Origin: Bacillota bacterium
GTDB taxonomy: Bacteria; Bacillota; Clostridia; Clostridiales; Clostridiaceae
Reading direction: 5' to 3'
Length of the DNA stretch: 64,000 nt
Assembly (NCBI GenBank): GCA_021781745.1
Contig: JAJXWH010000014.1
Coordinates: 46,244 to 110,243 of the forward strand
The position numbers and the translations under genes are program-made. This document shows, piece by piece, positions 1 through 64,000 of this stretch. The notes under the pieces are model-generated. The model ran no database searches, was not told where the DNA came from, and saw only the letters and a list, made by a program, of their open reading frames with translations. The first letter of the stretch is position 1. Each line of letters begins with the position of its first letter.

Positions 1-719
1 TAGAATTAAAGAAAAGAAATACTAAAATGGGACTAGCGACAGACGAATTGTATGCTGATAGTGCTGTTATGATACCAGAATTACTACAGTGTTTGCCATT
101 TGATGTGTTTGCAACTAGTTCAATAGATGCATTTATTCACGCAATAGAATCATATTTATCGCCTAAAGCAACCGCACATACAAAGCTTTTTTCTATAAAA
201 GCAATGGAGATAATACTTAAAGGTTACACAAAGATTAAAGAAGAAGGAAAGGATGCAAGTAAAGAGATATTAGATGATTTTCTTTTAGCGAGTAATTATG
301 CTGGAATTGCATTTGGAAATGCAGGATGTGCAGCAGTTCATGCAATGAGTTATCCGTTAAGTGCAGCATATCATGTACCCCATGGAGAAGCTAACTATGT
401 TATGTTTACAGAAATATTTAAAGTGTATCAAAAAATTAATCCAGATGGGGAAATTAAAGAACTGAATAAATTCTTAGCTTCCCTACTGAAATGTACTGAG
501 GATAGGGTTTATGAATATATAGAAAATTTATTAAATAATTTAATTACAAAGAAGTCTCTATCTGAATATGGGGTTAGCAAAGGAGAATTATCAGTGTTTA
601 CAGATAGTGTAATTGAAAAACAGCAAAGATTAATGGTTAACAATTATATAGAATTAGATAGGGATCAAGTTTATGATATATATAGGACATTATATAAAAA
701 ATTTAATTCAGAGCAATAA
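1..719 (+). CDS. Iron-containing alcohol dehydrogenase family protein (4-hydroxybutyrate dehydrogenase-like), 5' end outside window
   Basis: Reading frame is open to the window edge. Fe-ADH C-terminal motifs: DVFATSSIDAFIHAIESYLSPKA, HAMSYPLSAAYHVPHGEAN. Confidence 0.85.
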   Translation, partial: ELKKRNTKMGLATDELYADSAVMIPELLQCLPFDVFATSSIDAFIHAIESYLSPKATAHTKLFSIKAMEIILKGYTKIKEEGKDASKEILDDFLLASNYAGIAFGNAGCAAVHAMSYPLSAAYHVPHGEANYVMFTEIFKVYQKINPDGEIKELNKFLASLLKCTEDRVYEYIENLLNNLITKKSLSEYGVSKGELSVFTDSVIEKQQRLMVNNYIELDRDQVYDIYRTLYKKFNSEQ

Positions 720-1035
720 AGTCTTGAATTGAGACTAAATAAGTAGTAGAATAAAACAAATGAGTTTTAAGCATATATAATATATATTGCAAATTAAGAA
801 ATAAAAAAGTTATAATTGTTATAAGGTATTGCAAAATTTAAAAGTTATTTGAAAATATAGTAAAGTTTAGATTTATGCTTTTTTTTAGGTCTATAATTCA
901 GATGGTTTTAATAGGATATATATTTTGTATGCATCGTAATATTTATTATGGAAATAGAGAAATATGCATTTAACTCTAATAAAAGATAAAAAATAATAAG
1001 TAATAAGCAGATTTAATTTAAGGGGGATTTATAAA

Positions 1036-1944
1036 ATGATTAGAGTATTAACAAACGATGGATTAGAAAGTGCAGCGATTGAATCATTAAGAGCATTAGG
1101 AGCAGAAGTTGTTAACGAACATATTGATCAAGATGTATTAGGAGAAAAATTAAAGGATTTTGATGCAATAGTTATAAGATCAGCTACTAAGCTTACTTCT
1201 GACGTATTTGCAGTAGAAAAAGGTGGAAACTTAAAATTAGCTATAAGAGCTGGTGTAGGAATAGATAATATAGATATTCCTGCTGGGGAAGCTGCAGGGG
1301 TTACAGTAAGAAATACTCCAGCTGCTAGTTCAGATTCAGTTGCAGAACTTGCAATTGGTCATATGTTTGCACTTGCAAGATTTATTGCTATATCTAACTA
1401 TACTATGAGAAATGGTGAATGGAATAAAAAGAAATATGAAGGAACTGAAATTGCAGGTAAAACACTTGGAATTGTTGGTATGGGCAGAATAGGTCAATCT
1501 TTAGCTAAAAAGGCTACAGCTTTAGGCATGAAGGTTGTATATTATACAATTGAAGGAAAGCATGATGATTTAGCTTATGATTTTGTTTCATTAGAAGAAG
1601 TATTGAAGACTTCAGATTTTATCTCTCTTCACGTTCCATACGATAAAGCAGCTGGTTCATTAATAGGAAAGAAAGAATTAGAATTAATGAAGAATACAGC
1701 ATATCTTATTAACTGTGCTAGAGGTAAAGTTGTTGATGAGGCAGCATTAATAGAAGCTCTTGATAATGGAGAAATTGCTGGAGCAGGTATTGACGTATTC
1801 GAGGAAGAACCAACTAAAAATGAAAAGTTAGTTAATCATCCAAAAGTTAGTGCTACACCACATATTGGAGCTGCAACTGCAGAAGCTCAAACAAGAATAG
1901 GTGAGGAAGTAGTTTCAATAATTAAAGAATTCTTTAAGTTATAA
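1036..1944 (+). CDS. serA: D-3-phosphoglycerate dehydrogenase
   Basis: GKTLGIVGMGRIGQ Rossmann motif, NCARGKVVDEAALIEAL, GAGIDVFEEEP, PHIGAATAEAQ; RBS aggggga. Confidence 0.93.
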   Translation: MIRVLTNDGLESAAIESLRALGAEVVNEHIDQDVLGEKLKDFDAIVIRSATKLTSDVFAVEKGGNLKLAIRAGVGIDNIDIPAGEAAGVTVRNTPAASSDSVAELAIGHMFALARFIAISNYTMRNGEWNKKKYEGTEIAGKTLGIVGMGRIGQSLAKKATALGMKVVYYTIEGKHDDLAYDFVSLEEVLKTSDFISLHVPYDKAAGSLIGKKELELMKNTAYLINCARGKVVDEAALIEALDNGEIAGAGIDVFEEEPTKNEKLVNHPKVSATPHIGAATAEAQTRIGEEVVSIIKEFFKL

Positions 1945-1965
1945 TTATTTAGGAGGAATTTTTCA

Positions 1966-3222
1966 ATGGCAGTAGTTAAGGCATTTAAGGGAATAAGGCC
2001 GGTTAAGGAATTAGCTTCAAAAATAGCTGCTTTACCTTATGATGTAATGAATAGTGATGAAGCAAGAGAAATGGTAGTTGGAAATTCACACTCATTTCTT
2101 CATGTTGATAGACCAGAAATAGATTTAGACCCATCAATAGATATACATGATCCTAAGGTATATGAAAAGGCTAGAGAAAATCTTGATAGAATGATAGCGG
2201 ATGGAGAATTCATTCAAGATGAAAAGCCTTGTCTTTACATATATAGACAAATAATGAATGGAAGATCTCAAACAGGGATAGTATTTTGTGCATCAATTGA
2301 TGATTATATGAATAATGTTATAAAAAAGCATGAATTTACTAGAGCAGATAAGGAACAGGATAGAATTAACCATGTTGATTATTGTGATGCAAATACTGGA
2401 CCTATCTTCTTAACATATAAGGAAGATCAAATTGCTTCTGAAATAATTGATGCTTGGATTCAAAATGAAAGTAAAAGAAAGCCAGTATATAATTTTGTGG
2501 CTGAAGATGGAATCACTCATATTGTTTGGGTTATAGATAATGATATTATTATAAGTGAATTAATAGATTTATTTAAAGAAATAGATTATCTATATATTGC
2601 TGATGGTCACCATAGATCAGCATCTGCAGTAAAGGTTGGGTTAAAGAGAAGAGCTGAGAATCCTAATTATACTGGAGACGAAGAATTTAACTATTTCCTA
2701 GCGGTTGCATTCCCAGATAATGATTTAATGGTTATGGATTATAATAGAGTAGTTAAAGACTTAAATGGTTTAACTAAAGATGAATTAATCGAAGAGCTTA
2801 AGGAAAAATTTATCGTGAAAGAATCAACTAGTGAAGAGCCGGTAAAACCAGCTAAAAAGCATACATTTGGAATGTATGTAGAGGAAAAGTGGTATTTACT
2901 AGAAGCTAAGGACGGGATCTATAATGCTGAAGATCCAATAGATAGTCTTGATGTTGCAATACTTCAAAACAACGTTTTAACTCCTATTTTAGGAATTGAA
3001 GATGTAAGAACTTCAGATAGAATAGATTTTATTGGTGGAATTAGAGGGCTTAAGGAGCTTGAAAGAAGAGTTCATACTGATATGAAGATAGCATTTTCAA
3101 TGTATCCTACTGAAGTTAGTGACATAATGAGTGTTGCCGATATTGGAGAAGTAATGCCACCAAAATCAACTTGGTTCGAACCAAAGCTTAGAAGTGGATT
3201 ATTTGTTCATAAATTAAAATAA
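1966..3222 (+). CDS. DUF1015 family protein
   Basis: Directly downstream of serA; LPYDVMNSDEAREM, YIADGHHRSASAVKVG, FIGGIRGLKELERRV are typical of DUF1015. Confidence 0.85.
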   Translation: MAVVKAFKGIRPVKELASKIAALPYDVMNSDEAREMVVGNSHSFLHVDRPEIDLDPSIDIHDPKVYEKARENLDRMIADGEFIQDEKPCLYIYRQIMNGRSQTGIVFCASIDDYMNNVIKKHEFTRADKEQDRINHVDYCDANTGPIFLTYKEDQIASEIIDAWIQNESKRKPVYNFVAEDGITHIVWVIDNDIIISELIDLFKEIDYLYIADGHHRSASAVKVGLKRRAENPNYTGDEEFNYFLAVAFPDNDLMVMDYNRVVKDLNGLTKDELIEELKEKFIVKESTSEEPVKPAKKHTFGMYVEEKWYLLEAKDGIYNAEDPIDSLDVAILQNNVLTPILGIEDVRTSDRIDFIGGIRGLKELERRVHTDMKIAFSMYPTEVSDIMSVADIGEVMPPKSTWFEPKLRSGLFVHKLK

Positions 3223-3223
3223 T

Positions 3224-3350
3224 TGTCTCCGTCAAAAAAAGATTAACTAAGAAATAAAAAAGATTGACTACGTGGCGGAGCAGTAAAAAAGAGAACAAAA
3301 AGAGAATAAAAGAGAGAGCATAAAAGCGAGAAGAACACAGCCTTCGGGTC
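3224..3350. repeat. Left copy of a >=127-bp perfect direct repeat (mate at 63874-64000)
   Basis: Identical string tgtctccgtcaaaaaaagattaactaag...aacacagccttcgggtc at both places. The base before the repeat differs (t vs a), which defines its left boundary. Confidence 0.97.
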
Positions 3351-3384
3351 GGTTTTCTTAATTCGAATTTATGCTCTTTTTTTC
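3316..3384 (+). terminator. Intrinsic terminator / long structured hairpin downstream of serA-DUF1015
   Basis: gagcataaa ... ccttcggg ... tttatgctc followed by ttttttt; 9-bp outer stem and a UUCG-type loop. Confidence 0.8.
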
Positions 3385-3721
3385 GTTCATTTTACAGGCT
3401 CTTTTTAGTTTTTATTCAATTTTCCTTCATTATATATAGTCATACTTTTTTTAACGGCTCTTTCCTGGCTACTGTCCTTGTAGTAGTAATGGTGAGACTT
3501 CAGAGGCTTATTACCAATTCCTTGCTTTATGCAATCTTTTTTTTACAGGAACATAGTTAGAATTTAAATTATGAATTAAAAAATGATTAGAGATAATGAA
3601 GAGTGAATAAGAGAAAAATATTTATTTCCATAAATAGTGCTGAGAACTGTTGATATAAGGGATGTAGGAGTTTTTATATCATCAAATAGATGGAGTTATT
3701 ATTTGGAAGTGAGAAGTATAA

Positions 3722-3868
3722 AATAAAAAAGATTGATTATAGCAAAATATAGAATAAATATCGCAAAAGAAAGCTTAAATATTGTAAAAAATAGATTGAC
3801 CATTAGATAAAAAAGATTGGACGAAGTAAAAGAATGATTAACTAAAAATAATAAAGATTGCATGAACG
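3722..3868. repeat. Helically phased ~21-bp degenerate repeat array (A-tract + GATTGA/C core)
   Basis: Core 'gatt' at 3731, 3794, 3815, 3836, 3856 (63, 21, 21, 20 bp apart); the same core occurs at 3241 and 3262 (21 bp apart) in the direct repeat. Confidence 0.6.
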
Positions 3869-4026
3869 AAAACAAAGTTTACCTATAAATTTAAAAAAAA
3901 TAGGTGAATAAAAAAATGTATAATTTTTTTATAAATTTTCTTAAATAATATTAATTTCAAGATACACTTTTATTGTATTAAAAAGAACAAATAGTTTATA
4001 AAAATATTTTTTTAGGAGAGATAAGT

Positions 4027-4299
4027 ATGTTAAAAGGTCCAAAACGTTTTGTTAAATGTGAAGGTATGAATCATTATAAGGTAGATATTAATAATGGAGA
4101 GCGTACAATCTACTTTTGGTCAGACGCTCCAAGGAAAGTAACAAAAGTGTTGTTAATAGTTTGGTTTAAACACTTAGGAAAGAGTGGAGACTATAGTACA
4201 ATGCATGAGTTGTTTGAAGAATGTAACTATAGAATGAAAGATAGCAATGATGAAATAGAGAGATATATAAATTTAACTTTGGATGAAGTAACTTTGTAA
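4027..4299 (+). CDS. Hypothetical 90-aa protein
   Basis: ORF with RBS aggagag; a degraded second copy of its 3' half lies at 27631-27770. Confidence 0.6.
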   Translation: MLKGPKRFVKCEGMNHYKVDINNGERTIYFWSDAPRKVTKVLLIVWFKHLGKSGDYSTMHELFEECNYRMKDSNDEIERYINLTLDEVTL

Positions 4300-4421
4300 G
4301 ATAGTAAACTATATTAAAATGGTTTATAAAAGATAATTTTAAGAAATAAATAAACTTAAGGAAATCTATATTGTTTATTAATAATATAGATAGTGATAAT
4401 TAATAAATTTAATAAGTAGGA
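4161..4421. repeat. Left copy of ~260-bp diverged direct repeat flanking the arsenic cluster
   Basis: Aligns with 27631-27898; the last ~55 bp (atctatattgtttattaataatatagatagtgataattaataaatttaataagtagga) are identical. Confidence 0.9.
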
Positions 4422-5170
4422 TCTGAAATATTTAGAAGAAATAATAGTCGAGAATAACGTAAAACATATTAAAGGGGATTTGTCTCCTAATGATTTGAAG
4501 AAGCATAGAGATAGATTAATTCATTTTTATCAAAAGAATTGATATGAAATTAGAGATAATAAAATATATAAAAGTATCTAAAATTTAATAATGATTTAAA
4601 TATATGAAATATTAAAAGCGTTGATTTTAATGGAACTCAAAATAAATATAACATCGAAAAAGAAGAATTCTATGGAAATTAGGATTCTTCTTTTTTATTC
4701 ATGATAAGATTTGAGTCGATATAAAAATGTGATTAGCGCATAATTAGATGAAAAATTTGGAAGTATTAAAATGGTTTCACAATGATTTTATGGGGTTAAA
4801 TATAGATTATGATTAAGTTAACAAATAAAAAAATAGGAACAGTTGAACTTTACAGAATAAAACTTCGTGAAAATGAATTATTAGAGAATAATACTAATTT
4901 AGCCCAAGAACAGTTTGAAATATTTCAATGTATATGTTCATATAAGAATTCTGATGGACTTGCATAAGAAATTTTCTTAGCAGAAAAATATCATCTTATT
5001 TATAAATGTTTAAAGGAGCAGATATTATGATAAAAACATTTTTTATAAAAAAGATAAAAAGAAAATAATATATATGTTGCGATTGGTATTCTACGTTCTA
5101 TTTCTATGTATTTGCTTTGTATATAAACTTCTTGGATGTAATTTTATTATTGCAACATATATATTATAGA

Positions 5171-5223
5171 TTGACAAATCGAATAAAAAGGAATAATATA
5201 CTCATATAACCATATGAGTATAT
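5171..5223 (+). promoter_or_regulatory. Promoter with overlapping ArsR-type operator palindrome
   Basis: TTGACA (5171-5176), 17 nt, TAATAT (5194-5199), overlapping the perfect palindrome ATATACTCATAT-aacc-ATATGAGTATAT (5196-5223). Confidence 0.8.
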
Positions 5224-5266
5224 AAGTATTGGATTAAAATGTATATTAACAAAAGGAAGTGGAAAA

Positions 5267-5620
5267 ATGTATAAACTAACGGATTTATTTAAAGTACTAT
5301 CAGATGAAACAAGGTTACGAATCTTAGTACTGTTGTATAATAAAGAACTATGTGTTTGTCAATTACAAGGTATATTAGAAGAGGACTCACAACCTAAGAT
5401 TTCAAAGCACTTAGCAAAACTTAGAGATATGGGTTTTGTAAAAGATGAGAGAAAAGAAAAATTTATATTTTACTATTTAACTGATAATCAAGTGCTAAAG
5501 GATATTTTGAAAGATATAATAGAGAATTCTAATGAGTATGAAGTAATTAAAGATGATTTAGGAAGATTAAAATATGCCGATGAAATTATGGAACGAAAAA
5601 TGTGTGAAATAAAAAAATAA
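5267..5620 (+). CDS. ArsR/SmtB family transcriptional regulator
   Basis: LSDETRLRILVLLYNKELCVCQLQ...SKHLAKLRDMGFV; ELCVC As(III)-binding motif. Confidence 0.93.
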   Translation: MYKLTDLFKVLSDETRLRILVLLYNKELCVCQLQGILEEDSQPKISKHLAKLRDMGFVKDERKEKFIFYYLTDNQVLKDILKDIIENSNEYEVIKDDLGRLKYADEIMERKMCEIKK

Positions 5621-5723
5621 AGAGGTACAGAATTGCTGGTTGGGATTTAATTTCTTTGGATATATGTTTATATAAATCTAGAGAAATATAAAAATATAAG
5701 AAATTAAAAGGAGTTGGATTAAA

Positions 5724-5963
5724 ATGATAATTAAAATTTTAGGAACAGGATGTCCAAATTGTAAGAAATTAGAGGCAAATGCTATAAAGGCAGCAGAAGA
5801 ATTAGGAGCAGATGCTGCTATTGAGAAAGTCACTGATATGAAAGATATTATGGGATATGGAGTTATGAGAACACCAGCCATAGTAATTAATGAAAAAGTT
5901 AAAATGTATGGCAAGATTTGTACAGTTGATGAAATCAAAAAATATATAAATGACGAAAGATAA
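5724..5963 (+). CDS. Thioredoxin family protein (small redox-active disulfide protein)
   Basis: MIIKILGTGCPNCKKLEANAIKAAEELG...MRTPAIVINEKV; CxxC. Confidence 0.9.
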   Translation: MIIKILGTGCPNCKKLEANAIKAAEELGADAAIEKVTDMKDIMGYGVMRTPAIVINEKVKMYGKICTVDEIKKYINDER

Positions 5964-6057
5964 AAAGATATATTAAAATTGGACTTAAACCTAAATTATT
6001 AGGTTCAAGTCCAATAATTGCAAATAATACATAAAGATACAGTTAAGGAGGGATTTT

Positions 6058-7026
6058 ATGTTTACACCAGTACAAATGTTTGCAGATTGGCTTGTCTATA
6101 ATGTTTTCGGTATTGCTAAAGATAGTAGTCTTGGAAGTGCTTTGAATTTCTTTGTATTTGATAGTATAAAGATATTTATATTGTTATTAATAATAATTTA
6201 TGCAATCACGTTTATAAGAAGTTTCTTTCCACCTGAAAAAACGAGAAAAATACTTGCTAAAAATAAGGGGAGCGCTTTTGTTGGACATGTTCTTGCAGCA
6301 CTTCTTGGAATAGTAACACCTTTTTGTTCTTGCTCAGCAGTTCCACTTTTTATAGGATTTGTGGAAGCAGGAGTGCCGCTTGGGGTAACATTTTCATATT
6401 TAATAGCAGCTCCAATGGTAAATGAAGTTGCACTTGGAATGTTATATGGCTTGTTTGGATGGAAAATAGCTCTTATATATATAGCATCAGGAGAAATCAT
6501 AGCAATAGTAAGTGGAATCATTTTAGGAAAGATGAAACTTGAAAAGTATGTTGAAGGTTATGTTTATGAAATAAAGGTAAATTCCGATTTAGATTTACCA
6601 GATCCAACAATGAAGGAAAGACTAATGGATTCTTGGACTTTTACAAGAGATTTGATTAAGAAAATATGGATATATGTAATAATAGGTATTGCAATAGGTG
6701 GCGTAATGCATGGCTGGATTCCAGCAGGAGCGCTTGCACAGTATGCTGGTAAAGATAATCCATTTGCAGTATTTGTTGCAGTAGCAATAGGAGTACCACT
6801 TTATTCAAATGCAGCAGGGGTTATTCCACTTGTTAGTGAACTTACAAGAGCAGGAGTAGCTACAGGAACAGCACTTGCATTTATGATGGCTGTTACTGCA
6901 TTAAGTTTACCTGAAATGATTCTATTAAGAAGAGTATTAAAACCTAAACTACTTGCAATATTTGTGTCTATAGTTGGGCTTGGAATTGTATTTACAGGGT
7001 ATATGTTTAACTTTTTAATTGTATAA
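6058..7026 (+). CDS. Permease, ArsP/DUF318-type (organoarsenical/arsenic efflux)
   Basis: Multi-TM; VTPFCSCSAVPLFIGF motif; position in ars cluster. Confidence 0.85.
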   Translation: MFTPVQMFADWLVYNVFGIAKDSSLGSALNFFVFDSIKIFILLLIIIYAITFIRSFFPPEKTRKILAKNKGSAFVGHVLAALLGIVTPFCSCSAVPLFIGFVEAGVPLGVTFSYLIAAPMVNEVALGMLYGLFGWKIALIYIASGEIIAIVSGIILGKMKLEKYVEGYVYEIKVNSDLDLPDPTMKERLMDSWTFTRDLIKKIWIYVIIGIAIGGVMHGWIPAGALAQYAGKDNPFAVFVAVAIGVPLYSNAAGVIPLVSELTRAGVATGTALAFMMAVTALSLPEMILLRRVLKPKLLAIFVSIVGLGIVFTGYMFNFLIV

Positions 7027-7226
7027 TTTATTCAAAATATCAATATAAAGTAAAATTGCAAATGAAAAATATACTATATATTTAAAGTCAGGCAAGGCAG
7101 TAAATTTTATTTATAGCTTATTATTAATTTAAGCTGAACCTTGTTTTAAGGTTAAATAGATAAAAATACTGACTTGCTATTTTTTAAAACATGACTTTAC
7201 TAAGATATAATGGAGGGAATTTTAAC

Positions 7227-8393
7227 ATGGAAAATGAGAATATAAATAAAAATAGCATTATTTTGTTATTAGGTTTAGCAGGATTTATAGTTATGGCAGA
7301 TAACTGGGTAGTATCACCTATACTACCTGCCGTAGCTAAAAATTTAAACATTGATATAGCAAAAGCAGGTCTGCTTATTACTGCATACATGATTCCATTT
7401 GGAATATTTCAAATAATATTTGGACCAATAGCAGATAGATATGGTAAAAAACAAGTTATAACTTTTTCTATAATTATGTTTACAATTGCAACTGGTCTAT
7501 GTGCATTAGGATCCTCACTAACTAATCTAGCAATTTACAGAGCACTTACAGGAATTTTTGCAGCATCAGTAATGCCAATTTCACTTGCACTTATAGGAGA
7601 TATATTTCCTATGGAAAAAAGGCAACAAGCAATTGGAACATTTATGGGAATATCATTTTTAGGGCAAGGCTTAAGCATGGCAATGGGAGGAACTATGGCA
7701 TTCTTTTTGAACTGGAGAGGTGTATTTATAGCATATGCAGTACTTTCTTTAATACCAACAGTACTTTTAATAGCTAATTATAAAAAACTGCCATCAGAAA
7801 AAAATCCTAATAGTGAAATATTAAAACCATACTTTAGACTTTTATCTAATTCAAATAGCTTATTTACTTATTTTATAGTTTTACTTGAAGGAATATTTAT
7901 AGTAGGAAGTTTTTCATATACAGGTTCATATATAGCTAAAACTTATAATTTTAATTATTTTAGCATAGGTATGATATTAACTGCTTTTGGAATAATGTCT
8001 GTTATAGGAGGAAGGTTAAGTGGAAAATTAGCTAATAAGCTTGGTCAGAAAAAAGTTTTAAGTTCAGGACTTATATGTGCATCAATTGCAGATATGATAA
8101 TTTTCTATTTTGGTAGCAATATTTACTTACTTATTTTAGGGGTAGCACTACTTGGGTTAGGATTTATTTTAACACATTCAACTTTACTTACAAGAGCAAC
8201 AGGATTTGCACAAAAAGCAAGAGGAGCAGCAATGTCATTAGTTGCATTTTGTTTTATGGGTGGCGGTGGTGTTGGAACTGCCATTGGTGGAAAAATCATT
8301 GCATCCTATTCTTTAAATAATTTGTTTATAATATATGGACTTGCACTAATTGTAACGCTTGTATTAAATTTTTTATTAATACGTGACATATAA
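7227..8393 (+). CDS. MFS transporter
   Basis: GPIADRYGKKQVI, 12-TM pattern; start moved to ATG 7227 because of RBS ggaggg (ORF track start 7191). Confidence 0.85.
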   Translation: MENENINKNSIILLLGLAGFIVMADNWVVSPILPAVAKNLNIDIAKAGLLITAYMIPFGIFQIIFGPIADRYGKKQVITFSIIMFTIATGLCALGSSLTNLAIYRALTGIFAASVMPISLALIGDIFPMEKRQQAIGTFMGISFLGQGLSMAMGGTMAFFLNWRGVFIAYAVLSLIPTVLLIANYKKLPSEKNPNSEILKPYFRLLSNSNSLFTYFIVLLEGIFIVGSFSYTGSYIAKTYNFNYFSIGMILTAFGIMSVIGGRLSGKLANKLGQKKVLSSGLICASIADMIIFYFGSNIYLLILGVALLGLGFILTHSTLLTRATGFAQKARGAAMSLVAFCFMGGGGVGTAIGGKIIASYSLNNLFIIYGLALIVTLVLNFLLIRDI

Positions 8394-8467
8394 GATAAGG
8401 TTAAATTCGTGCAAGATACCAAGTATTTAATAATAATATATGATTTTGAAAGGAGAAAATATAAGAA

Positions 8468-8821
8468 ATGGATTATCAATCAATAATTGAAAATATCAAA
8501 AAAGAAAATGGTGAAGTGCCAAAACCAATACAAGCATTAGGAAATTTAGATGAAAGTCTTGTTGTAAATCACATGATGGATAAGAAGTTTATCATGTCAA
8601 AGGATGCAATACCAGAAAAATATAAAGCATTAATGCTTTTATCTGCGGCAATAGCATTAGATTCACAAGCTTGTATAATGATGAATACTAAATCTGCAAA
8701 GAAAAGTGGAGCAACTGTTGAAGAAATAATGGAAGTATTTGCTTTAGCTAAATTTGCTAAAGCGGCTACTGCAATATCAAATGCAGCTCCTGCGTTTGAG
8801 TGGCTTCTAGAAAATAAATAA
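8468..8821 (+). CDS. Carboxymuconolactone decarboxylase / AhpD-like protein
   Basis: KALMLLSAAIALDSQACIMMNTKSAKKSGATVEEIMEV; RBS gaaaggag. Confidence 0.85.
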   Translation: MDYQSIIENIKKENGEVPKPIQALGNLDESLVVNHMMDKKFIMSKDAIPEKYKALMLLSAAIALDSQACIMMNTKSAKKSGATVEEIMEVFALAKFAKAATAISNAAPAFEWLLENK

Positions 8822-8856
8822 CAAATAATAATTTTAATATATGGAGGTAGAGAACT

Positions 8857-9408
8857 ATGGAAAAAAATTTAGGATGCGGATGTGGTTCCGTTAATGAAGA
8901 ACCAAAGAAAGTAGAAACTGCAAATAATGTGAGCTGCGGTTGCGCTGGTGAAAAGGTAGATGTACAAAAGCCAAAAGATAATTGGTATTTACCTTATATG
9001 GATAAAAAGACAAAGGGTATTGAAGTTGAGGAGAAGAAAAGTCCAGTAGCAGTATTTTATTGTGCTGGAGCTTCAAATGTAGGTCAATCTACTATGCTTT
9101 CTTCTGTGAAGGCTGCAAATGAAGTGGGTTATGATAAAGCAGCACTTTTATGCCTTGCAAGTATATCTGCTGGTCTTCCAAATATAACAAACGGTGCTAA
9201 AAATGCTAAAGGTATTGTAGCCGTAGATGGATGTCCAATGAGTTGTGCAAAGAGAACCCTTGAAAAAGCAGATTTTAACCCAGATGAACATATTATTATT
9301 ACTAAGGATTTAAATATTCAAAAGAATTTCGACTTAAATTCTTCAACTAATTTGGAAATGATAAAAGATGCAGTAGTTGAAAAAATTAATAAAGTATATG
9401 ATAAATAA
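8857..9408 (+). CDS. DGC-domain putative zinc/metal-binding protein with Cys-rich N-terminus
   Basis: FYCAGASNVGQ, CLASISAGLPN, VDGCPMSCAKRTLE; N-terminal GCGCGS...SCGCAG. Confidence 0.8.
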   Translation: MEKNLGCGCGSVNEEPKKVETANNVSCGCAGEKVDVQKPKDNWYLPYMDKKTKGIEVEEKKSPVAVFYCAGASNVGQSTMLSSVKAANEVGYDKAALLCLASISAGLPNITNGAKNAKGIVAVDGCPMSCAKRTLEKADFNPDEHIIITKDLNIQKNFDLNSSTNLEMIKDAVVEKINKVYDK

Positions 9409-9472
9409 CTAATAATATTAAAGTGTTTACATTTATTTGTAAGCACTTTAATAGCAAAAAGGGGAGTTAAAA

Positions 9473-10861
9473 ATGAGTGAAAATAAGGAGTATTCAAAGT
9501 CTAAATTTATATTATATACAGTTATGATTGGTGCATTCTTATCAATGTTTGATAGTGGTGTTGTGAATGTAGGATTACCTGTTATTGCAGAACAACTAAA
9601 GATTGACATTGATTTGGTTCAATGGGTAACGTCTATATATCTACTTATAATGTCGGCACTATTGCCTATTTTAGGAACTTTAGCAGATAATTTTGGTAGA
9701 AGAAAAATTTATAATATGGGCTTTTTGGTAATATCTATTTTTACGTTATTATGTGGATTTTCTACAAGTTTTTATATGCTTATTATTATGAGAATATTAC
9801 AAGCGGTTGGAGGAGCAATGGTTATGGCAAATGGTCTTGCTATAGTAACGGAAAATTATCCTCCATCTGAAAGAGGAAAAAATATCGGAGTACTTGCTAC
9901 TGTTATGGCAATTGGAAGTATTGCTGGTCCACCATTAGGGGGGATAATAATAGGTTTATTAGGTTGGAGAAGTGTTTTCTATTTGACATTTGTAGTTTCT
10001 ATTCTAGGATTCATTGCATCATATCATACAATCCCTGCTGATAATAAAGAAAAGAATAAAGATTTTAAATTCGATTATTTAGGTTCTTCATTATTAATAA
10101 TTATTATTGTATCCTTTATTTATAGTTTTTCAAATATAAATAAAATGGGGTTAAGCAATCCAATCATATATAGTAGTTTATTAGTATTTTTAATTGCATT
10201 TATAATTTTTATATTTTGGGAAAAGAAGGTTAGTCATCCAGTAGTACATTTAAGTTTATTTAAAGATTGGGTATTTACGTCATCTATAATTGCTTCGCTA
10301 ATATCTTTTTTAACTATGTATTCACCTACAGTGTTAATGCCTTTTTATTATCAGAAAGTTTTAGGAATAAGCACACAACAGTCTGGTTTATATATGATGG
10401 CATTTCCGATTGCAATGGCAATCATATCACCTTTTAGTGGAGCATTATCTGATAAAATCGGAGCAGTAGTTTTAACATCAACTGGTTTGGTGATAAATGG
10501 AATAGCACTTATATTGCTCGCTAATATAAGTATGAATACTCCTATATATTTAGTGTTATTTTATATGTTCTTAATGGGATTATCTTTAGGTTTATTTCAA
10601 TCACCTAACAATAGTTGTATAATGGGTAGCGTTCCTAAAAATAAGCTTGGAGCTGCAAATGGAATAACTCAGCTTGTTAAAAATTTGGGTATGGTTATAG
10701 GAATAGCCTTCTCAGTAGCATTGTTTACAGCATTTTTAGGTAAAGAAACAACAGAATATAACATAAGATTTTTACAAAGTACAAGAAATGTTTATTATAT
10801 AGCAGCGGTTTTGAGTTTCATTGGAGCTGTAATATCGGCTATTCGAAATAATAAAAAGTAA
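9473..10861 (+). CDS. MFS transporter, DHA2/EmrB-QacA-type
   Basis: SMFDSGVVNVGLPVIAEQL, LADNFGRRKIY, 14-TM-like length. Confidence 0.88.
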   Translation: MSENKEYSKSKFILYTVMIGAFLSMFDSGVVNVGLPVIAEQLKIDIDLVQWVTSIYLLIMSALLPILGTLADNFGRRKIYNMGFLVISIFTLLCGFSTSFYMLIIMRILQAVGGAMVMANGLAIVTENYPPSERGKNIGVLATVMAIGSIAGPPLGGIIIGLLGWRSVFYLTFVVSILGFIASYHTIPADNKEKNKDFKFDYLGSSLLIIIIVSFIYSFSNINKMGLSNPIIYSSLLVFLIAFIIFIFWEKKVSHPVVHLSLFKDWVFTSSIIASLISFLTMYSPTVLMPFYYQKVLGISTQQSGLYMMAFPIAMAIISPFSGALSDKIGAVVLTSTGLVINGIALILLANISMNTPIYLVLFYMFLMGLSLGLFQSPNNSCIMGSVPKNKLGAANGITQLVKNLGMVIGIAFSVALFTAFLGKETTEYNIRFLQSTRNVYYIAAVLSFIGAVISAIRNNKK

Positions 10862-10903
10862 AATAAATTTGATTTTTACTATAAAGGAGGAGGAGAAAAA
10901 ATT

Positions 10904-11842
10904 ATGTCAAATCATAATCATGAACATAGTCATTCACATAATCATACACATGCACATGACGTAAGCAATGTAAAAGGAATTAATCTTCTTATAACGATGC
11001 TATTAAATCTTGCTATAACAGTAGCAGAAGTTATAGGTGGAATATATTCAGGAAGTTTGTCGTTACTGTCTGATGCACTGCATAATTTAAGTGATATGTT
11101 ATCTATAGTTGTAAGTTATTTTGCAATTAAAATATCACAAAAAAGCAATGATGAAAAAAGGACTTTTGGTTATAAACGTTCTACAATAATTGCAGCAGTA
11201 GTTAATTCTACAGTTTTAATTGTTATATCGTTATTTCTTTTTAAAGAGGCATATTTTAAATTTATAAATCCAGAAAAAATAAATGGTGCAATAGTTATAT
11301 GGGTGGCGTTAATAGGTCTTATTGCAAATGCTTTAGGAGCATATTTACTTAGCAAAGGTTCAAAGGAAGATATAAATATGAAATCTACATATCTTCACCT
11401 TATAAGTGACGCATTATCTTCAATAGGGGTAGTTATAGGCGGAATAATTATTTATTATTTTAATATTTACTGGGTCGATCCACTTCTTACTATAATTATA
11501 GGAATATATGTGCTTAAAGAAAGTTATGAAATACTAAAACAGGCAATTAATATTTTGATGCAAGGAGTTCCAGAAAATATTAATATAAATGAACTTGTTG
11601 AGGAACTTGAAGAAATAGAAGGAGTAAAAAATGTTCATCATGTGCATATATGGGGATTAAACGAAAGTAATATATTCTTTGAGGGCCATGTTAACTTAAA
11701 ACAAGATATATTAGTAAGTGAAACGGTAAAAACCTATGAAAATATTGAACATGAATTAAAAGAACATTTTGGCATTAAGCATATTACAATTCAATTTGAA
11801 TATAACGGTTGCAATAATACTGGAATAGTTAAAAATGAGTAA
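10904..11842 (+). CDS. Cation diffusion facilitator family transporter (CzcD-like)
   Basis: His-rich N-terminus HNHEHSHSHNHTHAH; SLLSDALHNLSDMLSI; VDPLLTIIIG. Confidence 0.92.
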   Translation: MSNHNHEHSHSHNHTHAHDVSNVKGINLLITMLLNLAITVAEVIGGIYSGSLSLLSDALHNLSDMLSIVVSYFAIKISQKSNDEKRTFGYKRSTIIAAVVNSTVLIVISLFLFKEAYFKFINPEKINGAIVIWVALIGLIANALGAYLLSKGSKEDINMKSTYLHLISDALSSIGVVIGGIIIYYFNIYWVDPLLTIIIGIYVLKESYEILKQAINILMQGVPENININELVEELEEIEGVKNVHHVHIWGLNESNIFFEGHVNLKQDILVSETVKTYENIEHELKEHFGIKHITIQFEYNGCNNTGIVKNE

Positions 11843-11860
11843 AGGGAGAGGGGATATGCA

Positions 11861-12163
11861 ATGAGTAATTATATTTTATATGGAATGACTATAATTTTAT
11901 TGATTATTTCATATTACAAAGATAAGAAAAAAACTAAGATGGCACTTAAAAAAGCTTGGAAGTCCTTTGAAAATATTTTGCCTGAATTTTTAGTAGTTAT
12001 AATGCTTGTAGGCGTATTATTGGCTGTATTAGATGCAGAGGTAATATCAAAAATTATTGGAAATAATTCTGGTTGGTTTGGAGTTATAATTGCAGCGTTA
12101 GTTGGAGCAATAACATTGTTAGAACTAATTATTAACTTGGATAATAAAGAAATCTTGGCTTAA
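11861..12163 (+). pseudogene. Permease, apparently truncated after first TM block
   Basis: FENILPEFLVVIMLVGVLLAVLDAEVISKIIGNNSGWFGVIIAALVGAITL, then aberrant tail LELIINLDNKEILA*. Confidence 0.5.
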
Positions 12164-12224
12164 AAGAGCCTTGATATAAATGGGTAATAAATATGATTAA
12201 CTATATAATATTTAATTTTGAGGA

Positions 12225-12494
12225 GTGATGTATATGTCAAAAAGTTGGTATCCAGTAATAGACTATGAATTGTGTGTAGAATGCGGAGCATGTGTGGGCA
12301 AGTGTAGTCATGGAGTATATGATAAAAGCAAATATCCATCTCCCAAAGTAATAGATGGTGATGGATGCATACAAGGATGTCAAGGTTGTGGAAAACTCTG
12401 TCCAAGTGGAGCTATTAAGTATGTTGGAGATGTAGGGGAAAAAAGTGATTGTGGGTGCTGTTGCAGTGGAGATGACTCAGGAAATTGTTGTTAA
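12225..12494 (+). CDS. 4Fe-4S ferredoxin-like protein with Cys-rich tail
   Basis: YELCVECGACVGKCSHGVY...GCIQGCQGCGKLCPSGAI; tail CGCCCSGDDSGNCC; RBS gaggag. Confidence 0.85.
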   Translation: MMYMSKSWYPVIDYELCVECGACVGKCSHGVYDKSKYPSPKVIDGDGCIQGCQGCGKLCPSGAIKYVGDVGEKSDCGCCCSGDDSGNCC

Positions 12495-12510
12495 TAATTA
12501 AGTATAGATA

Positions 12511-12557
12511 AACCATTCTTTCTATAATATCTATTGAAAGAATGGTTTGTTTATTTT
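12511..12557 (+). terminator. Intrinsic terminator
   Basis: AAACCATTCTTTC-tataatatctatt-GAAAGAATGGTTT followed by gtttatttttt. Confidence 0.8.
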
Positions 12558-12798
12558 TTGAAGATGATTTTCTTAAACTATTAAATGGAGAATATAGAGC
12601 CAGAGCCTAAAGGGGTGATTTTTTTAAAACTTCTGATTTTGCATTATTAAATTAAACCAAATTAACATAAAAATACAAAAAAATTAACAAAAACAGTGTT
12701 TAAACTATATTAAAACTTAAGTAGTATATGAATAAATAATCATATATTAATATACAATTTTCAGAATGTAGTAGTAATTTAATTAGGAGGGGTGGTTA

Positions 12799-13287
12799 AT
12801 GGAAAAGAAAGTATTATTCTTATGTTCACAAAATGCAGCGAGAAGTCAAATGGCTGAAGCTATATTAAATATTAAAGGTAAGGGAAGGTTTGTAGCATAT
12901 AGCGCTGGACTTAACCCAGCTTCAAAAATTGATTCTTTTGCCATTGAAGCTATGAAAAAAGATGATATTGATATTTCATGCAAAGTTCCAAAATCAATTA
13001 TGGAATTTGGAAATGTTAAATTTGACTTCATTATTACGCTGTGCGACAAAGCAATAAATGAATGTCCAAGTTGTTCTATCGACACTATTACAGCCCATTG
13101 GGGAATAACTGACCCAATCAATTTTAAAGGTACAGATGAAGAAAAACTAAAATTTTATATAAAAATCAGAAAAGAAATTTTCACAAGAATAAATGTTTTT
13201 TTATCTCTTCCTATAGAAAAGCTAGACAAATTAGCTTTAGAAACAAAGCTTCAGGAGATTGAAGATTTAGTGAAATTATCGCAATAA
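12799..13287 (+). CDS. arsC: Arsenate reductase, LMW-phosphatase-like
   Basis: VLFLCSQNAARSQMAEAIL; CDKAINECPS; HWGITDP. Confidence 0.88.
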   Translation: MEKKVLFLCSQNAARSQMAEAILNIKGKGRFVAYSAGLNPASKIDSFAIEAMKKDDIDISCKVPKSIMEFGNVKFDFIITLCDKAINECPSCSIDTITAHWGITDPINFKGTDEEKLKFYIKIRKEIFTRINVFLSLPIEKLDKLALETKLQEIEDLVKLSQ

Positions 13288-13429
13288 ATATGCATATTTA
13301 AACTTAGTATTTATATTATTAATGAAATTATAGGCATTATTAGGCTTAATCATTTTTGAACTAAATGACTAAGTTATTGTAAAGACAATATGATTATATC
13401 CGCATAAGGGAATAAACATAAATAGGAAG

Positions 13430-13795
13430 GTGAGTAGAATAGAACTTATTCAGATTATGAAGGCACTAAGTGATGAAACAAGGGTTAGAATATTAAATCT
13501 ATTAATGCAGAGTGAATTATGCGTGGGTGAGATTGAGTATTTATTAAATATCAATCAATCTAATGCTTCTAGGCATTTGAGTACACTGAAGAATGCTTCA
13601 ATAATAACTTTTGAAAAAAATGCACAATGGATTTTTTATAGTATTAATAATAATGTTTTAGAAAAACATCCTTTTATTCGTATTCTAATTGAAAGCGAAT
13701 TAACTAAGTTAGATTTATATATTAAAGATAAAGAAATGCTTCAAGAATATAAATCAAGTGGTAAAAACTGCTCTGATTTAGGAGAGTGCAATTAG
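13430..13795 (+). CDS. ArsR/SmtB family transcriptional regulator (GTG start)
   Basis: LSDETRVRILNLLMQSELCVGEIEYLLNINQSNASRHLSTLKNA. Confidence 0.9.
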   Translation: MSRIELIQIMKALSDETRVRILNLLMQSELCVGEIEYLLNINQSNASRHLSTLKNASIITFEKNAQWIFYSINNNVLEKHPFIRILIESELTKLDLYIKDKEMLQEYKSSGKNCSDLGECN

Positions 13796-13834
13796 TGTAA
13801 TTGTAAATAAAAATTAAGGAGGATTTTAGAGAAA

Positions 13835-14149
13835 ATGGCTATTACAGAGTTAAACAATGATAATTTTAAAAGTAAGGTAGAATCACAGGAGGTAGTACTT
13901 GTTGAGTTTTACGCTGATTGGTGCAATGTTTGTAAACAACTGATAGAAGTGTTGGAGGTTGCGGCTAAGGAAAATTCAAAAGTAAAATTTTATAAAATTA
14001 ATACAGAGGGGAATAAAGCATTAAGCAGAGAGTATAGAATACTAAGTTTGCCTACATTTTTAATATTTAAGAACGGTATAATGGTTGAAAAAATCAACGG
14101 TTTTAAACCTAAACAAGAAATAGAACAATTATTATCAAAGTATATATAA
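13835..14149 (+). CDS. Thioredoxin
   Basis: VLVEFYADWCNVCKQLIEVLEV (WCxxC), LPTFLIFKNG. Confidence 0.92.
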   Translation: MAITELNNDNFKSKVESQEVVLVEFYADWCNVCKQLIEVLEVAAKENSKVKFYKINTEGNKALSREYRILSLPTFLIFKNGIMVEKINGFKPKQEIEQLLSKYI

Positions 14150-14180
14150 TCGGTATAATTTATAGATGAGGTGAATTAAT

Positions 14181-14783
14181 TTGAGTAAAGAGATATTTAA
14201 CAGTGCAAAAGAGCATGTAGGAAATGCATTTGATATCTGCATGAAAATGGGAACTTATTCTCATGAAACTGAAGTTAAGGTTAACCAAGGTATTGAGATA
14301 ATAAAAAGATTCAATGATAGTAATAGTAAATATAGCAAGCATCTACAGGAAGTTAATAAAACATTTTCATCATTTACAGAAGATTATAAGAAAATAAATG
14401 AAATTGTAGATTCAATTAGTAAAATATCTCGACAAACTAATATGCTTTCGTTGAATGCAGCCATAGAAGCCGCAAGAGCAGGGGAACATGGGAAAGGTTT
14501 TGGGGTTGTGGCACAGGAGATAAGAAAGCTTGCAGAAGGAGTATCAGTGTCTATCAAGAATATATCTGAAACAATAGGAAAGTTAGACGAGCAAACAGTG
14601 CTGATAAAAAAAGAAATGGAAGAACTTAATCTAAAATTTGAAGAACAATCAAAAGATGTAAAAACTACAGAAATAACATTTAACGAAATATTAGATAGCG
14701 CAGGTCAATTAAATGAGTGTATTTCAAATGTAAGTAATGAAGTAGCAGATATAGAAAGTATCATAGGCAGTAATATTGGCTGA
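14181..14783 (+). CDS. Soluble methyl-accepting chemotaxis-type signalling domain protein
   Basis: [39 protein letters not shown] (MCP hairpin tip); no TM or sensor domain. Confidence 0.88.
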
Positions 14784-14846
14784 TAATTAAGGTGGACGAA
14801 AGAAAATAAAAAGTTAAATATATAAAGAAGAAATTAAAATTCAATA

Positions 14847-15581
14847 TTGATGAGAAGGAAGGGAATAATAATGAGAATAGCAGTAATTTCAGATATACAT
14901 AGCAATATATTGGCACTTGAAAGTGTACTAGAAGATATAAAACTCAAGCAGGTTGACTTAATAGTATGTTTAGGAGATTTAGTGGGATATTGTACTTTTC
15001 CTAATGAAGTTATAAATTTAATAAGACAAAGAAATATAACAACTATTATGGGGAATTATGATGAAGCTGTAGGAAATGAAATGTTAGTGTGTGGATGTGA
15101 CTATCCAGCTCCTAAGGATGCGGAAAATGCAGGTTTATCATTAAACTGGACAATTGATAATGTAACTGAAGAAAATAAAAAATTTCTTGGGGAGTTACCC
15201 GGAGAGTTTAAATTAAAGTTCAAAGGAAAGAATATTACTTTTGTTCATGGAAGTCCAAGAAAAATAAATGAATATTTAAAGGAGAACTCAGAAGAAGCAA
15301 GAGAGGTTATGGAGAGCATTGAAGAAGATGTACTTGTATGCGCTCATACTCATAAGCCATATTATAAGATGTATGATAACAAGTTACTGATAAACTCAGG
15401 TAGTGTAGGTAAACCAAAAACAGGAAATCCAAAGGCAAACTATGTGATTATGGAAGTTTTGGATGATATCAAAGTAGAAATAATTGAGGTTGCATATAAC
15501 TTTGAAAAAATAGCAAGTGCTATTGAGGAAAATGAATTACCAAAAGAATTTGCAGATATTATTAGAACAGGAAATGCCTAA
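14847..15581 (+). CDS. Metallophosphoesterase (YfcE-like)
   Basis: RIAVISDIHSNILALESVLED, CLGDLVGY, GNYDE, VHGSPR, AHTHKPY. A second in-frame ATG at 14871 may be the true start. Confidence 0.9.
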   Translation: MMRRKGIIMRIAVISDIHSNILALESVLEDIKLKQVDLIVCLGDLVGYCTFPNEVINLIRQRNITTIMGNYDEAVGNEMLVCGCDYPAPKDAENAGLSLNWTIDNVTEENKKFLGELPGEFKLKFKGKNITFVHGSPRKINEYLKENSEEAREVMESIEEDVLVCAHTHKPYYKMYDNKLLINSGSVGKPKTGNPKANYVIMEVLDDIKVEIIEVAYNFEKIASAIEENELPKEFADIIRTGNA

Positions 15582-15673
15582 AATAAAATTTGGGATAGCT
15601 ATTATTACAGTTATTGGATGTGTATAAATAGCGATTAATCAACATATTAGGAAAAAATCATGAGGTGTAATTT

Positions 15674-16540
15674 ATGGAAAAAACATATGATATTGCAATA
15701 ATTGGAACAGGACCAGCAGGACTTTCCGCAGCTATCAATGGAGCAATAAGAAATAAAAACATTATATTATTTGGTAATGATAAGCTTACAACCAAACTTC
15801 AAAAAGCACCGGAAATAAATAATTATCTTGGATTTTATGGTATATCTGGTTCTGAACTTGGAGAACACTTTAAAAAGCATATAGGAAATATGGATATAAA
15901 AATAACAGAAGAAAAGGTTAATGCTATTTATGCAATGGGTAGTTCTTTTTCAATTATGGTAAATAAAAAAGAATATGCTGCTTCAACAGTTATTCTTGCT
16001 ACAGGTATTGAATTTACAAAACATATAAAAGGTGAGTCGGAGTTTTTAGGGTCAGGAGTGGGTTATTGTGCCACTTGTGATGCGCCACTTTATAGAGATA
16101 AAATTGTAGTAATAATAGGATATAATGAGGAGGCTGAAGAGGAAGCAAATTATTTAAGTGAGCTCGCTAAAAAACTTTATTATGTACCGATGAAAAATAT
16201 TTCAGGGAAACTTAGGGCTGATATTGAGATTATAAATGATATTCCAGTTGAAATTAAAGGATCTGAGAGGGTAGAGCGTATTCAATTTAAAAATAGAGAA
16301 ATATTAACGGATGGAGTATTTATTTTAAAGGAGAGCTTACCTCCAGCACAACTTGTTCTAGGTCTGGAAATAATAAATGGACATATAGTTACAGATCGTT
16401 CCATGAAAACAAACATTAAAGGATGTTATGCAGCTGGAGATTGTACAGGCAAGCCATATCAATATATTAAAGCTGCAGGAGAAGGTCAGGTTGCGGCACT
16501 TAATGCTGTTGCTCATTTGGATAGTATAAAATATCTTTAG
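15674..16540 (+). CDS. Thioredoxin reductase-like FAD/NAD(P)-dependent oxidoreductase
   Basis: DIAIIGTGPAGLSAAI, GYCATCDAPLY (CATC), GCYAAGDCTGKPYQYIKAAGEGQVAA. Confidence 0.9.
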   Translation: MEKTYDIAIIGTGPAGLSAAINGAIRNKNIILFGNDKLTTKLQKAPEINNYLGFYGISGSELGEHFKKHIGNMDIKITEEKVNAIYAMGSSFSIMVNKKEYAASTVILATGIEFTKHIKGESEFLGSGVGYCATCDAPLYRDKIVVIIGYNEEAEEEANYLSELAKKLYYVPMKNISGKLRADIEIINDIPVEIKGSERVERIQFKNREILTDGVFILKESLPPAQLVLGLEIINGHIVTDRSMKTNIKGCYAAGDCTGKPYQYIKAAGEGQVAALNAVAHLDSIKYL

Positions 16541-16790
16541 TTTTGTGCAGTAATTCTCCCAATATATATTAAGGACGAAAAAATATACCTAGAGATAGAA
16601 TAAAAGAAAAAGCAAGCTACTTTAACTTGGTAGTTTGTTTTTTTGTTTAGGAAATTTTGAAATAATGTATAGTTATTAAAAAAAATTCATAATACTATTT
16701 TGTAACAGTAATTTAGTTGTTGAATAATATAACTATATAGATTGTTATATATTTAGTTGTGTTAAAAATAAATTAAATATATAAGTTATA

Positions 16791-16844
16791 TTGACAGTAT
16801 ATAGATAATGTTCTATATTAGATATATAGACATGTATCTATATA
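16791..16844 (+). promoter_or_regulatory. Promoter plus imperfect palindromic operator for the third ArsR gene
   Basis: TTGACA (16791-16796), 17 nt, TATATT (16814-16819); imperfect palindrome atatatagacatgtatctatat. Confidence 0.65.
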
Positions 16845-16856
16845 GGAAAGGTATGA

Positions 16857-17180
16857 ATGAAGATGGATTATGAAGAAAATGCAAAAGTATTTAAAGCTAT
16901 GTGTGATCCAAGCAGGTTGAAAATAATTGATATATTATCTTGTGGTGAAAAGTGTGCATGTGATATTTTGGAGTATTTTGATTTTACTCAACCAACACTT
17001 TCGCATCATATGAAGGTATTAAGCGATTGTGGACTTGTAGAAGTAAGAAAAGAGGGGCTTTGGAATTATTATAGTTTAAATATTAATAATTGTAACAAGC
17101 TAACATTATTCATGATGAATCTTGTAACAGAGACAAAAGATTGCATTTGCAAAGATAAAGCTAATTGTACTTGTAAATAA
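16857..17180 (+). CDS. ArsR family transcriptional regulator with Cys-rich C-terminus
   Basis: FKAMCDPSRLKIIDILSCGEKCACDILEYFDFTQPTLSHHMKVL; tail CICKDKANCTCK. Confidence 0.93.
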   Translation: MKMDYEENAKVFKAMCDPSRLKIIDILSCGEKCACDILEYFDFTQPTLSHHMKVLSDCGLVEVRKEGLWNYYSLNINNCNKLTLFMMNLVTETKDCICKDKANCTCK

Positions 17181-17221
17181 GAATTAAATTATAAAATTTA
17201 TAATATGAAGGAGTTATAAAA

Positions 17222-17608
17222 ATGAAAAAAATGATAATATTTGACCCGGCAATGTGTTGTTCAACAGGAGTTTGTGGACCATCTGTAGATAAAGAGCTAT
17301 TAAGAGTTTCAACAGTTCTAAATACTTTAAAAAATAAAGGTATATTAGTTGAGAGATACAATTTAACAAATAACCCTCAAATATTTGTAGATAATAAAGT
17401 AATAAATGAAATTTTAAATACTAAAGGAGTAGATGCATTACCAGTGACAATGGTAGATGGGGTTGTAGTTAAAGAAGGCAAATATCCGACTAATGAAGAA
17501 TTTTGCAGTTTATTAGAAATACCAGCAGATACTTTAAAACTTACTATAAAGAAACCTAATGTAAAGAAGCCTGCTAAAAGTTGTGGATGTAAAGGTGGAT
17601 GCTGCTAA
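17222..17608 (+). CDS. arsD: Arsenic metallochaperone ArsD
   Basis: MIIFDPAMCCSTGVCGPSVDKELLRV; C-terminal CGCKGGCC. Confidence 0.95.
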   Translation: MKKMIIFDPAMCCSTGVCGPSVDKELLRVSTVLNTLKNKGILVERYNLTNNPQIFVDNKVINEILNTKGVDALPVTMVDGVVVKEGKYPTNEEFCSLLEIPADTLKLTIKKPNVKKPAKSCGCKGGCC

Positions 17609-17668
17609 GAAAAGGTTCAGACTCATAAGAAAAAGTGAATATATTGACGTAGAAGGGAAGAGAAAAAT

Positions 17669-19417
17669 ATGTTTAAAGCATTTGATATAAAAGAATTGAA
17701 CTTAACTAAGTATCTATTTTTTACTGGAAAAGGCGGAGTTGGCAAAACTTCAACTGCCTGCGCTGTAGCATTAAATTTAGCAGATGAAGGTAAAAGAATT
17801 ATGCTTGTAAGTACTGACCCTGCTTCGAATCTTCAAGATGTATTTAATACAGAGTTAAATAATAAAGGTGTTCAAATAAAAGAAGTTCCAAACTTAACTG
17901 TTGCAAATTTTGAACCAGAAGCGGCTGCAGCTGAATATAAGGAAAGTGTAATTGCACCTTATAGGGGAAAGTTGCCACAATCAGTAATAGATAATATGGA
18001 AGAACAATTATCAGGTTCATGTACTGTAGAGATTGCAGCCTTTAATGAATTTTCTGGTATGATAACTGACGAAAAAGTATTTAATGAATATGATCATATT
18101 ATATTTGATACAGCTCCAACAGGTCATACTTTAAGAATGCTGCAATTACCTTCTGCTTGGAGTAATTTTATTAGTGAAAGTACTCATGGAGCATCATGTT
18201 TAGGTCAACTTGCAGGATTGGAAGAAAAGAAAGAAGTTTATAAAAATGCAGTAGAAACTTTAACTGATAAAGATAAAACAACCCTTGTACTTGTATCTCG
18301 TCCTGAAAATTCTCCACTAAAGGAAGCTGAAAGGGCTTCTAGTGAACTTCAAGAAATAGGAGTAAAAAATCAGATATTAATTATAAATGGTGTACTTCAA
18401 AATCATAATGATGAACTTTCAACTGCTATTTATGAGAAACAACAAAAGGCGCTTCAAAATATGCCAGCTAAATTTAAAGATATAGAAACTTTTGAAATCC
18501 CTTTAAGACCTTATAATATAACAGGACTTGAAAATGTAAGAGCGCTGCTTAAAGAAAATCATATTAAAGTTAGCAATGATACTCTAAACACAACATCAAT
18601 ACCAAAGCTTAATAGTGTTATCGAAGATCTTTATAATAGCAATAAAAAAGTTATTTTTACAATGGGTAAAGGTGGAGTTGGTAAGACAACTATAGCATCA
18701 GCTATAGCATTAGGTTTAGCTAAAAAAGGCAAGAAAGTTCACTTAACAACTACTGATCCAGCTGCACATTTAAAGTTTGTATTAGATGAAAGTTATGGAA
18801 TTTCTTTAAGCAATATTGATGAAAAAGAAGAACTTGAAAAATATAGGCAAGAGGTATTAGGCAAAGCGAGAGAAAACAATATGAGCGATGAAGATATCGA
18901 GTATATTGAAGAAGATTTAAGATCACCTTGTACCCAAGAAATAGCTGTATTTAGAGCTTTTGCTGAAATTGTTGAAAGGTCAGAAAATGAAGTCGTAGTA
19001 ATAGATACAGCGCCAACAGGCCATACTTTATTACTTCTAGATTCAACAGAAAGCTATAATAAAGAAATTTCTAGATCAGAAGGTGATATACCAGAATCGG
19101 TTATAAAGTTATTACCTAGATTAAGAAATGAAAAAGAAACGGAAGTTGTTATAGTAACTTTAGCAGAAACGACTCCAGTATATGAAGCAATGAGACTTCA
19201 AAAGGATTTAGATAGAGCAAAAATTCATAGCAAATGGTGGGTTATAAATTCAAGCCTTTATGCAACTAATACAACTAATGAAGTTTTAAAAGCAAAGGCA
19301 AGTAACGAAATTCAATGGATAAATAAAGTTGATGAAATTTCAAATGGAAACTTTGCAGTTATTGAATGGAAAGCTGATGAAGTTAAAGGTGAAAAACTTA
19401 GTGAGTTAATAAATTAG
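17669..19417 (+). CDS. arsA: Arsenite efflux ATPase ArsA (duplicated ATPase domains)
   Basis: Two Walker A motifs (FFTGKGGVGKTSTACA, FTMGKGGVGKTTIASA) and two DTAPTGHTLR/L motifs. Confidence 0.96.
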   Translation: MFKAFDIKELNLTKYLFFTGKGGVGKTSTACAVALNLADEGKRIMLVSTDPASNLQDVFNTELNNKGVQIKEVPNLTVANFEPEAAAAEYKESVIAPYRGKLPQSVIDNMEEQLSGSCTVEIAAFNEFSGMITDEKVFNEYDHIIFDTAPTGHTLRMLQLPSAWSNFISESTHGASCLGQLAGLEEKKEVYKNAVETLTDKDKTTLVLVSRPENSPLKEAERASSELQEIGVKNQILIINGVLQNHNDELSTAIYEKQQKALQNMPAKFKDIETFEIPLRPYNITGLENVRALLKENHIKVSNDTLNTTSIPKLNSVIEDLYNSNKKVIFTMGKGGVGKTTIASAIALGLAKKGKKVHLTTTDPAAHLKFVLDESYGISLSNIDEKEELEKYRQEVLGKARENNMSDEDIEYIEEDLRSPCTQEIAVFRAFAEIVERSENEVVVIDTAPTGHTLLLLDSTESYNKEISRSEGDIPESVIKLLPRLRNEKETEVVIVTLAETTPVYEAMRLQKDLDRAKIHSKWWVINSSLYATNTTNEVLKAKASNEIQWINKVDEISNGNFAVIEWKADEVKGEKLSELIN

Positions 19418-19426
19418 TAAAAATCC

Positions 19427-19499
19427 AATATGGTAATATTCTAAAACATATATATTCTTAGGAATATTACCATATTAGAATATATATTCTTAAGAATAT
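19427..19499. promoter_or_regulatory. Paired palindromic operators / long inverted repeat between arsA and CoA-disulfide reductase gene
   Basis: AATATGGTAATATTC (19427-19441) / GAATATTACCATATT (19462-19476); ATATTCTTAGGAATAT (19452-19467) and perfect palindrome ATATTCTTAAGAATAT (19484-19499), 32 bp apart. Confidence 0.65.
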
Positions 19500-19554
19500 G
19501 CTTATAGGATGGGGACTAACAGAGTTTTTTATAAAAAATGAGGAGGATGAAAGC

Positions 19555-21192
19555 ATGAGATTAATAGTTATAGGAGCAGTTGCAGCAGGTACATCGGCAG
19601 CAGCAAAAGCAAGAAGAAATGATGATAATGCAGAGATAGTAATTTATGAAAAAGACAGAGATATATCTTATTCAGGTTGCGGATTACCTTATTATATAGG
19701 TAAAGAGATAGAGGATATAGATGAGTTGACTCCAAGAGATCCAGCATTTTTTAAGAAGAAATATAATATTGATGTTTTTACAGGATATGAAGTATTAAGT
19801 ATAAATTCAGACTCAAAAGAAGTAGAAGTGAAAAATCTTAATACAGATGAAGTTTTTAAAGATAGTTATGATAAATTAATTATAGCAACTGGAGCTACAC
19901 CATTCATTCCACAAATAGAAGGTGTAAATAACAATAATGTATTCTTTTTAAGAAATGTTCAAAGTGCTAGAAATATAAGAAACTTTATAGATATTAAAAA
20001 ACCAAAACATGCAGTAATTGCAGGTACAGGCTTTATTGGGTTTGAAATGTTAGAAAACCTAATGGGCGATGGAGTAAATGTAACTATAGTTGAAATGCAA
20101 AGCAAAATAACTCCAAATCTTGATGAAGATATGGCAGCATTTTTAGAAAATACATTAAAGAAGAAAAATATAAATATCATTAAAAATTCAGTTATTACTA
20201 AAATAGATGATGAAAGTGTTACATTAAATGATAATACTGTAATTAAGAGTGATATGGTAATAATGGCGACTGGAGTTAGACCAAATACTGAAATAGCAAG
20301 AGAAGCAGGGATTGAGGTTGGTGTAACTAAAGCAATTAAGGTTAATAACAAGATGGAAACAAATATACCTGATATTTATGCTTGTGGTGACTGCATTGAA
20401 ACTTTTTCAACTATAACAGGAAAGGCAGTATATAGACCTCTTGGATCAACAGCAAACAAAACAGGTAGAATTGCTGGAGAAAATGCAACAGGCGGAAAAC
20501 TTGAATATAGAGGGAATTTAAGCACAGGAATTTTTAAATTATTTGATATGACTATTGCAAATACTGGATTATCTGAAAAAGAAGCATTAGAAGAAGGTTA
20601 TGATATTCAAATATGTCATAATATAAAGCCAGATAAACCATCATATTTTCATGGGAAAGAAATGGTTATAAAAGCTATAGCAGATAAAAATACAGAAAAA
20701 ATACTAGGTGTTCAAATAATAGGTTATGAGGGAGTAGATAAAAGAATAGATGTATTTGTTACATTAATAACTTATGGAGCAAAAGTAGATGAATTATTTC
20801 ACTTAGATCTTGCTTACGCACCACCATTTTCAACTACTAAGGATCCAGTTCATTATACAGGAATGATTTTAGATAATGCATTAAATAATAATAGACCAAT
20901 TATAACATCAAATGAACTTAAGAACCTTGTAGAAAGTGGCGAAAAAGTTCAAATAGTAGATGCAAGAGTAAGCAAACAATATGATGAGGCTCATGTAGAC
21001 AATGCTGTAAATATACCTCACAAAAATTTAAGAATTGAAATGGAAAACTTGGATAAGAATGCAGTAGTAGTAACTTATTGTAATAAGGGAGTTACAGGTA
21101 ATGCAGCTCAAAATATATTTATAAATTATGGATATAAAAAAGTGTATAACCTTTCAGGGGGACACAAGTTCTATAAAGGAAGTAAAAAATAA
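19555..21192 (+). CDS. CoA-disulfide reductase-type FAD oxidoreductase with C-terminal rhodanese domain
   Basis: MRLIVIGAVAAGTSAAAKARR, YSGCGLPYYIG, rhodanese VDARVSKQYDEAHVDNAVNIP, TYCNKGVTGNA. Start moved to 19555 (RBS gaggagg). Confidence 0.9.
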   Translation: MRLIVIGAVAAGTSAAAKARRNDDNAEIVIYEKDRDISYSGCGLPYYIGKEIEDIDELTPRDPAFFKKKYNIDVFTGYEVLSINSDSKEVEVKNLNTDEVFKDSYDKLIIATGATPFIPQIEGVNNNNVFFLRNVQSARNIRNFIDIKKPKHAVIAGTGFIGFEMLENLMGDGVNVTIVEMQSKITPNLDEDMAAFLENTLKKKNINIIKNSVITKIDDESVTLNDNTVIKSDMVIMATGVRPNTEIAREAGIEVGVTKAIKVNNKMETNIPDIYACGDCIETFSTITGKAVYRPLGSTANKTGRIAGENATGGKLEYRGNLSTGIFKLFDMTIANTGLSEKEALEEGYDIQICHNIKPDKPSYFHGKEMVIKAIADKNTEKILGVQIIGYEGVDKRIDVFVTLITYGAKVDELFHLDLAYAPPFSTTKDPVHYTGMILDNALNNNRPIITSNELKNLVESGEKVQIVDARVSKQYDEAHVDNAVNIPHKNLRIEMENLDKNAVVVTYCNKGVTGNAAQNIFINYGYKKVYNLSGGHKFYKGSKK

Positions 21193-21328
21193 AGATTAAT
21201 TAATGAATAACTTAATAGTAATCCAGAAGATGAAATTATAGATACTTAATTATATATTTTGAATTAAATACAATGATAAAACTGGTTACTATTATTTTAT
21301 TATAAATAAAAATAGAAAGAGGGGAATT

Positions 21329-22396
21329 ATGATGAGTAACAAATCATCAAGACTGTCATTTTTAGACAGATATTTAACGCTATGGATATTTGCAGCAATG
21401 GCACTTGGAATATTATTAGGATGGGGAGTGCCATCACTGTCAGCAGGCTTAGCAAAATTATCTGTTGGAACAACATCAATACCAATAGCTATAGGATTAA
21501 TTGTTATGATGTATCCACCACTTGCAAAAGTAAATTATAAGGAGCTTGGAAAAGTATTTAAAAATCCAAGAGTTCTTGGATTATCATTAGTACAAAATTG
21601 GGTTATTGGGCCTGTTTTAATGTTTATTTTAGCATTCGTATTTTTAAAATCCGATTCCGCATTAATGACTGGACTTATTCTTATAGGACTAGCTAGATGT
21701 ATAGCTATGGTAATTCTTTGGAACAGTTTAGCAGATGGAGATAGCGAATATGCAGCAGCATTAGTTGCATTTAATTCTATATTTCAGGTAGTATTTTATT
21801 CTGTATTTGCGTATTTGTTTATTACAGTGTTACCACCTATATTTGGTCTTGCAGGATATGAAATTCATATTTCTATGGGGGAAGTGGCAGCGTCTGTTGC
21901 AATTTATCTTGGCATTCCTTTCTTATTAGGAATGTTTACTAGACTTATACTAGAACCTATGAAGGGAACCGAATGGTATGTAAAAAAGTTTGTTCCTAAA
22001 ATTAGTCCATTAGCTTTAATAGCTTTATTATTCACTATTGTAGTAATGTTTATGTTTAAAGGAAAATATATTGTAGAACTGCCTTTAGATGTTATTAAAG
22101 TAGCAATACCACTTGTAATATATTTTATAGCAATGTTTTCTGTATCATTCTATATAAGCTACAAATCAGGTATAAATTATCATCAAACGACTACTTTATC
22201 ATTTACAGCTGCAAGTAATAACTTTGAATTAGCAATAGCTGTTGCAGTAGCTGTATTTGGGATTGAGTCAAAAGTAGCCTTTGCAGCAGTAATAGGTCCA
22301 TTAATAGAAGTACCAGTAATGATTGCATTAGTAAATGTAGCATTGTATTGGGGAAGAAAGTATTTTAACTATAACAAGAATACAGAAATTCAATAA
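21329..22396 (+). CDS. Arsenite efflux permease, ACR3 family
   Basis: [67 protein letters not shown]. Confidence 0.95.
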
Positions 22397-22834
22397 TTAA
22401 AGTAATTAGGATACTATAGTTATTAATGTTAAGTATTTGCAATTATGCTGTGTAATAATTAGAGTAAGGATATGAGGTGGGACTGTGAATGATTTTGCAT
22501 TGATGTTATTTTTCTTTTCAGTGATAGGAATTGAGTTACAAGCTGTTATATTAGCTATTATTGTGAGAAAGAAAAAACTTATAATATATCGCAAAAAGAT
22601 GTTGGTAATATTTAAAATATTGCTAGTTACACTTAGTGTCAGTACTGTTTTATACAGAATTACAGAGACATCATAACATAAAGCTATTATCTAATGGTAA
22701 CAAAAAGCCAACCCAAAATCAAAATCAGAAATACAAAAAGAAAATGATCATAATTAAATAGAAGTTTTGTGCAAAATATATAATCTAAATTTTAAATTAA
22801 TTTACAATACTGCAATTAATAATTTAAAAGGAGA

Positions 22835-23056
22835 TTGATGATTATGAAATATTATCTTATAACTTATAGTGCAGAGGTTACACTTAGTGGTAATAGGATT
22901 CATTGGAGTAAGGCTATAAATTCTGATCCTGTAGATTATTTTATAAAAATAAAGGAAGAAGAGGAAAGAACACAGCCAATTGCTCATTATAAAGATTTTG
23001 CACTTAACTTTTTTACTGAAATAACAGAGGAACAATATTTAAAATTAGATAAATAG
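22835..23056 (+). CDS. Hypothetical 73-aa protein
   Basis: ORF with RBS aaggaga, followed by a strong hairpin. Confidence 0.45.
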   Translation: MMIMKYYLITYSAEVTLSGNRIHWSKAINSDPVDYFIKIKEEEERTQPIAHYKDFALNFFTEITEEQYLKLDK

Positions 23057-23077
23057 ATTAATCTTAAAGTTATATTA

Positions 23078-23117
23078 TAAAGCTATAATAGTACCCAAGT
23101 ATACTATTATAGCTTTA
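23078..23117. terminator. 16-bp perfect hairpin, terminator-like, upstream of the TnpB-like gene
   Basis: TAAAGCTATAATAGTA / TACTATTATAGCTTTA; related hairpin at 24678-24715. Confidence 0.75.
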
Positions 23118-23207
23118 TATATAATTAATAACATTACAAATTAGTGTACAAGTAATAAACAATAAATAGTACATGTTAATATAAGTTGATGGGGGCGTAT
23201 TGGGAAT

Positions 23208-24260
23208 ATGAATAGGGTTATAAAAATAAAGATAGTAGTAAATAATGATATTTATGAAATAAGAAAAAATCAATATAAGTTTATTCGTGATAGTCAATAT
23301 ACTCAATATCAAGGACTTAATAGATGCATGGGATATTTGATGATGGGATACTATGCTAATAACATGGATTTAAAGAGTGAAGGATTTAAAGAACATCAAA
23401 GAACTATTACTAATAGCGCTAATTTTTTTGATGGAATTAACTTTGGTACAGGCATAGATACTAAATCTTTAATAACTCAAAAGATTAAAAAGGATTTTAG
23501 CATTGCTATTAAAAATGGATTAGCAAGTGGAGAACGAAGTGTAAATAATTATAAAAGAACATTTCCACTCATGACAAGAGGGAGAAACTTAAAATTTAAG
23601 TATGATGAAAATAACAAAGATATATTAATTGATTGGATAAATAAGATTCAATTTAAATGCATATTAGGAGAAAAGAAAAATTCATTAGAACTTAAACAAA
23701 TTCTAGGTAAAGTAATAAATAAGGAATATAGTATTTCACAAAGTTCATTATATTTTAATAATAAAAATGAATTAATATTAATGCTTACACTAAACACTCC
23801 AATTGAAAAGGAAAACTATACACCCGTAAAAGATAGAATATTGGAAGTGATTTTTGGAGTGGAAGTTCCTATTTATATCTATATAAGTGATAAACCTTAT
23901 ATAGAAAAGACATTGGGGGATTTTTCGGAATTTAATAGGATGAGATTACAATTTAAAGCTAGAAATAAAAGATTATATAGACAATTAAAATATTCAAAAG
24001 GTGGAATAGGTAAAAAGGATAAATTTAAATCTATTGAGCAGTTTAGAGAAAAACAAAGAAATTTTACAAAAACATATAATCATTTTTTATCTAAGAATAT
24101 AATTGAATTTGCATTGAAAAATAGATGTGAATATATATATTTGGAGAAATTAGAAAAGGAAATAATAAATAAAGTAGCTTTATCTAATTGGAATTATTAT
24201 AATTTGCAAGAACAGATTATGTATAAAGCTGAAAGACATGGCATAATGGTTATAGTATGA
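23208..24260 (+). CDS. TnpB/Cas12f-family protein, predicted nuclease-dead (RuvC-I altered, RuvC-III and zinc finger absent)
   Basis: FRDTTNH-like block (FTKTYNHFLSKNIIEFALKNRCEYIYLEKLE) then LSNWNYYNLQEQIMYKAERHGIMVIV, matching TnpB/Cas12f '..NWTYYDLQQKIKYKAEEVGIKV..'. Expected GVDLG replaced by FGVEVP; ORF ends before NPKYTSQRCSKCG. Confidence 0.75.
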   Translation: MNRVIKIKIVVNNDIYEIRKNQYKFIRDSQYTQYQGLNRCMGYLMMGYYANNMDLKSEGFKEHQRTITNSANFFDGINFGTGIDTKSLITQKIKKDFSIAIKNGLASGERSVNNYKRTFPLMTRGRNLKFKYDENNKDILIDWINKIQFKCILGEKKNSLELKQILGKVINKEYSISQSSLYFNNKNELILMLTLNTPIEKENYTPVKDRILEVIFGVEVPIYIYISDKPYIEKTLGDFSEFNRMRLQFKARNKRLYRQLKYSKGGIGKKDKFKSIEQFREKQRNFTKTYNHFLSKNIIEFALKNRCEYIYLEKLEKEIINKVALSNWNYYNLQEQIMYKAERHGIMVIV

Positions 24261-24334
24261 TTTCTTCTAATATACATGTTAAGTCTAAACTATTTGTAAA
24301 CCATATAGTTGTGAAGATAAAAATTAATTAAATA

Positions 24335-24495
24335 TTCATACGGCTGATTCAATCTATCATGAGATAGGTATGCTTAGGTATATAAGCCGAATGGTGAGGA
24401 TATTGAAAAAATATATTAGGTGTTTATACCAACAATATACGATAATCACTCACTAAAGGTCAGTCTAGATGTTGTGTTACTATCTAGCGTATTAT
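24335..24495 (+). ncRNA. Putative guide-RNA scaffold (omegaRNA/tracr-like) downstream of TnpB-like ORF
   Basis: Nested complementarity: CGGCT(24341-24345)/AGCCG(24385-24389); GTGAG(24394-24398)/CTCAC(24449-24453); ATATT(24413-24417)/AATAT(24434-24438); CTAGAT(24465-24470)/ATCTAG(24482-24487). Confidence 0.55.
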
Positions 24496-24677
24496 ATAGT
24501 TTCATTAATTATCTATATAATATGTGAATGCATTGACAAATTGCATACTATAAATAATTCGAGTATGCAAATTTTAAAATTAATTAAAAAGTATAAATAG
24601 AGGTTAAACATTATTTTTCTAGTTTTATGAATTTAAGCTTGATAAAAGTCTACAAAGTTAAGAAAAGTATAGACTAA

Positions 24678-24715
24678 AAAGCTGTAATAGTTAAAATTCG
24701 TACTATTATGGCTTT
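24678..24715. terminator. Terminator-like hairpin related to 23078-23117
   Basis: AAAGCTGTAATAGT-taaaattcgt-ACTATTATGGCTTT; pairs with G-U wobbles. Confidence 0.6.
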
Positions 24716-24880
24716 AATTATTATAAGATCTAAATATAAGAAGTTAAATTATAATTTTATACTTGCATTTGCATATAAATATTAGTTGTAAGTTATTGGG
24801 TTATAATGTGATTTAGTGATATAATGTATAAAAAAGGATATGAATTAACTGTCAAATAAATTATAAAGGGGAACTGATGT

Positions 24881-25441
24881 ATGTACGAAGAAATAAAAAT
24901 TGAAAAAGTTGAGGAGTATTGCGGATTATGTGAGGATTATGCAAAGAAGAATTTAACAAATCCAACTAAAATAGCAATTATATCGTGTGAAGGGGCTTGT
25001 GCCAGAGGAGAGGTCTCTAGGAGAGCAGCAAATTTAATTTCACATAAGATAGCAAAAGAAAATACTGTTAGAATCTGTCTTGGTGGTGCTTTTACAAAAG
25101 AAGGAGGACAAAGGAATTTAGTAAGAGAAGCACATAAGGCTATTGCCATAGAAGGGTGTTTTATTAATTGTTCATCAAGAATGATGAAAGGTGTAATACC
25201 AGAACTTGAGCCTTTAGTAGTACAAGCTGATAAGATATATTCAAAGGATTTGCCTTTTGGAATAGATGAAGTTACGGATGAAGAATTTAATGAATGTGCA
25301 AAAATGGTAGCTGAAGAAATTGTGGAAAAATATATTTATGGTGACTCTGTGCCAGAGATATCAAGTGAAGAATGTTCATCAAACTCTAATATAGGTTGTT
25401 GTTCGGCAAATAATGATTCAAAATCTTCTTGTTGCAAGTAG
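24881..25441 (+). CDS. DGC-domain putative zinc/metal-binding protein with Cys-rich C-terminus
   Basis: ISCEGACARGEVSRRAANLI, RICLGGAF, AIEGCFINCSSRMM; tail ECSSNSNIGCCSANNDSKSSCCK. Confidence 0.8.
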   Translation: MYEEIKIEKVEEYCGLCEDYAKKNLTNPTKIAIISCEGACARGEVSRRAANLISHKIAKENTVRICLGGAFTKEGGQRNLVREAHKAIAIEGCFINCSSRMMKGVIPELEPLVVQADKIYSKDLPFGIDEVTDEEFNECAKMVAEEIVEKYIYGDSVPEISSEECSSNSNIGCCSANNDSKSSCCK

Positions 25442-25510
25442 TATTAAGAAAAGCATCTATCATGCAAAGTTTGATAGATGTTTTTTTAGAATTGCTGTGA
25501 ATTAATTAAT

Positions 25511-25919
25511 CCCGATTACTTTGCTTCTACGTTCCATTAGAACCGTATCATGCCATACTCCAGTATCCATTTTAGCAACTTTTTCTCTTATGCCAATTTC
25601 TCTAAAACCGCACTTTTCATGCAATTCTATACTAGAAGTATTTTATTCTTATAGTTTAATTAAATTCTTCATCAAAGCTTGTCCGATTCTTAAAACTCTA
25701 TAATTTTCTCCAATATAAATGCTGACTTCAGCTACACCAGAATAAACAGCTCTGCTTGAAGTAGAACTTAAAGCAGCAAAGCCAAGGACTTTTTCGTCTG
25801 ATTTAGCAACTAATCTACAAGATTTAATATGCCCGCTATTCCACTCATCATAAGTTGGGATTGAGTTTTGAAACTTCTTCCCAATCAGATTCTTTCATTT
25901 CTTCAATTGTACAATTCAT
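25511..25919 (-). pseudogene. GNAT acetyltransferase of the phosphinothricin/arsinothricin (Pat/ArsN1-like) family, degraded
   Basis: Minus-strand fragments in different frames: MNCTIEEMKESDWEEVSKL..., TYDEWNSGHIKSCRLVAKSDEKVLGFAALSSTSSRAVYSGVAEVSIYIGENYR, LHEKCGFREIGIREKVAKMDTGVWHDTVLMERRSKVIG. Confidence 0.75.
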
Positions 25920-25945
25920 AATTACTTGCTCCTTTATAAAAATAA

Positions 25946-26575
25946 TTAAATTTTTTCTCCATATGCAGCGAAAATGCTAATGTTAGCCTTCTCACATCCG
26001 CATTCAGAATCAGCACAGCAGTTGCTTCCTACACAGTTTACAGTTACATTCTTAAGCCCAGAATCTTCAAACCATTCTATGATTTTATTTCTATCAAACC
26101 CCATCCAAACATCATATTGCTCAGTTTTCAAAAATTCGAAGTTATGCTCATCTAAGTCAGTAATAACAAGTTTTCCACTAGATTTTAAAATTCTTTGCAT
26201 TTCTTTTATTACTATACTTGGATTTTCAACGTGATGTAAGAACATGTTTGCAAACACATAATCTACTGAATTATCTTCAATAGGTAAGTCTTCACCGACT
26301 CCTTGAATGCATTTGAGATCTTTGTAATAAGAAAACTTGTTTTTTAATAAACTAAGCATTTCTTCTGATTGATCAACAGCAATAACTTTAACATTTTTAT
26401 TGATTAAACCTTCTGTTATAAATCCAGTACCAGCTCCTATATCTGCAGCTAGTTTTCCTTCTTCAACATCAGCAGTTTTATAGGCTACCAATCTTACTTC
26501 ATCTGAAAAAAAGTCATTTCTCATATTGTCCCAATTAGATGCTACTTCATCAAAATATTCTTTACTTTGTTTCAT
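25946..26575 (-). CDS. Class I SAM-dependent methyltransferase with Cys-rich C-terminal motif
   Basis: LAADIGAGTGFITEGLI, DQSEEMLSLL, MFLHHVENP; VGSNCCADSECGCEKANISIFAAYG. Confidence 0.85.
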   Translation of the reverse strand: MKQSKEYFDEVASNWDNMRNDFFSDEVRLVAYKTADVEEGKLAADIGAGTGFITEGLINKNVKVIAVDQSEEMLSLLKNKFSYYKDLKCIQGVGEDLPIEDNSVDYVFANMFLHHVENPSIVIKEMQRILKSSGKLVITDLDEHNFEFLKTEQYDVWMGFDRNKIIEWFEDSGLKNVTVNCVGSNCCADSECGCEKANISIFAAYGEKI

Positions 26576-26655
26576 TATTAACCCTCCAATATTTTTATTA
26601 GGAAAGAGTTCTTTAAGTAAAAATAAAAATGCGTAAAATGAACGTCTTTTCCGGT

Positions 26656-27147
26656 TTATTTATTTGTATTATTGTTTAAACTTTTATTACAACAGTTAGA
26701 TGTGTTTTCATCTTTGGAAAGAGCTTGAATAATAATATTTAATCCATTAAAAACAGTTAACTGGTCTTCTAACGAGATTTGATTAAAAATATTTTTGAAT
26801 TTGTCATCCATTTTGATTTCAATATCTCTGAAGAGTTTTAGCCCTTTCTCTGTCAATTCAATATCTATACTTCGTCTATCTGTTTCTGATGGAGTTCTAA
26901 ATACAAATTCTTTTTTTACAAGACTGTCTACAGTTCTGCTCATTGTACTAATGTCAAGGTCAATTAAATTAGCTAAATCTTTTAGTGAAATATTTTCTGC
27001 ACGTCCTATCTCAACTAATGCATGACATTGAGCTAAAGTAACTTCTAAGCAGCAACTATCTTGTTTATTTAATAATCCAAGTTTTCGTTCTAGTATTCTT
27101 ATTAATTCTCTGAAATTTTTATTATTAATTTTGTTCAAAAATATCAC
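26656..27147 (-). CDS. MarR family transcriptional regulator with Cys-pair motifs
   Basis: ISLKDLANLIDLDISTMSRTVDSLVKKEFVFRTPSETDRRSIDIELTEKG; CC near both ends. Confidence 0.88.
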   Translation of the reverse strand: MIFLNKINNKNFRELIRILERKLGLLNKQDSCCLEVTLAQCHALVEIGRAENISLKDLANLIDLDISTMSRTVDSLVKKEFVFRTPSETDRRSIDIELTEKGLKLFRDIEIKMDDKFKNIFNQISLEDQLTVFNGLNIIIQALSKDENTSNCCNKSLNNNTNK

Positions 27148-27630
27148 TCCTTAGGTAAATGATAGCATATATGATTGCTAGATACAACTATTGCTATATA
27201 CAAATAAATTTTATGTTATTGGTCACATAAATAAGAAAGAATTATATTAATTTTAATCTTTTTGAAAAATATTTTATAAAATTTTTTATAATACAATTTT
27301 TAAGGTAGGCTTTAATTATAGTTAGAAAGACTTAAATTGCAAAATATTTTATATGAATATCGAAAGAGCAAAATTTTATTAGATAGCATAAAAGATAGAT
27401 ATTGTTATTTTAATTGTAAAAAATGTTGAAAAATAAAAATTAAACAGCTTAAAAAGAAGTAGAGAGATTATAAATAATATATATTGATGCTATTATAAGC
27501 AGGCATTAATTTGCAGAATGAATAATAACGTTGTTTAGAGATAAGATTATTTATGTGATGCCTTCTTGGGAAAATATAATTATAATTTTGTAAATTATAT
27601 ATAATAGTTTGTCAAAATAAATTGATTTTA

Positions 27631-27898
27631 TATGGTTTGAAAAAAATGGAAATAGTGGAGATTATAATACAACACATGAGTTCTTTGAAGAATATAAATA
27701 TAGAATAAAAGATAGTGATGATGAAATAGAACGATATGTATGCTTAACTTTGGATGAAGTAATTCTGTAAGAGGATAAATCATATTAGATTAGAGTTTAT
27801 AAAAAATAATTTTAAGAAATGAATAGATAAACTTGAAAAAATCTATATTGTTTATTAATAATATAGATAGTGATAATTAATAAATTTAATAAGTAGGA
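27631..27898. repeat. Right copy of ~260-bp diverged direct repeat (mate 4161-4421)
   Basis: Contains a degraded 3' half of the 4027-4299 gene plus identical downstream sequence. Confidence 0.9.
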
Positions 27899-27978
27899 AT
27901 TAATGTGCATTGTTAAACTTATAAGAGATATTAAATTATCGATAATACTTCCTTTAGTAAAATAATATTAAATACAGA

Positions 27979-28013
27979 AAATAAGAGCATATCATCTGAT
28001 ATGCTCTTATTTT
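27979..28013. terminator. Intrinsic terminator hairpin
   Basis: AAATAAGAGCATATC-atct-GATATGCTCTTATTT + U tract. Confidence 0.8.
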
Positions 28014-28080
28014 TATTTTTAAACAAAGATTTAAAATGATATGGAAAGTATATAGTTTTTATTAGGTGGCTTTGAATTAA

Positions 28081-28428
28081 TTAAAATAAGCATTCAGAGT
28101 GAAAGCCTATAAGGAAGTAACTGCTGTTATTAGGTATAGCTTTGGATTGCGAAGCGTTATAGGCTAATGTTTCGCAAAGAATTCTATTAAAATTTGCTGA
28201 TTGAGAACCGCTTAGATATTTATCTGTTAATAAGTTGATTTTTAATTTGATAATATTTATTATGAAGGAATCTGTTTTGTTATTTGCTAAAAATAGATAG
28301 CTAATATCTCTAGATGCCATTTCATTAGGAGCAGAACAGCATATAAAACTTGAAATTTGTCCTAACCAGAAAAAATAATCGTCATCATTTGTAATAATAT
28401 CTGTTTTAACATTATGTTTTAAATTCAT
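28081..28428 (-). CDS. 115-aa protein; possible resemblance to Cas8b/Csh1 C-terminal domain
   Basis: Own RBS (GGAGG on minus strand). DDYFFWLGQISSFICCSA...FNRILCETLAYN...YFLIGFHSECLF resembles the '[D]YFxLGQlxyyLlS...FNxLxxxxxxY...FLxGYxSexLF' pattern of Cas8b C-termini; by eye only. Confidence 0.35.
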   Translation of the reverse strand: MNLKHNVKTDIITNDDDYFFWLGQISSFICCSAPNEMASRDISYLFLANNKTDSFIINIIKLKINLLTDKYLSGSQSANFNRILCETLAYNASQSKAIPNNSSYFLIGFHSECLF

Positions 28429-28680
28429 TATAATACCTCCGTATGATATTAAATATACCGATATATAAAAATAGTTTTAATAAATTTTAAAGAAATAGTA
28501 CCGTTGTTTCTTTAATAAATATGATAACTTGAAAAGCAGAAAAGATAAATAGAAAATTCAAAAAATTGCCAGAAAAAAATTACATTTATAACTGTATCAA
28601 TATGGCTAATTTACAAGATATTTTTCTAAATAAAATATAAAAGTTAAATAATATTTAAAATAAATAAACATAAACAATGC

Positions 28681-28710
28681 AAATAAGGACATAGAAATAT
28701 GTTCTTATTT
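28681..28710. terminator. Hairpin AAATAAGGACATA-gaaa-TATGTTCTTATTT
   Basis: Inverted repeat; same stem family as 32674 and 33562. Confidence 0.7.
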
Positions 28711-28754
28711 ACGTTTAAAACTAATTAATAGAATATTTCACGATTATATGGCAT

Positions 28755-30140
28755 ATGTTACTTAGAATGGTACCTCTTTGTGAAAATAATTATAATATGT
28801 GCGAACTTGGACCTAGAGGAACAGGTAAATCACATTTATATAAGGAAATATCTCCGAATTCAATCCTTGTGTCTGGAGGACAAACTACAGTTGCTAATCT
28901 TTTTTACAACATGTCTCAAAGAAAAATTGGACTTGTAGGAATGTGGGATACGGTAGCATTTGATGAAGTTGCAGGTATAACATTTAAAGATAAAGATGGT
29001 ATTCAGATTATGAAAGATTATATGGCATCAGGATCATTTGCAAGAGGAAAAGAAGAAAAAGCAGCAAGTGCATCAATGGTTTTCGTAGGTAACATAAATC
29101 AAAGTGTAGATGTATTATTAAAGACATCACATTTATTTGAGCCATTCCCAGAAGCAATGGCATATGATTCAGCCTTTTTTGATAGAATGCATTTTTACTT
29201 GCCGGGATGGGAAATTCCTAAAATGAGGCCAGAACTTATAACTGATAGTTTTGGTTTTATTACAGATTATTTATCAGAATATTTAAGAGATATGAGAAAA
29301 ACAACATTTGGAGATGTTATAGATAAGTATTTTAAATTCGGAAATAACTTAAATCAAAGAGATGTTATAGCAGTAAGAAAAACAGTATCTGGATTGGTTA
29401 AATTAATATATCCTCATAGAGAATATGAAAAAGAAGACATTGAAGAAATACTAAGATATGCTCTAGTTGGAAGAAGAAGAGTTAAGGAGCAGTTAAAGAA
29501 AATAGGTGGAATGGAATTCTATGATGTTCATTTTTCATATATAGATAATGAAACCATGACTGAAGACTTTATATCTGTACCAGAACAAGGATTAGGTTCA
29601 TTAATTCCAGAAGGAGTATCAAAAGCAGGTCGGGTTTACACAATAGGTGTTGGAGATTCTGGAATGATTGGTGTATATAAATTAGAAACAGAAGTTGTAT
29701 CAGGAAGCGGTAGAGAAGCAAAGGAAAGTATAGAAACAGCATTTAGATATTTTAAAGCAAATAGCAGAAATATAAGTGCTTCCATATCAACTACAACAAA
29801 AGATTATTTAATGCACATTCAAGATGTTAATGGAGTAGGAATGACCCCATCATTGTCACTTGCAGCAATTATAGCAATGTGCTCTGGAGCATTAATGAAA
29901 CCAGTACAAAGTCAATTAGCAGTTTTAGGTTCTGTAAGTATTGGTGGAACGATAAATAAAGTTGAAAGTCTTGCTAATGCATTACAAGTATGTTTTGATG
30001 CAGGAGCAAAGAAAATCCTATTACCAATGGTCAATGCAGCAGACATTTCAACAGTGCCACCAGAATTATTTGCTAAGTTTCAAATAATGTTTTATTCAGG
30101 AGCGGAAGATGCAGTATTTAAAGCATTAGGGGTGCAATAA
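28755..30140 (+). CDS. BrxL-like AAA+ (BREX Lon-like) protein, N-terminal region missing
   Basis: CELGPRGTGKSHLYKEISPNSILVSGGQTTVANLFYNMSQRKIGLVGMWDTVAFDEVAG; FKDKDGIQIMKDYMASGSFARGKEE; RRRVKEQLKKIGGMEFYDVHFSYID; VPPELFAKFQIMFYSGAEDAVFKALGVQ. Confidence 0.88.
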   Translation: MLLRMVPLCENNYNMCELGPRGTGKSHLYKEISPNSILVSGGQTTVANLFYNMSQRKIGLVGMWDTVAFDEVAGITFKDKDGIQIMKDYMASGSFARGKEEKAASASMVFVGNINQSVDVLLKTSHLFEPFPEAMAYDSAFFDRMHFYLPGWEIPKMRPELITDSFGFITDYLSEYLRDMRKTTFGDVIDKYFKFGNNLNQRDVIAVRKTVSGLVKLIYPHREYEKEDIEEILRYALVGRRRVKEQLKKIGGMEFYDVHFSYIDNETMTEDFISVPEQGLGSLIPEGVSKAGRVYTIGVGDSGMIGVYKLETEVVSGSGREAKESIETAFRYFKANSRNISASISTTTKDYLMHIQDVNGVGMTPSLSLAAIIAMCSGALMKPVQSQLAVLGSVSIGGTINKVESLANALQVCFDAGAKKILLPMVNAADISTVPPELFAKFQIMFYSGAEDAVFKALGVQ

Positions 30141-30748
30141 AAAAATTAATAAATATTTTATAAAAATATTGAAATTAAGTATAACAAATGTTATACTGAT
30201 AAGCGTAAATAAAAATAAAGTAAGATTAAATTTGAAATTAAATACGCACATAGTCAAATAATTAGGATTGACAGTCAGACCTAATATGACTATGTGCTTT
30301 TTTGTTCAAGTTTTTAATCTTACTTTTTTTATTTACATAAATTTTGTATTTTGATCTTTGACAATTTAATAGAAAACAGAAGAGATATTTCTATAGAAAA
30401 TAAGAATAACTTATTATGGTATATAGAAATATCTAATAAAAAGCAAAAAAGTAACTATATTTAAAGATATTGCAGTATCTTTAAATATAGTAAAAACCAA
30501 TGAGTTATTGGTAAAAATTCTAAACAATTTAATGATAACAAATAAATAAAAAGATATCAAATTAACATTAGAAATAAATTTGAGTTAAAGATATTGTTGT
30601 GGGAAATATTGTATATTGCGTAATGATAAATTTTCAGTTATATATACAATATTTTTAAATATAAGCGATTTAAATGAAAGATTTATTTGCAACATATACC
30701 AAAGTTTTATGTTGAATTACAAGGGGTTAAAAGAGGAGGAGATTCACC

Positions 30749-31324
30749 ATGCCAGTATTAAATAATATTACAGAAGAAAATAATAAAAGAGTTAAAATAA
30801 AGAAAACTTTACCTACTAAGCGAGATAGAAGCGCTAAATATATCCATGTGAAAAATGATAATAGAGTTAACGGATTTTATCAATTAAATAATGTAATTTT
30901 GTCCAAGTTTACATGTAATGATATAGATCAGGTTAGATTTAATCATTACATTATGAGGAAAGAAAATATTCAGAGGCTAAAAGATGATTTGCCTAGAGGA
31001 CAATTTTATTTAACATTAAGAACAGCAAGTGCTGATTTAAAGTTACCATTTGCCAAAATACAAAGAATTATAAAAAAATTTATAGAGTTAGAAATAATAA
31101 CGAGTGTATTTATAGCAACAAAAGGAAGCAAAAAACCATCAATTTATCAATATAACTCAGCAGCTAGCGATACAAAGAATGATATTTTGAATAATACTGA
31201 AGAAGTTAATAATACAAAGGATGCTAACGAAATAGTTGATACTTTGAATGATACTTACGATGATACATCTAAAAAAGAATATATAAAAGAGATAAATAAT
31301 TATATTGAAACTGATGATTTTTAA
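30749..31324 (+). CDS. Replication/regulatory helix-turn-helix protein (DnaD/replisome-organizer-like)
   Basis: GQFYLTLRTASADLKLPFAKIQRIIKKFIELEIITSVF; adjacent to DnaB-like helicase; RBS aggagga. Confidence 0.5.
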   Translation: MPVLNNITEENNKRVKIKKTLPTKRDRSAKYIHVKNDNRVNGFYQLNNVILSKFTCNDIDQVRFNHYIMRKENIQRLKDDLPRGQFYLTLRTASADLKLPFAKIQRIIKKFIELEIITSVFIATKGSKKPSIYQYNSAASDTKNDILNNTEEVNNTKDANEIVDTLNDTYDDTSKKEYIKEINNYIETDDF

Positions 31325-31353
31325 ATTACATTACTTTAAAGGAGGAATTACTA

Positions 31354-32658
31354 ATGAATAGTTATAACTTAGAAATAGAGAAATATATTCTAGGAAAATG
31401 TATTAGTTCTAAAGAGAGTTTAGAATATATTATAGATGTTGGAATCAACCAGAATGATTTCTTTGAAAAACAGCATAAGCAAATTTATAAAGGAATTATC
31501 GATGTTTTTTTGAAATTTAAGAGCATAGATTTAGGATTAGTGACTATTGAATTAAAAAATATTGATGAAAATTATTTAAAGAATTTAGTGGAGAGCAGTA
31601 TTAAGATATTTAATTTAGAATCATGTGCAAAAATATTTGTGGAGTTAAGTGTTAGCAGACAATATGAGGAGCTAGGAAATCTGATGCGATTATCGAAAGT
31701 AGAAGATATTGGTTTGTTTTTAAAAGAAAAAATTGACTTCATAGAAACATCTAGGACAAGAATAGATAATTTAAATAATATTGTTACATTAGATAAAGTA
31801 AAAATGGCTAGTATTTATGAAGCAGAGAAGGTAAGAACAGGTTTTAGAGATATAGATAATAAAATTCTTGGTATTGTAACAGGAAGTCTAGCTGTTATTA
31901 CCGGATATAATGGAAACGGAAAGAGTACGCTCATAAATCAGATGTGCATAGCAGAAAGTTTAAGTCAAAAATATAAAGTATTTATTTATTCTCCCGAACT
32001 TACAAATTCTAATTTTAAGGGTTGGTTATATTCAACAATTGCCAATTCAGAAGATTTTGAAGATGAGGAGTTTGATGGAGAAAAATATAAAAAATTAAGT
32101 GATAAAGGAAATATGTTAATTGATAACTGGATTAAAGATAAACTATATATATATTCAGATAATAATGGTACAAGTTCTGAAAAGCAATTGTTAAGAGATA
32201 TGGATAAACTGGCAAAACATAAAGATGTTAGAATTTTTATAATTGATAATCTGATGAAAATTGATTTAGAGGAAAGTTATAAAAATGAGTATTTAGCACA
32301 GAAGATTTTTGTAAATAAACTAAAGCAATTTGCAACAAGATATAATGCTCTAGTCTACTTAGTAGCACATCCCAAAAAACCGCAAGAAAGAAGTAAAGTG
32401 ATATCTAAATTTGATATTGCAGGCACTGGAGATATAACTAATATGGCGGATTATGTATTTTCTATAAGTAGGATTACAAGTAAAGATAGAAAGAAGAACT
32501 CTAAATATAGGGATTGTATCATAAAAATGATGAAAGATAGACCTAAGGGTACAGAGGATTTTGCAGTAACATTAAGTTTTGATAAAGATAGAAAAAGATT
32601 TTATGGTTCACTGCTTGAACTGAATAAAAAATATGGATATATTTCTTATGAAAATTAA
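31354..32658 (+). CDS. DnaB-like replicative helicase
   Basis: DnaB-N-like start LEIEKYILGKCISS; GSLAVITGYNGNGKSTLINQM; DVRIFIIDNLMKID; VYLVAHPKKP; GTGDITNMADYVFSISR. Confidence 0.85.
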   Translation: MNSYNLEIEKYILGKCISSKESLEYIIDVGINQNDFFEKQHKQIYKGIIDVFLKFKSIDLGLVTIELKNIDENYLKNLVESSIKIFNLESCAKIFVELSVSRQYEELGNLMRLSKVEDIGLFLKEKIDFIETSRTRIDNLNNIVTLDKVKMASIYEAEKVRTGFRDIDNKILGIVTGSLAVITGYNGNGKSTLINQMCIAESLSQKYKVFIYSPELTNSNFKGWLYSTIANSEDFEDEEFDGEKYKKLSDKGNMLIDNWIKDKLYIYSDNNGTSSEKQLLRDMDKLAKHKDVRIFIIDNLMKIDLEESYKNEYLAQKIFVNKLKQFATRYNALVYLVAHPKKPQERSKVISKFDIAGTGDITNMADYVFSISRITSKDRKKNSKYRDCIIKMMKDRPKGTEDFAVTLSFDKDRKRFYGSLLELNKKYGYISYEN

Positions 32659-32673
32659 ATAATAATTTTTTTC

Positions 32674-32704
32674 AAGTAGGGACATAGAAATATGTTCTTA
32701 TTTG
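32674..32704. terminator. Intrinsic terminator-like hairpin
   Basis: gggACATA-gaaa-TATGTtcttattt. Confidence 0.6.
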
Positions 32705-32811
32705 TAGTTATAAATAAAGTTGGGTTCATATTTTTCAAGATATATTTTATGCATAGGATAATAAGTTTTAAATGCATTGAATAAGAAAGAACGTTTGGAG
32801 GAATAAAAAAC

Positions 32812-33324
32812 ATGGAATTGAGAAGTAAATTAGATTACAATAATAGCTTATATGGATATGGAAAAGGAAATGCATATGTTGCTAAAATTATAGGAGAAGA
32901 TCCTAAATATAAATTAAAAAGAAAGTTTTTACAAAAGGAAATTGAGTACAATAAAGCCAGCAAAACAATATGGTATAGTTATAAATGGAATATTGAAAGC
33001 AGTGGAATTTATGAATTTAAAGAAGAAAATGCTTTTAAGCATAAAGTAGAGTATTTTAAATATGATGCAGAATCAAATGTTAAGGAACCATTAAGTTATT
33101 CTAGAGTATTAAAGATGTTTATTAATAAAGAAAAAGCCGACATTAAAAGTACAGAAGAGTATCAAAAAGCATTAGAAAAGGCAAAAATGACAGGAAAAAA
33201 ACAACTTTTAACTTCTGGAATGGAAGCATGTAATAATCCGGAAGAAGAGTGTAATTTTGATATTGTAGATAAATATGTCTTACCAAATGGAAATATAAAA
33301 ATTGATAGATATCATACCTGTTAA
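32812..33324 (+). CDS. Hypothetical protein
   Basis: ORF with RBS ggagga; no recognised domain. Confidence 0.55.
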   Translation: MELRSKLDYNNSLYGYGKGNAYVAKIIGEDPKYKLKRKFLQKEIEYNKASKTIWYSYKWNIESSGIYEFKEENAFKHKVEYFKYDAESNVKEPLSYSRVLKMFINKEKADIKSTEEYQKALEKAKMTGKKQLLTSGMEACNNPEEECNFDIVDKYVLPNGNIKIDRYHTC

Positions 33325-33561
33325 GGTGAAATAGACGAATTAAATACCTAAAAATTAACAATGGTTGAATCTATTATCGCATTATATAAGAAATTAATAA
33401 AAGAACTTGAAAAACAATAGATGATTTCTAAATAATATAAATAGAGTAGTTAATGTTATTACAAGCAGGAATTAATGTGTACGATAAATTTGAAGATTGC
33501 TTAGAAATAGTATTATCTATGGTGCCATCTTTAGAAAGTTTAATAATAATAATTTTTTGTA

Positions 33562-33590
33562 GATAAGAACATAGCAGTATGTTCTTATTT
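33562..33590. terminator. Intrinsic terminator-like hairpin
   Basis: ATAAGAACATA-gcag-TATGTTCTTAT. Confidence 0.6.
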
Positions 33591-33957
33591 GCATTTTAAG
33601 GCTATTTAAAAATTTATTCATCAGCAATAAGCAAACTTTTTTGATAAGTAACAATATGCTTGTCTAAGTTTTGAGATAATTTTATTATAAGTCTATTTCT
33701 TATAGGCAAAAATAAGAGCAACGTATTTAATAAAATTTTTCTTAATAATATCTTTCGCTTGATTCTAAGCGTAGAAAGATAACGCATATTTTCACCTCTT
33801 TTAGCTAAAATTTACTTTAAATTACAATATTATTATGAATTATGCATAATTATTTGTCAATGCAAATTGAGGGTAAATTAATTTTATATAGTTCATGAAA
33901 TTATATAATAAAATGATTAAATAAAAAAATGCTTGAAATAGGTACATTGGGTTTTAA

Positions 33958-34725
33958 TATCCAGAAAAAGCCAACCACTGTTTGCTGTCTTATTTATTAT
34001 TGGTTTGCTAAATAAGAAAAGTAGAATATCCGAAATGTTAATAAGGAAAAGTTTTATATGATTTAATGTTGAGTGAAGAGAAGCAGAGACAATAATATTC
34101 AGAAAAAGCAACCACTGTTTGCTGTCTCATTTATTATTGGTTTGCTAAATAAGAAAAGTAGAATATCTGAAATGTTAATAAGGAAAAGTTTTATATGATT
34201 TAATGTTGAGTGAAGAGAAGCAGAAACAATAATATTCAGAAAAAGCCAACCACTGTTTGCTATCTTATTTATTATCGGTTTGTTAAATAAGAAAAAGTAG
34301 AATCTAAGAAATATTAATAAAGAAAAGTTTTATAAGGTTTAAGGTTTATTGAAGAGAGCAGAAATAATAGTATCCATAAAAAGGCAACCAGTTATAGCTT
34401 TCTTATATACTACTGGTTTGCTAAATAAGAAAAGTAGAATATATGAAATGTTAATAAGGAAAAGTTTTATATGAGTTAATATTGAGGAAAAGAAGCAGAA
34501 ACAATAATATCAATAAAAGGGTAACCGATTATTGCTTTCTTATATACTATTGGTTTGCTAAATAAGAAAAAGTAGAATCTAAGAAATATTAATAAAGAAA
34601 AGTTTTATAAGGTCTAAGGTTTATTGAGGAGAGCAGAAATAATAGTATCCATAAAAAGGCAACCACTTTTTGCTTTCTTATATATTTCTAATCTGCAAAT
34701 AAGAGTTGTGACGTAGAAGTAAAGT
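33958..34725. repeat. Tandem array of ~138-bp repeat units (about 5.5 copies), each with a conserved hairpin
   Basis: Unit landmark 'ca(g/t)aaaaag' at 33962, 34101, 34237, 34375, 34511, 34650 (139, 136, 138, 136, 139 bp). Each has TCTTATTTA...TTGGTTTGC TAAATAAGA or a variant; solo hairpin at about 35058-35091. Confidence 0.93.
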
Positions 34726-35435
34726 CATTATATAGTAATGTACAATATATGAGATAATCGAGAAATCTATCCTAAAAAATAGATAATTATTACTATCTCT
34801 TATATATTCCTAGTTTGTTAAACAAGAAATAAACCACCTAAAAAGCAAACCAAAAAATGCTTTTCTTATAGGGAAGCTAATAAACGTTGCTCTACCAAAT
34901 TGCAAGGTTGCTCCCTTCAAATCACTACAAAATGGCTATTTAACTTCAAAAAATCAAAAATATCTGGACTTTTTTGCAAATAAAGTAGGTTTTTTCGAAA
35001 AAAATGAATTCATATGAGAAAATAATATAAAGTTATCGTGATAGTAAAGTTAAATGTTCTTATATATTATTGGTTTGCTAAATAAGAACTAATTCTTATT
35101 GATTTAAGAAAGTTTTTAGAAGAATTATCGATTACAAGTTTAAATTTATAAAAAAACTAAATAATTATAAGTTTTTTAGAATAATTCTAGAAATTTATAT
35201 AAAATTAAATTAATTTTAAAATTGTATAATATTTTGAGAAAAGATTCAAAAATATTAAGAATTTTTTTAAAAATCCTGATTATTTAAAAAATATTAGAAA
35301 AAATTTTTATTTGTTGAGAAATATTAAAAAATATTTTAAAATTTATTGAAACTTTTCAAAAAATGAAATATGCATAATAAAGTGACGAAAAATCGTATCA
35401 AAATAAGCCAAAAAATAAAAACTTCTAAAAAGAAA

Positions 35436-35831
35436 TTATTTGTTTAAAGTATCATATTCGGATAATTTAAGTTCTAACATGCCTTCTATTTTTAATTTGT
35501 CTTCATCTTTTAATTTTCTAAATAAAGTAATTAATTCTATCTCTCTATCAGATAGCACCATGCTATTATTATCTGGATTGTAAATATTAGTTTTAGACTT
35601 GAGAGGTTCATTCCCAGTAAGAAGCCAATCTGTAGATACATTAAAATAGTTTGCAATAGAAAGAATTGCATCTGATGCAGGCTTAAACCTATCTTTTTCA
35701 TAGTTGCTTAAATTTCCTCTACTAATTCCGGTAGCATCTGCTAGTTCTTGTTGAGTAACTTTATGAATTGTTTGTCTTAGAAATCTAATTCTTTCTCCAA
35801 TAGTAGTAGTAACGTTCTCTAATTCATGCAT
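35436..35831 (-). CDS. XRE family transcriptional regulator (HTH)
   Basis: GERIRFLRQTIHKVTQQELADATGISRGNLSNYEKDRFKPASDAILSIANYFNVSTDWLLTG. Confidence 0.92.
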   Translation of the reverse strand: MHELENVTTTIGERIRFLRQTIHKVTQQELADATGISRGNLSNYEKDRFKPASDAILSIANYFNVSTDWLLTGNEPLKSKTNIYNPDNNSMVLSDREIELITLFRKLKDEDKLKIEGMLELKLSEYDTLNK

Positions 35832-36061
35832 AAAATGTTCTCCTTTATATAGTTATTAAAAAAGTATTAGTTATAAAATATTTTGCTTGATATAAAGCAA
35901 AATATGCGTGACAATGTTTGAAAACAAGCGTATAATATATTTACAAAGATACGAAGTTACAGCACTATTTTAACACAAAAAATGTTGGTAGTAACAAATA
36001 TTGAATAAATTGTTTTAGGTAATATTAATATATGAAATAAATCATTGAGGAGTTTTTATAA

Positions 36062-36259
36062 ATGAAATATGAAAATAAATCTGTATCTAAATTTGGACTT
36101 GAAGTTAGAAAAAGGCTTTTAGAGTTAAATATGACTCAAAGACAGTTGGCAGCGGAACTTGAAATGAATGAACACTATCTTACAGATATATTAAATGGAA
36201 GACGTTCAGGCAAGAAATATAAAGCAAAAATAATAGAAGTATTAAATATTGATTTATAA
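36062..36259 (+). CDS. Small XRE/Cro-like HTH protein
   Basis: FGLEVRKRLLELNMTQRQLAAELEMNEHYLTDILNGRRSGKKYKAKIIEVL. Confidence 0.85.
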   Translation: MKYENKSVSKFGLEVRKRLLELNMTQRQLAAELEMNEHYLTDILNGRRSGKKYKAKIIEVLNIDL

Positions 36260-36363
36260 GAAAGAATAAGCAATAAATTTTAGAAAATATAAAACTAAGT
36301 TAAGATTATAAGTATCTTATTAGTAAAGAAGAATATAAAAACTTAAAAATATAAAAGAAGGAT

Positions 36364-37086
36364 GTGTTAATTATGGCTAAGAAAAACTGTGTTCATGTTA
36401 TGGGATATATGGACAGGCTTGTTGAAGAAAACGAAGGTAAATTATACTTTACAGTGAAAATAAGAAAGAATAAGAATAAGTTTGTATATCCAACGATAGA
36501 AATTTCTACGAAAAGATTTCCAGATTGGATTGAATTAGCTAAAGAGAAAATGGTTATTATAGAAGGAACAATTAAAACTGATAGCAAAGAAGTTATAGTG
36601 GATTGTCCTAAATGCGCAAGAAGATATAAAGACATACAAGTTAATACTACTATTGCTGCCCAAAAAATGTTTATTGTAGATGCAAAAACTGAAGAATCTT
36701 ATATTAATAAGGTAATGCTACTTGGAACTGTATGTAAAGAATTGGAGTTTAAATATATAGAGAGTACGTATTCAACAGTTGCTAACATGAAATATCAAAT
36801 TGCAGTAAACGGAAAAGAAGTAAATGTTTCTGATTATCCTTGGATTTCTACTTTTGCAAAGCAAGCAGAAGAAGATAAAAAAAGAATACAAGTTGGTTCT
36901 CAAATAATGGTGGAAGGAGAGCTAATAACAAGGTATATAAATAAAGAATATTTATGTGAATGTGGTCAAATAATAAAAAATTCACATGGACAGACAGAGG
37001 TTTCAGGAACAGCAGTGGAATACTTAAATAATTGCAAATTTGATGAGGAGGAAGGGAGTAGATTAAAGCAAATTATTAATCTGTAA
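36364..37086 (+). CDS. OB-fold/SSB-like protein with Cys motifs
   Basis: Two SSB-like repeats (VMGYMDRLVEENEGKLYFTVKIRK...MVIIEGTI; VMLLGTVCKELEFKYI...GSQIMVEGELITR); CPKC, CECG. Confidence 0.5.
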   Translation: MLIMAKKNCVHVMGYMDRLVEENEGKLYFTVKIRKNKNKFVYPTIEISTKRFPDWIELAKEKMVIIEGTIKTDSKEVIVDCPKCARRYKDIQVNTTIAAQKMFIVDAKTEESYINKVMLLGTVCKELEFKYIESTYSTVANMKYQIAVNGKEVNVSDYPWISTFAKQAEEDKKRIQVGSQIMVEGELITRYINKEYLCECGQIIKNSHGQTEVSGTAVEYLNNCKFDEEEGSRLKQIINL

Positions 37087-37347
37087 AAATAAATTAAAAT
37101 TGCAGTTAGAATTGAGTAGATATGTTTATAAAAGCATAGTAAAGCAAGTGTATAGTGCTAATTGCTCTAAGTTTAGGGATAATGTTATACATTGTTTTAT
37201 GTAAAAAAATACATGAAGCAATGTATTTTTTATATAAGATGATTTAAGTATCTATATACTATGATTCTAAAATACATTATTTATCGAATATAACTTTCTT
37301 TAAAAGTATCTAATATATGAAAAGTGAATTAGAAGGGGGAAATAATA

Positions 37348-38085
37348 ATGAGTAAAACTTTAAGAAGAATATCAAGAGGCTTAGCAATTATGATGCTTAC
37401 AACAGCATTTGCATCTGTGCCAGTATTTGCAGCAAATCAAGAAGGTTGGATACAAAACTCTGATGGAACTTGGAGTTATAACAATAATGGAAGTCTTTAT
37501 AAATACACATGGCTGCATTTAAATGGACAAAAATGGTATTACTTTGACGGAGATGGGAAAATGACAACTGGGTGGTTTAAAAACAATGGTGAGTGGTATT
37601 ATTTTTATTCAGATGGTTCTATGGCCAGTAATACAATAATCGATGGATATAGATTAAATGCTAGTGGGCAGTGGGCAAATGATAGTGGCAATGTAGTTGA
37701 AGACAGCAAAAAGATAGATCCTGTTGGAACTGCTCCCGGACATGGAACGCTAGCAATAAATTATGACAATGTACAAGTCTTTAGAGATGAAGCAACGACA
37801 GAGGTATGGATGTGGATTCCGGGAGGACCTTGGACTTTAGATACAAGCCTAAGCACTGTACCTAAAAAAGAAGAAGGTAAAAGTGATGATCTTTTAAATG
37901 GAGTAGCCAGCTCTATAGATTATACCAATTATTCATATACAGCTACAGCAATGGCACTAAAAGGGCATGAATATGTGATTGCTGTTAAATGGAAGCCAAG
38001 ATACAAAGGGGTTACAGTTGAATTCTATAAGGATGATTATTCAATTGGTAAAGAAAACGAGTTGCTTTTTACGAAAGATATTTAG
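37348..38085 (+). CDS. Secreted protein with cell-wall-binding repeats
   Basis: Signal peptide ...VPVFA-A; GWIQNSDGTWSY, WYYFDGDGKMTTGWF, WYYFYSDGSMA. Confidence 0.88.
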   Translation: MSKTLRRISRGLAIMMLTTAFASVPVFAANQEGWIQNSDGTWSYNNNGSLYKYTWLHLNGQKWYYFDGDGKMTTGWFKNNGEWYYFYSDGSMASNTIIDGYRLNASGQWANDSGNVVEDSKKIDPVGTAPGHGTLAINYDNVQVFRDEATTEVWMWIPGGPWTLDTSLSTVPKKEEGKSDDLLNGVASSIDYTNYSYTATAMALKGHEYVIAVKWKPRYKGVTVEFYKDDYSIGKENELLFTKDI

Positions 38086-38126
38086 ATTAGTAAAGCAAAA
38101 AGATAATTTAAAGGGAGAAAGTAATA

Positions 38127-39002
38127 ATGAAAAGGAAGCAAATAATAAGTATTTTATTAAGTATTACATTAGCATTATCTGTTGTAGGGTGTGGGAATGT
38201 AATAAATAAGGGTGAAGAAAGTGTAAGTCAACGAATAGAAGCAGATGTAATAAAAGAAGAAGCCTTTACTACTATACCAGAAGAAAAATTAGTTACAGAT
38301 TATATGAAAAAACAATTAGCACATGATGTATCTTTTATAGAGGATGGGAATCAGTTTATCAATCTATATTTTTTTGATAAGCAGCCTACAGATTCTACTT
38401 TAATTTCTAGATACGGCTTAGAATATAATACACAAACAATATATAAGGCTAAAGATCTACATTCTAAATATGCTGACTTATATGATGCTGGAATGACAAC
38501 TTTGTATACACAGCTACACATTAAGAATGAAACAGGAGATAAGTTTGTTAATAATAAATTGCTCAAACAAATAATCGGTTATTTATCTGATATTTGGAAT
38601 AGCCAAAAAAATGATGACTATGTTTTAGCAGAAGAATTTAAAGAAAAAAATTCAAATGAAACTTTTCAAAAGTATTTAAAAGAAAATGATATAGAGATAA
38701 AAGATATAACTTATCCTACATTTGTTACAGGGTTTAATTATGTTGTGGGAGCAGATGTTGCCACAGTAAAAGTTAATATAAAAGGAACTCAGAATAAGAA
38801 AGAATTTGAAAAAACTTTGGCTTTAGATTTTTATTTTGCTCCAAGCAAAGATATTAGAACTTGTGTGAAGTTAGATGATAAATTAAGTGATAAAGATTTC
38901 GAAATAATGGCAGTGTCAACTGGAACAGTTCCAGCAGATCAGTTTGATACTTTTTTTAAATATGATATAAACAAGGCAAAGGAGAAATTTGGAATAAGTT
39001 AG
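38127..39002 (+). CDS. Predicted lipoprotein
   Basis: Lipobox LSVVGCGN; RBS agggaga. Confidence 0.7.
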   Translation: MKRKQIISILLSITLALSVVGCGNVINKGEESVSQRIEADVIKEEAFTTIPEEKLVTDYMKKQLAHDVSFIEDGNQFINLYFFDKQPTDSTLISRYGLEYNTQTIYKAKDLHSKYADLYDAGMTTLYTQLHIKNETGDKFVNNKLLKQIIGYLSDIWNSQKNDDYVLAEEFKEKNSNETFQKYLKENDIEIKDITYPTFVTGFNYVVGADVATVKVNIKGTQNKKEFEKTLALDFYFAPSKDIRTCVKLDDKLSDKDFEIMAVSTGTVPADQFDTFFKYDINKAKEKFGIS

Positions 39003-39163
39003 ATATCATTATATTCAAGGTATATTTTGATTAGTAAGAAAAAGAAAATTAAAAGTGTAGATAAAAAATTATATTACATGAACGAACATGATGTGATGTT
39101 ACATGCTACTTATGTAATTAAGCACCATATTAATAAAAATTAAATTGAGTTATATGAGGAGAA

Positions 39164-39745
39164 ATGATTATGATGAAAACAAATAAAATATTTCTAGGAT
39201 TATCAACATTAATAGTTGCAGGACTATTGTCTCCTGCCATACAGTCGTATGCTTATGAGAAAAAGAAGATAACAATACATCCAGTAAATGCATTGGGAGA
39301 GCAAATCCACAATAATATTGAAATAGAAGCAGATGTTGTTAAAGATTCGTCAAATCCAGATGACTGGTACTATTCATTTAAGTCACCAGAAATAGAAGGT
39401 TATCACGCTCTGCCTAATTATATTGAAAAACTATCTAAATTTAAAGCAGACAATATTACAATTACAATATCGTATACAAGTTTAGATAGTGGCGCTAGCA
39501 AAAAGAATTGGGCATATGTAAATGGAAATTGGTATTATAGAAATGCTGATGGAGTATACTCTTATGCTTGGGAAAAAATAAATGATAGCTGGTATTTTTT
39601 TGATATTGAAACAGCAGCGATGAAAACAGATTATTGGGTTAGATGGAATAATAAATGGTACTATATAAAATCAGATGGCACAATGGCAACAAACACTTAT
39701 ATAGGTGGGTATTATGTAGATGCCAATGGTGAGTGGGTAGGATAA
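39164..39745 (+). CDS. Secreted cell-wall-binding repeat protein
   Basis: Signal peptide; NWAYVNGNWYYRNADGV, SWYFFDIETAAMKT, WYYIKSDGTMATNTYIGGYYVDANGEW. Confidence 0.8.
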   Translation: MIMMKTNKIFLGLSTLIVAGLLSPAIQSYAYEKKKITIHPVNALGEQIHNNIEIEADVVKDSSNPDDWYYSFKSPEIEGYHALPNYIEKLSKFKADNITITISYTSLDSGASKKNWAYVNGNWYYRNADGVYSYAWEKINDSWYFFDIETAAMKTDYWVRWNNKWYYIKSDGTMATNTYIGGYYVDANGEWVG

Positions 39746-39874
39746 TGTGTAATATATTCTATTTAATTAAGGTACAATTGCAAAATTGTAAATGGCTATT
39801 ATGGCGAATTGAAGGCAGATTTAGTACGAGTATAAATAAAAATATGAAAATTTAATTTTTGAGGAGGAATAAAA

Positions 39875-40522
39875 ATGATAAAAAAAACAAATAAGTTAAT
39901 TGCAAGTTTACTAATAACTTTATCTATAGTTTCATTATTTCCAACAATAAATGCTTTTGCTGAAACAAAGTTTTCACAAGCAGAAAACGACCTGTATAAA
40001 AATTTTTTAGACACAGAATGCACCAAAACCGATAACTTAGGTGTCTACATAAGAAAGTCAGATGGAAAGTATTTCGGAAGATCTACTGTGTCTGGTTCAG
40101 ATGATGTAAAAGTGTCAAATGAAACAGTAGATGGAGATAACTACTATGCTTCTTCTGATGGAAGCTTAGTTAAAAATACATGGGAATCGCTTTATAACGG
40201 ATACGTTTATAAGTGGCATTACTATGGATCTGATTATCAAGAAGTGAAATATCAATATAAAACAATTGATGGTAAAAAATACTACTTTGATAAAAATGGG
40301 TATTTAAGTACAGGATGGAAAAAAAGAACTGCAGATGAAAACATTAAAGCTAGTGCTAATGATAAACATTGGTATTATTTCGGAGAAGATGGCGTAATAA
40401 AAGAAGGATGGGTTAAAAGTAATGATAAATGGTATTACATTTATTCTGATGGTTTAATGGCTTATGATACAACTACACCTGATGGAGGTTTTGTTGATAA
40501 AAATGGTGTTTGGGTCTCTTAA
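39875..40522 (+). CDS. Secreted cell-wall-binding repeat protein (paralog of 41272-41925)
   Basis: Signal peptide INAFAE; TECTKTDNLGVYIRKSDGKYFG; GWKKRTADENIKASANDKHWYYFGEDG. Confidence 0.82.
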   Translation: MIKKTNKLIASLLITLSIVSLFPTINAFAETKFSQAENDLYKNFLDTECTKTDNLGVYIRKSDGKYFGRSTVSGSDDVKVSNETVDGDNYYASSDGSLVKNTWESLYNGYVYKWHYYGSDYQEVKYQYKTIDGKKYYFDKNGYLSTGWKKRTADENIKASANDKHWYYFGEDGVIKEGWVKSNDKWYYIYSDGLMAYDTTTPDGGFVDKNGVWVS

Positions 40523-40583
40523 ATATGAAGTGGGAATTTTGCTTAAGAGAATAAAAGAATTATTAATGCAGGAGGAATGAAGT

Positions 40584-41231
40584 TTGAGAGAAACAAGCAA
40601 AGCTTTAGAAAGTTTCTGTTTAGGAATATGGGTTATTTTATTATTAGGAGTTGCAGAACCTGTTTATGCTACTAATGATGCAGATATAACTACAGAATCG
40701 AATACTCAAGTTGATGGATTAAAAGGAATGCCTGATGTTGTAGATGCAGGTGAGCATTTTATAGCGCCTAAAGATGGAGATGTTGAAAAACTGAATATTG
40801 GTTGGACTAATATTCAAGGACATTATTTTTATTGCAAGGATGAAAATAGAGTTAAAGTAAGTGGCTGGCAGCAATTAGGTAGTAATTGGTATCATTTTAG
40901 CACTAGTACTTATGATATGAAAATTGGTTGGTTTAATGATGGAGGAACTTGGTATTATTTAAATGATTATTCTGATCTAAAATCAGAAAAAATAAAAGTT
41001 CCAACAGTAAAAACAGGTTTGGGTACTATGAAAACAGGTTGGCTAAATAATAATGGAAGTTGGTATTTCTTAAGTAACGATGGATCATTAAAACAAGGTG
41101 GATGGTTGCAAATAAATGATACTTGGTATTATTTCAATCAAGATGGACGTATGGCCACAGATACTACAATTGATGGATATAATATAGGTTCAGATGGCGC
41201 TTGGAGAAATAGTTTGTTATATTTCAACTAA
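40584..41231 (+). CDS. Secreted cell-wall-binding repeat protein
   Basis: Signal-like N-terminus; KTGWLNNNGSWYFLSNDGSLKQGGWLQINDTWYYFNQDGRMATDT. Confidence 0.8.
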   Translation: MRETSKALESFCLGIWVILLLGVAEPVYATNDADITTESNTQVDGLKGMPDVVDAGEHFIAPKDGDVEKLNIGWTNIQGHYFYCKDENRVKVSGWQQLGSNWYHFSTSTYDMKIGWFNDGGTWYYLNDYSDLKSEKIKVPTVKTGLGTMKTGWLNNNGSWYFLSNDGSLKQGGWLQINDTWYYFNQDGRMATDTTIDGYNIGSDGAWRNSLLYFN

Positions 41232-41271
41232 ATAAATTTAGATATTATAGTGCAATTTTGAGGGGGAATAA

Positions 41272-41925
41272 ATGATGATAAGAAGAGGAAAGAAAATAGT
41301 AGCAAGTGTAGTAATTGGATTAACTTTAGTTTCATTATTTTCTATAACAAATGTTTTTGCTGCAACAAAATACTCAGAAGAAGAAAACGCAAAATATAAA
41401 GAATTTATAGATAAAGAATGTACAAAAACAGATAATCCATTTGTATATATAAGAAAGTCTGATGGTAAATATTTTGGAATTTCTAGTGACACAACATTAG
41501 ACGATGTAAAAGTATCGAATGAAACAATATCTTTTGGAGACTATTTTGCTGATGGAGATGGAAGTCTTATTAAGAATCAATGGAGATATATTTTAGATGG
41601 AGGTACAGTCTATTTTTGGCATTATTATGATTCTAATTGTAAAACAATTAAGCAACAATATAAGACCATCGATGGAAAAAAATATTATTTCGACAAGGAA
41701 GGAAGATTGTCTATAGGATGGAAAAAAAGAACTGCAGACGAAAATATCAAAGCTAATGCTAATGATAAACATTGGTACTATTTTGGAGAAGATGGTTCAA
41801 TAACAGAAGGTTGGATTCAAAGTGGGGGTAAGTGGTATTACATTTATTCTGATGGTCTAATGGCCTATGATACAACAACACCTGATGGATATTATGTGAA
41901 TAAAAATGGTGTTTTTGTTAATTGA
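41272..41925 (+). CDS. Secreted cell-wall-binding repeat protein (paralog of 39875-40522)
   Basis: KECTKTDNPFVYIRKSDGKYFG; GWKKRTADENIKANANDKHWYYFGEDG. Confidence 0.82.
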   Translation: MMIRRGKKIVASVVIGLTLVSLFSITNVFAATKYSEEENAKYKEFIDKECTKTDNPFVYIRKSDGKYFGISSDTTLDDVKVSNETISFGDYFADGDGSLIKNQWRYILDGGTVYFWHYYDSNCKTIKQQYKTIDGKKYYFDKEGRLSIGWKKRTADENIKANANDKHWYYFGEDGSITEGWIQSGGKWYYIYSDGLMAYDTTTPDGYYVNKNGVFVN

Positions 41926-42017
41926 AATTTACGCTCATAACTTAGGAGATATTTAAACTTTACAGATATAGTGAAAAATATTATTTTTAAAATTTATTTT
42001 AATAAAAAACTTTGTTA

Positions 42018-42064
42018 ATACTGGTGTAAGTGATTGAAGATAATTACTTACACCAGTATTTTTT
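42018..42064. terminator. Intrinsic terminator
   Basis: AATACTGGTGTAAGT-gattgaagataatt-ACTTACACCAGTATT + tttttt. Confidence 0.85.
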
Positions 42065-42288
42065 GATAAGTTGCTAAAAGTTAAGTAAATATAACTTTAT
42101 TTGTAAAATATCAATAATAATTAATGTATATTAATAATTTGATAAAAAATATTTGAAAAAAATATTTAAGTAATTTCTCAGAAGAAATAAAAAATCAAGA
42201 TACTCTTTAATTAAGAAATAAAATAAGTATTTGTTAAATTCACTTATTTGAATTTCTAATAAAATTATAAAGAAAGAGTGATTCTTTT

Positions 42289-43788
42289 ATGGGAAAAAAA
42301 ATTACAGTAAGTGATATTATATCAATATATGAAATTTCGAAGTGGAGAAAGATGGATATATCATTTATAGAAGCAGGAACAGGACAAGGAAAAAGTTATT
42401 TTGTTATAAATACCTTATATGAGTTTGCTAAAAGCAATAACAAAAAAATATTATTTCTAATTAATAGATCAAGTTCGTATGAACAATTTTTGTATGAAAT
42501 TATGACACAATGCAAGAAGGATATTATAGATATAGCCACGTATCAAAAATTGGAATATATGAGTTTAGTTCAAAAAATAGATTATGATATGACAAAATAT
42601 GATTACATTGTATGTGATGAATTTCATTACTTCTTAAATGATGCAACATTTAATGACAGAACAGATATAGCATTTGAGCAAATAATGAAACAGAGAAATG
42701 CTGTTAAAATATTTATGAGTGCAACTGGGAAAAATATGGAGCGATATATAAAAGAAAATATTAAACTATATGTAAATGCTGAAGGTATAACAATAAAAAA
42801 TTATAATTTACCAATAAATTATGATTTTATAAAAAAGCTATCATTCTTCTATGAAGATGAGACTTATGAAGAGTTGATTGAACAATTTATTAAGGAAGGA
42901 ACTAAGGCGATATTTTTTATGCAAGATTTAGAAAAAGCATGTGATTTATATAAAAAATATAAAGCTTTTTGTCTATTTAATTGCAGTAAAAAAGAAAAAA
43001 AATATTATAAGCATGTCAATGAAAAAAAAATTAAAAAAATGTTAGAAGAAGAAAAGTTTGAAGAATTAATTTTAATAACAACTCCATGTATGGATTCTGG
43101 TGTAAATATTAAAGATATAAATTTAAAAAATATAGTAGTATCTATATATGATTTAGATACACTAATACAGTGTATTGGTAGAAAAAGATTAGTTGACTAT
43201 TTAGATAAAATAAATCTATATGTTAGATGTTTAGATAATTGTACGTTAGGTGGGATTCAAATAGAAACAATCAATAAACTGGAGCGCTTAGAATATTTAA
43301 AAAAGCACACCGATGAAGAATATATAGATAAATATCCTAGATCTAGTGGATTTGATAGGGCTATATATGATAATTATCGAAAAGATAAAAATAGTATTGG
43401 TAAAGAAATAAATCCATTAATTGAATTTAAGTATAAACTAATTCTAAAAGAAGTAGGCATAATTAAGTCCTATAGAGAACTTGGATATGGGAAATTTGCA
43501 TATATCAAATACTTATCGGATAAATTTAAGATAAATAATTATGCATTATTCGAAGACGAAAAGAAAGAAGCAAAAATTCAAGAGTATTTTCATAAAATGG
43601 AAGACAAACCAATAGATAAAGAGGAACGAAAAAATTTAATTGAGGTTTGCAACAAAAAAGATTCTTTTGGAAGAAAATATGCATCAATCGGAAAATTAAA
43701 TAAATATTTATTGGAAAATAATTTTGGATATGAGATTAAGGCTAAAATTATAAAGAATAAAACTTATTGGATCATAGTTAAAAGATAA
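42289..43788 (+). CDS. DEAD/DEAH-type (SF2) helicase, phage/plasmid-like
   Basis: FIEAGTGQGKSYFVINTL (Walker A), DYIVCDEFHYFL (DEFH), IFMSATGK, IQCIGRKRLVDYL. Confidence 0.8.
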   Translation: MGKKITVSDIISIYEISKWRKMDISFIEAGTGQGKSYFVINTLYEFAKSNNKKILFLINRSSSYEQFLYEIMTQCKKDIIDIATYQKLEYMSLVQKIDYDMTKYDYIVCDEFHYFLNDATFNDRTDIAFEQIMKQRNAVKIFMSATGKNMERYIKENIKLYVNAEGITIKNYNLPINYDFIKKLSFFYEDETYEELIEQFIKEGTKAIFFMQDLEKACDLYKKYKAFCLFNCSKKEKKYYKHVNEKKIKKMLEEEKFEELILITTPCMDSGVNIKDINLKNIVVSIYDLDTLIQCIGRKRLVDYLDKINLYVRCLDNCTLGGIQIETINKLERLEYLKKHTDEEYIDKYPRSSGFDRAIYDNYRKDKNSIGKEINPLIEFKYKLILKEVGIIKSYRELGYGKFAYIKYLSDKFKINNYALFEDEKKEAKIQEYFHKMEDKPIDKEERKNLIEVCNKKDSFGRKYASIGKLNKYLLENNFGYEIKAKIIKNKTYWIIVKR

Positions 43789-44148
43789 GCAGTATTTATA
43801 ATTTAAGTGAAATAAACTATGCATGTATATTGAATTCTCATATATATGCATAGTTTTAAGTTGAATATATAAATCATTTTGAAAGAAAGCTTGTGAAAAA
43901 TATTTAAATAACTATATGATTAAAACACAAAAGCTATAAATCAATTTTCAGTATGTGATTGTATATATATTGTGGTTTGAATATGTTGCTCGACATTTTG
44001 GAGTATAATCACTATATTTGATGTTAGAAGTTTTTTGAAATTTTTATTCTTCTAATGCAATAAATAAGCACTAATAAAGTTATTAGATTGGTACTTTAAA
44101 GTTAAGAAATATTTTTTGACTTAGAAAGCAGTTAGTAAACATAAAAAA

Positions 44149-44800
44149 TATGCAATATATGTTTATAAAGGGTTTTGCAAATTTTTTAGATGTGATTTTA
44201 ATTCTTAATTGAATTAGCACCTTCCCTGCGGTCAGTTGCACTGCTTCTGAAAACTAAAAATTTAGAGAAATAGTAAGCATTTGAAGTGTTTTCTTAATAT
44301 TTAAAGTACTTCATAATAAAACATTTTTTCTTCTAAAGAAGTATAAACTGTTGCTGAAAGCAGAAAATTACTAAAATAATGGTTTTCCAAGGAGGAACTA
44401 TTTATTCTAAAAAAATTGCAATATATTATATAAAGGGTTTTGCAGATTTTTTAGATGTGACTTTAATTCTTAATTGGATTAGCAGCTTCCCTACGGTCGG
44501 CTGCACTGCTTCTGAGAACTAAACTTTTAAGAGAATAGTGAATATTTTAAATGCGTTCTAAATATTAAACCTACTTCATAAGAAAAAGAAAACAAGTTTC
44601 TATTTCTAAAGCAGTAAGAAATATTGTTGAGAGAAGAAATTTTTAAGATTAGAAAGTTACTAAACAATAGTGGTTCTTCAAATAATGTCTTATTCAAGCC
44701 TAAAAAATATGCAAAGATAGTTTATAAAGGGTATTGCAGATTTTTTAGATATTGTGTTAATTATATTGAATAATTTTCATATATTTTGAAAGCGCAAAAT
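44149..44800. repeat. ~265-290-bp imperfect tandem repeats upstream of the resolvase-tns operon
   Basis: ATAAAGGGTTTTGCANATTTTTTAGATGTGAnTTTAATTCTTAATTGnATTAGCAnCTTCCCTnCGGTCnGnTGCACTGCTTCTG at about 44170 and 44437; partial third copy at about 44723. Confidence 0.85.
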
Positions 44801-45089
44801 TTCTGTAGAATCATAACTTTTATATATTAAAAAAATTATTCAAGAATGCTCTGGAGAATAAAATTTTTTAGTATAATGTGTATATAAGATATGAATATAT
44901 AAACTATAAATTCTATGAAATTTGGACTAACATATAATTGCAAAATGTAGTAAGTAATTTTGCAATATTTCATAAGCTAAAATATGGACTTTTGGAACAA
45001 ATGCATGTGTATAAAAGTGCAATTATTATATAATTCATAATGTACACTTTTTGCAATGCTATAGAATTTTGAAGGAGGTAAGTTTTTTT

Positions 45090-45707
45090 ATGGGGATAAG
45101 AAATTACTTTTATGGAAGGGTATCTTCTAAAGATCAAAATGAAAATAGACAATTGGATGCAATTAAAAAGTTGGACATTGACTCTCGGGATGTGTATATG
45201 GATAAAGCGAGCGGTAAAGATTTTGATAGACCAGAATGGAATGCATTAAAAAGATCAATCAGAAGTGGAGATGTTCTGTTTATAAAATCTATTGATAGGC
45301 TCGGAAGAAATAAAACAAGCATTTTAGAGCAATGGAAGTGGCTTAGTGATAATGATATCGATATTGTAGTTTTAGATATGGAAATCTTGGATACACGTAA
45401 GTATAAAGATTTAAAAGGGGTAGGGCAATTAATTACGGATCTAGTTCTTCAAATATTAGCATGGCTGGCAGAAGAAGAACGTATAAATATAAAGCAGCGA
45501 CAAATGGAAGGCATAGAATCTGCGAAACTAAGAAATGTTAAATTTGGTAGACCTAAAATACAAGTAAGTAATAATTTCAAAACTATTTACATGCAGTGGA
45601 AGAATGGAGATTTCACTGCAAAAAAAGCCATGAAAATGCTTGATATCAAACCAAATACCTTTTATAGGAGGGTTGCAGAGTTTGAAAATAATACAATAAG
45701 GGAGTGA
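45090..45707 (+). CDS. Serine recombinase (resolvase/invertase)
   Basis: YGRVSSKDQNENRQLDAI, DRPEWNALKRSIRSGDVLFIKSIDRLGRN; start at 45090 (RBS gaaggagg). Confidence 0.92.
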   Translation: MGIRNYFYGRVSSKDQNENRQLDAIKKLDIDSRDVYMDKASGKDFDRPEWNALKRSIRSGDVLFIKSIDRLGRNKTSILEQWKWLSDNDIDIVVLDMEILDTRKYKDLKGVGQLITDLVLQILAWLAEEERINIKQRQMEGIESAKLRNVKFGRPKIQVSNNFKTIYMQWKNGDFTAKKAMKMLDIKPNTFYRRVAEFENNTIRE

Positions 45708-45714
45708 ATGGATA

Positions 45715-46521
45715 ATGTCTAAAAGAAATAACACTTGGAGTAAGCAAAAATTAGAAAGATACTTAAGAGAAGGAAGAGGTAAAGGAAAGTTGTCTTCATA
45801 TAAGCCTTGGTTAACAGTTCAAGATTTTCCTTCCATCGGTAGAGCAAGTAGAATTCTAGGAAATAAGACTAATAGAGTGCATCATTTTTTTAGTGACTTA
45901 GAAACCCAATGTTTTTATTTATGGGATTGGGATGAAAAAGTCATAGATATCAAAGAACATTATCCATTGTTAAACTTATATGATGTTGTAGATGTAGAGG
46001 ATATAAATATTAATACTTTCAAAGATAAAGATACGAATGAACCATATGTTTTAACAACAACTTTTTTTATACTCGTGAGAACAGAAGAAGGAGGAAGTGA
46101 TTGTTTTGTCAGAAGTGTTAAGTATAAATCAGCATTAGAAAAATCAACAACGATAGAAAAATTGGAACTGGAACGTAGATATTGGGAAGCACAAGGAGCC
46201 GATTGGGCGCTAATAACAGAAGACGATATTCCAAAGGAGAAGGCCAAAAATATTCAATGGTTTCATGGAGTGTTAAATGAATATAAAAATTATGACATTG
46301 ATGAAAACACTATGGTGAGGCTATGTGGAGAATTTTTAGAATATGCTAATTCAAGTGATTTATCAATTAGAAAATTATCAAAGGATTTTGAAATGAAGAA
46401 TTCCTTAAAAGAAGGAACAGGAATATTTATATTTAAATACCTTTTAGCAGCAAGGGTTGTAGAAATTGATATGAATAAGAACATCGATTTAAATCTTACT
46501 TTTTCAGAAATCACTAAGTAA
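45715..46521 (+). CDS. tnsA: TnsA-like transposase endonuclease subunit
   Basis: VHHFFSDLETQCFYLWDWDEKVIDIKEHYPLL; FVRSVKYKSALEK; LELERRYWEAQGADWALITEDDIPKEKAKNIQWFH. Confidence 0.93.
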   Translation: MSKRNNTWSKQKLERYLREGRGKGKLSSYKPWLTVQDFPSIGRASRILGNKTNRVHHFFSDLETQCFYLWDWDEKVIDIKEHYPLLNLYDVVDVEDININTFKDKDTNEPYVLTTTFFILVRTEEGGSDCFVRSVKYKSALEKSTTIEKLELERRYWEAQGADWALITEDDIPKEKAKNIQWFHGVLNEYKNYDIDENTMVRLCGEFLEYANSSDLSIRKLSKDFEMKNSLKEGTGIFIFKYLLAARVVEIDMNKNIDLNLTFSEITK

Positions 46522-46534
46522 GGAGAGGAGCTAA

Positions 46535-48661
46535 ATGATACAAGTTAACAATTTAATAAAATGGTTAAATGGAGAAGAGCAAGTTGATCGAATTCTATGG
46601 TTCGATAAAATGCAGGATATTATTTTTTTAATAGACGTAAAAGAAAATAAAATGCCTATAAAATACAGCATGTCTTATGTAGAAGACATGATTAAGTTAG
46701 AAAAAATAACATTTGAACCAACTGACAAATATATAAATATATTAAAGGAAGAAGAAATTCCCACATTATATATACAGTATAGAGATAAAGCATGGGAGGT
46801 TATAAAACAGATAGTTGAAAAAGAACCGTATGTTTATATTTCTAAAGAAAGAAGAAAATTAACTTTATATACATCAAAAAATTTAAATATTAGTGAAAGT
46901 ACCATAAACAGATACCTTAAAAGATATTGGTGCAGAGGTAAGAATAAAAATGCTCTAGTTCCAGAATTCAAAAACTCAGGTGGAAGAGGTAAGGAGAAGA
47001 AGATTTCAGGTGGTATAAAGCGAGGACGACCAAGAAATAACAGTCAACTTTTAGGAAGCGGTATAAATGTAGATGATAACATTAAAAGAACTTTTAAATT
47101 AGCCATTAATAAATATTATAATACCAGCAGCAAGAACCCATTAACTACAACATATCAATTAATGATAAAAGAGTATTTTAGGAATATAGAGAATCAGAAA
47201 GACATTCTATCAAATCAAGAATTACCAACATACGAACAGTTTAAGTATTGGTTTTATAAGAATAGAAACTATAAAAAAGAAGTAGTAAGCAGATTTGGTT
47301 CTAAGAAATATGAGCAGAAACATAGAGCCATTTTAGGGAATACTAATAATGATGTATTAGGATCGGGTAGTTTATATCAAATCGATGCAACTGTTGCGGA
47401 TGTGTATGTGGTAAGTGAATTTAATAGAAATTGGATTATTGGAAGACCAGTGTTGTATATGGTATTAGATTCTTTCAGTAGAATGATTGTAGGTTTTTAT
47501 GTTGGATTAGAAGGACCAAGTTTTATTGGAGCAGCAATGGCATTAGCAAGTGTTGTAGAAGACAAGGTTAAGTTATGTAAAGAATATGGTATTGAAATTA
47601 CACCTGAACAATGGCCGGTTAATAATTTGCCAGATCACATAATTGCAGACAGAGGTGAAATGGAAGGTAAAAATATTGAAAGTTTGGTAGAGGCATTAGG
47701 AATTGGAGTAAAGGTTACACCACCATTTAGGGCAGATTGGAAAGGTTGTGTAGAACAAAATTTTAGAGTTTTAAATACTCATACTAAGCCTTTTTTAGTA
47801 GGAAAAGTGGATGGTAATTTCAAAGAGCGTGGAGATAAGGACTATAGGCTGGATGCGAAACTAACAATAAAGGAATTTACTAAAATTATAATAAAAACAA
47901 TACTTTATCATAACAATAGCCATATTTTAAGAGAATATGATAGAAGTCAATTCCAGATAGAAGATGACGTGAAAGCAGTTCCAATTGAATTGTGGAATTG
48001 GGGGATAGAGAATATTTCTGGAAGATTAAAAAGTCTACCAAGAGAAATTGTTTTATTAAATCTTATGCCAACAGGAAGTGCAACAGTAACAAGCAAAGGA
48101 ATAAGATTTAATGGAGCATATTATGCTTCAAAGGAATCGTTAGGAGAGCATTGGTTTGAAAAGGCTAGGAATAGTGGTAGTTGGAAGATACAAATTTCAT
48201 ATGATTTAAGAAAAATGGATTATATTTATATAAAAAAAGATAATGGTAGAGATTATGAAAAATGCTTTTTGTTAGAACATCAAAATAAGTATAAAAGTAA
48301 ATGTTTTGATGATGTTCAATATTTAATAAGCAGAGAAAAACTAGATGTTAATTTAATGAAGGAATCAGAATTACAAGCAAAGGTAAATTTAATGGATGAT
48401 ATAGAAAGAATTGTAGATTCTGCAAAGCAAGATTATCAGTATACCAATGAAAGTAATACCGAAAGATTAAGAGGTATAGATGAAAATAGAAAAATAGAAA
48501 AACAAATAAATAGAGGACATGAGTATTTTGAGATAGGAGAAGATGTTGAGATTGATAAAAAAGATAAAATTGAAAATAATGATTTTAACAGTCATGTAAT
48601 GAATGAATTATCGCTATTGAAGCAAAGACAAAAGGAAAGGAGACAACAATCAAATGGATAA
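46535..48661 (+). CDS. tnsB: TnsB-like DDE transposase
   Basis: rve/DDE core: GSLYQIDATVADVYVV, MVLDSFSRMIVGFYVGLEG, DHIIADRGEMEGKNIESLVEALGIGVKVTPPFRADWKGCVEQNFR. Confidence 0.95.
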   Translation: MIQVNNLIKWLNGEEQVDRILWFDKMQDIIFLIDVKENKMPIKYSMSYVEDMIKLEKITFEPTDKYINILKEEEIPTLYIQYRDKAWEVIKQIVEKEPYVYISKERRKLTLYTSKNLNISESTINRYLKRYWCRGKNKNALVPEFKNSGGRGKEKKISGGIKRGRPRNNSQLLGSGINVDDNIKRTFKLAINKYYNTSSKNPLTTTYQLMIKEYFRNIENQKDILSNQELPTYEQFKYWFYKNRNYKKEVVSRFGSKKYEQKHRAILGNTNNDVLGSGSLYQIDATVADVYVVSEFNRNWIIGRPVLYMVLDSFSRMIVGFYVGLEGPSFIGAAMALASVVEDKVKLCKEYGIEITPEQWPVNNLPDHIIADRGEMEGKNIESLVEALGIGVKVTPPFRADWKGCVEQNFRVLNTHTKPFLVGKVDGNFKERGDKDYRLDAKLTIKEFTKIIIKTILYHNNSHILREYDRSQFQIEDDVKAVPIELWNWGIENISGRLKSLPREIVLLNLMPTGSATVTSKGIRFNGAYYASKESLGEHWFEKARNSGSWKIQISYDLRKMDYIYIKKDNGRDYEKCFLLEHQNKYKSKCFDDVQYLISREKLDVNLMKESELQAKVNLMDDIERIVDSAKQDYQYTNESNTERLRGIDENRKIEKQINRGHEYFEIGEDVEIDKKDKIENNDFNSHVMNELSLLKQRQKERRQQSNG

Positions 48662-50282
48662 AAAAATTGTTTTGAGTAATGGTGCAATAGCATATAGAGC
48701 GGAATACAAGGAGCAAGTAATAGAAGAATATAAAGGAAATCCTTTTTTAGAAGCATTACCTGATATAAGTAATAAAGAAAAAGTAATAAATTCGTTGGGA
48801 TTGTATCCTTATTATAGTGATGATGAAAGAAAACTACCAGATCACATAAGAATTCACATAATATCAGAAAGGTTATTTAAAGTTTTTCAACCACTTCCAA
48901 GGCATATAGATTTGGAAAGCAGAATATCAACAATGATTAGAACTGGCTATATTTCAAGGAATCCATTAAGCAAAGAATATACAGAATCTCTTATCAATGG
49001 TTTTATAAAGTTACATTATGAAGAGGTAGATAATATAAATGGTTTTTGTAATACTGCAAATTCGTTATCTATTATTGGTGCATCAGGATTAGGGAAGAGT
49101 AGTAGTTTAAATAGAGTTCTTAGTAATTTTCCACAGGTTATAGCGCATTATCAATATAAAGATAAAAAAGTTTCTGTTTATCAAGTTGTTTGGCTAAAAA
49201 TCGATTGTCCATTCGATGGAAGTGTTAAAGGTCTTTGCATAGATTTTTTTAATAGAATAGATCAAGTTTTAGGAACAAATTATTTTGAGAAGTATGCAAC
49301 ATCAAAAAGAACAGTTGATACATTGTTAAGCGTATTAGGACAAGTAGCAAGAAATAGTGGGCTAGGGTTGCTTATAATAGATGAAATACAGCATTTAAGC
49401 CAAGCAAAATCTGGTGGAGTAGATAAAATGCTAAATTTCTTTACTACACTAGTAAATACAGTTGGAATTCCAGTAGTTTTGGTGGGAACAATGAAGGCGA
49501 AGAATCTGTTACAAAATGATTTTAGAATGGCACGAAGAACATTGGGAACTGGTGGGAACATAGTATGGGAAAGACTAAAAAATGATGAAAATTTCAGTTT
49601 GCTAATGGATACAATCTGGGAGTATCAATTTACTAAAAAGAAAACACCATTAACAGAAGAATTTATCAAATTATTATATGAAGAATCTCAAGGAATAATA
49701 GATATAGCAGTAAAGATATATGCAATGGCACAAATAAAAGCGGTATCCACAGGAAAAGAAGAAATTACTGTGGATATAATAAAGGAAGTTGTGGATAAAA
49801 ACTTAAATGCAGTAAAACCGATGATAGATGCAATGAAAAGTAATGATATAAGAAGAATTGCTAAATATGAGGATATATGCACTATTGATTATGAAGATTT
49901 TCTATCCAAAACTAATGATGATAATAATCTAAGTTCCAGAATACAAGATTATAAGACTGCTAAAAGAAAAAAGCAGTTAAGCAAAAAAGAAGAGGCGCTT
50001 ATAAGATTAATGGAGTTGGATATAGATAGGAAGAAGGCTGTTTCTGCTATAGAAAAGGTATTATCAGAAGATGAGGAAATTGGAATTAATAAATTGGTAG
50101 TTGAAGCGATAAAGGTAGTTGATACAATAAAATCAACAAGAAATAAAAGTTCAAATTTAAAAGAAGATGATATTAGGTTTATAATAAAATATGCAAAGGA
50201 AGAAGATAAATCACCTTATCTGGCTTTAAAAGAGAAGGGGTATATAACAAGTGCAGACTTTGAAAGCAGGGAGATTTTATGA
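48654..50282 (+). CDS. tnsC: TnsC-like AAA+ transposition regulator
   Basis: SIIGASGLGKSSSLNRVL; GLGLLIIDEIQHLSQ; GIPVVLVGTMKAKNLL; overlaps tnsB by 8 bp. Confidence 0.94.
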   Translation: MDKKIVLSNGAIAYRAEYKEQVIEEYKGNPFLEALPDISNKEKVINSLGLYPYYSDDERKLPDHIRIHIISERLFKVFQPLPRHIDLESRISTMIRTGYISRNPLSKEYTESLINGFIKLHYEEVDNINGFCNTANSLSIIGASGLGKSSSLNRVLSNFPQVIAHYQYKDKKVSVYQVVWLKIDCPFDGSVKGLCIDFFNRIDQVLGTNYFEKYATSKRTVDTLLSVLGQVARNSGLGLLIIDEIQHLSQAKSGGVDKMLNFFTTLVNTVGIPVVLVGTMKAKNLLQNDFRMARRTLGTGGNIVWERLKNDENFSLLMDTIWEYQFTKKKTPLTEEFIKLLYEESQGIIDIAVKIYAMAQIKAVSTGKEEITVDIIKEVVDKNLNAVKPMIDAMKSNDIRRIAKYEDICTIDYEDFLSKTNDDNNLSSRIQDYKTAKRKKQLSKKEEALIRLMELDIDRKKAVSAIEKVLSEDEEIGINKLVVEAIKVVDTIKSTRNKSSNLKEDDIRFIIKYAKEEDKSPYLALKEKGYITSADFESREIL

Positions 50283-51544
50283 TCTCCTTTTTTCCTGCTC
50301 CCTATGAGGATGAAATACTTTATTCTATTTTAGCAAGATACCATTTAAGAAGCGGAAACACTAGTTATGTAACAACTAATCAAGATTTATATAATGAAGG
50401 AATTATTACTTCCAGCATTGATTTACCATCAAATAATGATAGATTGGTAGAAAATATCCCTAAAATATTTGGATATACTGCAGATGAAATTATAAAGAAT
50501 TATACTTTATTTAATTATTATACATCTTTTGTAGATGCTCATGAAAAACAACTTGTATTGGAAATGTTAAGAGGAAATGATGGGAGAGGTGTTCATTCTA
50601 TAGTTGGAGCAGCGCAGGTTAGTGTAAAACAACAAGGCTATTTTAAAATATGTCCTATATGCTATAAAGAAGAAAAAGAAGATTATGGAGAAGCCTATTT
50701 ACATAGAATACACCAAATTTCAGAAGTATTTATCTGCAGTAAGCATCAAGTTCCTTTAAAGATAAGCAAGCAGCCAATTCATTATTATGGAAAAAATTCG
50801 TATGCGCCATTATTAGAAATAGAGTTTAAAGAAAACATTACAAATGATTTGTTCAGCAGTAATTTAGAGCATTTCTTAGCAATTAATCAGTATATTGAAT
50901 ATTTATTATCTAATGAAGTTAATAATAAAGACTATTTATGGATTACAGATCAATATAAAAATAGATTAAGAGAATTATGTCTGTGTACTCCGTCAGGAAG
51001 GGTAAACATAGATGAAGTAGAAAACAGATTCATTAAATTTTATGGAGAGGAATTTTTAAACTTATTTGATTTAAATATCTATAGTGATAATATTACAAAT
51101 TGGATTAAATACATGCTCAGAATAAGCAGATCAAATGTAAATCCAATAAAGCATTTATTACTAATAAGATTTTTAGAATTAGATTTAGAAGGATTTTTTA
51201 ATAAAAAGATAGAGTACAAGCCTTTTGGAGATGGTCCTTGGATTTGCTTAAATAAAATCTGTGATAACTATTGTAAGCCTGTAATAGATAAGATTGATAT
51301 AAGTTATAACAGTAAAAAGCAAAAGCCAGTTGGTAGGTTTAAGTGTGGGAATTGTGGATTTACTTATGCGAGATGTGGGCCGGATGCATGTGGAGACGAC
51401 AAATATAAGATTGGGAAGGTTATTACCATTGGTGAGAGGTATAAAGAAGAGATAGAGAGACTTTCAGGAAAAGGTGTAAGCATAAGGTATATATCTAGGA
51501 AACTTGGTTTGGGTCAGAAGACTGTAAAAAAATATGCTTTTTAA
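50279..51544 (+). CDS. tniQ: TniQ/TnsD-like target-selection protein
   Basis: FFPAPYEDEILYSILARYHLRSGN; FKICPICYKEEKEDYGEAYLHRIHQISEVFICSKHQVPL; C-terminal CGNCGFTYARCGPD. Confidence 0.93.
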   Translation: MISFFPAPYEDEILYSILARYHLRSGNTSYVTTNQDLYNEGIITSSIDLPSNNDRLVENIPKIFGYTADEIIKNYTLFNYYTSFVDAHEKQLVLEMLRGNDGRGVHSIVGAAQVSVKQQGYFKICPICYKEEKEDYGEAYLHRIHQISEVFICSKHQVPLKISKQPIHYYGKNSYAPLLEIEFKENITNDLFSSNLEHFLAINQYIEYLLSNEVNNKDYLWITDQYKNRLRELCLCTPSGRVNIDEVENRFIKFYGEEFLNLFDLNIYSDNITNWIKYMLRISRSNVNPIKHLLLIRFLELDLEGFFNKKIEYKPFGDGPWICLNKICDNYCKPVIDKIDISYNSKKQKPVGRFKCGNCGFTYARCGPDACGDDKYKIGKVITIGERYKEEIERLSGKGVSIRYISRKLGLGQKTVKKYAF

Positions 51545-51953
51545 TTATTGGAAAAGACAAATATAAAAAACAAGAAGAAAGAATTTAGAATTATAGTAAA
51601 AGTAAAAAAAGTATACTATTAGTTGAAATTAAGAGAAATAAAATTTTTATGAAAGTTTTGTTTCTTTTAATTTTATATTATCAGAGTCAATATAGACTAT
51701 ATATGTGCATGGAATCTTTGGAAGCAAAAGTAATTAAAAATATAGCGATCTTGATGAATTTGGATTTTAATAAAAGATTAGTTATATGTGAGCATGGGCT
51801 GTAAGTAATACATATTAAGTAAGAGTAGTTTGTAGATTATATAAAATTATATAGAAAATAGTAAATAAAACGGGGTACGACATATTTGATGTAGTAATAT
51901 TTAATAATTATAGTAAAATTAAGTATTATTAAAAGAAAATAGGAGGGGTTAAA

Positions 51954-53279
51954 ATGGGATATATATTAAATATATTATCAAAAGTATTTGTGAAAATAAC
52001 TTCAGGAGCAGAAAGTATTTATAAAAAAAATCAGGAAATAGGAATTATACGGAATATAATTATTCAATTATTATATTCAGCAATAATATCAATAATTACG
52101 GGTGTTTTATTATACGTTGTTGCGATTGGGTTGCTAACATCAATATTGAATATTAATTATTTAAGTGAAAATATACTATCAGTATTTATAATACCATCAT
52201 TTTTATTTACAATGTGCATTTGGATAATAGTTTACAATTTTGATAATAAAAACTTTAGGTTTTCCAGATATATGATTAGATTCTATCTATTATCAAGTTA
52301 TATAAGTGCTAAAAAGATAGTTTGGAAATCGGCATTATATCTAATGATTATGCCATTTTTATTATCAATATTTCCAGCATTATTGATAATAGGTACAGAT
52401 ATTAGTGAAATTAAATTAGAGGTAACATATAAGATAATATTAATAATAACATTTATTATAAGTCTTATATTATATAGTGAATTTAAATCTGATGAACTTG
52501 AACGTAGCAAAAGGCAAGTATTTCTATGGGGGATAATTTTTATAATAATTTTAACTTTAAATATGTATCAGTATAATTATGTTTTAAGTAGCACAATATT
52601 AGATCAACAACAAATCATTAATTTGTTTATATCAATAGGGGGCTTAGTATTTACATTAGTCACTATGGCAGATAAAACTAGGGAGATGTATAAGAAAATA
52701 ATCGATAAGCATGATGGGGATGTTAAAGATGAGATGTTAAAGTTAATGAATGAAAATAATTATACTAAAGTAACTGAAATTGCAAAAGAAGAGATTGCTT
52801 CATTTAGTAGTGGAATAAATATTTTACAAAATCAATGGAAATCAGGGAATAAGAAAGAAGTAGTAAAATTCATTTTTATACTTATAATTGTAAGTATATT
52901 TATAATTGCAATGTTTATATGTACAAATTATATAGAAAAGTTATTACATGATATAATGAATAATGGTAAGAACTTTTATATATCACTATTTAATGGAGAT
53001 AAAGATATGGCAATGATTATATTTGCTATAGTAATTACTTTGGTTGGATTAATCTATGTTGTGTATAAAACTATAAAAAAATTCAATAAATGTACAATTA
53101 GTGAGAGAATTAATAATATAAATCTAATTATAGTATTAATGATAGCCTTTAGTATGTGTTTAGCTACTATTTTTAATAAACAAGTGCAGCATAGTATATT
53201 AAACGTTATATGGATTTTAGGGATCATATTGGTTATAGGATGTATAGTACAAGCCATTTTATCTAAAGTTAAGAAATAA
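51954..53279 (+). CDS. Multi-pass membrane protein, unknown function
   Basis: Several TM segments; RBS ggagggg. Confidence 0.65.
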   Translation: MGYILNILSKVFVKITSGAESIYKKNQEIGIIRNIIIQLLYSAIISIITGVLLYVVAIGLLTSILNINYLSENILSVFIIPSFLFTMCIWIIVYNFDNKNFRFSRYMIRFYLLSSYISAKKIVWKSALYLMIMPFLLSIFPALLIIGTDISEIKLEVTYKIILIITFIISLILYSEFKSDELERSKRQVFLWGIIFIIILTLNMYQYNYVLSSTILDQQQIINLFISIGGLVFTLVTMADKTREMYKKIIDKHDGDVKDEMLKLMNENNYTKVTEIAKEEIASFSSGINILQNQWKSGNKKEVVKFIFILIIVSIFIIAMFICTNYIEKLLHDIMNNGKNFYISLFNGDKDMAMIIFAIVITLVGLIYVVYKTIKKFNKCTISERINNINLIIVLMIAFSMCLATIFNKQVQHSILNVIWILGIILVIGCIVQAILSKVKK

Positions 53280-53693
53280 ATATAAATAATGATTTGTTGA
53301 ATTTGTACAACAGTACAGAAATTAGGATGAAAAGGAAGATGTGAGGGAGTGTTATGGGTTTAGAATGTTAATAAATTTCTAAACTTATGCTTACGCATAG
53401 GCTCTTGGATATGAGCAATAAGAATTGTATTTTAATTGGATCAGATTTTTGGAATAAAGTTGGGCATGATAAAAATACTTTTAATGAATTATTAGAGATA
53501 TTCCAAAAAGTAGGTGAAAAATATTCAGATAAGATAAGAAAAGATCATCTGAAATTATAGTTGGTGAAATTAACATTTATTTAAGGAATTATATACATAG
53601 TAGATGAAAATAAAAAAATAATGCATAATTCTATATTGAAGTTTAATATAACTAAGGTACACAATAGCAAATTATGTTAAATATATGATAAAA

Positions 53694-53730
53694 TAGTAGA
53701 GTGGAAAATAATCACTCTACTATTATTTTT
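53694..53730 (+). terminator. Intrinsic terminator/attenuator directly upstream of exonuclease RBS
   Basis: ATAGTAGAGTG-gaaaataat-CACTCTACTAT-tatttttt, then gggggaaaatttaATG. Confidence 0.75.
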
Positions 53731-53744
53731 TGGGGGAAAATTTA

Positions 53745-54800
53745 ATGGGAATATTAAATAAAATGATTCAAAGTTTATTTGGAAATAATAAAGGGAATAA
53801 AGTAAGTAATAATATTAATCTGGAAATAGATAAAGTAAAAAATTATATAGATACTGAACCATATGATAAATATATGGTTTATAAGAATAGCAGTGAACTT
53901 ACAAATGATTTTGTAGTATTTGATTTTGAAACTACAGGATTAGATGCAAAAACAGAAAAGATAATTCAAATAGGTGCCTTAAGATATAGAAATAATGAAA
54001 AGGTTGATGAATTTGTTACATATGTAAATCCTCAAAAGTCTATTCCAAGTAATATAACTAGTTTAACTGGAATTAATAATAGTGACGTTAAGAATGCACT
54101 AATAATATCACAAATACTTCCTAGATTTATTGATTTCATTGGAGAAGATGTTCTTATTGCTCATAATGCAGATTTTGATATGAAGTTTTTACTTAATAAT
54201 GCATTTAATCTAAGAATAAAAAAGCCACAAAATGAAGTGATTGATACATTGTCGCTATCAAGGAAATATATAAAAGGTGGAAATGGAGCAAAGTTAGAAA
54301 ATTATAAACTTCCAACATTAAAAGCAATCATAGATATTAGTGTTGGTTCTCATAATTCAGTAGATGATTGTTTCGTTTGTGCAGAAGTTTATAAGAAATG
54401 CAAGGAAGTAAAAAATAGTCAAAAATTAAAAAAAGAAAATCATATTAAGGTAGAGGTAATAGAAAAGCAATATAAAAAAGTTAAAATCCTTAAAGATCCT
54501 GTTGATAGAAACTTACAGGGGATTGAATTTGAAAAAGAAGGATATATAGATAATGCCATAGAATTTTATGAATTAAATATAAAAGATGGATTTGATGGGA
54601 GTCATCCATATGATAGACTTGCTATAATTTATAGAAAAAGAAAGCAATATACTGAGGAAGTAAGAGTATTACAAAGAGGAATAGAGGTATTTTCTAAATT
54701 GCAAAAAACATCTAAAAGAATGGATGTGAATCCTAAACTAAATAAATTTAAAGAAAGATTACTAAAAGCACAGGAATTAGTAAATAAAAAGATAAACTAA
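53745..54800 (+). CDS. DnaQ-like 3'-5' exonuclease with C-terminal TPR-like region
   Basis: FVVFDFETTGLDAKTEKIIQIGAL (DEDD ExoI), DVLIAHNADFDMKFL, GSHNSVDDCFVCAEVY. Confidence 0.9.
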   Translation: MGILNKMIQSLFGNNKGNKVSNNINLEIDKVKNYIDTEPYDKYMVYKNSSELTNDFVVFDFETTGLDAKTEKIIQIGALRYRNNEKVDEFVTYVNPQKSIPSNITSLTGINNSDVKNALIISQILPRFIDFIGEDVLIAHNADFDMKFLLNNAFNLRIKKPQNEVIDTLSLSRKYIKGGNGAKLENYKLPTLKAIIDISVGSHNSVDDCFVCAEVYKKCKEVKNSQKLKKENHIKVEVIEKQYKKVKILKDPVDRNLQGIEFEKEGYIDNAIEFYELNIKDGFDGSHPYDRLAIIYRKRKQYTEEVRVLQRGIEVFSKLQKTSKRMDVNPKLNKFKERLLKAQELVNKKIN

Positions 54801-54967
54801 ATGTTCCTGCTAGTGATATTATAGACATTATAAAAATTAAAGCAAGATAATTTATTGATGGTCTAGTATGATGTATAAATCAGAATATAAACCTGATTTA
54901 TAGAGATATATTGAATTTAAAAGTAATATAAATGATTAGATTATAGATTGTAATAGGAGGATGGCAA

Positions 54968-57331
54968 TTGGAACAAAAGTTTAACACTATTGATGAGATG
55001 ATTTTTTACTTAAATGAAAGTATAGATAAAGAAGAAATAAAATTAAAAACTGAAACAATATTAAATGAAATAGATTCTGTATATAAAGAAAGTACAGAGA
55101 ATAATAAAGAGCAGAAGATATTTGAGATTGTAATAATTCTAAAATATTACCTTACAACAATAAAAGAATATCAAAGGGCATATGACTTTTATAGAGGTAA
55201 AATTGATAGATATTATGCAAATTATTTGAATGACAATGAAGAAGTAGATGATTTTCTATTGTTATTAACAGAGATTGAACTAGTATGTGCAATGAAGATA
55301 GGGCAAATTAGCAGGGAATTAAAGTTAATGGCTCTACTAATTGATATTGGAGAATTAAGTTTTCCAGAAGAATATAATATAAATGGAGTTTGTATAGTTT
55401 TTGGAAAAGAATATATTGAGGCTTATGGTCACTTTATAAACTATCTACTAGAAAAAGAAAAAATTGAAGAAAAGAAAATTATACATATGTTATTATCGTA
55501 TATTAACTCATGTTCTAATAGTTTAGACAAATATTTTGAGATATCATATTACTATATATTAGAAGATATCAAACATATTATTGTTAAGGAAAAGTTTTCA
55601 GAGTTCAGTTATAATATTTTAAATTTTTATAGTGTTTTATTTGGATTTATATGCAAAGAAGATTTAAATAATCAAATTTCTCTAAAGGATCATTTTGGAG
55701 AAGATGATATTTCACTAAGAGATGAATATGAGAAAAACAAGAAAGTTTATGATTTTTGTAATAAACAGATATTAAATAGTACATTTATAGACTTTTTTAA
55801 TTCAATAAATGAAGATGATTATAGATTATATTTAGATGATATATATACTGCTTTTAATACATATAACGAAAAGTTAGAGGTATATAATCAAGGAGATATA
55901 TTTGTTATATTATCTGAATTAAATAAGTTGAAATTACTAGATTTTAAGAGAAATATACTAGATGAGTATATTTGCAATTATTTTAAAGAGAACATAGATT
56001 TTTTATTTGAATGTAAGCATTTTAAAGATATAACTGACTTATATAATTTAATAAGTGATGATTATGTTGGTAAAAATGAAATGATTAAACAGTTTTATTT
56101 TCAATTAGCATATTCTTTTAATGAAAGTGGTAATAAAAAAATTGCTAAGAAGCTATATCAAGATGCTATAGATGGTGGAAGTAAGAGTGCAGCAATTTAT
56201 AATAATTTGGGTGTGATTTATGACAATGAGGGAGATATTCAGAGGGCTTTAGAATTCTTTTCAAAGGCCAGTCGATTAGATCCCAATGATGAAATATCTA
56301 AAAATAATAAAGAAAGAACAGAAAAATATATTAAAGAAACAAAAAAAAGAGAGCAACAACTAAAAAATACGTATTTTAAGAAAGTACAGAAATATCATAG
56401 AGGTATATTATTTGCAATACATAGATATTCAGATGAAGTAACAAATGATGTCCTACACGATATTATTAAGCAAGATAAGTATATGCTGAAAAGGAATATT
56501 GAATTTTTACTGGATAATGATATGCTGCAATTAACTAAAAAGGGCACATATATAATAAATCCAATAGTTGAAAAATGGATTGATGAATATGTAAATCCAA
56601 CTCTAGAAAGGCAAATTGTAAAAGTTGATAATTCAAAGTTTTATCGACCAATTTTTTATCATGAGTCAGAAATAAACTTATACAGAGTTTTAATAGAATT
56701 GTTTCCACAGCACTTCATTTTTCCTAATATGAGTTTGAAAACAATTTTTGATATAGATAAATTTAGAGAGTTAATCGATCAAGAGGTACTTTCATATTTA
56801 TTCAAGGCTCATGTAGATTTTGTTGTCATAAATACGGCAACATATTTTCCAGTATTGGCATTTGAAAAAGACAGTGAGTATAATGATAATGAACCATCTA
56901 AAACTAATAATGAATATAAGAACCAGATATTTAAAACTGGCGGTATTCCTATGATAAGGCTTAGATATAATAGTGGCATGGATTATGAACGGTTAAAGCA
57001 AGAAGTAAAAGATGCTACTAAAACTCTAATATTGGAGATTGAAAGTGGAAATAATTATTCAGAAGTTGATTTGTTAAGAGAGGTAGATAAGAAGAAATTT
57101 GGTATCACTAACTCAACAATTGATTTGAAAGTTGTACAAAAGGAGTGGGACAATGTAGTTGGTTCTGGTATAGCAATAAAATCAAAAGTTATTGATGTAG
57201 AGGATAGGACTTTAATCATTGAAATATCGAACGATTTAAAATCGATCATTGAAATGAGCAAGGAAAATATTAACAGAAAAATGCTAGAGAAGTTCACTTT
57301 TGTAGATGATTTAAAGTATAATTGGTATTAG
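54968..57331 (+). CDS. TPR-repeat protein with C-terminal DUF2726-like (PD-(D/E)XK-type) domain
   Basis: SAAIYNNLGVIYDNEGDIQRALEFFSKASRLDPND; LFKAHVDFVVINTATYFPVLAFEKD...FKTGGIPMIRLRY. Non-ATG (ttg) start per ORF track. Confidence 0.65.
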   Translation: MEQKFNTIDEMIFYLNESIDKEEIKLKTETILNEIDSVYKESTENNKEQKIFEIVIILKYYLTTIKEYQRAYDFYRGKIDRYYANYLNDNEEVDDFLLLLTEIELVCAMKIGQISRELKLMALLIDIGELSFPEEYNINGVCIVFGKEYIEAYGHFINYLLEKEKIEEKKIIHMLLSYINSCSNSLDKYFEISYYYILEDIKHIIVKEKFSEFSYNILNFYSVLFGFICKEDLNNQISLKDHFGEDDISLRDEYEKNKKVYDFCNKQILNSTFIDFFNSINEDDYRLYLDDIYTAFNTYNEKLEVYNQGDIFVILSELNKLKLLDFKRNILDEYICNYFKENIDFLFECKHFKDITDLYNLISDDYVGKNEMIKQFYFQLAYSFNESGNKKIAKKLYQDAIDGGSKSAAIYNNLGVIYDNEGDIQRALEFFSKASRLDPNDEISKNNKERTEKYIKETKKREQQLKNTYFKKVQKYHRGILFAIHRYSDEVTNDVLHDIIKQDKYMLKRNIEFLLDNDMLQLTKKGTYIINPIVEKWIDEYVNPTLERQIVKVDNSKFYRPIFYHESEINLYRVLIELFPQHFIFPNMSLKTIFDIDKFRELIDQEVLSYLFKAHVDFVVINTATYFPVLAFEKDSEYNDNEPSKTNNEYKNQIFKTGGIPMIRLRYNSGMDYERLKQEVKDATKTLILEIESGNNYSEVDLLREVDKKKFGITNSTIDLKVVQKEWDNVVGSGIAIKSKVIDVEDRTLIIEISNDLKSIIEMSKENINRKMLEKFTFVDDLKYNWY

Positions 57332-57419
57332 ATTGGGAGAATAATTACATTAAAATTAAGATTATTTTGAGATAAGAATCATAACTAAATATTATATATG
57401 AAAATTCAGAGGTGATATT

Positions 57420-60400
57420 GTGGGATATTCTGAAAAGGTTCAGGCTGAGTTAGCAAGTGCGCAAGAAACTTCTATAGCAAATAAAATCATTGATATGCTA
57501 CAAAAACTAAAATTAGATAATGATCAGACTACTGCTTGTCGATGGATATGGGAGTTAATTCAAAATGCAAAAGATGTGGTAAATGATACGGGTACAGTCG
57601 ATATTAAAATAAATTTTGATAAACAAGAAAAGCGTTTGGTTTTCCAACATAATGGCAAATGTTTTAATACTAAGAATATTGTTTATCTTATTTCACAAGT
57701 ATCTTCCAAGGAAAGGGAAGATTCTGAAGAGAAAAAAACGACTGGAAAATTTGGAACTGGATTTCTGACGACACACCTATTATCTGAAAAGGTAACTATA
57801 GAAGGTTTATTACAAGACGCTGGAGAGCGTACTAAGAAGATAAGTATTTTTCTTGATAGAAGTGGACAAACAAAAGCAGAAATTATTGAATCTGTTAATA
57901 GTAGTTTTGCACAATTAGAAAATAGTGAAGAGATTGATGAAGCTATTGGAGTAGAGAAATTTGGATATAATACGAAATTTACATATCAATTGGATGATGA
58001 AGGAGTAAAAACAGCTGAACGAGGGATAGAGAGTTTGTACATATCAGCTCCATATATATACACTTTTTTAAATGAAATAAATTCAATTAATATAAACGAC
58101 ATAGTTGAGTTTAAAAGAGGACAAGTACGCATAAATAATGATTTGGCATTGTATTCTATTCAGTGCGACAATGAGGGAGTTGTTAGTGAACTCTTGATTC
58201 TTTCATTGCAAAAAGATGATGTTAAGGTAGTAGCTCCAGTTACTTATGAAAATAATACTATATTTTTTAAGGCATTTGAAAAAGGAACACCAAAATTATT
58301 TTGTGATTTCCCTCTCATAGGAACAGAAGATTTTTCTTTTCCAGTAGTAGTGAATAGCTCTTGTTTTAATCCTACAGAGCCGAGAAACGGTATTTTTTTG
58401 ACTGATAAAGAAAATCCTGTTATTGGAGAAAATAAGAAATTGATGTTGCAGGCATTGGATGCATATAAAACACTTTTAAGCTATGCAGAAGAATATGGAT
58501 GTAAACAAACATATAATGTTGTTACTATTCATCATCAACCTTCTAAAAGTTGGTTGTCAAGCGAATGGTTAAAAGAAAATATTAGTGATATATGTAAAAC
58601 ATATATCAAAGAAGCATTAATTGTAGATACTGAAAAAGATGGGAGAAAATCATTATATGATTGGCTGGATAATCCTGAGGTATTAATAGTTGGAGATTCG
58701 GACAAACAATTAAGGGAGCGTGTGTGGAATTTAGCACAATACATATATTCAGACAAGATGCTTCTGTTTAAGGAAATACATGAATGGTATGATTCTCTAT
58801 GGCCGGAGTGTAGAAACTTTAATATTTCAAAGTTAATAAAAGGCGTAGAATCTTTTAGAAATATAGAATCTTTGAACGAAAAACTTATAGGTGATATGGA
58901 TTCAATAACATGGTTAAATATGTTATATGAAACAGTAATAGATTTATTGGATGACAGAGAATATAAAGAATCTAAGATTTTTCCGAACCAATTGGGAGTA
59001 TTTTGTTCAATTGAAGATTTGTACTACGACAATGGAGTAGAAGAAGAATATAAAGATGTATTAGAGTTATTGGGTAGAGAATGCAGAAATTATCTAATGG
59101 ATGCTAGAATTAACATTAAAGGTAAAATACAAAGACCAGTGTATGACTATGATTCATTATTTAAAGAAATTGAATTTGGTTTAGATGATTCTTGTGAAGA
59201 GTATCGTCATGCAATTGGGAAGTTAATGGTATTGTATAATGATGCAACTCAAAATGACCAAGAGCAGACTGCTTTAATTGATATGATTAATATAATGTTC
59301 AAAGAAGAATTGCCAGAAAAGTATAAAGTAAAAAAAGTTTCTGATTCCATTATGAAAAAGGTTAAAAATTATTGGTGTACTATACTTGCTGATGCAGTAA
59401 GTGAATGCAAATCTATATATGAACTAGAAAATACAATCACTTTGCCTGATAAATGTACAATTAATCAATGGATAAAAAAATTTATTGAGTATTTAGTTAA
59501 GTATAAGCATATGAATCTGTTAGATAAAAAAACCAAACCAATATTGCCAAATCAAAATGGAGTATTTAAAACGGAAGAAAGTCTTTTTCTGGATTCAGGA
59601 GAAATTGATGAGTTGTTTAAAGATATTCTTAGGGATGCAGGGGAGGACCTAAGGGATAGTCTTTTGCTTGCAGATATATATCTTGATTTACCAGAAAACA
59701 GAACGAAATTTTTAAAAGATATTTCACAGAATATTGTTAATTACGTAAAAGATAATCAGGGAAAAATAAAAAATCAAGACCTTAAAATTATAGAGAACTT
59801 TAAAAAGCTTTATCTTTGGATTGTTGATCATGAGGATAAAGCAAAGAGATATTTCGGAGAACTTCTTGAAAATAAACATTGGTTATATAATGATCATGAA
59901 ATTGCAGATAATATGAGAAAAGCAGAAGCATATGATGATATATTGAAAAAGTACAATATTAATGATTCTATAGGGTTAGAAGCTATACTTAAGCAGCATT
60001 CGAAAGAAAAGGAATCTGATACTATTTACGAAGAAGAAATTACAGAGGAAATTCTTGTACAGTATGGTATATCTAGTGAAGAAGATTTTTCAAAAGCAAT
60101 TAGTATGAACGTTTTTGAAAATCATTTTGTTCATACATCGGAAAGTGATCATGATAAATATTCTTTTGTAAAAAAAATATTGGAGCGTTCGAAAAATAAT
60201 ATATTCCAGTATCTAAAAGGTTTAGAGGAATATGATTTAAGCGATCCAATTTCAGTTAATAATACTATATTTATAATAAAAAAACATGGGAAAGAAACTT
60301 TTTTGATTACAAGACCATCTGATTATGGACAGGTTATTTTATATTATGATTTGGAAAAGGATGTTCTTGATTATGAGAAAGAGTGGGAACTTTGGGTAGA

Positions 60401-60491
60401 AAATGGGAAATCAAAGCCAGAGAGAATCACTTTTGGAAAGATGATGAAATTAACAGGGATAAATAAAATACCATTGAGAAAGGTTACATAG
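57420..60491 (+). CDS. Large sacsin/Hsp90-like (GHKL-type) ATPase
   Basis: CRWIWELIQNAKDV (N-box), GKCFNTKNIVYLISQVSSK, KTTGKFGTGFLTTHLLS (GxGF), C-terminal LITRPSDYGQVILYYDLEKDVLDYEKEWELWVENG. Confidence 0.8.
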   Translation: MGYSEKVQAELASAQETSIANKIIDMLQKLKLDNDQTTACRWIWELIQNAKDVVNDTGTVDIKINFDKQEKRLVFQHNGKCFNTKNIVYLISQVSSKEREDSEEKKTTGKFGTGFLTTHLLSEKVTIEGLLQDAGERTKKISIFLDRSGQTKAEIIESVNSSFAQLENSEEIDEAIGVEKFGYNTKFTYQLDDEGVKTAERGIESLYISAPYIYTFLNEINSININDIVEFKRGQVRINNDLALYSIQCDNEGVVSELLILSLQKDDVKVVAPVTYENNTIFFKAFEKGTPKLFCDFPLIGTEDFSFPVVVNSSCFNPTEPRNGIFLTDKENPVIGENKKLMLQALDAYKTLLSYAEEYGCKQTYNVVTIHHQPSKSWLSSEWLKENISDICKTYIKEALIVDTEKDGRKSLYDWLDNPEVLIVGDSDKQLRERVWNLAQYIYSDKMLLFKEIHEWYDSLWPECRNFNISKLIKGVESFRNIESLNEKLIGDMDSITWLNMLYETVIDLLDDREYKESKIFPNQLGVFCSIEDLYYDNGVEEEYKDVLELLGRECRNYLMDARINIKGKIQRPVYDYDSLFKEIEFGLDDSCEEYRHAIGKLMVLYNDATQNDQEQTALIDMINIMFKEELPEKYKVKKVSDSIMKKVKNYWCTILADAVSECKSIYELENTITLPDKCTINQWIKKFIEYLVKYKHMNLLDKKTKPILPNQNGVFKTEESLFLDSGEIDELFKDILRDAGEDLRDSLLLADIYLDLPENRTKFLKDISQNIVNYVKDNQGKIKNQDLKIIENFKKLYLWIVDHEDKAKRYFGELLENKHWLYNDHEIADNMRKAEAYDDILKKYNINDSIGLEAILKQHSKEKESDTIYEEEITEEILVQYGISSEEDFSKAISMNVFENHFVHTSESDHDKYSFVKKILERSKNNIFQYLKGLEEYDLSDPISVNNTIFIIKKHGKETFLITRPSDYGQVILYYDLEKDVLDYEKEWELWVENGKSKPERITFGKMMKLTGINKIPLRKVT

Positions 60492-60493
60492 CA

Positions 60494-61399
60494 ATGATAG
60501 ATGTAAAAGAGATACAAAAATTATTGGAAATAAATTCTGACAATATCATGTGTAAAAATTTTTGTCTGTTTCCATCTGAAATTGCTTCATATATTGATAC
60601 AGTTGCTAAATGTGATGGAGAGTATGGATATATTTTAATAGGTGTAGAGATTATATCTAATGGATATTCTGTATGTGGTATAAATACATCAGTTAATTTT
60701 ACAGCGATTTTTCAAAATGCTGTTAAACAATCTATAATGAAAACAGAAATAGAGCAGCAGTTATGCAGTATTAATAATAAAAAGATTTGGGCAATAAAGG
60801 TTAGAACATGTAGAGTACAGCATACAAAAAGTGAAAAAAAGAATATGACAATGGATAACATAATTAAAGATCTATATGTTGCCTGTATAAAATTACAAGG
60901 AAATTCGTTGTATTATTTAGCATCCGAGGATCAAAGAAATGATTACATTAGAGATATAATGGAGACATGTGGATATAATGTTAAGGATCAGACAAGGAGA
61001 GGATTATCTTCTACTGGAAAGGCAGCAGGGGAACTAGATATTTTCATTCAAGATGCAGGGTTTCCTGTTACGATTATAGAAGCTCTAAATTTGAAGAGTT
61101 TAGATACAACATATTTAGATAAACATATAAACAAAATATATGATTATGATACTGCAGGAAATTATTTTAATGTGGTTTTGTCCTATGTTACAGTAATTAA
61201 CTTTGAAGAATTTTGTAATAAGTATATTGATCACATAAAAGCTCATATTTATCCGTATTCACTAACAGGAATTGAAGAAAACTATTGTGTTGATGATAAT
61301 ACATATTCTGATATTAAGGTGATGTTAACAAAACATAATAGGAACGGAAAAGAAACGTTGTTGGTTCATATATGTGTTAGTATTGGAAAAATAAATTAA
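60494..61399 (+). CDS. AlbA_2/schlafen-like N-terminus with possible nuclease-fold C-terminus
   Basis: PSEIASYIDTVAKCDGEYGYILIGVE; GELDIFIQDAGFPVTIIEALNLKSLD; begins 2 bp after the ATPase stop. Confidence 0.5.
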   Translation: MIDVKEIQKLLEINSDNIMCKNFCLFPSEIASYIDTVAKCDGEYGYILIGVEIISNGYSVCGINTSVNFTAIFQNAVKQSIMKTEIEQQLCSINNKKIWAIKVRTCRVQHTKSEKKNMTMDNIIKDLYVACIKLQGNSLYYLASEDQRNDYIRDIMETCGYNVKDQTRRGLSSTGKAAGELDIFIQDAGFPVTIIEALNLKSLDTTYLDKHINKIYDYDTAGNYFNVVLSYVTVINFEEFCNKYIDHIKAHIYPYSLTGIEENYCVDDNTYSDIKVMLTKHNRNGKETLLVHICVSIGKIN

Positions 61400-61488
61400 T
61401 ATGATAATTTATGATACATGTATAGAAGCAATTGTAATTTTGAAGTTTACTAGGTGAATAGAAAATTGTAAATTTGCGAGGTGTATGA

Positions 61489-63003
61489 ATGGAAAAAATG
61501 AAAAAGTTAATACAATCATTTAATCAAGAAGAGGTAGTAAAATCATTTATGGGAGCATCATATTGTAGAGATTTGATATGGAAAGGCAGTAAATTTGTTT
61601 CAGCAAAAATGGAAATGATATTAGCTTGTACGTTGAAGGAAAGTGAAAGTTCTTTATATTTTAGTTATGATGATTTTAATAATATAAAAAATGCTGTTGA
61701 TAATTATTTTAATAAGTATGAAAATAAGTTTATAGAAGAAGCCATAAAGTATTCCAGTGCAAATGAAGATAGCAGAAAAAACAAGCTTGTAGAATCAATT
61801 ACGCAAGCAAAATATCTATTTTATAGAAAAGAAGGTTATACTATTCTAGTTTTAGAATTTGGCAAAAGACTATTTAATAGTATAAATCCTCAAATAAAAA
61901 AGATTTGTGGATTTGATTACAATGATTTGGAGAAAGTATACCTATATATTAGTCAAACTTATGTAGCTAGATTAGTAAACTTAATGAAAGAACTAGAACA
62001 ATATAGGGATTCAGATAAATGGAACAATTATGCTTTTGAATCTTTAAAAAGAAACATATTTAATATAGACAAAGAGGAACTGTATAAATTATTTGATAAA
62101 AAGATTATTGATAATATCTTAAACGAATATTCACAAAAACAGTATGAAAATAGAAAATATGAATCTATATTTGATTTTAATGATTATGCAGCACATCCAA
62201 TTTTAAATTATGAAAATCATATTATAATACCTGATATAAGATATGGAATAGCTAATTTGCCTAAATTGTTTAACTATACAATGCTTTCGGTTGCGAACAA
62301 TTTAGAACACAAATATCCAAGTGATGAATGTAAAAAGCTTGGAAAAGATTATTCTCAAGTTAGAGGCGATAATATTGAGAACTATGTTGTTGAGTGCTTT
62401 AATAAAGCCTTTGGAAGTGACGCTAAAATTTATAGGTCATTGAAGTATGGAAAAGATAAAACATATGAAGCGGATGTTACAGTAGTATATAATAAATTTG
62501 TTATAATTTGTGAATGTAAAGGAAAATTGATGACATTAAGTGCGTTACAAGGAAATTTAGACAATATAAAAAAGGATTTTGAATTAGGAATTCAGAAGGC
62601 TTATGATCAATGTTGCCGAACAGAAGATTATATAATTCAAGAAAAAGAATTATATAATAATTTAGAGGCGGTTAATATTGATAAAGAATCTACAGTAATT
62701 AAAATGTGTATAACAGCAGAAAATTTTGGTTTTATAGCTAGTTGTCCAATTTTTTTATTAGATAATGTTAAGAATGAAGAATTTCCAATTATATATAGCG
62801 TATATGATTTAGCATTTGTAACCGATCAATTAAAAGAGAAGGAATTAATTAATTATTTAATACAACGTCAAAAGTATTCAAGTGGTCTACTTACAATTGA
62901 GGAAGCTGATACTGTATGTACTTATCTACGAAAGAATAAGAATGATGTAGAGAATTCATACTTGAGTAAATATCAAGAATACTTGAAAAATTATATAATA
63001 TGA
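61489..63003 (+). CDS. PD-(D/E)XK nuclease-like protein
   Basis: VRGDNIENYVVECFNKAFG...KTYEADVTVVYNKFVIICECKGK (D-ExK). Confidence 0.65.
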   Translation: MEKMKKLIQSFNQEEVVKSFMGASYCRDLIWKGSKFVSAKMEMILACTLKESESSLYFSYDDFNNIKNAVDNYFNKYENKFIEEAIKYSSANEDSRKNKLVESITQAKYLFYRKEGYTILVLEFGKRLFNSINPQIKKICGFDYNDLEKVYLYISQTYVARLVNLMKELEQYRDSDKWNNYAFESLKRNIFNIDKEELYKLFDKKIIDNILNEYSQKQYENRKYESIFDFNDYAAHPILNYENHIIIPDIRYGIANLPKLFNYTMLSVANNLEHKYPSDECKKLGKDYSQVRGDNIENYVVECFNKAFGSDAKIYRSLKYGKDKTYEADVTVVYNKFVIICECKGKLMTLSALQGNLDNIKKDFELGIQKAYDQCCRTEDYIIQEKELYNNLEAVNIDKESTVIKMCITAENFGFIASCPIFLLDNVKNEEFPIIYSVYDLAFVTDQLKEKELINYLIQRQKYSSGLLTIEEADTVCTYLRKNKNDVENSYLSKYQEYLKNYII

Positions 63004-63205
63004 GCATTTAATATGTGCTAAATTACAAAATTAGTAGATAAAGAAAGGATTACTTATTATATATAAATAACTAGCAAAGTAGGAGGTCATAAATAGCAAT
63101 TTATCGATTTGCTTGCCATTAAATTATTAAGAAAATTTATAAACAATGAAATGTATAAATCAGAATTTCAATGAAGTAACGAATCTTAGAATTGGAGGAA
63201 GTAAT

Positions 63206-63772
63206 GTGGATAAAGAATTAACTTATGATGATTGTATGAAAACATTGATTTCGCTTCAAAAGAGTGCGCAAAAAAGAATTATTGAAGCATTGCAAGAACG
63301 TAACAAGTTTAATGTTCCCAAATATGATGGAAAGACGGGAATAGGCGTTGATACACGAAAAAATGACAGAAGATTGTTTGTGTGGGTTCCAATTCAATAT
63401 AAAAACAAGGAATATCTAATTACATTATTTCATAGCGAAATTGATAAAAGATCAGGTAATTGTCATTCACAACTTGGAAGAATTCAATTTGTAAAGGATA
63501 TTATTTCATCAAAATATATTAGTTCTCCCAATAAGATACTGAAAAAAGGAAAAGATCAAAATGAACAACCTACTGTTGTTGAGTTTTGCTCTTATAAATG
63601 GTTAAATCCACTAGATTATATGGATGGTAAGTATACAAAGGAAATGTGCAAAAATAAAAAATGGATTACTATTGACGATGTGAATGGTGATGACAATATT
63701 CCAAGACTCATATCAGAGGCATTTGAGAAGTTTATAGAAGAAGTGCATAAAAATTCTGATTTTTCTAATTGA
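63206..63772 (+). CDS. Hypothetical protein (GTG start)
   Basis: RBS ggagga before in-frame GTG at 63206 (ORF track starts 63146). Confidence 0.5.
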   Translation: MDKELTYDDCMKTLISLQKSAQKRIIEALQERNKFNVPKYDGKTGIGVDTRKNDRRLFVWVPIQYKNKEYLITLFHSEIDKRSGNCHSQLGRIQFVKDIISSKYISSPNKILKKGKDQNEQPTVVEFCSYKWLNPLDYMDGKYTKEMCKNKKWITIDDVNGDDNIPRLISEAFEKFIEEVHKNSDFSN

Positions 63773-63873
63773 ACAAAATAAGCATAATGAGCGATAAATA
63801 TTCTTCTTAAAATTATGTAAGTATTAATATTCTGAATAAAATATATCAGTAGTTATATTATGAGTGTTATCTA

Positions 63874-64000
63874 TGTCTCCGTCAAAAAAAGATTAACTAA
63901 GAAATAAAAAAGATTGACTACGTGGCGGAGCAGTAAAAAAGAGAACAAAAAGAGAATAAAAGAGAGAGCATAAAAGCGAGAAGAACACAGCCTTCGGGTC
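63874..64000. repeat. Right copy of the >=127-bp perfect direct repeat, cut by window end
   Basis: Identical to 3224-3350. Confidence 0.97.

What the first reader, a model, noticed from the sequence alone, without database searches (positions are those of the whole stretch)
24335..24495. Structured RNA downstream of the TnpB-like gene resembles a Cas12f tracrRNA/omegaRNA scaffold
Nested stems: CGGCT/AGCCG, then AATG, then GTGAG...CTCAC enclosing ATATT/AATAT, then CTAGAT/ATCTAG. This order resembles the Un1Cas12f1 tracrRNA layout as I recall it (GGCTG..CAGCC, TAATG, TCGAG..CTCGA). Structure kept while the protein lost its nuclease residues would argue for retained RNA-guided function. A guide would be expected just 3' of about 24487.
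Basis: partly seen in the sequence, partly recalled or inferred. Interest (0 to 1): 0.75.

Follow-up and report, generated by a model that had tools for sequence, protein, structure and literature searches.

The report
Domesticated dead Cas12f with single-guide RNA
A clostridial bacterium carries, beside its arsenic-resistance genes, a DNA-cutting CRISPR protein that has lost its cutting parts but kept its guide RNA, now a single molecule with one fixed guide in place of a CRISPR array; it therefore looks like a CRISPR immune enzyme turned into an RNA-guided DNA-binding regulator.

Summary
A covariance model built only from tracrRNAs of CRISPR-linked Cas12f relatives finds window 24338-24494 at E 4.9e-18. 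Across ten RNAs, 19 of 29 base pairs show changes on both sides. The protein (23208-24260, 350 aa) is Cas12f (PADLOC 2e-88), truncated before RuvC-III and the zinc ribbon. Its RuvC-I Asp is Ile.

Two other clostridia carry the same truncated protein. The three form one clade (100/100), nested among full-length Cas12f genes that have genuine V-F CRISPR arrays. dN/dS is about 0.24, so they are not decaying. In all three the array is gone. The anti-repeat (24487-24499) pairs with one surviving repeat end (24513-24529), giving a natural single-guide RNA.

The guide is therefore not just after 24487 but at 24530: GCATTGACAAATTGC, nearly invariant in three species while the flanking DNA diverges.

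No target is established. The best candidate is a 12-nt match on the -35 box of a promoter in this window (33852-33863, minus), but it is not reproduced in the other two genomes.

Most likely this is a TldR-like RNA-guided DNA binder exapted directly from CRISPR. It sits by arsenic genes in two species and in a riboswitch-headed fluoride cluster in the third.

The parts
23208..24260 (+). Nuclease-dead, C-terminally truncated Cas12f (350 aa). RuvC-I Asp is Ile (EVIFG where relatives have GVDLG); RuvC-II Glu kept (YLEKL); RuvC-III and zinc ribbon absent.
   Evidence: PADLOC Cas12f 2.1e-88; PDB 9nzp 2.4e-85 and 8hr5 1.1e-79; alignment; dN/dS 0.24 against two truncated homologues
24338..24486 (+). 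tracrRNA-type scaffold of the guide RNA
   Evidence: CM from 7 CRISPR-linked Cas12f tracrRNAs, excluding this clade, hits 24338-24494 at E 4.9e-18; covariation
24394..24453 (+). Central stem GTGAG/CTCAC enclosing ATATT/AATAT and GGTG/TACC
   Evidence: covarying helices 2-5
24465..24487 (+). Stem CTAGAT/ATCTAG
   Evidence: covarying helix 6, 5 of 6 pairs with changes on both sides
24487..24499 (+). Anti-repeat GCGTATTATATAG
   Evidence: pairs with 24513-24525 in the consensus fold of three species; same place as the anti-repeat in the CRISPR-linked relatives (sequences)
24500..24512 (+). Loop joining anti-repeat and repeat, in place of leader and array
   Evidence: diverged, 7-9 of 13-16 identical, while both arms are conserved
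24513..24529 (+). Surviving CRISPR repeat 3' end CTATATAATATGTGAAT
   Evidence: matches repeat ends of L005 (..AACTATAATTGATGTGAAT) and L040 (..AACTATATATGATGTGAAT)
24530..24544 (+). Conserved guide GCATTGACAAATTGC (may extend to about 24552)
   Evidence: 13-14 of 15 identical in three species; flank beyond 30 nt is 41-50% identical
33852..33863 (-). Candidate target: 12-nt match to the guide 5' end; its TTGACA (33860-33855) plus N17 plus CATAAT (33837-33832) form a sigma-70-like promoter
   Evidence: not reproduced in the other two genomes
33614..33787 (-). Small Spo0E-like ORF (57 aa) behind the candidate target promoter
   Evidence: Pfam SpoOE-like E 0.0023, below its cut-off

Best explanation
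This is a CRISPR type V-F effector that has been exapted. A Cas12f lost the C-terminal part of RuvC and its zinc ribbon, and with them cutting, but kept RNA binding and presumably DNA binding. Its CRISPR array collapsed: the tracrRNA anti-repeat and one repeat end became the two arms of one hairpin, giving a naturally fused single-guide RNA with one fixed guide (GCATTGACAAATTGC..). The RNP is expected to bind DNA beside a PAM and block transcription without cutting, as TldR proteins do. Shown here by sequence: homology, loss of nuclease parts, loss of the array, the fused guide RNA with covarying structure, selection on protein and RNA, and conservation of the guide. Inferred: transcription of the RNA, RNP formation, DNA binding, repression. 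Unknown: the target.
For: Cas12f family membership. The three truncated proteins form one clade (100/100) nested among CRISPR-linked Cas12f. Truncation at the same place, with RuvC-I D to I (window), D to N (L002), and E to K at RuvC-II (L003). dN/dS 0.24-0.25. RNA model hits at E 4.9e-18, 1.1e-16 and 3e-16. Covariation. The anti-repeat:repeat hairpin folds in all three with a diverged loop. Guide 13-14 of 15 identical, against a neutral expectation of P 0.003-0.016 in the L003 comparisons. Precedent: TldR repressors, in which a 6-nt guide is enough to repress (PMC13418256).
Against: No target of 12 or more nt in the L002 genome, and in the L003 genome only a 12-mer inside a coding sequence that differs from its own guide; 10-nt matches there fall in coding DNA or are self. 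No expression data. The guide is weakly self-complementary (ATGCA..TGCAT), so part of its conservation could reflect a hairpin. Only three members are known. The AlphaFold model was uninformative (pLDDT 47).
Confidence: 0.72

Rival explanations
1. Same machine, but aimed at foreign DNA: a nuclease-dead Cas12f that silences a plasmid or phage gene (as Cas12m does), with one fixed spacer. The three guides differ only at positions 3 and 9 (and just after 15), which are third codon positions if the target is coding (Ala-Leu-Thr-Asn-Cys).
For: No good target in any of the three host genomes; spacing of the differences; nuclease-dead Cas12f with real arrays exists on an E. faecium conjugative plasmid.
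Against: No significant match in the phage or plasmid collections. The viral contig search could not be run. A single frozen spacer is unusual for immunity.
Confidence: 0.2
2. A decaying remnant of a V-F CRISPR system with no function.
For: Truncation, loss of the array, catalytic residues lost in different ways in each lineage.
Against: Open reading frames with dN/dS about 0.24 between all three; RNA arms, repeat end and guide conserved while loop and flank diverge; in L003 about 300 nt separate ORF and RNA, yet the RNA is intact.
Confidence: 0.06
3. The conserved segment after the repeat is not a guide but a terminal hairpin or an operator (ATGCAttgacaaatTGCAT), and the RNA acts in another way.
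For: 5-bp inverted repeat in all three; in L003 a GC insertion keeps the arms (ATGCG/CGCAT).
Against: It lies exactly where spacers start in the CRISPR-linked relatives, directly after GTRAAT. The hairpin is weak and is not the minimum-energy choice in the window once the 3' flank is included.
Confidence: 0.1

Closest known systems
Type V-F CRISPR-Cas12f, CnCas12f1 branch (PDB 8hr5, 9nzp)
   Same: Protein homologous over its whole length; tracrRNA scaffold, anti-repeat position and repeat end are homologous.
   Different: No array, no leader, no RuvC-III or zinc ribbon, RuvC-I Asp lost; guide RNA is one molecule.
TldR (TnpB-like nuclease-dead repressors)
   Same: Nuclease-dead relative with an adjacent guide RNA of fixed guide; inactivated RuvC; presumed RNA-guided repression.
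   Different: Derived from CRISPR-linked Cas12f rather than transposon TnpB; scaffold is a fused tracrRNA-crRNA; not beside fliC, csrA or opp genes; target not found.
dCas12f with a sigma factor, RNA-guided transcription (PDB 9n9c, 'Nuclease-deactivated Cas12f'; background from own knowledge)
   Same: Nuclease-dead Cas12f exapted for transcription.
   Different: Only a distant sequence match (E 1e-20); no sigma factor gene among the neighbours annotated here.
Cas12m (type V-M)
   Same: Binds without cutting and silences.
   Different: Different Cas12 subtype that works with CRISPR arrays.

Membership tests
Type V-F CRISPR-Cas system | Cas12f effector homology | tested here: met
Type V-F CRISPR-Cas system | tracrRNA with conserved scaffold beside the effector | tested here: met
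Type V-F CRISPR-Cas system | CRISPR array with two or more repeats | tested here: not met
   one repeat end only, no array next to it
Type V-F CRISPR-Cas system | Complete RuvC triad and zinc ribbon | tested here: not met
TldR | TnpB/Cas12-fold protein with inactivated RuvC | tested here: met
TldR | Descent from transposon TnpB | tested here: not met
   nested within CRISPR-linked Cas12f
TldR | Adjacent guide RNA with fixed guide | tested here: met
TldR | Guide matches a host promoter | tested here: inconclusive
   one 12-nt promoter match in the window; none in the other two genomes
TldR | Guide-dependent repression | not testable with these tools
   needs RIP-seq, ChIP-seq or a reporter
dCas12f-sigma factor system | Adjacent sigma factor gene | tested here: not met
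   neighbours are ars genes, DGC-domain protein, methyltransferase, MarR

The most novel reading that the evidence does not exclude
A CRISPR system that became a toxic-anion-linked gene regulator: a dead Cas12f with a naturally fused sgRNA, carried with arsenic or fluoride resistance genes, that represses one fixed promoter (in this window possibly that of a Spo0E-like sporulation regulator) by covering its -35 box.
Probability: 0.2. Interest if true: 0.88.

Novelty: new variant of a known kind. Interest (0 to 1): 0.74.

Why it matters
Nuclease-dead RNA-guided repressors are known from transposon TnpB. Here the route starts from a genuine CRISPR system, and the steps can be read directly: full-length Cas12f with array, truncated Cas12f, array collapsed to one repeat, and tracrRNA and crRNA fused by a short loop. 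It is a natural counterpart of the engineered Cas12f sgRNA and, at 350 aa, a compact RNA-guided DNA-binding candidate. Its placement beside arsenic and fluoride resistance genes raises a testable question about what it controls.

Tried and rejected
Rfam at gathering and permissive thresholds: nothing. Own-genome guide search at 18 nt with up to 3 mismatches, at 15 nt with 1 mismatch, and at 12-nt and 10-nt seeds: only scattered hits, mostly in coding DNA, treated as chance. Order-wide search for GCNTTGACNAATTGC: 11 non-self hits against 2 control matches, in unrelated genes or unrelated promoters. Promoter-pattern search in three genomes: apart from the window site no full match, and nothing that pointed to a common target; one-mismatch hits were not examined gene by gene. 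Promoters of Spo0E-like paralogues: no guide match seen. Phage and plasmid matches to the guide: best E about 2, chance. Viral contig scans failed each time because the machine gave no answer. AlphaFold on a three-row alignment: pLDDT 47, not used.

Full report
What is in the sequence. Folding energy alone is only mildly unusual (z -2.57; -2.97 for the longer RNA), so the case rests on comparison. Relatives of the neighbouring protein were found in whole genomes of the same genus, family and class.

The protein. ORF 23208-24260 (350 aa) matches PADLOC Cas12f at 2.1e-88 and, in the PDB, 9nzp (2.4e-85) and CnCas12f1 8hr5 (1.1e-79). It ends at ..HGIMVIV*, before RuvC-III and the zinc ribbon of full-length relatives. 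Its RuvC-I motif reads EVIFG where relatives have GVDLG. Two other genomes carry the same truncated form: L002 (88% identical; D to N) and L003 from Clostridium sp. LS (75%; RuvC-I D kept, RuvC-II E to K). The three are one clade with 100/100 support, nested among full-length Cas12f proteins. Pairwise dN/dS is 0.24-0.25 by NG86, so the dead protein is still selected as a protein.

The full-length relatives are true CRISPR systems. L004, L005, L006, L039 and L040 have the order effector, tracrRNA, leader, array, with spacers mostly 35-39 nt and repeats ending in GTGAAT or GTAAAT. L042 has only one repeat-like stretch in the piece held, and L044 is a partial gene with an array. A covariance model built from seven RNAs beside full-length relatives (L041 and L042 included, the three truncated loci left out) finds the window RNA at 24338-24494 (E 4.9e-18), L002's (1.1e-16) and L003's (3e-16); the next hit has E 5.3. 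In the ten-sequence alignment, 19 of 29 pairs change on both sides; 0 of 500 shuffles reach the observed values, and slid controls pair only 31-41% of cells against 93.7%.

From two RNAs to one. In the three truncated loci the leader and array are gone. After the CTAGAT/ATCTAG stem comes the anti-repeat GCGTATTATATAG (24487-24499), then a short variable loop, then CTATATAATATGTGAAT (24513-24529), which aligns with the CRISPR repeat ends of L005 and L040. The two arms form a 10-13 bp hairpin in all three. Both arms are conserved (9-10 of 10 and 14-16 of 17) while the loop is not (7-9 of 13-16). This is a naturally fused tracrRNA-crRNA.

The guide. Directly after the repeat, where spacers begin in the relatives, stands GCATTGACAAATTGC (24530-24544). 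L002 has GCATTGACCAATTGC and L003 GCGTTGACCAATTGC. Under the synonymous divergence of the genes, so few changes in 15 nt have P 0.003 (L002-L003), 0.016 (L001-L003) and 0.15 (L001-L002); beyond 30 nt identity falls to 41-50%. The differences within the 15 nt fall at positions 3 and 9, with the next one just after position 15, compatible with a coding target, but these are too few to prove it. The segment is also a weak inverted repeat, so a hairpin role is not excluded.

Target. In the window the first 12 guide bases recur once, at 33863-33852 on the minus strand, where TTGACA, 17 nt and CATAAT make a good sigma-70-like promoter ahead of a small Spo0E-like ORF. Shuffles expect 0.04 copies of the 12-mer in the window, but the guide contains a -35 consensus, which raises the chance of hitting a promoter, and the site was picked after looking. 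L002's and L003's genomes have no such match to their own guides, and L002's genome has no match to the small protein. The flank 5' of the site is T-rich (CAATTT), whereas CnCas12f1 prefers a C-rich PAM (Su et al. 2024, as cited in PMC13186708). I rate this site as a candidate only. Because 6-nt guides suffice for TldR repression (PMC13418256), failure to find a long match does not exclude a host target.

Surroundings. In the window and in L002 the gene follows arsA, an FAD/NAD oxidoreductase with a rhodanese domain and an SBF-family transporter; in the window a DGC-domain protein, a methyltransferase and a MarR regulator follow it. In L003 it lies between an MFS gene and crcB, in a cluster headed by a fluoride riboswitch followed by enolase and DUF190 genes. 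The same guide is kept in both settings, so the local operon is unlikely to be the target. In the window a palindrome at about 23080-23116 (AAGCTATAATAGT..ACTATTATAGCTT) separates the gene from the ars genes, which suggests, by reading only, separate transcription; the terminator scan did not flag it.

Mechanism and status. Homology, loss of cutting parts, array loss, RNA fusion, selection and guide conservation are shown by sequence. Transcription, RNP assembly, DNA binding and repression are inferred from Cas12f and TldR biology. It works like a TldR but is not filed as one, because its descent is from CRISPR-linked Cas12f. It is not a V-F CRISPR system, because the array and the full RuvC are missing. 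I know of no report of a CRISPR-derived dead Cas12f with a natural single-guide RNA, and the searches of the held papers did not show one, but that library lacks most subscription journals.

Noticed in passing
L120:3674-4846 (NC_007594.1, E. faecium plasmid pHT beta) and about 100 E. faecium plasmid records: A 390-aa Cas12f-like 'hypothetical protein' truncated at the same place as the window protein, with the RuvC-I motif lost, followed by a tracr-like RNA, a CRISPR array (repeat GTTTTGGAGCTATATAAAACGACATGGTTCTCAAAT, spacers about 30 nt) and a second tracr-like copy with more repeats. One spacer searched occurs in no other plasmid record. It looks like a nuclease-dead V-F system with a real array on conjugative plasmids; other records were not inspected.
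   Followed up: partly
L041 (G225 C59 17993-19009): Full-length Cas12f-like protein with RuvC-I Asp replaced by Glu (GVEFG) and only one repeat-like stretch (TTATAACTACTTAGAATGTGAAT) after its tracrRNA: possibly a second, separate route to a single-guide form.
   Followed up: no
L028:6109-14471: Fluoride-resistance cluster of Clostridium sp. LS with three fluoride riboswitches, enolase, DUF190, MFS, the dead Cas12f, crcB and a CLC channel gene.
   Followed up: partly
window 33955-34686: Tandem array of a 137-bp unit (about 5 copies) directly upstream of the candidate target promoter; no explanation.
   Followed up: no
window 28755-30140: BrxL-like ORF (461 aa) that starts at profile position 54 of the BrxL ATPase domain, apparently lacking its N-terminal part.
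   Followed up: no
L028:10843-11130: About 300 nt of unrelated sequence between the dead Cas12f ORF and its guide RNA in L003, absent in L001 and L002.
   Followed up: no
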